Source of the DNA: an uncultured Gammaproteobacteria bacterium | Lineage (GTDB): Bacteria > Pseudomonadota > Gammaproteobacteria > Poriferisulfidales > GCA-002705445 | Assembly: GCA_913031205.1 (NCBI GenBank) | Contig: CAJWEM010000009.1 | Coordinates: forward strand, 1 to 35,570 | Length of the DNA stretch: 35,570 nucleotides | Reading direction: 5' to 3' | Shown: one piece after another, positions 1 through 35,570 of the stretch | How the letters are laid out: the number at the start of each line of letters is the position of its first letter | Numbering within the stretch: position 1 is the stretch's first letter | Position numbers and translations under genes: made by a program | The notes under the pieces: generated by a model | Told to the model about the DNA's origin: nothing | What the model saw: the letters and a program-made list of their open reading frames with translations, nothing else | The model's database searches: none

Positions 1-719
1 AATTTTTTAAAAGATATTCTTGATTCTCCTGTAGATATAATCAAACTTGCATCGTTCGTTGAAGTTTCCCCATCTACCGAAATCATATTAAAAGATTTCT
101 TTGTGGCTTCTTTTTGAATTTTAGATAAAGCATTTTTGTCTATATTCATATCTGTTGCAATAAAAGATAACATAGTTGCCATGTTTGGCTTTATCATTCC
201 TGAACCTTTCGCAACGCCAGTAACAGTAATCCATTCTTTATTAATTTTAATTCTTTTTGAGAAAATTTTCGGTTGTGTATCGGTAGTCATGATTGATTTA
301 GCAAAATTTGCCCAATTTTTTTCATTAAGATTTTTATAAAGTTTTGGTAAAGATTTGCAAATTTTATTTACGGCAACTCTTTCTCCAATTATTCCTGTGG
401 AGAAAGCCAATATATCATTTACTTTACAATTTGTTATTTTTGCTAAAGCATCACAATATTCTTTTATATCTAACATTCCATATTTACCAGTTCCAGCATT
501 TGCATTTCCAGAATTAATAATTAGATATTTTGGGGATTTTTTCTTTAAATTTTTGTTACTAAAATCAATTGTACTTGATCTTGCTTTATTTTTTGTAAAT
601 ACAGCACTTACGATAGTATTTACAGGCAATTCAAGAATGGAGAGGTCTAATCTTTTTCTTCTGTACATACCTGAACAAATTGATGCTAATTTAATACCTT
701 TTATTGGGTAAATTTTCAT
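1..719 (-). CDS. argJ: ArgJ, bifunctional glutamate N-acetyltransferase/ornithine acetyltransferase (N-terminal part; runs off the left edge)
   Basis: Manual reverse-complement translation from ATG at 719: MKIYPIKGIKLASICSGMYRRKRLDLSILEL...NSGNANAGTGKYGM...GMIKPNMATMLSFIATDM...SVDGETSTND; ArgJ motifs. Open at the window edge. Confidence 0.9.
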   Translation of the reverse strand, partial: MKIYPIKGIKLASICSGMYRRKRLDLSILELPVNTIVSAVFTKNKARSSTIDFSNKNLKKKSPKYLIINSGNANAGTGKYGMLDIKEYCDALAKITNCKVNDILAFSTGIIGERVAVNKICKSLPKLYKNLNEKNWANFAKSIMTTDTQPKIFSKRIKINKEWITVTGVAKGSGMIKPNMATMLSFIATDMNIDKNALSKIQKEATKKSFNMISVDGETSTNDASLIISTGESRISFKK

Positions 720-739
720 ATTTTTTTTGTTAGAAATAG

Positions 740-3301
740 TTACTTTTTCTTTTTTCTTTTTTGCTTTTTACTTTTTTTTCTATTATTTTTACTCTTGACT
801 TTCGCCTTTTTAGAGTTATCAATATTATTTGATTCTTCATGGATAAGATTTACTTCTCTAGATGAATCTTTTCTTTCAAAAGTTGCATTGTAGTTTAATC
901 TAAATATTAAGCTTATAAATGAATAATGCAAATTATTTTGCATATTAGCAAACATATCAAAAGCTTCTCTTTTATATTCTTGTTTTGGATTTTTTTGAGC
1001 ATAACTCCTTAGTCCGATTCCTTGGCGCAGGAAATCCATAGATTGTATATGTTCTATCCAGTTTTTGTCACTAATATTGATATATATTTCTTTTATGAGT
1101 TGTAAATAAATTTCTTGTGGAACATCTTTTATGAGGTTTTCATATATAGAATTTATCTGAATTAAAAAATTGCTTACGACTTCATCTTTTTTGTCTGATT
1201 TATTTATAATTTCTGATATGTTTATTGAAATATTGAAGTCTCTTTGTAGAATCTCTTCCAATTGTTCGATATTATTTTCTTCACCAGATATATAAATATT
1301 AATTAACTCTGTAAAAACTTCCTCTATATGGAAACTAACAATATCTTTTCTTTTGTCTGTGTCTAAAAAATCATCCCTTTGAGAGTATATAAATTTTCTT
1401 TGCTCATTAGCTACGTCATCATAATCTAGTAAATGTTTTCTAATATCAAAGTTATGGCCCTCGACTTTCTTTTGCGCGTTTTCTATTGCTCTTGTGACCC
1501 ATGTGTGCTCTATTGACTCACCCTCCTCCATTCCCATCTTTTTCATGAAGCTGCTTACTTTATCTGATGCGAAAATTCTCATTAAATTATCCTCAAGAGA
1601 AAGATAAAATCTTGAAGAACCAGGATCACCTTGCCTGCCTGCTCTACCTCTCAACTGATTATCTACTCTTCTTGACTCGTGTCTCTCTGTTCCAATGACA
1701 TGAAGCCCCCCGGATTCTATGACTTTCTTATTTAATTCAACCCAGTTTCCCACGATATCAATATTTTTTTTTCCTCCCAGAACAATATCAGTTCCTCTCC
1801 CAGCCATATTTGTTGCGATAGTAACGCTTCCCAGAGATCCTGCATTTTCTATTATTAAAGACTCTTTCTCATGTTGCTTTGCATTTAGCACATTATGCTT
1901 GATACCAGACTTATTTAGCGATTTTGATAGATATTCGGAAGATTCGATAGAAGCGGTACCAATTAATACTGGCTGATTTCTCTCATTACAATCCTTAACA
2001 TCTTCGATTATAGCTTCAAATTTCTCTTGCATCGTCAAATACACTAAATCCCCATAATCATTTCTAACCATTGTTTTGTTTGTTGGTACTACGATAACCT
2101 CTAAATCATATATTTCTTGAAATTCTTGTGCTTCTGTATCGGCTGTACCTGTCATTCCGGAAAGATTTTTATATAATCTAAAATAATTTTGGAAAGTAAT
2201 TGACGCCAAAGTTTGATTTTCATTTTCAATATTCAATTTTTCTTTTGCTTCAATTGCTTGATGTAAACCATCCCCCCATCTTCTTCCAGGCATTTTTCTA
2301 CCTGTAAACTCGTCTATTATTATAATTTTTGAGTCCTCTATTATGTAATCAATATTTTTTGAATATAAATAATGAGCTCTTAAAGCTGTATTTATATAGT
2401 GCAAAAGATTAATATTATTTGCATCATATAGACTTGCTTCTTTACCTATAACATTATTCTTTAATAATAAGTTCTCGTATGTTTCATGACCATTCTCTGT
2501 TAAAAATGCCTGTTTTGATTTTTCATCTATAAAAAAGTCACAATTTTCGTCATCTTCTAATCCTTTTTTAAGATTATTAACAAATGAGTTTATTTTCTTA
2601 TATATTTTTGAGCTTTCATCTGTCGCGCCTGATATTATTAAGGGTGTTCTTGCTTCGTCTATCAAAATAGAATCAACTTCATCTACAATTGCAAAATTTA
2701 GTTCATTCTGTACTTTATCTTCTAAAGAGAAAACCATATTATCTCTTAAGTAATCAAATCCAAATTCATTGTTTGTCCCATAAATAATATCTGATCCATA
2801 AGCGGCTTTTTTTTCTTCTATATTTTGCCCTGATAAAATTACTCCTGTTGAAAGGCCCAATGCTTCATAAAGTTTTGACATCCAATCACGGTCTCTTTTT
2901 GCCAAGTAATCATTTACAGTAATTATATGAACTCCGTTATTGCTCAATGCATTTAAGTAGGCAGGTAAAGTTGCTACTAATGTTTTACCCTCTCCCGTTT
3001 TCATTTCAGCAATTTTTCCCTTATGTAATGCAATTCCCCCTAAGATTTGTTCGTCAAAATGTCGCATCTGCATTACTCTATCTGATACTTCTCTTACTAA
3101 CGCATATGCATAAGGAAGAATTTCATCTAAACTCTTACCGTTTATGAAGTCTTTTTTAAGTTTATTGGTTATTTCTGGGAATTCTTCTAAATTTGTGGAT
3201 TTGAATGATTCACCGACTGTATTAATCTCGTTTAAAATTTTACGGTATTCTTTTAGTATCCTGTCGTTTCTACTTCCAACAATTTTTTTTAAGAACCCCA
3301 T
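740..3301 (-). CDS. secA: SecA preprotein translocase ATPase
   Basis: 853 aa; MKTGEGKTLVATLPAYLNAL Walker A, DEVDSILIDEARTPLIISG, TNMAGRGTDIVLGG; C-terminus is a Lys/Arg-rich tail. Confidence 0.97.
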   Translation of the reverse strand: MGFLKKIVGSRNDRILKEYRKILNEINTVGESFKSTNLEEFPEITNKLKKDFINGKSLDEILPYAYALVREVSDRVMQMRHFDEQILGGIALHKGKIAEMKTGEGKTLVATLPAYLNALSNNGVHIITVNDYLAKRDRDWMSKLYEALGLSTGVILSGQNIEEKKAAYGSDIIYGTNNEFGFDYLRDNMVFSLEDKVQNELNFAIVDEVDSILIDEARTPLIISGATDESSKIYKKINSFVNNLKKGLEDDENCDFFIDEKSKQAFLTENGHETYENLLLKNNVIGKEASLYDANNINLLHYINTALRAHYLYSKNIDYIIEDSKIIIIDEFTGRKMPGRRWGDGLHQAIEAKEKLNIENENQTLASITFQNYFRLYKNLSGMTGTADTEAQEFQEIYDLEVIVVPTNKTMVRNDYGDLVYLTMQEKFEAIIEDVKDCNERNQPVLIGTASIESSEYLSKSLNKSGIKHNVLNAKQHEKESLIIENAGSLGSVTIATNMAGRGTDIVLGGKKNIDIVGNWVELNKKVIESGGLHVIGTERHESRRVDNQLRGRAGRQGDPGSSRFYLSLEDNLMRIFASDKVSSFMKKMGMEEGESIEHTWVTRAIENAQKKVEGHNFDIRKHLLDYDDVANEQRKFIYSQRDDFLDTDKRKDIVSFHIEEVFTELINIYISGEENNIEQLEEILQRDFNISINISEIINKSDKKDEVVSNFLIQINSIYENLIKDVPQEIYLQLIKEIYINISDKNWIEHIQSMDFLRQGIGLRSYAQKNPKQEYKREAFDMFANMQNNLHYSFISLIFRLNYNATFERKDSSREVNLIHEESNNIDNSKKAKVKSKNNRKKSKKQKRKKKK

Positions 3302-3316
3302 ATGAAAACCTTTATT

Positions 3317-4249
3317 TTAGTCGTTATTTGAGAATTTATCTCTAAAATGAATGAACTTATTAGGATTTATATGTTTATTATCTTTTAGAACTTCAAGATG
3401 AACGTGGGGGCCAGTAGAATGGCCAGTAGAACCCATTTTTGCAATAACTTGCCCTTTCTTAACTAAATCACCTATTTTTACAAGATTTCTATTGTTATGA
3501 GCATATCTTGTTTTGTAGCCATTTAAATGGGAAATTTCTACTAAATTCCCATATCCATATTTTTTCCCAGAAAATGTTACTTCTCCTGCGGCAAGAGATT
3601 TTATATCAGTTTCAGTCTTATGGGCTATGTCTACACCTTTATGAAAATGGGTCTCTTTGGTAAATGGATTTTTTCTTTGTCCATAGTTTGACGAAATATA
3701 TCCTTTTTTAGATGGGAAACCTGATGGATAAAATTGCTCTTTCATCTCCATGTTATTTATAATTTTGTATATATAGTTTAAGTCTTCCTCTTTTGCATGT
3801 AAATCAAAAAGCATATTATTCAGATATTTTTCAAACTCAGAATTATATTCAAATTCAATTTTAATCTTGTTTTTTCCACCTATAAATTTTGGATTTTTAA
3901 ATGAAAAATCTTTTTTACTTAGTTTTGTTATATTTGATAATTTATTTCCCAATGAATTAATATTTTCGATTTGGGACGATATAGAAATAAGTTTTTGAGA
4001 AAAAAATTCAATTTTTTCTTTGTTTTCGATTTTTACCAGCTCGATTTCTTTTTGGTATTTTTGGATGTCAGAAATTCTATCATCGTTCAGTTCGCTGTAG
4101 CCTTTTTTATACCCATAGATATATGATGCAGAACCGAATAAATAACTCAAAGCAATTATAGATGCGATTATTATAAAAATAAAAAGATAACCATTCAATT
4201 TATATGATATTGATTTATTTTTACTAGATTTGAAAACTACTATTTGCAT
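3317..4249 (-). CDS. M23 family (LytM-type) peptidase with N-terminal TM segment and coiled coil
   Basis: C-terminal ...NPFTKETHFHKGVDIAHKTETDIKSLAAGEVTFSGKKYGYGNLVEISHLNGYKTRYAHN...GSTGHSTGPHVHLEVLKDNK: HxxxD and HxH metal motifs. Confidence 0.93.
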   Translation of the reverse strand: MQIVVFKSSKNKSISYKLNGYLFIFIIIASIIALSYLFGSASYIYGYKKGYSELNDDRISDIQKYQKEIELVKIENKEKIEFFSQKLISISSQIENINSLGNKLSNITKLSKKDFSFKNPKFIGGKNKIKIEFEYNSEFEKYLNNMLFDLHAKEEDLNYIYKIINNMEMKEQFYPSGFPSKKGYISSNYGQRKNPFTKETHFHKGVDIAHKTETDIKSLAAGEVTFSGKKYGYGNLVEISHLNGYKTRYAHNNRNLVKIGDLVKKGQVIAKMGSTGHSTGPHVHLEVLKDNKHINPNKFIHFRDKFSNND

Positions 4250-4311
4250 TTTGTTAAAATTTTTATAAAGATTGATATTATACAGACATAAACAACTTTA
4301 TTATTATATAC

Positions 4312-4599
4312 ATGAAAAAACTTGATAGCCATATTGATGATAGTATATTAGAAAAAGCTAAAATACTAGAAATGATAACCAAGTATTTATCCAAGTACTC
4401 TTCATCTCAATTTGATTGTTATGCATGTAATTTAGAGGGCGGAGTGCTCACTCTTGGCTCGATAAATAGCTCAAGCTTGGGAGTAATAAGAAATTACCAG
4501 AGAGATATAATAAAGGACGTAAATATTGAGTTTGCAGAGATTTTAAAGGGTAAGGTTAGCAAGATAAAACTAAAGGTAATACAAGATCCAAAGCTTTAA
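4312..4599 (+). CDS. DUF721/DciA-like small protein
   Basis: 95 aa; position between lpxC and the M23/secA genes matches the DUF721 gene in Pseudomonas-type synteny; sequence similarity weak by eye. Confidence 0.5.
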
Positions 4600-5519
4600 T
4601 TGTCTACGTATCTATATGCGTCCATATAATTAATTGGGAGCTCTTCAGATGATTTATAACCAACTTCCTCCCAAGCATCAGAATTTAATAGCAATTTTCT
4701 CAAAAGCTTATTGTTTAGATCGTGCCCAGACTTATAACCTTCAAAAGAACCAATCAGACTTTTTCCAAGTAAGTAAAGGTCTCCAACTGCATCAAGAATC
4801 TTATGTTTCACAAATTCATCTTCATATCTCAAGCCATCTTCATTGAGAACTCGATGATCGTCAACGACAACAGCATTGTCAAGACTACCTCCAAGAGCTA
4901 AATTTTTAGATCTTAATAGCTCTACATCGCGCATGAAGCCAAACGTTCTTGCGCGGCTTACTTCTTTCACAAAAGATACGGTTGAAAAGTCTAATACCGC
5001 TTTATGAGTTTTATCGTTAAATACTGGATGGTCAAAACCAATAGTGAATGCAACCTTGAAACCTTCAAAGGGTGCAAATTTAACCCACTTTCCAGAATCT
5101 TCATCTTTAACTTCTATGGGTTTTAAAATTCTAATAAACTTTTTAGATTTATTTTGTTCTTCTATTCCAGCGGACTGTAATAAAAATACAAATGGACCAG
5201 CGCTTCCATCCATTATTGGAACTTCGGGTCCATCTAAGTGAACAAAAAGATTATCAATACCTAAACCGGCAATAGCTGACAATAGGTGTTCGACTGTTGA
5301 TACTTTTACATTATCAGAAATAAGTGTGGTCGAAAGAGTCGTGTCTCCTACGTTTTCAGGGCATGCTTTGATATCGATATTAGGATTTACATCTGTTCTT
5401 GTAAAAATCACTCCTGTTTCTGCAGGAGCAGGTATTAAAGTTAAAGTAATTTTCTTTCCAGTATGTAAGCCAATTCCTGTAGCTTTTATTGTATTTTTTA
5501 TCGTTCTTTGATTTATCAT
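4596..5519 (-). CDS. lpxC: UDP-3-O-acyl-N-acetylglucosamine deacetylase
   Basis: [32 protein letters not shown]...[17 protein letters not shown]...[14 protein letters not shown]...[15 protein letters not shown]; LpxC motifs. Confidence 0.97.
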
Positions 5520-5548
5520 TTTTTCTTATTTTTAAATGTAAGATGGTT

Positions 5549-5577
5549 ATTATATCTAAATGCAATTACTATGCCAA
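5549..5577 (-). promoter_or_regulatory. Predicted sigma70 promoter for lpxC
   Basis: On the minus strand TTGGCA (5572-5577), 17-nt spacer, TATAAT (5549-5554), about 30 nt upstream of the lpxC ATG at 5519. Confidence 0.7.
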
Positions 5578-5614
5578 CCACCTGTTTGCCATTGTTTTTA
5601 TTGAAAATTTTCTG

Positions 5615-6838
5615 TTAATAAAATAATTTTTTATACAGTCCTCTAAGAAATGACAGAAAATCGTCTTCTTGATGTGCTAATTGATCATTACCCTTTTCCT
5701 TTGCATAAATTATCAATCCGACGCAAGCTGCAAATTCTGGATTCTTTATTATGTCAACTGAGCTTCCAGAAATTTTCTGTGGGACTCCAACGCGTACTTG
5801 TTTATGAAATACGCTTTCTGCTAAGTCCTCAATACCTTCAGATTGTGAACTTCCACCAGTTAAAACTATTCCTGCAGGTATTCTTGCATCAAAACCACTT
5901 TGCATAATTTTTTCACTAACAAAATTAAATATTTCTCGATAACGGTAACTCATTACTTCAACTAATGTATATTTCGTAATTGATCGTGATGGTCTATCGC
6001 CAACACCAGGGACTTCTACAATATCATTACTATTGTATTCTGAGACGACACATCCGTGGGATTTTTTTAATTCTTCTGCATTGTAGGTTGATGTTTTTAG
6101 TGCTTGTGCTAAATCATTGGTGACCTGATCACCTCCTAAGGAAACAGAAGATGTATATTCGATTGAGCCATTACTATAGATTGCTATGTCTGTGGTTCCT
6201 CCACCTATATCAACTAGACAAACTCCTAGATCCTTTTCGTCCTTAGTAAGAACTGACATACTTGAAGCTAATTGCTCTAATACAATGCCGTCTGGGTCAA
6301 TTGAACATTTCTTAATACACTTTTCAATATTATCTCTTGCATTTTTGGCCCCAGTCACTAGATGATATCTTCCATCTAATGCAATTCCTGACATGCCTAT
6401 AGGAACCTTTATTCCATCTTGCCCATCTATTTCGTAATCTTTTGGCAAAACATGTAAGATTTCTTGATCATTTGGCAAAGTCATTGCCTTTGCAGATTCT
6501 TCAACTGAGTTTAAATCCTCAATTGAAACTTCTTTATTATCTGAGATTGCCGCTCTTCCATGTGCGTCACTACTTCGAATATGATTTCCAGATATACTTG
6601 CATATACAGATTTAACTTTATGGCCCGCCATTAATGCTGCTGTTTCAGTAGAATCTTGAATTGATTGAACTGTTGAATTAATGTCAATTACCATGCCTCT
6701 TTTCATTCCAAGGGATTTTGAAACACCATGCCCCTCAAAATTTATGTCATTATCCTCGTCTATCGTTGCAATAATTGTTTTTACAGTTGATGTGCCGATA
6801 TCTAATCCAACTATCAAGTTTTTGTCATTTTTTGCCAT
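5615..6838 (-). CDS. ftsA: Cell division protein FtsA
   Basis: LIVGLDIGTSTVKTIIATID...GVCLVDIGGGTTDIAIYSNGSIEYTSSVSLGGDQVTNDLA...GIVLTGGSSQ; actin-like ATPase; C-terminal amphipathic segment FLRGLYKKLFY. Confidence 0.97.
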   Translation of the reverse strand: MAKNDKNLIVGLDIGTSTVKTIIATIDEDNDINFEGHGVSKSLGMKRGMVIDINSTVQSIQDSTETAALMAGHKVKSVYASISGNHIRSSDAHGRAAISDNKEVSIEDLNSVEESAKAMTLPNDQEILHVLPKDYEIDGQDGIKVPIGMSGIALDGRYHLVTGAKNARDNIEKCIKKCSIDPDGIVLEQLASSMSVLTKDEKDLGVCLVDIGGGTTDIAIYSNGSIEYTSSVSLGGDQVTNDLAQALKTSTYNAEELKKSHGCVVSEYNSNDIVEVPGVGDRPSRSITKYTLVEVMSYRYREIFNFVSEKIMQSGFDARIPAGIVLTGGSSQSEGIEDLAESVFHKQVRVGVPQKISGSSVDIIKNPEFAACVGLIIYAKEKGNDQLAHQEDDFLSFLRGLYKKLFY

Positions 6839-6846
6839 TTATTTTA

Positions 6847-7536
6847 CTATTCAAACCCAAGTGAAAATCCGTTAGAGTACCTCATGTCAATATACCTTAT
6901 TTTTTTTAAATCTCTAGTTTTTAGTGACTTATATACTTTAAAAAAAAGGTTAATCTTACTTTCTAAGTCTTTCGAACCGAGTTTTATGTAAAATCCTGAG
7001 TTTAAAAAAATTGTTAAAGATCTTATTTCATTTTCTTCAATTTTTGAAATTGTTTGATCTATACCATTTTCTTTAAGATTTTTATTAAATTGAGAAAAAT
7101 AGTTGAAAACTATATCGATTCTTTCCTCTTCAGATAGCAATAAAGGCAAATTTTTTGTTATTTTTTCTATATAAAATAATTCGCCAAAGCTATTGACATA
7201 TTTTTTCCTATTCCAGATGGCTACAGGTTCATGTTCTTCAACAATGATTCTAACTTCATTTGGATAAACTCTTCTGATATTTACATTTCTAACCCATTCT
7301 GATTTTTCTAATTCTAAAATTAAATAACTAATTTTGAAATTAAAAAATGATTTATCATCCAAATAATTTTTTATAATTTTAGTTAAATCCTCTTCATTAG
7401 AATTTTCTAATTTTTTACCGTATGATATTTTTTTTATAGGAAAATATGAAGTTTTACTACTATTCACATATATAAACATTAGTGCAAGTGAAATAACAAA
7501 AATAATAAATATTAATATTTTTTTCTTTAAGATCAT
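6847..7536 (-). CDS. ftsQ: Cell division protein FtsQ (single TM, POTRA)
   Basis: N-terminal TM then SEWVRNVNIRRVYPNEVRIIVEEHEPVAIWN; between ftsA and ddl. Confidence 0.88.
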   Translation of the reverse strand: MILKKKILIFIIFVISLALMFIYVNSSKTSYFPIKKISYGKKLENSNEEDLTKIIKNYLDDKSFFNFKISYLILELEKSEWVRNVNIRRVYPNEVRIIVEEHEPVAIWNRKKYVNSFGELFYIEKITKNLPLLLSEEERIDIVFNYFSQFNKNLKENGIDQTISKIEENEIRSLTIFLNSGFYIKLGSKDLESKINLFFKVYKSLKTRDLKKIRYIDMRYSNGFSLGFE

Positions 7537-8447
7537 TTCTTTTCAAATGAAGAATCTAAGATTTTTAAAACTAATTGATTAAAATTTACTCCCTCCTCTT
7601 TGGCTGCCATGGGTACCAAACTATGAGATGTCATCCCAGGGACTGTGTTTAGCTCAATAACCCAGGGTCTTTTTTCATTATCTATAATCAAATCGACTCT
7701 ACCCCATCCTTTGCAACCTAATATCTCAAATGCTTTTAAAGAAATATTTTTTAAGTTAGTTTCAATATTATTTTCAAGTCCTGATGGGCAGATATATTGC
7801 ATATTCTCAGAATTATATTTTGCATCGAAGTCATAAAATTTTCCAGGTGGGATAAGTTTAATAACGGGAAGAGCAGAGGAGTTAATGATGCCAACAGTAT
7901 ATTCAGTTCCTTCTATATACTCTTCAACAATGTAATCATCGCTAATTTTTTTATTTTCTTCGATTGCACTATAGTATTCCTCTTTATTACCTACAATGTA
8001 AACACCAATACTTGAGCCTTCCGCTGACGGCTTAACAATAAAAGGATATTTGAAGTTATTATGAATTTTTGAAATATTTTCCCTAGTAATTCTTTCGAAA
8101 CGTGGTGTAAGTATATTCTCTGATAATAAAGCCTCTTTTGTGTGCCTTTTATTCATACATAATTTTGAGGACAAACTTTTACTTCCAGTATATGGAATAC
8201 CTAAAGATTCTAAATACTTTTGAATTTCTCCATCTTCACCACCTTTTCCATGTAAAACAATAAATACTCTCTCAGGATTAATTTCTTTTATTGACTGAAG
8301 ATTATCTTTTTTTAAATCTAATTGAGAGACATCAATACCTGAATTTTTTAAAGATTCGAAAACATATTTTCCAGATATGAGAGAAATATCTCTTTCATTT
8401 GACCAACCACCCATCAGAACTAAAACTTTACCATATTCTTTTTTCAT
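7533..8447 (-). CDS. ddl: D-alanine--D-alanine ligase
   Basis: KVLVLMGGWSNERDISLISG...VLHGKGGEDGEIQKYLESLGIPYTGS...VIELNTVPGMTSHSLVPMAAKEEG. Confidence 0.95.
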   Translation of the reverse strand: MKKEYGKVLVLMGGWSNERDISLISGKYVFESLKNSGIDVSQLDLKKDNLQSIKEINPERVFIVLHGKGGEDGEIQKYLESLGIPYTGSKSLSSKLCMNKRHTKEALLSENILTPRFERITRENISKIHNNFKYPFIVKPSAEGSSIGVYIVGNKEEYYSAIEENKKISDDYIVEEYIEGTEYTVGIINSSALPVIKLIPPGKFYDFDAKYNSENMQYICPSGLENNIETNLKNISLKAFEILGCKGWGRVDLIIDNEKRPWVIELNTVPGMTSHSLVPMAAKEEGVNFNQLVLKILDSSFEKK

Positions 8448-9343
8448 TGGTCATTTCCTACAAACTTTACTTCAGTCTCTAAAAAAACTTTTTTCTCTTT
8501 ATAGACTTTTTTTTGAATATGATTAATTAATTTTTCAATATCTTCTGATGAAGTATTTTTCTCTGAAATTATAAAATTAGCATGTTTTTTTGACACATAG
8601 GCTCCACCAATTTTAAATCCTTTTAAACCTAGTGAATCTATAAGATTTGCTGCATGAAAATTATCTGGATTCTTAAAAACCGATCCACAACTTGGTTGTC
8701 CAGTTGGCTGCTTACTTCTTCTATCTTTTAAATAATTTTTTATTATATCTTGCGAGTTATTAAGTTTATTTTTTTCTAATTGAAATGTTGCACTTATGAA
8801 AAAATTTCCATCTTCTAAGTTTACGTTTCTATACCCAATAATAAAATCATTTTTTGATTTTTCAATTAACTTGCCGCTTTTATTAATTAATAATACTTTT
8901 ATTACTTTTTCCCATACATTGCCGCCATAGCAGCCAGCGTTCATTGCTAATGCACCACCTAAAGATCCAGGTATTCCACATAAAAACTCTAAGCCTCCAT
9001 AGCCACTTTTTGCTGTTAATTGGGCAATTTTCATACATGGAAAGCCAGCTTGGAATGTTTGAATTCCATCTTTCAATATTTCATATTCTTTTAAAGTTTC
9101 TTTAAGGCAAATTACACATCCTTTAATACCTCCGTCTCTTATTAACACATTGCTACCGTTTCCAAGAAATGTGATGTTTATATCTTTTGTATTTTCTAAA
9201 AAAAATATTAATTCATTTAAATCAAAGGGCTCAAAAAAATACTCGGCCATACCTCCAACTCTCCAAGTATTGTAATTTTTGAGGGAGACATTTTTCCTTA
9301 AGTTTCCTTTAATACTATTTTTTATAGTTTCATATTTTTTCAT
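8444..9343 (-). CDS. murB: UDP-N-acetylenolpyruvoylglucosamine reductase
   Basis: NTWRVGGMAEYF...FLGNGSNVLIRDGGIKG...GIPGSLGGALAMNAGCYG...QPSCGSVFKNP. Confidence 0.96.
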   Translation of the reverse strand: MKKYETIKNSIKGNLRKNVSLKNYNTWRVGGMAEYFFEPFDLNELIFFLENTKDINITFLGNGSNVLIRDGGIKGCVICLKETLKEYEILKDGIQTFQAGFPCMKIAQLTAKSGYGGLEFLCGIPGSLGGALAMNAGCYGGNVWEKVIKVLLINKSGKLIEKSKNDFIIGYRNVNLEDGNFFISATFQLEKNKLNNSQDIIKNYLKDRRSKQPTGQPSCGSVFKNPDNFHAANLIDSLGLKGFKIGGAYVSKKHANFIISEKNTSSEDIEKLINHIQKKVYKEKKVFLETEVKFVGNDQ

Positions 9344-9347
9344 ATAA

Positions 9348-10748
9348 TTAAGATATACTGTCTTTATAGTAATTTATAAATTTCGCAATACTTCCTGCGC
9401 CCATTGTCAGAAGAATATCATTATCTTTTATATTATTATTAACATAGTTTGCTATTTCTAAGTGGTCATTTATTAATAATACATTTTTATTAAATTTTTT
9501 GATTTCTGATGCAATTACATCTGAGCTAATATTATCAATGGTTTTCTCATTAGCTGAATATATATCCATTAGAATAAGATTATCAACACTTTTTAGGACA
9601 TCAATAAAATAATTAAAATGTTCAGCAGTTCTTGAATACCTATGCGGCTGAAAAATCATCGTAATATTTTTTTCTTTCCAGACTTCTTTAATTGTTCTCA
9701 AGACTTGTTTAATTTCTGTAGGGTGATGGCCATAGTCATCAATCCACATAAAGCTCTTACCTTTTGTTTTATAACTTCCAAGAACTTCAAATCGCCTTTT
9801 TATGCCAGGAAAGTTTTTTAGAGATTTTTGAATACTTTTAATTGAAATACCTAATTCTCTAGAAACTGCTATTGCTGCTAAACAATTTAAAACATTATGC
9901 TCTCCTGGCATGTTAAATTGTATCTCATATATTTTATCGTTTTCTTTATAATCAAAAATTGCTGGAATATTATTCAAATCTTTTGGAAAAGCAATAAAAT
10001 CTGAGTCTGTGTCAAAACCAAAAGTCTTGATTGGTCGAGATATTTTAGGAATAATGGATTTCGTATTTATGTCAGAGATATTTAATAAACATAGTCCGTA
10101 AAAAGGTAAATTATTTACAAACTCTATAAAATTTTTTTTTAAAAAATCAAAGCTGTTTTTATGATTTTCTAAATGATCTTTGTCAATATTTGTTATTACC
10201 GACATAAGTGGCTGAAGATGTAAAAATGAGGCATCACTTTCATCAGCTTCCGCTATAAGATACTCACTTGATCCTAGTTTAGCATTACTTGAATCAATTA
10301 TCTTGCCTCCAATAATATAAGTTGGATCAAATTTTGCCTCGTTCATAATATGAGATAATATTGAGGTCGTGGTAGTTTTCCCGTGTGTTCCTGCAATAGC
10401 GACCCCAAAACTAAATCTCATTAACTCTGCTAACATTTCTGCTCTCTTAATTATAGGTATACCAAGTTCCTTAGCATATGTTAACTCTGGATTTTCTTTA
10501 CTTATTGCACTTGACACAACGACAACATCCTTAGATAAAATGTTTTCCTTTTTATGTCCGATAAAGATTTTAATATGTTTTTCTTTAAGATTATCAATTG
10601 TTGCAGATACATTTAGGTCTGATCCAGAAACCTCATATCCAAGATCGCATAGTATTAAAGCTATGCCAGACATTCCACTACCACCGATACCTATAAAATG
10701 TATCTTTTTTACACGAGACATTATCTTATTTTTCAGCTCATTTTTCAT
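9348..10748 (-). CDS. murC: UDP-N-acetylmuramate--L-alanine ligase
   Basis: KIHFIGIGGSGMSGIALIL...GVAIAGTHGKTTTTSILSHI...EADESDASFLHLQP...DDYGHHPTEIKQVL. Confidence 0.97.
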   Translation of the reverse strand: MKNELKNKIMSRVKKIHFIGIGGSGMSGIALILCDLGYEVSGSDLNVSATIDNLKEKHIKIFIGHKKENILSKDVVVVSSAISKENPELTYAKELGIPIIKRAEMLAELMRFSFGVAIAGTHGKTTTTSILSHIMNEAKFDPTYIIGGKIIDSSNAKLGSSEYLIAEADESDASFLHLQPLMSVITNIDKDHLENHKNSFDFLKKNFIEFVNNLPFYGLCLLNISDINTKSIIPKISRPIKTFGFDTDSDFIAFPKDLNNIPAIFDYKENDKIYEIQFNMPGEHNVLNCLAAIAVSRELGISIKSIQKSLKNFPGIKRRFEVLGSYKTKGKSFMWIDDYGHHPTEIKQVLRTIKEVWKEKNITMIFQPHRYSRTAEHFNYFIDVLKSVDNLILMDIYSANEKTIDNISSDVIASEIKKFNKNVLLINDHLEIANYVNNNIKDNDILLTMGAGSIAKFINYYKDSIS

Positions 10749-11827
10749 TTATTTATTTTCATAATATTTTCAATTTCATTACAAATTTCTTCAGTAGAGT
10801 TACTGTTATTCAAATTATAAATATTCTCTGAAAGGGAATTTAAAAGGTCTACATTATTAATTAATTTTAAAATAATATTGGCAAGATATTTTTCTGTAAG
10901 ATTTTTTTGATCAATTAGAATAATTGCGTCTCTCTTCTCTAAAAAAGAACAATTCTGCAATTGATGATTATCAACAGCATATGGATATGGTATAACAATT
11001 GCTGGAATCCCTTGGTTCATTATTTCTGTCAAAGTTATAGCTCCACCCCTACATATTATTAAATCACACCATTCATAAACCTCACTCATATCGTCAATAT
11101 ATTCTCTAAGATCTATATTTACTTCAAAATTATTATATTGAATCTCAGCGCTCTTATGTGTTTTTCCTGTTTGGTGAATAATATTAATTTCATATTCTGT
11201 TTTTCTTAATATCTCATAAACAGCCTTGGGGATAATTTCATTAAACACTTTTGCTCCTAAACTACCACCGATTACTGCGATATTAAATACGTTTTTATTA
11301 TGTGTTGCTTTTTTTCTTGGAAGACCTTCATATCTTGAAGGGTTTCCTAAAAATTTATATTTTTCATTTTGAATACTCATCGGAAATCCAACTATTATAA
11401 GTTTTGAGAAAAATCTTGATATGTTATTTGCTAGGCCAAAAACTATATTTTGTTCGTGAATTATTATTGGTCTATTAAGAAAAATTCCTGCGATTACACA
11501 TGGAAAACTGATATAGCCACCCATAGACAATATAGCATTTGGTGATATTTTTTTTAAAATCATAAATGCCTGATATGAAGCTTTAGCTATTTTGAAAGGT
11601 AATTTAAGAATTACTTTCAAACCTTTTCCTCTAACACCTGAAAAATCTATATGATGAAAAGATATATTTTCCCCTTTAATTATATCTTTCTCCATGCCAT
11701 TCTTTGTTCCAATCCAAAAAATATTTACATTTTTTAAAATTAAATTTTTTGCTATACATAACCCAGGGTAAACGTGCCCTCCAGTACCAGCTGCAAGTAT
11801 GACTAAATTTTTCTTTATTTCTTTCAT
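10745..11827 (-). CDS. murG: UDP-GlcNAc:lipid I N-acetylglucosaminyltransferase; start re-assigned from ORF start 11890 to ATG 11827
   Basis: MKEIKKNLVILAAGTGGHVYPGLCIAKNL...SFHHIDFSGVRGKG...ICRGGAITLTEIMNQGIPAIVIPYPYAVDNHQ. The ORF-track start overlaps ftsW. Confidence 0.94.
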   Translation of the reverse strand: MKEIKKNLVILAAGTGGHVYPGLCIAKNLILKNVNIFWIGTKNGMEKDIIKGENISFHHIDFSGVRGKGLKVILKLPFKIAKASYQAFMILKKISPNAILSMGGYISFPCVIAGIFLNRPIIIHEQNIVFGLANNISRFFSKLIIVGFPMSIQNEKYKFLGNPSRYEGLPRKKATHNKNVFNIAVIGGSLGAKVFNEIIPKAVYEILRKTEYEINIIHQTGKTHKSAEIQYNNFEVNIDLREYIDDMSEVYEWCDLIICRGGAITLTEIMNQGIPAIVIPYPYAVDNHQLQNCSFLEKRDAIILIDQKNLTEKYLANIILKLINNVDLLNSLSENIYNLNNSNSTEEICNEIENIMKINK

Positions 11828-11831
11828 TATC

Positions 11832-12983
11832 TTATCGAATTGAACTATGCAGTGCTTTCTTATAAACATCTCTGTAGATTCTAAATACAATTGTAACTGC
11901 TAATAAGGAAACTAAATAGTTACTTCCTCCATAACTAAAAAAAGGTAAAGATAATCCCTTCGTTGGCAAAAGGCCTAAATTAACCGAAAGATTAAGTAAA
12001 ACTTGTATCATCAAATATATTCCAATCGCATAGGCAAGTAATCCTTGGAAGTTAAGGTCGACTCTTAATGCTTTATCACCTATTTTAAAGCATTTTCTAA
12101 AAAGTAAATAAAAAAGAAAAATTAAGAAAATTATACCAAAAATGCCAAGCTCCTCTCCTAGAACTGCAAAAATAAAATCTGTATGTGCCTCGGGTAAGAA
12201 AAATAATTTAGATGTGCTCGCCCCCAAACCTTTTCCAAAAATACTACCGCTTCCAATCGCCATTAGAGAAGAGCATAATTGATAACCGTCCTGAAAGTAA
12301 TTCTCACATGGGTTAAAGAAAGCTAGGCGCTTTAGCATATATGGATTGGAAATTATAATTAAAGTTGCAGATATAGACCCAGTTAATCCAATTAATAAAA
12401 GATGAGAATATTTTGCTTTAGCTATAAAAAGCATTAGCATAGTCATAAAAAATAAGATAAAAGTTGAACCAAAGTCGGGCTGTTTAATTAAGAAGAAAGC
12501 CCCGATAGATAACCAAAAAAACGGGATCATAAAAATCTTTATCTGTTTTATATTTTTTTTATTGATATCTAAAAAAGCACAAAGCCAAACTATATAAAAT
12601 AATTTAAAAAATTCAGATGGTTGAAATCCATATGGACCTATACTCAACCATCTTGTACTCCCCCCAACAGTTTTTCCAAAAAGCTCAACCAATATTAGTA
12701 AAAAAAGGAAAAATAGAAGTAAAACTTTATAATTTTTCTTTAAATTCTCTGTGCTTACATTGACAAAAAGTGAACATAATAAAACACTAATCATTAACCA
12801 TCCTAATTGTTTATAAAGATAAAAAAAAGGTCCTACTTTAGACTTCTCAGCAGACAATTCAATGGAAGCAGAAAATAAAGTAAGAAGTCCAAAAAGTATA
12901 ATAGAAAGAACTAAAAAAAATAAATTTAAATCAAAAAAAGGTTTTATCAAGTTACTTAAATCATTATTACTTTTTTTTAACAT
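11832..12983 (-). CDS. ftsW: SEDS-family peptidoglycan polymerase FtsW
   Basis: Multi-TM; GGSTRWLSIGPYGFQPSEFFKL...QPDFGSTFILF...AHTDFIFAVLGEELGIFG...LPFFSYGGSN. Confidence 0.95.
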   Translation of the reverse strand: MLKKSNNDLSNLIKPFFDLNLFFLVLSIILFGLLTLFSASIELSAEKSKVGPFFYLYKQLGWLMISVLLCSLFVNVSTENLKKNYKVLLLFFLFLLILVELFGKTVGGSTRWLSIGPYGFQPSEFFKLFYIVWLCAFLDINKKNIKQIKIFMIPFFWLSIGAFFLIKQPDFGSTFILFFMTMLMLFIAKAKYSHLLLIGLTGSISATLIIISNPYMLKRLAFFNPCENYFQDGYQLCSSLMAIGSGSIFGKGLGASTSKLFFLPEAHTDFIFAVLGEELGIFGIIFLIFLFYLLFRKCFKIGDKALRVDLNFQGLLAYAIGIYLMIQVLLNLSVNLGLLPTKGLSLPFFSYGGSNYLVSLLAVTIVFRIYRDVYKKALHSSIR

Positions 12984-12987
12984 TTAT

Positions 12988-14337
12988 CTAACCATGTTTT
13001 TTTAATACTTCATTTTTAAAATGATCACCGCGTTCTTCAAAAGATGAATACATGTCGAAGCTTGAACACGCTGGTGACAAAAGAATTGTTATTTTCTTTT
13101 CGTCAAATTTAGGAATACTTTTTGCTATTTTATAAGCCTCATCAACTGCTGATTTTATATCTTCAACTAGAACTTTGTTTTTTTTAATTTTAATATTTTC
13201 ATTCAACAATTTTTTACATTCTCCATATAATATTAAAAATACTGATTTATTTTGCAAAACTTCTTGTAATTTATCATAATTATTTGTCTTTGACCTTCCC
13301 CCAAGAATAAGAATAATATTTCCAGATATTGATTTTACAGCCGATATTGTAGATTCTATATTTGTAGACTTTGAGTCATTTATCCAAGAAATTTTATTTT
13401 TTTCACAAAATTTTTCCATTCTGTGTTGTATTGACTTGAAATCTTTAATCCCCTCAACTGCTTTTTCTAAATCTAGGTTTAGAATGTTAATGACTGCCAA
13501 AGATGCACAAATATTCTCCAAGTTATGCCTTCCGATAAGTTTTATTTCATTTTCACTCAGGATTTTTTCAGAGCCTTGAACGATATAGTTGGTACTGTCT
13601 ATTTTAACTATGCCAAAACTGGACTTATTTGGTGCAGTATCACAGCCAAATGAATAATGTAACGGAGCATTTTTAACATTTATATTTCTATCAGTTCGAT
13701 TAATAACAATACTATTTGAATTAAGAAATATCTTATGTTTAATTTTCTTATAATTTTCAAAATTTTTATGTCTATCCAAATGATCTGGAGTAATATTTGT
13801 GATTAAAGATACATCGCATTGTATCTTTTTTGTCATTTCTAATTGAAAACTAGATAATTCCAAAATATGGTATTCATAATCATTATATAAAAGTTCTAGT
13901 ACAGGAGTTCCAACATTGCCCCCTGCTGCTACTTTCTTGCCTAAAAATTTTAACATATACTCCAAAATAAGAGTTACAGAAGTTTTTCCGTTTGAGCCAG
14001 TTACACATACTATATTCTTGCGGTTATAAGAATCAAAAATGTCAACGTCTGTTTGAATATTTTTATTTTGACTATTTATTTTTTCTATGAAATCTTTTTT
14101 TAAACATACCCCAGGACTTACAATAAAATTATCATGAGAAGCTATTAATTTATTTTCAAGAGGTCCTAAAATTATATTCTCCTCTTTGATATTTTTTTTT
14201 ATACCATCAGTGAGGTCAAGGTCTTTTCTTGTGTCATATGCCTTAAATTCAATTTTGTTTTTTTTAAAAAATTTTGCCACTGATATACCTGTCTTACCAA
14301 GGCCAATTATTGCTGCAGGTAATTTACTCGCGATCAT
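12988..14337 (-). CDS. murD: UDP-N-acetylmuramoylalanine--D-glutamate ligase
   Basis: AAIIGLGKTGISVAKF...VCVTGSNGKTSVTLILEYML...LELSSFQLE...ITPDHLDRHKNFENY. Confidence 0.95.
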   Translation of the reverse strand: MIASKLPAAIIGLGKTGISVAKFFKKNKIEFKAYDTRKDLDLTDGIKKNIKEENIILGPLENKLIASHDNFIVSPGVCLKKDFIEKINSQNKNIQTDVDIFDSYNRKNIVCVTGSNGKTSVTLILEYMLKFLGKKVAAGGNVGTPVLELLYNDYEYHILELSSFQLEMTKKIQCDVSLITNITPDHLDRHKNFENYKKIKHKIFLNSNSIVINRTDRNINVKNAPLHYSFGCDTAPNKSSFGIVKIDSTNYIVQGSEKILSENEIKLIGRHNLENICASLAVINILNLDLEKAVEGIKDFKSIQHRMEKFCEKNKISWINDSKSTNIESTISAVKSISGNIILILGGRSKTNNYDKLQEVLQNKSVFLILYGECKKLLNENIKIKKNKVLVEDIKSAVDEAYKIAKSIPKFDEKKITILLSPACSSFDMYSSFEERGDHFKNEVLKKHG

Positions 14338-14347
14338 CTATTTATCT

Positions 14348-15427
14348 CTATCGAAGTTTTAATGTTGCCAAACCTATTAATATTAGTATAAAACTTATAA
14401 TCCAAAATCTAACCACAACTTTCGGTTCCGCCCATCCTTTTTGTTCAAAATGATGATGAAAAGGTGCCATTAAAAAAACTCTTTTCTTCCTAAATTTAAA
14501 GGATGTAACTTGAATTATTACTGATAATGCTTCGATAACAAATATACCTCCCATTATTATTAAAACTATTTCTTGGCGAACAATTATGGACATTAAGCCT
14601 AAAGCTGCTCCCAAGGATAATGCTCCAACATCTCCCATGAATACTTGTGCCGGGTAAGTATTGAACCATAAAAAACCAAGACCTGAACCAACAACGGCAC
14701 CAATGAAGATAGTAATTTCACCTGAATTTTTTATGTAAGGAATTAATAAGTATTCTGAAAAGTTTATATTACCACTTAAATATGCAAATATACCGAATGC
14801 ACCGCTAACTAATACGATTGGCATTATAGCAAGGCCATCAAGGCCATCGGTTAGATTAACAGCATTACTTGTAGAAATTATTACCAATATTACAAATGGA
14901 ATAAAAAATATTCCTAAATCAATTACGATATCCTTAAAAAAAGGAATAATAAGTTGTTGTTCTTGAGGTGTTTCCAAAAAATTGTACATAATAATAGCGA
15001 GTGTGCCTGCAGAAACTAATTGTAAAATAATTTTCTGCTTAGCTGATATACCTTTTTTATTTTTTTTTAATTTTTGATAATCGTCTATCAAACCAATAAC
15101 TGCAAAGGATAATGAAATAAAAATTAAATATAGAATGTATTTATTTTCTAAATCTGCCCATATTAAAGTGCTCACCATTAAGGAGAAAATTATTAACAGA
15201 CCCCCCATTGTTGGTGTTCCTGACTTCTTTAGATGAGATTCTGGACCGTCATCTCTGATAATTTCTGAAATATTTTCAAGTGAAAATTTTCTTATTATTA
15301 CAGGGCCAATTAATAAAGAAATTATTAAAGCTGTTATAATACTTAAAATTGCTCTTAAAGTTATGTATTCAAAAACTAAAAAACTTGAACTAAAGCTACT
15401 AAGGTAATCAACTAAATATAGAAACAT
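14348..15427 (-). CDS. mraY: Phospho-N-acetylmuramoyl-pentapeptide transferase
   Basis: [24 protein letters not shown]...IDDYQKL...[14 protein letters not shown]...[16 protein letters not shown]...[25 protein letters not shown]. Confidence 0.97.
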
Positions 15428-15431
15428 ATCT

Positions 15432-16808
15432 TTAAATCCTCGTTTTCAAAAATTCTACGTATTCTTCTAATTTTGCACTTCTTGAACCTTTTATTAGAAT
15501 ACAAGATGAAGACTCTAAATTATTGTTAAGGTATGACTTTAGGCTTTCTGCATCTTCAAAGTGATGTCCATCTTCTCCGAAAACATTTGATGCCCTATTG
15601 CTATATTTACCTATGCTCAAAAATTCATCGACACCCATTTCTTTTGCATACTCACCAATTTCAGTGTGGAAAGATTCTGATTTGTCCCCTAACTCTACCA
15701 TATCACCCATTAAAACCAATTTTTTTTGATCGTTTCTTGCAAGAAATGATAGAGCTGCTTTAAATGAACTTGGGTTTGCGTTATAGCAATCATCTATTAA
15801 TTTAATATTATTACTGATCTCATGAACCTTTAATCTTGATGAAACAGATTCAAACGTTTCAATTTTATTTTGAATATCTTCTAACCTAATTCCAAGAGCA
15901 ATTGCGATAGAAATAACACAGGCAGCATTTGAAAAATTATGGTCGCCGTTTAATTTTAGAGAAAAATCTTTATTAAATTTTTTATAGCTAAAATTGAAAG
16001 TATTTTGATTTCTCTTTTTTATAAACGAAAAAGAAGTTTTAAAAAGAAAATTCTTACAGATTTCTAATATTCTTTTACGAAAACCTTGATCATGTCCAAA
16101 AAAAATCTTGTTTTTTTTATCAATAATATTCGAATACTTATCGTCAGAATTAATTATGGCTGTTCCGTTACTTAGAAGATGCTTAAAGATACTATACTTT
16201 TCTTTTGCAGTATTATCCAAAGTCCCAAAACCTTCAATATGTGCATATCCGATGTTTGTTACCGCCGCTACATTAGGTTTAACAATTTTTGATAAAGGCT
16301 CTATTTCATTCAATCCGTTAGCTCCAATTTCTACTATTACATAATCGTCATCTTGATTTGAAGAAAAGATAGTAAGTGGCACGCCAATGTGATTATTTAA
16401 GTTTCCTCGGGTATAAGTAATTTTATACCCTGATAAAACGTGAGCTAACATCTCTTTTACAGTTGTCTTACCATTGGAGCCTGTTATGGCAATAAATTTT
16501 GCTTTGCTTTGAAGTCTTATGAATTCGCTAATTTTGTGAAGTGCTACAACTGTATCTTTTACTAAAATATATGATTTATTCTTAAGATCTATGTCTTGAA
16601 TCTTTTCTGAGGAAACTATACATGAAGCTTTTTTAAGTGAATCTTTAATAAAATTATGCCCATCATAACTTTTACCCTTTATACATATAAAAACATCGTC
16701 TTTTTTAATAGTTCTAGAATCTATTGAGAATTTTGACACTTTTTTATCATTGCCAAAAAGCTCGCCATCTACAAAACTTGAAATTTCACTTAAATAGTAT
16801 TTATGCAT
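15432..16808 (-). CDS. murF: UDP-N-acetylmuramoyl-tripeptide--D-alanyl-D-alanine ligase
   Basis: [28 protein letters not shown]...[21 protein letters not shown]...[13 protein letters not shown]...[15 protein letters not shown]. Confidence 0.95.
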
Positions 16809-16811
16809 AAG

Positions 16812-18266
16812 TTATTTTAAAATTTTTTGTACTTCTCTTTTATCACTAAAAAATATTCTTTTATTTGAAAATACCTGGAAATTTTCATGTCCTTTTCCCA
16901 AAATTAAAACTATCTTTTCCTTATTATTTTTATTTACACATTTTTTTATTGCTTTCTTTCTATCAAAAATAATTTTAAAACTACAACTAGGATGAATACC
17001 CTTTGCAATATCATCTACGATTATCTTTGGATCTTCATTTCTTGGATTATCATTTGTTAGTATTATATCACTAGAGTACTTACTAACAATTCCCCCCATA
17101 ATCTTTCTTTTCTTGGTATCTCTTTCGCCACCGCAGCCAAAAATTGTTATAATTTTCTTATCCGGATAGTGTAATTTAATTGATTGCATTACTTTTTTGA
17201 TTGAGTCAGGTGAATGGGCAAAATCGATAAAAACATAAGGGAAGCCTTTTTTATAATACCTGTTCATTCTTCCATCTACAGGCTTTAATTTAATTATGTT
17301 TTTCGTATAGACATTATAGTCTTTTTTGTTATTCGCTATTGCTGCAATTGAAGTAATAATATTTGACACTGTAAAGTTACCATATAATTTAGTTTTTATA
17401 TTTTTTGAGCCATACTTTGAATTTAAAATAAATTCAGTTCCAGATTCAGAAAATTTAATTTTACTAGCATAAAAATCTGCATCATTATCTTTAATTGATA
17501 CAGTGCTGACTAATTTTTTTTTGGATAGTGATTTCTTTAATTTCCTTCCATATATATCGTCTATACAAATTATTTTTTTCTTATTTCTATAATTTAAAAA
17601 AAGACTTAATTTTGTATGAAAATAATTTTTCATACTTTTGTGATAATCTAAATGATCTCGAGATAGATTTGTAAAAATTACAGAATCAAACTTTATACCA
17701 GCTATCCTTTTTTGGGCAATACCATGAGAAGAAACTTCTAAAGATAAATTCTTAATTTTTTTTTTCTCAAAACTTGCAATTTTTTTTATTATCTCTATAA
17801 CGCCAGGTGTTGTTAATGATTGTTTTTTTAAATTTGGATATATACCAGCTCCAACTGTACCAATGGTAGCGCACTTCTCGTTGTTAATATTTTTTAATTG
17901 GGCGATATAGTTCGCTACTGAGCTTTTTCCATTTGTCCCAGTAACACCGTATATTTTCATTTGCTTTTGGTTGAAATCGTAATATTTTTTCGAAATTTCT
18001 GCCATTTTACTTGCAACGCATGAAACTCCGTATAATATGCATTTACTACTGTATTTTTTTATTTCAATGGATGTTGTTTTGTTATAAATTATTAAAGAAG
18101 CTCCATTATTCACAGCCTCTATTAAGTATTTTTCAGACTCGCTATTTGTATTTTTTAAAAAAAAAATATAATCTTTTTTTATTTTTCTACTATCCTCACT
18201 CAATCCTTTGATACTAATATTACTTTTAGTAAATTTTTTATTTTTAAAAAGTTTTTCTAGATTCAT
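16812..18266 (-). CDS. murE: UDP-N-acetylmuramoyl-L-alanyl-D-glutamate--2,6-diaminopimelate ligase
   Basis: GVTGTNGKSSVANYIAQL...LEVSSHGIAQKR...RDHLDYHKSMKNY...FIDFAHSPDSIKKVM...TNDNPRNEDP (DNPR meso-DAP motif). Confidence 0.95.
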   Translation of the reverse strand: MNLEKLFKNKKFTKSNISIKGLSEDSRKIKKDYIFFLKNTNSESEKYLIEAVNNGASLIIYNKTTSIEIKKYSSKCILYGVSCVASKMAEISKKYYDFNQKQMKIYGVTGTNGKSSVANYIAQLKNINNEKCATIGTVGAGIYPNLKKQSLTTPGVIEIIKKIASFEKKKIKNLSLEVSSHGIAQKRIAGIKFDSVIFTNLSRDHLDYHKSMKNYFHTKLSLFLNYRNKKKIICIDDIYGRKLKKSLSKKKLVSTVSIKDNDADFYASKIKFSESGTEFILNSKYGSKNIKTKLYGNFTVSNIITSIAAIANNKKDYNVYTKNIIKLKPVDGRMNRYYKKGFPYVFIDFAHSPDSIKKVMQSIKLHYPDKKIITIFGCGGERDTKKRKIMGGIVSKYSSDIILTNDNPRNEDPKIIVDDIAKGIHPSCSFKIIFDRKKAIKKCVNKNNKEKIVLILGKGHENFQVFSNKRIFFSDKREVQKILK

Positions 18267-18283
18267 TAAATTTTATTAATAAT

Positions 18284-18418
18284 TTATTCATCATTTGCAG
18301 CTCCGCTAACCCACTCTGCTGCAGCTGAGATATCTCTGCCAATACCGTCAAAAGTATTGCAGCCAATTAATAATGTGAATCCTATAAAAATAATTCCGTA
18401 ATATAAAATGTTTTTCAT
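18284..18418 (-). CDS. Entericidin A/B-like small lipoprotein (44 aa), below the cutoff of the supplied ORF track
   Basis: Reverse complement: AGGAG SD, then ATG...TAA = MKNILYYGIIFIGFTLLIGCNTFDGIGRDISAAAEWVSGAANDE*. Lipobox LIGC; mature part CNTFDGIGRDISAAAEWVSGAA matches the entericidin pattern CNT..G.G.DI...G/A......A. Confidence 0.88.
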   Translation of the reverse strand: MKNILYYGIIFIGFTLLIGCNTFDGIGRDISAAAEWVSGAANDE

Positions 18419-18437
18419 AATAATCTCCTGTCTTCTG

Positions 18438-19778
18438 TTAATCTGCTTGTTTTCTTAAAAAAGCTGGAATATCTAAGAAATCTAAATCCAACTCGCCATT
18501 ACTATCCTTTCTATGCTCAATAGATTTGTTAAGCTTTAAATCTTTATCTTCAGCGAGATCCAGTTTGCCTTGATCTTTCTTTTTTACATATTCAGTTTGC
18601 TTGTTTAAATCCATTAATTCATTATCTTCATGGAAATCGTTGATTGCATCATAATTGTTGCTAAGCAATTCTGGAGCAGCATCTTCGTTTACATCTGCTT
18701 GAAGGGCACAAACTACCTCCTCAGGAGTTGGATCAAAAGTTGTTTCCTTATCATGAATTGTGGGCTCGAGAACAATGTCTACAGCCGGCGGTTCTTCTGC
18801 TTTCTGATTAGCTCCCGAATTATTCATTCCAGTCGCAACTATTGTTACTTTGAGTTTTTCGCCTAGTGATTCGTCGATTGAAGTCCCATAAAAAACATCG
18901 CCTTCTTCCTCATCAACAATCTCACCAATATATCTCCCGATGGTTTTAAACTCTCCACTTGTAAGACTTCCATCTGAAGTGATATTGATTAACAAACCTT
19001 TTGCATCACTAACATCTATATCTTCTAAAAGTGGGCATGCGATTGCCTGTTGGGTGGCATCTTCGGCACGATCAACACCTTCAGCAATTCCGCTACCCAT
19101 CATTGTAGAGCCAGCATTAGACATTACGCTTTTAACATCAGCAAAGTCCAAGTTGATTTCTCCAGGCTTCGTAATTAATTCTGCAATTCCACTTACAGCT
19201 CTCTCTAAAACTGAATTAGATTGATTCTTTGCTTCTGAAAGCTTCATATTATCATCATCACAAAGTTTATCATTCGGAATTACAATTAGTGAGTCAACTC
19301 TTCCTCTTAACTCTTCAATACCGATTTTTGCATTTTCCATTCTTTTCTTCTTTTCGTATTCCCACGGTTTTGTTACGACTGCAACGGTTAAAATTCCCAT
19401 TTCTTTCGCTAATTCTGCAATTACTGGTGAAGCACCTGTGCCAGTTCCTCCACCCATACCTGCAGTAATAAAAAGCATGTCGCAATTTTCAATTGCTTCT
19501 TTTATTTTATCTCGATCTTCTATTGCAGCTTGCTTGCCAATTTCTGGATTTGCCCCTGCACCTAGGCCTTTGGTGATGTTGTATCCAATATTACATTTAC
19601 GATTTTCGCTTACAGGATTATTTTTTAAATCTTGTGCGTCAGTATTTACACAAATAAAATCAACATCATCAATTTTATTTCTAATCATGTATTCAATTGC
19701 ATTATTACCACATCCTCCGACACCCACGACCTTGATGTCAGCTTTTTGTTCTCTTGTATCATTTAATTCAAAAGACAT
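18438..19778 (-). CDS. ftsZ: Cell division GTPase FtsZ; start re-assigned from 19823 to ATG 19778
   Basis: IKVVGVGGCGNNAI...GGGTGTGASPVIAELAKE...NLDFADVKSVM; C-terminal peptide LDIPAFLRKQAD. CCCCGGAGG SD directly upstream of ATG 19778. Confidence 0.97.
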   Translation of the reverse strand: MSFELNDTREQKADIKVVGVGGCGNNAIEYMIRNKIDDVDFICVNTDAQDLKNNPVSENRKCNIGYNITKGLGAGANPEIGKQAAIEDRDKIKEAIENCDMLFITAGMGGGTGTGASPVIAELAKEMGILTVAVVTKPWEYEKKKRMENAKIGIEELRGRVDSLIVIPNDKLCDDDNMKLSEAKNQSNSVLERAVSGIAELITKPGEINLDFADVKSVMSNAGSTMMGSGIAEGVDRAEDATQQAIACPLLEDIDVSDAKGLLINITSDGSLTSGEFKTIGRYIGEIVDEEEGDVFYGTSIDESLGEKLKVTIVATGMNNSGANQKAEEPPAVDIVLEPTIHDKETTFDPTPEEVVCALQADVNEDAAPELLSNNYDAINDFHEDNELMDLNKQTEYVKKKDQGKLDLAEDKDLKLNKSIEHRKDSNGELDLDFLDIPAFLRKQAD

Positions 19779-21522
19779 AATTATCCTCCGGGGTTTTAAT
19801 AGTAGTGATATCAAAATTTTCAAGTTTATTTGAAACTCTTTTAGTATTGTCCAGAATGTTGTCTGGACTAATATTTAATATTCTTAGCGAATCTGACGCT
19901 ATTCTTTTAAAAACAGGCGCAGAGACGAAAGATCCATAAAACTGATTTGGTTTGTTTTCAGGCTCATTAATTACAACAACTATTACTAATTTTGGTTTTG
20001 AAATTGGTATAATTCCTGCAAAAAGTGAATTGTGTTTATTTTTGTTATATTTTTTATTATATACTTCTGCTGTCCCTGTTTTTCCTCCAACTGTATAACC
20101 TTTTAATGATGCTTTTTTTCCTGTGCCAGTCTCTACGACTTTTTTTATTACTTTTCTAACTTTTGTAAAGCTATCTTTATATTTTTTTGATTCGTCTTTC
20201 ATTGTAAAAGAGTCTTTGTTTATGCGTGGATTTATAACCATCCCTTGATTTGCTATCACGCTATATGCTTTTGCAATTTGCAGAGGTGTCATCGTTAGTG
20301 CATACCCAATTGCATGTGATCTAGTATCTTTTTTATCCCATTCACTGAAATGAAGTAGTTTTCCTGACTGTTCAGAGGGAAATTTAATATTTACCATATC
20401 ACCGACTCCTATGTATTCTAAGAGGTCATGATAAATTTTCTTATTAAATTTTTGTGAGATTTTAACACTACCAACATTACTCGACTTAATAACCACATCT
20501 TCCGAAGTCAGTAATCCATAATTCTTAAAATCTTTATACTTATGCCCACCAATTTTTAGATATCCAGGGTTTGTATCGAAGGTTTGGTTTAATGTGATAC
20601 TTCCTGAGTAAAGAGCAGCGGTAAGCAAAAAAGGTTTGATTGTCGACGCAGGTTCAATTGGGTCTATTATTCCTCTATTTCTCTCTTTAAAATTTGAATA
20701 AGCATTTTTATCATTTGGATCGTATGAAGGATAACTAGCAGATGCTAAGATATCTCCATTTGTGGTATCTAAGATTATAACGGATCCAGATTTAGCATTT
20801 ACTTCTTTGATCTTACTTTTTAACTCTCTATATGCAACATACTGTAATCTTGCGTCAATTGTCAGAGTTAATTTTTTTCCGTCTTCGGCCGGTGATAATA
20901 TGGTTATGTTGTCGACTATTTTTCCGTATCGATCTATTCTTACCTTTCTTATACCATCTTTCCCATTTAGGTATGCATCATATGACTTTTCAAGACCGCT
21001 CTGTCCTATATGATCTTTATCTGTCTTACCAACAAGATTACCGATCGATTCTCCCCAGGGATAAAATCTTTGAAATTCTTTTTGATAATCTACTCCTCTT
21101 AATTTTAGTTCGTTGATTTTGTTAACTTGATCTTCAGACAGCTGCCTTCCAATAAATACAAATTTTTTATTTTTCTTAGTTAGTAAAGATGTTTTTAACA
21201 CATCATATTTTTTTTCAATAATATTGCACAACTCTCGTATTTTTTTTTCAGAGTTACTTTTCAAGAAAAACTTTGGCTCGGTTGTTCCTAAGGTATCCAA
21301 TAGTATACTTTCTGCAAGGATTTCGTTGTTTCTATCAACAATTACTCCTCTATTTGCAATAATTTTATCGGGCTTTATTTCTCTTGCCTCAGTACTACTC
21401 ACCCAATTATCAGTCTCAAAATATTGAAGATTAATGCACCTATATAGAATAATTGAAATCCCAATGAAAATTAATAAAGATAGAAAATCCTGCCTTCTAA
21501 AATTTTTAATTAATTTAATCAT
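19768..21522 (-). CDS. ftsI: Peptidoglycan D,D-transpeptidase FtsI (PBP3)
   Basis: ANRGVIVDRNNEILAES...EPASTIKPFLLTAAL (SxxK), KSSNVG (SxN), GGKTGTAEVYN (KTG). Confidence 0.96.
   Translation of the reverse strand: MIKLIKNFRRQDFLSLLIFIGISIILYRCINLQYFETDNWVSSTEAREIKPDKIIANRGVIVDRNNEILAESILLDTLGTTEPKFFLKSNSEKKIRELCNIIEKKYDVLKTSLLTKKNKKFVFIGRQLSEDQVNKINELKLRGVDYQKEFQRFYPWGESIGNLVGKTDKDHIGQSGLEKSYDAYLNGKDGIRKVRIDRYGKIVDNITILSPAEDGKKLTLTIDARLQYVAYRELKSKIKEVNAKSGSVIILDTTNGDILASASYPSYDPNDKNAYSNFKERNRGIIDPIEPASTIKPFLLTAALYSGSITLNQTFDTNPGYLKIGGHKYKDFKNYGLLTSEDVVIKSSNVGSVKISQKFNKKIYHDLLEYIGVGDMVNIKFPSEQSGKLLHFSEWDKKDTRSHAIGYALTMTPLQIAKAYSVIANQGMVINPRINKDSFTMKDESKKYKDSFTKVRKVIKKVVETGTGKKASLKGYTVGGKTGTAEVYNKKYNKNKHNSLFAGIIPISKPKLVIVVVINEPENKPNQFYGSFVSAPVFKRIASDSLRILNISPDNILDNTKRVSNKLENFDITTIKTPEDNYVF
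19849..19868. repeat. Inverted repeat GTCCAGA-ATGTTG-TCTGGAC in the 3' end of ftsI, 71 nt upstream of the ftsZ ATG
   Basis: Perfect 7-bp arms with a 6-nt loop, read directly. Confidence 0.6.
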
Positions 21523-21787
21523 ATATTTTAATCAACTCCTTGTTTTTAGGTAAAATCATGTTTAAATGTTTTTTTGCTTCATTTTCTATTCTTCTATGAG
21601 CAATATATTTACCCTCCTCTACAGAAAGTTTTTTCCACTCATTCTTATAAGTCTCAATCTTATTTGTGTACTCTTGTAATTCTCTAAATTTGGATCTCGT
21701 CTTGTACTCTACCCAAACAATCCCAAATGAAAGTGAAATATTTGAAAATATTAATAAAACAATAATATAAATTTTAAAGTTACTCAT
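21515..21787 (-). CDS. ftsL: Cell division protein FtsL
   Basis: 90 aa, one N-terminal TM then coiled coil; between rsmH and ftsI. Confidence 0.85.
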   Translation of the reverse strand: MSNFKIYIIVLLIFSNISLSFGIVWVEYKTRSKFRELQEYTNKIETYKNEWKKLSVEEGKYIAHRRIENEAKKHLNMILPKNKELIKIYD

Positions 21788-22713
21788 ATTTTTTCCGCAA
21801 TTCTAATTCTTGCACTTCTAGCTCTTTTATTTAAAGCCACTTCATCATCATTTGCTTTCAAGGTAGTTTTTATTTTTCTTAAGCTAAGATTTTTACTCGT
21901 TTCCGTTAATGGTATTTTGCTTGGAACGTCCTTACCCTCTGAATGTTTTTTTATAAATCTTTTTACCATTCTGTCTTCTAAAGAGTGAAAACTAATTACA
22001 ACAATTCTTCCTCCGCTGGCAATAATATCTAGGCAAGAGTTTAGAAAACTTTCTAATTCTTGTAATTCATTATTTATGTATATTCTGATTGCTTGAAAAC
22101 TTTTGGTCGCTGGGTTTCGACCACTTTTTTTATTTTTTGGATAACATTTTTCTATAATTTCAGCTAGCTCTATGGTTGTGGATAAGCTTTTTTTATTTAT
22201 GGAGTCTTTTATTGATTTCGCTATCCTATGTGCATATTTCTCCTCGCCATAAATTTTTAAAACCTCTTTTATCTCATTTTGATCTGCTACTTTAAGCCAA
22301 GATAATGCGGTTAGTTTGTCTGATTTATCCATCCGCATATCAATTGGTCCTGACTTTTGAAAGCTAAAACCTCTTTCCGGATCATCAAGTTGAGGAGACG
22401 AGACACCAAGGTCAAGTAAAATTCCATCAATCTTTTTATTATTATTGTAATTTTCGATAATCTCTATAATTTTGCTAAAATTATTCCTCACGAAACAAAA
22501 TCTTTTATCCTTGCCAAAATGTTCGCGCGCATATTTTTCTGCTTCACAATCTTTATCTATTGCTATTAATTTTCCATTTTCACCAATTTCGCTAAGAATT
22601 TTTTTCGAATGACCTCCCCTCCCAAATGTGCAATCGACATATATACCGTCACTTGAAATATTAAGTCCCTTAATAACTTTCTCTAGCATCACTGGATTAT
22701 GGGAATAATTCAT
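21784..22713 (-). CDS. rsmH: 16S rRNA (cytosine-1402-N4)-methyltransferase
   Basis: HNPVMLEKVIKGLNI...YVDCTFGRGGHSKKIL...GILLDLGVSSPQLDDPERGFSF...GGRIVVISFHSLEDRMVKRFIK. Confidence 0.97.
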   Translation of the reverse strand: MNYSHNPVMLEKVIKGLNISSDGIYVDCTFGRGGHSKKILSEIGENGKLIAIDKDCEAEKYAREHFGKDKRFCFVRNNFSKIIEIIENYNNNKKIDGILLDLGVSSPQLDDPERGFSFQKSGPIDMRMDKSDKLTALSWLKVADQNEIKEVLKIYGEEKYAHRIAKSIKDSINKKSLSTTIELAEIIEKCYPKNKKSGRNPATKSFQAIRIYINNELQELESFLNSCLDIIASGGRIVVISFHSLEDRMVKRFIKKHSEGKDVPSKIPLTETSKNLSLRKIKTTLKANDDEVALNKRARSARIRIAEKI

Positions 22714-22717
22714 AATT

Positions 22718-23170
22718 TTATAATTTGAGGTCGTTTAATGCATCGTTATTTATATCAGATCCATCTCTGTTACTTAACCAGCCTTTCATATTTTTGTTCC
22801 AAATACTTTCTGACCAGAGTTCGAATTTATTACCTTGTCCTAATAATATTATTTTTTTTTGGATACCTGCATACTCCCTTAATGGATTTGGTATTAAGAA
22901 TCTCCCTTGGGAATCAATGTCTGATTCAGTTGCATGCCCTATTAAAAGTCTCTGAATAAACCGTGCTTCAGAATTATATGATGGCAAGTTTGATAATTGT
23001 TTTTCAATGCGAAGCCAATTTTTTTGAGTATAAATAAGTAAGCATTTGTCTTTATCTACTGTAATAACTAACTGACATTTTTTGTTTTCACAAAAGAACT
23101 TTTTATACCTTTGAGGCATAGATGTTCTTCCTTTTGAATCAATACTTAAGTTACTTCTGCCTTTAAACAT
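22718..23170 (-). CDS. mraZ: Transcriptional regulator MraZ; start re-assigned from 23254 to ATG 23170
   Basis: MFKGRSNLSIDSKGRTSMPQRYKKFF...QRLLIGHATESDIDSQGRFLIPNPLREYAGIQKKIILLGQGNKFELWS; two DSKGR/DSQGR AbrB-like motifs. Confidence 0.96.
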   Translation of the reverse strand: MFKGRSNLSIDSKGRTSMPQRYKKFFCENKKCQLVITVDKDKCLLIYTQKNWLRIEKQLSNLPSYNSEARFIQRLLIGHATESDIDSQGRFLIPNPLREYAGIQKKIILLGQGNKFELWSESIWNKNMKGWLSNRDGSDINNDALNDLKL

Positions 23171-23180
23171 TAGATAAAAT

Positions 23181-23206
23181 TCCCACTTTTTCCCACATTT
23201 AGCCAC
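23181..23206 (-). promoter_or_regulatory. MraZ-binding repeats: GTGGCT / GTGGGA / GTGGGA at 10-bp period
   Basis: Minus strand GTGGCTaaatGTGGGAaaaaGTGGGAattttatctaATG: hexamers at 23201-23206, 23191-23196 and 23181-23186. Confidence 0.88.
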
Positions 23207-23235
23207 AATAATGCAACAATTAGATTTAATGTCAA
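23207..23235 (-). promoter_or_regulatory. Candidate mraZ promoter
   Basis: Minus strand TTGACA (23230-23235), 17 nt, ATTATT (23207-23212); -10 is weak but abuts the MraZ boxes. Confidence 0.45.
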
Positions 23236-23365
23236 GATTTTCATTAATAGTCAATAACTTACAAAATTATATTAATGTAAAAGAATGCTCAAAATCATGG
23301 ATCTAGCATCTTAACTTGAGAAATAACTTTAAGTATGGATATGTGAGATTTTTGCAGAGAAGCGG

Positions 23366-23697
23366 TGAGTCAGCCTATAAGCTGGGTTCTGTAAATTGTA
23401 ATCATTAATCTTGTATGTTCGTCGCCGAACATATCTAGCAGCCTACCCAAAAGCAGCGCGAGTAACGCTATAACTTTTCTATTTGGCCTTGCTCCGAGTG
23501 GGGTTTACCTTGCCAGATATATTACTACATCTGCGGTGCGCTTTTACCACACCATTTCACCCTTACAATTAAATTGCGGTATATTTTCTGTTGCACTTTC
23601 CGTAAGTTCACACTTCCCAGGAGTTACCTGGCACTCTACTCTTTGGAGCCCAGACTTTCCTCTTTGCAATTGCAAAGCGATTACACAGCTGACTCAA
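23366..23697 (-). ncRNA. rnpB: RNase P RNA, bacterial class A
   Basis: Minus strand GAGTCAGCTGTG...GAGGAAAGTCTGGGCTCC...GGGTGAAATGGTG...GGTAAACCCCACTCGGAGCAAGGCCAAATAG...TTTACAGAACCCAGCTTATAGGCTGACTC; P1 pairs GAGTCAGC with GCTGACTC. Confidence 0.95.
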
Positions 23698-23702
23698 TAA
23701 GT

Positions 23703-23731
23703 AATTTAATCTGAATCATGCGCTTTTGCAA
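23703..23731 (-). promoter_or_regulatory. Candidate rnpB promoter; -10 overlaps the rsmI stop codon
   Basis: Minus strand TTGCAA (23726-23731), 17 nt, TAAATT (23703-23708), about 7 nt before the GAGTCAG 5' end of rnpB. Confidence 0.55.
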
Positions 23732-24596
23732 GGTGAATGTATTTTTTATAAATTTCATTCTTCTTAAGTTTATATTTACTGCATGCGGCTTTTATGGCGT
23801 TTGCGTAAGAAATATCATTACTGAGTAACAAAATCAGAAAATTTTCTATATCATCAAGTGATTCTTTATTTTCAAGATAATCTTGGGCTGGTACTATTAT
23901 CACAAGTTCTCCTTTTAACTTTTCAGGATATTTTGATTCGTATCGAGAAATACATTCCTTAATGTTAAGCTCAATAATTTCTTCATGTATTTTTGATATT
24001 TCTCTGGCTATAACTAACGCACACAATTCTGAATAATTTTTTTCTATATTTTTTAATGTTTCAATTAATCTGTTTGGTGACTCAAAAAAAACAAGTGAGT
24101 AACTATTTTCTAATATATGCTTCCTAAAAATCTTTTCTTTTTTTAAAGTCTGTTTTGGTAAAAAACCAATAAATTGAAAGTTCTCGGATCCATATCCACT
24201 TGCAGATAAAGCAGAAGTTATTGAACATGCGCCGGGGATTGGAGAAACGTGTATGCCCTTTTGTCTAGCTTTTTTAATTAAAATATCACCGGGGTCTGAT
24301 ATTGCTGGGCTACCTGCATCAGATATTAAAGCGATGTTTTTGCCACCTATCAAATTATTGATAAGAATATTGCTAATTTTTTGTTCATTGTGTTTATGGT
24401 AACTGATTTGCCTGACCTTAATGTTAAAATGGGTTAATAGCTTTTTGCTGTGCCTAGTATCTTCAGAAGCAATGAGATTAACTTTTGACAGGGTCTCTAC
24501 AGCTCTTCTTGATATATCATTAAAATTACCAATTGGAGTCGCAACAACATATAATATGCCATATGTAGATTGTTTTTCTTTATCAGAATTATGCAA
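23706..24596 (-). CDS. rsmI: 16S rRNA (cytidine-1402-2'-O)-methyltransferase, TTG start
   Basis: GILYVVATPIGNFNDISRRAVETL...IASEDTRHSKKLL...LISDAGSPAISDPGD...FESPNRLIETL; AAAGG SD upstream of the TTG. Confidence 0.95.
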   Translation of the reverse strand: MHNSDKEKQSTYGILYVVATPIGNFNDISRRAVETLSKVNLIASEDTRHSKKLLTHFNIKVRQISYHKHNEQKISNILINNLIGGKNIALISDAGSPAISDPGDILIKKARQKGIHVSPIPGACSITSALSASGYGSENFQFIGFLPKQTLKKEKIFRKHILENSYSLVFFESPNRLIETLKNIEKNYSELCALVIAREISKIHEEIIELNIKECISRYESKYPEKLKGELVIIVPAQDYLENKESLDDIENFLILLLSNDISYANAIKAACSKYKLKKNEIYKKYIHLAKAHDSD

Positions 24597-25874
24597 AATA
24601 AAACACCTTTAAAAATACAAAATTTTTATAAATATATTATCTTCCTGCTTGGTAGTATATTCCTTCTAAGCTGTGACACAACATATAAGGATGTCATGTC
24701 GGATGATGTATCAGAGATAGCGAAATCTGAGTCAAATGAGATTAATGATAGACAAATAAACATCGATGAGCTTTTAGTAAAAAAAGAAACTTTAGACCTT
24801 ATAGATCTAATTCCTGTAAAAAGAATTGCAATCCTTTTACCTGTCACTGGAAGATACTCGAAAGTTGGTAAAGCTATAAAGGAAGGCATTGAGATGGAGC
24901 TACAAAGTTTTCCAAATGATGTTCGACCAAAATTAAGTATTTTTGATACTGGCGATAGTGATATCAATATTAGAAAAATTTACGGTGAACTAATGTTAGG
25001 CGATTTTGATTTTGTTATTGGGCCTTTAAAAAAAGAATTAATAAACAAACTAATTTTATACAGTTCGGAATCATTACCTATACTGACGCTTAATTATGCT
25101 TCAAATCTTAATAAATTTAAAAAGAAGATGTTCCAGTTTGGGTTACTTCCTGAGGATGAAGCCATTTGTATAGCAGAAAAATCAATTATCGATGGTAATA
25201 ATAATGCTTCTTTGATTTATCCACAAAACAGCTGGGGCAAGAGAATCGCAGAATCATTTTCTCTGAGGTATAAAGAACTAGGTGGAAAAATTATCGATGA
25301 GGTTATCTATGATAAAGATATGAATAAAATTAATGATTCTGTTAAAAGTTTGTTAAAAATAGAAGAAAGTATTAAAAGAAAAAACAAGATTCAAAATTTA
25401 CTTAACGTAAAGTTACAATATAAGCCATATATTCCAAATGACTTGAATACAATATTTGCGGTTGGAACTTCAAAAGACATGCGGTTAATCAAGCCGCAAT
25501 TTAATTTTAATTTTGCAGAAAACATTCCTTTCTATTCAACCTCACATATTTATAACGGAGTTCCTGATAGAGAAAATAATAAAGACCTTAATGATATAAA
25601 ATTTTGCGACGTACCTTGGCTATATAATGATAAAGATCTGTCAAAAAAAAATATGTTTTTAGAAAATCTAGAACGAAGAGAGTTATTAAGATTTGTTGCA
25701 CTTGGAATGGATTCTATTAAAGTTATTCATAATATTGAGAGAATGCAGCAAGATAAAAATAAATATTTAGAGGGGAATACAGGATACCTACAATTAGATG
25801 ATTTTAACAAAATTAGAAGAGATTTAAAAATTATCAAATTTAAAAATGGAGAAACAAGAGAAATTCCTTTTTAG
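24591..25874 (+). CDS. LpoA/LppC-like penicillin-binding protein activator lipoprotein, short form; start re-assigned to ATG 24591
   Basis: MQNKTPLKIQNFYKYIIFLLGSIFLLSC lipobox; KRIAILLPVTGRYSKVGKAIKEGIEMEL...FDTGDSD periplasmic-binding-like domain; adjacent to rsmI as in other gammaproteobacteria. Confidence 0.82.
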   Translation: MQNKTPLKIQNFYKYIIFLLGSIFLLSCDTTYKDVMSDDVSEIAKSESNEINDRQINIDELLVKKETLDLIDLIPVKRIAILLPVTGRYSKVGKAIKEGIEMELQSFPNDVRPKLSIFDTGDSDINIRKIYGELMLGDFDFVIGPLKKELINKLILYSSESLPILTLNYASNLNKFKKKMFQFGLLPEDEAICIAEKSIIDGNNNASLIYPQNSWGKRIAESFSLRYKELGGKIIDEVIYDKDMNKINDSVKSLLKIEESIKRKNKIQNLLNVKLQYKPYIPNDLNTIFAVGTSKDMRLIKPQFNFNFAENIPFYSTSHIYNGVPDRENNKDLNDIKFCDVPWLYNDKDLSKKNMFLENLERRELLRFVALGMDSIKVIHNIERMQQDKNKYLEGNTGYLQLDDFNKIRRDLKIIKFKNGETREIPF

Positions 25875-25875
25875 T

Positions 25876-27249
25876 ATGCTTAATAAAAAACATATAAAAT
25901 CTTTTCAAAAACTTTTACCAGATGGTTTTGTTCTTAGCGAGCCTGGTGACTGTTGGGCATATGGTTACGACAACAGCAAAATGCATGTTATGCCTGAATG
26001 TGTTTTATTCGCAGAATCAAAAGAACAAATCAAAAATATTCTTACTTATTGTTTCAATAATGATATTCCCATAACAACAAGAGGGCGTGGAACCGGCAAT
26101 ACTGGTGGCTCGGTGCCTATTGAAAACTCAATAGTCTTATCCCTTGAAAAGATGAATAAGATTATAAAAATAGATACGAAAAATCGTCTTGCCGTGGTTC
26201 AACCTGGGGTCATTAATAAGGTATTACAAGACGCCTTGGAGAAGGAAAATTTTTTTTGGGGGCCTGATCCCTCGAGCCAAGAATATTCAACCGTCGGGGG
26301 TAATATAGCGAATAATTCAGCTGGGCCTAGAGCTGTAAAATATGGAACTCCAAGAGATAATATTTTAGGTCTTGAATTTATATCTGGAACTGGTGAAACA
26401 CATAAAACTGGAGTGAAAACTTCAAAAGGAGTTGTTGGTTTAGATTTAACTCGATTGTTTGTTGGATCAGAAGGAATACTTGGAGTTCTTACAGAGGCAA
26501 CTTTAAAGATTCTACCTCTTAACAATACAGTAAAAACTTTTGAACTGACTTTTTCTTCTCTTGAAAGTGCATCTGATATGATAATTGCTCTTATGAGTCA
26601 ACCTATTACACCTTACAAGTTAGAATTTATAGATGAACAGTCTGTTGGATTAATAAATTCAATTAAAAAAAATCATTATGAAGAAAATACTAAGGCAGCG
26701 ATTCTCTTGGAGATTGATGCAGATAATGATTACATTGATGCTCAGTCTGACAAGCTTTATAAAATTATGAGGCAAAAAAAACATATTAAAATTAAAACTG
26801 CCGAAAATAAATCAGAAGTTGAGGAATTATGGAAAGCTAGAAAATCTCTATCTCCAGCTCTTCGTGCCATAGGTGGTTATAAAATAAATGAAGATATTGC
26901 AGTGCCTATTTCGAACTTAACTATTTTGTTAGAAAGTTTAAGTGAAATATCGAAAAGGTATAATATAAGAATTGTAAACTTTGGGCATGCTGGAAATGGA
27001 AACATACATGTGAATTTAATATTTGACACAGATGAAGAAAAAAACTCAGAACATGCAAAAAAATGCTTAGAAGAAATTTTTGATTTAGTTCTAAATCTAG
27101 AAGGGACAATTTCTGGAGAACATGGAGTCGGAATAATTAAGAAAAAATTTTTAGAAAAAGAAATAAAAAAGAGTACTTTAAAACTAATGAGCGAAATAAA
27201 AAAACAGTTTGATCCGAAAAAAATTTTGAATCCAAATAAATCTATTTAA
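25876..27249 (+). CDS. GlcD-type FAD-binding oxidase/dehydrogenase; start re-assigned to ATG 25876
   Basis: PITTRGRGTGNTGGSVP...GPDPSSQEYSTVGGNIANNSAGPRAVKYGTPRDNILGLEFISGTGE...VGSEGILGVLTEATLKILP...GHAGNGNIHVN...SGEHGVGIIKK. Confidence 0.92.
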   Translation: MLNKKHIKSFQKLLPDGFVLSEPGDCWAYGYDNSKMHVMPECVLFAESKEQIKNILTYCFNNDIPITTRGRGTGNTGGSVPIENSIVLSLEKMNKIIKIDTKNRLAVVQPGVINKVLQDALEKENFFWGPDPSSQEYSTVGGNIANNSAGPRAVKYGTPRDNILGLEFISGTGETHKTGVKTSKGVVGLDLTRLFVGSEGILGVLTEATLKILPLNNTVKTFELTFSSLESASDMIIALMSQPITPYKLEFIDEQSVGLINSIKKNHYEENTKAAILLEIDADNDYIDAQSDKLYKIMRQKKHIKIKTAENKSEVEELWKARKSLSPALRAIGGYKINEDIAVPISNLTILLESLSEISKRYNIRIVNFGHAGNGNIHVNLIFDTDEEKNSEHAKKCLEEIFDLVLNLEGTISGEHGVGIIKKKFLEKEIKKSTLKLMSEIKKQFDPKKILNPNKSI

Positions 27250-27857
27250 AGGGAATTTCTTATTTCCTCTTCTTGTTCTGATAAATTTTCCAAAAAAGAG
27301 TCTCTCTGAAATAATCTGTCAGCATATTTTAGTATTGGCTTCGCACTTTTTGGTAAATCAATACCATACTCTGGCAATCTCCATAATATGGGTGCCATAC
27401 TGCAATCAATAATGCTGAAATCATCACTAAGGAAAAATTTTTTACCTTGTATGAAATCTAAAGACAGCAGGAGGTTTTCTTTAAGTTTTTGCTTCGCAGC
27501 TTTTGACTTTTTTTCGCCACTAGATTTAACATCATCAAGTAATCCGTATAAATCTTTTTCTATATAGTGAAGAACCATTCTTGTTTTTGCGCGGATTACG
27601 GGGTCGACTGGCATTAAAGGGGGGTGTGGAAATCTTTCATCTAAATACTCCATTATTACTCTAGACTCGTATAGAACCAAATTTCTATCTACAAAGGTTG
27701 GTGTTGTATTGTTTGGGTTTAGGGCAATCAGATCCTCGTTGTTTTGACCACTCAAAACTTCTTCAACTTTGAAAATTAAATCTTTTTCCCCTAAAACTAT
27801 TCTTACCCTGTGTGATTGAGCGCTATTTGGGTCAGAATAAAGCGTCATGGTATGCAT
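27246..27857 (-). CDS. sspA: Stringent starvation protein A (GST-like fold)
   Basis: LYSDPNSAQSHRVRIVLGEKDLIFKVEEV...ALNPNNTTPTFVDRNLVLYESRVIMEYLDERFPHPPLMPVDPVIRAKTRM; next to petC. Confidence 0.94.
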   Translation of the reverse strand: MHTMTLYSDPNSAQSHRVRIVLGEKDLIFKVEEVLSGQNNEDLIALNPNNTTPTFVDRNLVLYESRVIMEYLDERFPHPPLMPVDPVIRAKTRMVLHYIEKDLYGLLDDVKSSGEKKSKAAKQKLKENLLLSLDFIQGKKFFLSDDFSIIDCSMAPILWRLPEYGIDLPKSAKPILKYADRLFQRDSFLENLSEQEEEIRNSL

Positions 27858-27877
27858 AATATTTTACCTATGAATTT

Positions 27878-28609
27878 CTAATGAACGTCTTTCCAGAATT
27901 CTTTTTTTGTATAATACGCTAAAATTGTAAAAATAAATAGAAATAGTAACACCCAAAAACCCATTGAATATCTTTTTAATTTAGCGGGTTCTGAGACATA
28001 TACCAAAAAATTTGTAATATCGTTAGTAAGTTGCTTATATTCTTTATCACTAAAAGAACCTTCGGAAGTTTTCTCAAAACTTATAGGATTATTGTTAGAA
28101 TCTAAAACAGCTTTTTGGCCACCCTGTAGCTCAGCCAAAATATGAGGCATCGACGTGTTGGGATATGCAACATTATTATAGCCAGTAACCGAGCTATCAT
28201 CTTCGTAATAGGTGTTTAATTTAGCGTATATGTAATCTGCCCCTTTTGACCTTGCGGTTAAGCTCAAATCAGGAGGAAGTGCTCCAAACCATTGAATTGC
28301 ATCAGCCTCTTTCATAGGTATTGTCATAGTTTCGCCAATTTTTTTGTTTGCAAAAATTAAATTTTTGGAAAATATTGCTTCATCAATCCCAAGGTCTTTT
28401 GCTAAGGTATTCATTCTCATGTATTTTAAAGAATGGCAACCGCTGCAGTAGTTGACATAATATTTTGCTCCGCGTTGCAGAGAGGCTTTATTGCTTATAC
28501 TATTTGATGCTTTATATTTTTGTGCAAGCTCACTTTTTTGGCTCGCAGCAAATGAAATATTTACACTGAATAAGAAAAAAATAAAAAATAAAAAAATATT
28601 TTTCATCAT
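27878..28609 (-). CDS. petC: Cytochrome c1 of the bc1 complex
   Basis: Signal peptide; CSGCHSLKYMRMN heme c site; C-terminal TM anchor. Confidence 0.95.
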   Translation of the reverse strand: MMKNIFLFFIFFLFSVNISFAASQKSELAQKYKASNSISNKASLQRGAKYYVNYCSGCHSLKYMRMNTLAKDLGIDEAIFSKNLIFANKKIGETMTIPMKEADAIQWFGALPPDLSLTARSKGADYIYAKLNTYYEDDSSVTGYNNVAYPNTSMPHILAELQGGQKAVLDSNNNPISFEKTSEGSFSDKEYKQLTNDITNFLVYVSEPAKLKRYSMGFWVLLFLFIFTILAYYTKKEFWKDVH

Positions 28610-30189
28610 CCAGTCACCCTTTCCGGGACTTCTTTCTCTTCATTTAAATTTGTGTATAAAGGTGATATTGTCATAAACAATATAAAGGCGCAGACAAGGG
28701 ATAGGCCAGTAATTATTAAAATGTAATTTTCAAAGTTAATTCTAGTTAAATCATAAATCGTAATTAATGATATCATTGAGCCTGCAAATATATAGCTGAA
28801 AAAGTTACCACGCGATTTACTATAGAAGAATAACAAGGCAAAAAATATGAAATACATTTCACTAAATCTAAGAGCCAAAGCACTATAAAGAGGTGTAGGG
28901 GCTTTAACGCCAAGATAACCCAGAATTAAGAAGCCAGCAACAAACACGAAAAGATTTATTCTGAACAGCATACTTCTATATCTAATAGATTTTATTGGAT
29001 TATTGTCAATCCAAGGTAAGAAAAATAGAACAACAATCGATAATGCCATTGCAAGAGCTCCAAAAGCAGGGTCAGGAATTGCCCTTAGAATAGAATAAAA
29101 TGGAGTGAAGTACCAAACAGGTGCGATGTGTTCTGGAGTAACTAATGGGTTTGCAGGGATAAAGTTTGCATGTTCCAAAAAGTAGCCTCCCATTTCTGGC
29201 ATAAAGAAAACCGTTGTAGAAAAGAGAAACAAAAACACACCAATTCCAACAAAGTCTTTTACTGTATAATACGGATGAAACGGAACACCATCTAAAGGGA
29301 CCCCGTTTTCATCCTTATATTTTTTAATTTCGACGCCATCAGGATTATTTGATCCAACTGTATGAAGAGCAGCTAAATGCAAAATAACAAGAAGTAAAAT
29401 TACCATTGGCACTGCGACAATATGGAGCGCAAAGAACCGAGTAAGTGTTGGGTCTGAGATTGCGAAATCACCTCTAATCCAAACCCCTAGTTCAGGACCA
29501 ATAAAAGGTATTGTTGTGAAAAGATTAATAATTACCTGTGCTCCCCAATATGACATCTGTCCCCATGGCAGCAAATACCCCATAAAAGCCTCTGCCATTA
29601 GAGCTAAATATATAAAAACACCAAAAAGCCAAATCAGTTCTCTTGGCTTTTTAAATGAGCCATACATCAAAGCTCTAAACATATGGAGATAAACAACTAC
29701 AAAGAAAGCCGAAGCTCCGGTGGAGTGCATATATCTAATAAGCCACCCTAAATTTACATCACGCATAATAAACTCGACCGAATCAAATGCTAGTTTTGCA
29801 TCTGGTTTGTAATGCATTGCCAAAAAAATTCCAGTGAAAATTTGTAAGAAAAGAATCATAAAAGCAAGTGAGCCAAAAAAATACCAAAAATTGAAATTTT
29901 TTGGAGCATAATAATTAGTTAAGTGGTCTCTGACGAAACTTAATATTGGAAGTCTTTCGTCAACCCAACCAATTACTCCACTAGCACTATTAGAAGCGGA
30001 ATTAGCTTTTGACTTTAATTGATCATAATACTTTGTAGCAATTTGAGCAGCATCATCTAAATTAGCTGTACCAGTACTTTTTCTGACAAAAACATCAGTT
30101 CCTTTGATATTTATGTACATTTGCCACTTATTACTTCGCTCACGAGTATGGAGAGTAATTTCACCATCTCTCAAAAGTACTTTTTCCAA
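28606..30189 (-). CDS. petB: Cytochrome b of the bc1 complex, with a ~70-aa N-terminal extension; TTG start
   Basis: Core VIGWVDERLP...YYAPKNFNFWYFFGSLAF...RYMHSTGASAFFVVVYLHMFR...GYLLPWGQMSYWGAQVI...HIVAVPMVILLLVILHLAALH. Extension MEKVLLRDGEITLHTRERSNKWQMYINIKGTDVFVRKSTGTANLDDAAQIATKYYDQLKSKANSASNSASG; GGGAGA SD before TTG 30189. Confidence 0.95.
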   Translation of the reverse strand: MEKVLLRDGEITLHTRERSNKWQMYINIKGTDVFVRKSTGTANLDDAAQIATKYYDQLKSKANSASNSASGVIGWVDERLPILSFVRDHLTNYYAPKNFNFWYFFGSLAFMILFLQIFTGIFLAMHYKPDAKLAFDSVEFIMRDVNLGWLIRYMHSTGASAFFVVVYLHMFRALMYGSFKKPRELIWLFGVFIYLALMAEAFMGYLLPWGQMSYWGAQVIINLFTTIPFIGPELGVWIRGDFAISDPTLTRFFALHIVAVPMVILLLVILHLAALHTVGSNNPDGVEIKKYKDENGVPLDGVPFHPYYTVKDFVGIGVFLFLFSTTVFFMPEMGGYFLEHANFIPANPLVTPEHIAPVWYFTPFYSILRAIPDPAFGALAMALSIVVLFFLPWIDNNPIKSIRYRSMLFRINLFVFVAGFLILGYLGVKAPTPLYSALALRFSEMYFIFFALLFFYSKSRGNFFSYIFAGSMISLITIYDLTRINFENYILIITGLSLVCAFILFMTISPLYTNLNEEKEVPERVTG

Positions 30190-30205
30190 AATATTCTCCC
30201 TAAAA

Positions 30206-30227
30206 AGTGTGTAAATAGTGTGATAAT
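30206..30227 (+). repeat. Tandem 11-mer pair AGTGTGTAAAT/AGTGTGATAAT
   Basis: Read directly; 18/22 identical to the pair at 30326-30347, exactly 120 bp away. Confidence 0.75.
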
Positions 30228-30266
30228 CAAAAAAAATTGTTTTAAAACATCTATTTATATTTTTAT

Positions 30267-30290
30267 ATTACCTTTCTTAAATGAGGTAAT
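30267..30290. repeat. Inverted repeat ATTACCT-N10-AGGTAAT
   Basis: Perfect 7-bp arms at 30267-30273 and 30284-30290, between the two tandem 11-mer pairs. Confidence 0.65.
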
Positions 30291-30325
30291 TTTTTATCAA
30301 AAATAAACAAAATTTACTTATTTTC

Positions 30326-30347
30326 AGTGTGTAAATAATGTGTAATT
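30326..30347 (+). repeat. Tandem 11-mer pair AGTGTGTAAAT/AATGTGTAATT
   Basis: Read directly; a related inverted copy ATTTTACACT lies at 30360-30369. Confidence 0.75.
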
Positions 30348-30415
30348 GAATATTACTTTATTTTACACTAATTGCAACATAAAAATGCTATATTTAATCT
30401 ATATTCCAAAATTAT

Positions 30416-30997
30416 TTAAACATTATCTTTATTAGCTGGTGCAGGCATTTCACCAACTACAATAGTATTATCATCTTCAAATCTGTAAGGTGGAACCTTT
30501 AAGTTTGCTCCCGCGGGGCTTCCATTTGAAACTTTACCAGCCATATCGAATTTTGACCCATGGCAGGCACAAAAGAAATTATTTTCGTCTGGGTTGTAAG
30601 CAGGATTGCAACCTAAGTGAGTACATACACCCTCAAGTACTAAGACTTCTGGTTTTAGTGATCTAAACTTGTTCTTTGCAAAGTCTGGCTGCTGTTCAGT
30701 GTTATCAGATAAAGGATCTTTATGCTTCGCCTCATTTGTGTTTATGCTATCAAGCATTTCTTTTGTTCTTTTTACAACCCAGATCGGCTTTTTCCTCCAA
30801 ATCAGATCAATTTTTTCGCCATCTTTTAACTCACTAATATCGACTTTAACAGGTGCTCCAGCAGCTTTAGCTTTAGCGCTTGGGGCCATAGATGAAAGAA
30901 ACGGCCACAAAGTAGCTGCAGCACCAGTTCCACCAACTAGTGTTAAACTACCAGACAAGAATTTCCTTCTGCTATTATCAGGATTGCCGCTAGACAT
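30416..30997 (-). CDS. petA: Rieske iron-sulfur subunit of the bc1 complex
   Basis: Tat-type SRRKFLSG N-terminus; CTHLGC and CACHGSKFD cluster motifs. Confidence 0.96.
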   Translation of the reverse strand: MSSGNPDNSRRKFLSGSLTLVGGTGAAATLWPFLSSMAPSAKAKAAGAPVKVDISELKDGEKIDLIWRKKPIWVVKRTKEMLDSINTNEAKHKDPLSDNTEQQPDFAKNKFRSLKPEVLVLEGVCTHLGCNPAYNPDENNFFCACHGSKFDMAGKVSNGSPAGANLKVPPYRFEDDNTIVVGEMPAPANKDNV

Positions 30998-31076
30998 TGA
31001 TAAATTTCCTTTTACAAATTCCTAATATTTATGATTGCATTCTAACATATAGAAAAATTTTTTTGTGGGAAAAAAG

Positions 31077-32147
31077 TTAATTAAGCGCATTTTTTAAAGA
31101 TTGTATAAATAAATTATTCTCCTTTTCAGTTCCGACTGTTACTCTCAAACAATCTTCCAAGCTTTCTGTATTCGACATATTTTTTATCAGTATTTTATCT
31201 TTTAATAGCTTATTAAAAATATCATCTGCAGAACCTTTTTTTATTTTAAAAAGAATAAAATTTGTACTACTGTTGTACACCTCAATTTCTTCAATTCTCA
31301 TCATTTGATCTAGTAGTGACTCTCTAAAACTTATTATTTCCAGAGACTGTTCATCTAAATAATCTTTATTGTCTAGTGCTAATTCGGCAATTTTTTGCGA
31401 TATGGTATTTACATTAAATGGTAATCTAATTTTATTGAATTCTTTAATAAGAGAGTTTTCTGCGATTAAATATCCTAATCTTAATCCTGCTAAACCAACT
31501 TTCGAAAAGGTCTTCATTACTGCCAAATTTTCGTATTTATCTATATCGTTTAAAAATGAATCCCCTGAAAAAGCACTATATGCCTCATCAATAACAACTA
31601 GTCCGTTCGTATTTTCAATAATTTTTTTTATATTATTTCTGTCCCAAAGGTTTGCTGTTGGATTATTAGGATATGCAAGAAAAATTAACGCAGGGTTTGT
31701 CTGCTTAATATTATTAAGCATTTCGTTTATATTTAATGAAAAATCATTTTCTAGGGGAACGGTCTTAAACTTAAGTCCTACTAAATTAGAAATGCTTTTA
31801 TACATGCTGAAAGTTGGTTGTGGACAAAGAACAGTATTGCCCTTCTTAGAGAATGCCATACATAAAATTTGAATTAATTCATCAGACCCGTTACCCACTA
31901 ATATATTAAAATTATCCTTTAAATTATGATCCTTTCGTAATTTCTTAGTTAAATTTTTACAAGCCCCGTCAGGATATCTATTAATGTTAACTTTATTTTT
32001 TGATATTGATTCGATCTCAAATTTCAAATCTATGTCAAAAGGGTTTTCCATTGCATCTAATTTAATCATACCTTCAGCATCAAGAATTTCATATTCTTTA
32101 ATATCAGAAATATCTTCCCTCAAAAAATCTTTTAATTTATTTTTCAT
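31077..32147 (-). CDS. hisC: Histidinol-phosphate aminotransferase
   Basis: MIKLDAMENPFD...NRYPDGACKNLTKKLR...VGNGSDELIQIL...PNNPTANLWD...VVIDEAYSAF...TFSKVGLAGLRLGYLIA (PLP Lys). Confidence 0.94.
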   Translation of the reverse strand: MKNKLKDFLREDISDIKEYEILDAEGMIKLDAMENPFDIDLKFEIESISKNKVNINRYPDGACKNLTKKLRKDHNLKDNFNILVGNGSDELIQILCMAFSKKGNTVLCPQPTFSMYKSISNLVGLKFKTVPLENDFSLNINEMLNNIKQTNPALIFLAYPNNPTANLWDRNNIKKIIENTNGLVVIDEAYSAFSGDSFLNDIDKYENLAVMKTFSKVGLAGLRLGYLIAENSLIKEFNKIRLPFNVNTISQKIAELALDNKDYLDEQSLEIISFRESLLDQMMRIEEIEVYNSSTNFILFKIKKGSADDIFNKLLKDKILIKNMSNTESLEDCLRVTVGTEKENNLFIQSLKNALN

Positions 32148-33453
32148 TTGTTTTGGCCTTTGCTTTTCTTAAAGAAGCCGAATCCTTATGAGAATATAAA
32201 CCCTCAGCATTTGCTATTACTGAGGAATGCTCAGCTAAAATTTTAGAAGCTTCTTCTGAGCATTTTATTACATTTGATCTTTTCTGGAAGTCATGCACAC
32301 CAAGTGGCGATGAAAACTTAGCGGTTCCAACAGTTGGCAAAACATGATTTGAGCCAGCACAATAATCACCGAAAACCTCTGGGGTATATTCCCCTAAAAA
32401 AATTGCTCCAGCATTTGTTACTTTATGTAAATATTCATCACATTTTTGAAATGATAATTGTAAGTGCTCGGGAGCTAGTTCATTTGAAATTTTTATTGCA
32501 TCATCAATACTTTTTGACTTAATGAATAATCCAAAGTTCTCCAAAGAAGATTTAATAATATCTTTTCTTACTTGTGAAGAGATTTTATTATTAATAATTT
32601 TCTCAACACTATCTAACAAATTTTGATCTGGTGATATTAATATTGATTGAGCAAGTTCATCGTGTTCTGCTTGAGAGAATAAATCAGCTGCAATCCAATC
32701 TGGATTTGCTTCTGCATCTGCTATTACTAATATTTCGGATGGTCCAGCGAAACTATCAATTCCTACTTCGCCGTAGAGTTCTTTCTTTGCCTCAGCAACA
32801 TATTGGTTTCCTGGGCCAACAATCATGTTCACTTTTGGAATTGTCTCAGTACCAATTGCTAAAGCTGCTATTGCTTGTGCACCACCAATCCTAAATAGTC
32901 TATCAACACCTCCAAGATGTGCAGCAGCCAATACTAAACTATTTACTTCGCCTTTAGGTGAGGGTACCACCATAATAATTTCCTGAACTCCAGCAACTTT
33001 TGCGGGTACTGAGTTCATCAAAACGCTTGAAGGGTATACGGCTGATCCACCAGGGACATAGATGCCAACTTTCTCAATGGCTGTAATTTTTTCTCCCAAC
33101 TGAATACCATCGCTTGTATAATTCCATGACTCTGATTTTTGACGATTTGAAAAGTCTTCTATTCTATTTTTTGCGTAAACTAATGCATCAATCTCTTTTT
33201 TTGATATACATTTCACAGAGTCGGATATCACTTCTCTTTTTACTTCGAAATCTTTTGCATCCTCTACTATAAAACTATCAAAATCTTTAGAAAATTTAAT
33301 AAGAGCATCGTCTCCATATTCCCTAACATTAGAAATTATATTTTTTACTGTCTCTTTAACGTCTGAAGTATCAGAACGTCTAGTTAAGATATGAATTTCT
33401 AAGGTTTTAGTAAAATCTTTATTATCGGAACTTATTTTTTTTAAATTAAGCAT
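32137..33453 (-). CDS. hisD: Histidinol dehydrogenase
   Basis: VGIYVPGGSAVYPSSVLMNSVPAKVAGV...RIGGAQAIAALAIGTETIPKVNMIVGPGNQYVAEAKK...GPSEILVIADAEANPDWIAADLFSQAEHD. Confidence 0.97.
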   Translation of the reverse strand: MLNLKKISSDNKDFTKTLEIHILTRRSDTSDVKETVKNIISNVREYGDDALIKFSKDFDSFIVEDAKDFEVKREVISDSVKCISKKEIDALVYAKNRIEDFSNRQKSESWNYTSDGIQLGEKITAIEKVGIYVPGGSAVYPSSVLMNSVPAKVAGVQEIIMVVPSPKGEVNSLVLAAAHLGGVDRLFRIGGAQAIAALAIGTETIPKVNMIVGPGNQYVAEAKKELYGEVGIDSFAGPSEILVIADAEANPDWIAADLFSQAEHDELAQSILISPDQNLLDSVEKIINNKISSQVRKDIIKSSLENFGLFIKSKSIDDAIKISNELAPEHLQLSFQKCDEYLHKVTNAGAIFLGEYTPEVFGDYCAGSNHVLPTVGTAKFSSPLGVHDFQKRSNVIKCSEEASKILAEHSSVIANAEGLYSHKDSASLRKAKAKTNEK

Positions 33454-33461
33454 TATCAGAT

Positions 33462-34508
33462 TTATCTTTTCTCAATAGCTTCAGATAATGTGTATAGAGC
33501 TCTTTCGGTGTCCTCCCATCCAATACATGCATCTGTGACACTCTTACCATATACAAGATCTGGTGCATTGATATTTTGATTTCCCTCTTCAATATTACTT
33601 TCTATCATTAATCCTTTGATTCTTTTTTCACCAAGTCTGAGTTGTTTCGCAAGGTCCTCAACAACAGTAATTTGTTTTTTATGATCCTTCATGCTGTTTG
33701 CGTGGCTGCAATCAACAATTATTTGCTGGGGTAAATTAGCTTTATCTAGCCTTGCAGAAACATCATCAATGCTTTTAGAATCATAATTTATACCTCTGCT
33801 ACCGCCTCGTAAAATTGTATGGCAATAAGGATTTCCGCTAGTTGAAAAAATTGCTGAGTTACCCTCTTTCGTTACTGATAAAAAATGGTGCGCTCCTGAC
33901 GCAGCTTTAATTGCATCGAAAGTAATTTGCAAATTACCATCAGTGCCATTCTTAAAACCTATAGGGCATGATAATCCTGAAGCAAGTTCTCTATGGCATT
34001 GACTTTCAGTTGTTCTCGCTCCAATTGCACCCCAACTTATTATATCGGCTATATATTGTGGGCTAATTAAATCCAAATATTCTGTGCCGGTAGGTAATTC
34101 TAAATCAACGATATCTAGTAAAAGTTTTCTGCCGATTCTTATTCCTTCATTTATTTTAAAGCTTCCGTCTAGCATTGGATCGTTTATTAAACCTTTCCAG
34201 CCAATAGTTGTTCTCGGTTTTTCAAAATAGACCCTCATTATTATAAAGAGATTTTTTGAGACCTCATCAGATATCTTTCTTAATCTGTTTGCATAATCCA
34301 TAGCCGCTATTGGGTCATGGATGGAACATGGTCCAACCACAACAAAAACTCTGTCATCCTTCTCATCCAAAATATTTTCTATAGTTTTTCTAGAATTTAA
34401 TATATTTTTGGCTGCATTATCAGACACAGGAAGTTCTTTCCTCACTTCATCTGGAGGACTTAATTCTTGCATTTCAATAATTCTTAAATCATCTGTTTTA
34501 AGTGTCAT
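33462..34508 (-). CDS. 3-deoxy-7-phosphoheptulonate (DAHP) synthase, type I; start set to ATG 34508 (34535 also possible)
   Basis: VFVVVGPCSIHDPIAAMDYANRL...RVYFEKPRTTIGWKGLINDPMLDGSF...GARTTESQCHRELASGLSCPIGFKNGTDG...DCSHANSMKDHKKQ. Confidence 0.95.
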   Translation of the reverse strand: MTLKTDDLRIIEMQELSPPDEVRKELPVSDNAAKNILNSRKTIENILDEKDDRVFVVVGPCSIHDPIAAMDYANRLRKISDEVSKNLFIIMRVYFEKPRTTIGWKGLINDPMLDGSFKINEGIRIGRKLLLDIVDLELPTGTEYLDLISPQYIADIISWGAIGARTTESQCHRELASGLSCPIGFKNGTDGNLQITFDAIKAASGAHHFLSVTKEGNSAIFSTSGNPYCHTILRGGSRGINYDSKSIDDVSARLDKANLPQQIIVDCSHANSMKDHKKQITVVEDLAKQLRLGEKRIKGLMIESNIEEGNQNINAPDLVYGKSVTDACIGWEDTERALYTLSEAIEKR

Positions 34509-34518
34509 ATTCTTTTCT

Positions 34519-35570
<1,052 letters not shown>

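Follow-up and report, generated by a model that had tools for sequence, protein, structure and literature searches.

Evidence for capture of an integrase arm-site region and arm-binding domain ahead of petB in a gammaproteobacterial bc1 operon

The gap between petA and petB in this small, AT-rich genome of a marine gammaproteobacterium is, with high confidence, the arm-site region of an integrase gene that was captured together with the 5′ end of int ahead of petB; we read it in this way because integrase relatives carry the same tandem sites with the same spacing, orientation and place. It is the arm-site half of an att region, with no recognisable core, rather than a full attP, and appears to be the counterpart of the stretch between the att core and the start of int. 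The original prediction had seen here an attP plus the 5′ end of int, left as a fossil or domesticated as a regulatory site. Homologous integrases bear out the arm-type sites and the int 5′ end but not, for want of a core, the full attP, and purifying selection on both the domain and the repeats favours domestication over a fossil. The window (the whole 35,570-nucleotide stretch analysed) is contig C9 of the source genome, G000 (908 kb, or about 0.9 Mb; 31% G+C). On it petA, petB and petC all lie on the minus strand, and the features of the locus, with their state in three related genomes (G007, G006 and G008), are as follows.

27878–28609, minus strand: petC, cytochrome c1, overlapping the end of petB (PF02167).
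28606–30189, minus strand: petB, cytochrome b of the bc1 complex with an N-terminal extension (PF00033, PF00032).
29980–30006, minus strand: linker rich in Ser, Ala and Asn, leading from the extension into cytochrome b (GVIGW...), placed from sequence and comparison of carriers.
30007–30189, minus strand: predicted captured integrase arm-binding (AB) domain, PetB residues 1–61, TTG start, assigned from identity to viral integrase N termini, a beta-beta-beta-alpha model and dN.
30196–30201, minus strand: ribosome-binding site AGGGAG, 6 nt ahead of the petB TTG, read from the sequence; AGGAG in G006 and G008.
30206–30227, minus strand: proximal tandem arm-type pair, sense TATCACACTATTTACACACT, at −33 from the petB start codon and abutting the ribosome-binding site; kept in G007, G006 and G008, and like the −17 pair of viral integrases L156, L159 and L164.
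30267–30290, no strand assigned: inverted repeat ATTACCT-N10-AGGTAAT, a hairpin of low stability (−5.1 kcal/mol); G007 has one compensatory change, G006 a different and stronger hairpin, and G008 no hairpin.
30326–30347, minus strand: distal tandem arm-type pair, sense ATTACACATTATTTACACACT, at −153 from the petB start; like the −197 / −190 pair near tRNA-Thr upstream of viral integrases.
30350–30377, minus strand: candidate promoter TTGCAA (30372–30377), 16 bp, TAATAT (30350–30355), a weak match (8/12) proposed from sequence.
30360–30369, plus strand: single inverted half-site ATTTTACACT, sense strand AGTGTAAAAT; identical in G007, with decayed variants in G006 and G008.
30416–30997, minus strand: petA, Rieske iron-sulfur protein, the flank upstream of the insert (PF00355, PF10399).

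Checked against the string, the 11-mer AGTGTGTAAAT occurs at 30206–30216 and again at 30326–30336, followed by AGTGTGATAAT (30217–30227) in one tandem pair and AATGTGTAATT (30337–30347) in the other. The two tandem 11-mer pairs are separated by 120 bp and read TTACACATTATTTACACAC and TATCACACTATTTACACAC in the petB sense orientation; all strings and positions originally reported, including the inverted partial copy at 30360–30369, were present. The longest exact direct repeat in the gap is 12, a length equalled in 14 of 400 dinucleotide shuffles, and the two-tandem-pair score was reached by none of the 400 shuffles and, among 236 tiles of the window, by 1. For the exact pair motif CACANNNNNTACACAC, expected about 0.27 times per genome, G000 has matches at the two gap sites and at one site in the tusE–prlC gap only. 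That the repeats arose by chance in AT-rich DNA is extremely improbable: the central inverted repeat is indeed at chance level, but the tandem-pair score is not, the repeats are conserved in four species and they match integrase sites. Nor are they common at random in this genome, in which the 11-mer occurs at its two gap positions and nowhere else.

The sequences that they match lie upstream of homologous integrases, which carry tandem TTTACACA pairs in two clusters between tRNA-Thr and int, oriented as at petB. In L156, TTTTACACAATCTTTACACA stands at −197 and TTTTACACATATTTTACACA at −17 before int, with tRNA-Thr just outside the distal pair; the petB counterparts are ATTACACATTATTTACACAC at −153 and TATCACACTATTTACACAC at −33. 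Scanning 45 non-redundant integrases for CACA..CACA within 300 bp upstream of int, at spacings of 5 to 25 bp, gave a single peak at 11 bp, with 19 of the 45 carrying the repeat in the sense orientation, compared with 1 antisense and 0.58 in shuffled sequence. These sense repeats at exactly 11 bp (L120, L122, L124, L126, L128–L130, L133, L139, L144, L150–L152, L155, L156, L162, L177, L183 and L186) were found on plasmids, prophages and tRNA-borne elements. Because of their position upstream of int and the homology of the integrases, they are very probably the arm-type sites of this family, a prediction that would make CACA repeats spaced 11 bp before int a checkable general signature for the arm sites of a poorly described integrase family. 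As in an attP or attL, the petA–petB gap has tandem arm-type sites upstream of an int 5′ end, with the motif and orientation of the family.

The PetB extension itself points to the same family. A profile of four extensions matched two tyrosine recombinase genes among 369 gammaproteobacterial genomes, and the set was widened to 56 distinct loci of the integrase family from genomes, plasmids and IMG/VR contigs. The nearest relatives are the IMG/VR integrases L156, L159, L161, L164, L165 and L169, with 54–63% identity over 56–61 aa (E about 1e-21); against viral integrase N-terminal domains the extension has 62% identity over 58 aa. Both of the integrases scanned, L161 and L156, carry Phage_int_SAM_5, and L156 also carries Phage_integrase. 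These relatives surfaced only through the class-level profile search: direct searches of Pfam, NCBIfam, PHROGs and PDB sequences with the extension alone gave nothing useful, viral and genome contigs scanned directly with just the four extensions yielded no integrase, and neither the extension nor two family integrases found an integrase relative by tblastn in phage records. No donor integrase above 63% identity to the extension was found, and no family integrase in the searched genomes of the genus.

An AlphaFold2 model of the extension, built with the relatives in the alignment, is beta-beta-beta-alpha (strands 11–16, 19–27 and 34–38, helix 44–68; pLDDT 92), the fold described for integrase arm-binding domains (PMC8138268). 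Structure matches in BFVD include phage integrases at ranks 3 and 6 with non-significant E values, and Foldseek searches of the PDB with the extension models gave no significant match. MmoD, the top Foldseek match of a shallow model, was rejected as a fold relative when it disappeared with the better model. The core-binding and catalytic integrase domains are absent from PetB, in which cytochrome b follows the AB domain; by its sequence PetB is not an integrase.

We compared 11 genomes of the genus, all metagenome-assembled genomes or single-cell assemblies; the deposits of the close relatives are 'uncultured Thiothrix sp.' AH-287-I11 and AG-447-N20 and one uncultured Gammaproteobacteria metagenome-assembled genome. 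The gap and the N-terminal extension of about 60 aa occur together in 4 of the 11, in independent assemblies that agree, with gap lengths of 226 bp (G000), 228 bp (G007), 220 bp (G006) and 147 bp (G008); in these carriers the extension begins at a TTG with a good ribosome-binding site. The other seven have neither, petB beginning a few bases past the petA stop codon or, in one case, slightly overlapping it. The concern that the gap might be conserved in relatives lacking the extension was therefore unfounded, the gap being found in carriers only. Outside the genus the petA–petB junction is short in eight members of the family or order (G012, with an unreadable junction, was left out), and the extension domain was not found in the other family and order members searched. 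In all, the unit is absent and petA abuts petB in the seven genus genomes and in every order relative with a readable junction, 14 genomes.

Both tandem pairs are retained in all four carriers despite changes in the length and sequence of the spacer, at −153/−33 from the start codon in G000, −155/−33 in G007, −137/−32 in G006 and −84/−31 in G008. One could suppose that the domain and the repeats each have a function but not together, the repeats serving another host protein or forming an RNA element of the petB leader and the extension acting in bc1 assembly or some other role. The proximal pair does abut the ribosome-binding site, both pairs would fall in the leader, and the fold resembles, at a non-significant level, some RNA-binding beta-alpha folds. 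We nevertheless regard this explanation as unlikely, given that in sequence, 11-bp spacing, orientation and place the repeats agree with the arm sites of the very integrase family to which the domain belongs, and that within the genus they are never found between petA and petB without the PetB domain. A CACACTTTTTACACA pair is found upstream of petA as well, but in G008 only (G008:C4:2782-2796, L053); the other species have just part of it.

Leaving aside the close pair G000–G007 (dS 0.34), every comparison of residues 1–41 of the extension gave a dN of 0–0.01 at a dS of about 1 or at saturation. In those same comparisons the cytochrome b core had a dN of 0.05–0.08, placing residues 1–41 under tighter constraint than cytochrome b itself. 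Invariant columns of the gap were concentrated within the sites (18 of 38, versus 32 of 173 elsewhere; p 0.0005), a count made with the G008 proximal pair misaligned by the alignment program. With dN near zero at nearly saturated silent sites and with conserved repeats, the captured unit is under purifying selection and appears to have a present function. A dead fossil, functionless att DNA and an int 5′ end retained because their removal would harm petB, would account for the loss of the catalytic and core-binding integrase domains and of any core site. It would not account for residues 1–41 remaining almost unchanged between distant carriers, or for the survival of both repeat pairs in four species whose spacers have diverged in length and sequence, and we consider it very unlikely.

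The carriers do not form one clade. A tree of nine neighbouring non-pet genes groups G008 with G001 (100/100), a genome lacking the unit, and separates it from G000, G007 and G006, which form a clade of their own; a single clade of carriers was rejected; transfer, losses or two captures are therefore required. Because the two branches share fusion point and domain, the simplest reading would be a single capture and then transfer between species, although repeated loss may be an alternative. A short recent transfer tract around G008 petB was sought with sliding identities, which show none. The patchy distribution could also be explained if the extension still belonged to a minimal unit, mobile between strains with the help of, for instance, an integrase acting in trans, and was captured repeatedly, as the placement of G008 beside G001 and the rejected carrier clade would allow. 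Such a unit is highly improbable, however: both branches share the fusion point and 41 nearly invariant residues, neither core sites nor duplications were found, the searched genus genomes yielded no family integrase, and homologous recombination of petAB between species would be enough.

Captured arm sites and an int 5′ end remain our preferred reading of the gap, and the arms ATTACCT (30267–30273) and AGGTAAT (30284–30290) add no core to it. The central inverted repeat had been proposed as the attP core, a role that we reject: 312 of 400 dinucleotide shuffles contain a perfect inverted repeat as long as its 7 bp, it is absent in G008 and replaced by another hairpin in G006, and in the viral relatives the core would sit at the tRNA end, outside both repeat clusters. 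No other candidate for a core-type crossover site, with inverted sites around the crossover, was recognised in the gap, no target duplication was identified at the locus and no tRNA was found in the window. The inverted repeat is perhaps a weak terminator, or chance. The petA–petB gap of G006 (contig C7, L005) has a strong hairpin, GACAGTTTTT..AAAAACTGTCTTTT (−12.4 kcal/mol), with T residues after it, which is likely a terminator between petA and petB; the covarying hairpin of G000 and G007 is no more than weak. G007 shares the candidate promoter, as does G006 with TTGCAT in place of TTGCAA, and it was not recovered in a 9-of-12 promoter scan. Transcription from it would start at about 30343, within the distal pair.

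These features suggest a bc1 subunit that may be able to bind its own gene. The N terminus of cytochrome b is cytoplasmic, and the bc1 complex is a dimer. We propose that the arm-site region and int 5′ end of an integrative element were captured between petA and petB, and that the N-terminal arm-binding domain of the integrase was fused in frame to cytochrome b and then domesticated. The cytoplasm-facing PetB domain would bind the tandem TTTACACA sites, one pair lying at the presumed petBC transcription start and the other directly ahead of the ribosome-binding site, and abundant PetB would repress petBC, in the manner of integrases with arm sites over their own promoter. That the AB domain of PetB still binds the tandem gap sites is likely, and the explanation as a whole, in which captured arm sites and AB domain were domesticated and autoregulate petBC, is one that we favour with slightly less assurance. 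For negative autoregulation of petBC, proposed by analogy, the chances seem about even. Evenly balanced, too, is the broader possibility that cytochrome b is a membrane-embedded, sequence-specific DNA-binding protein controlling petBC and possibly the tusE locus, a control that would tie transcription to the capacity for electron transport.

Hardly any exact site lies outside the gap, and any regulon would therefore be tiny. At the 3′ end of tusE (TusE/DsrC family), a tandem GTGTGTAAAAAGTGTGTAAA precedes the next gene (G000:C2:25016-25031, L215; also L090), one of its two copies overlapping the tusE stop codon; orthologous sites lie at G007:C3:37331 and G006:C2:61349 and are absent in G002 and G004, both of which lack the extension. 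This tusE–prlC site is a possible second target of the PetB domain. Elsewhere, at G000:C2:18570 (L052) and also in G007 and G006, CACAAATTTTACACA occurs amid DnaA-box-like TTATCCACA between dnaA and the rnpA side, a region that is probably oriC and a look-alike of the arm motif. We rejected DnaA boxes as the meaning of the gap repeats: the oriC site matches loosely, the sites of the gap depart from canonical boxes, and their match to integrases explains them better. At G000:C18:10519-10533 (L074), CACAACCTATACACA adjoins the 3′ end of a tRNA-like sequence and might be what is left of an element end, or a chance occurrence.

If this reading is correct, a core respiratory operon took up a mobile-element protein domain and its family's DNA sites as a single unit, which selection then preserved; should the domain bind, a bc1 subunit would regulate genes directly or anchor DNA to the membrane. 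We know of no bc1 subunit in either role, and full-text searches of open papers brought up no such case. In phage lambda, the adjacent arm sites P′1-P′2-P′3 repeat directly at intervals of about one helical turn, and neighbouring N-terminal domains occupy them. The direct repeats of the petB gap share this spacing of about one helical turn, but differ in sequence, form two separated pairs and take no part in recombination. Trigger enzymes of the PutA type are redox enzymes that use an N-terminal DNA-binding domain to repress their own operon. PetB would resemble them as a respiratory enzyme with a predicted DNA-binding domain and sites beside its own gene; PutA, however, is a peripheral flavoenzyme with a ribbon-helix-helix domain, whereas PetB, a subunit of bc1, is integral to the membrane and has captured both an integrase domain and sites.

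Among tyrosine recombinases, AB domains are described for the Tn916, lambda, P2 and SXT groups (Smyshlyaev et al. 2021, PMC8138268). That of PetB is like them in being an N-terminal, 60-aa beta-beta-beta-alpha domain with clear sequence homology to integrase N termini and cognate-type tandem sites nearby, and unlike them in being followed by no core-binding or catalytic domain and fused to a membrane-embedded cytochrome b. A regulatory parallel concerns IntS of the KplE1 prophage, for which repression of its own promoter, overlapping the arm sites in attL, has been measured (PMC2951348). The petB locus differs from intS in having neither core site nor recombinase and in driving a respiratory gene; as in the attL/attP arm region of intS, arm-type sites lie directly upstream of a gene encoding an arm-binding domain. 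Most integrases associated with tRNAs are predicted to repress themselves, their intergenic regions averaging 208–228 bp (PMC2951348), a length much like the 220–228 bp of the gap in three of the carriers.
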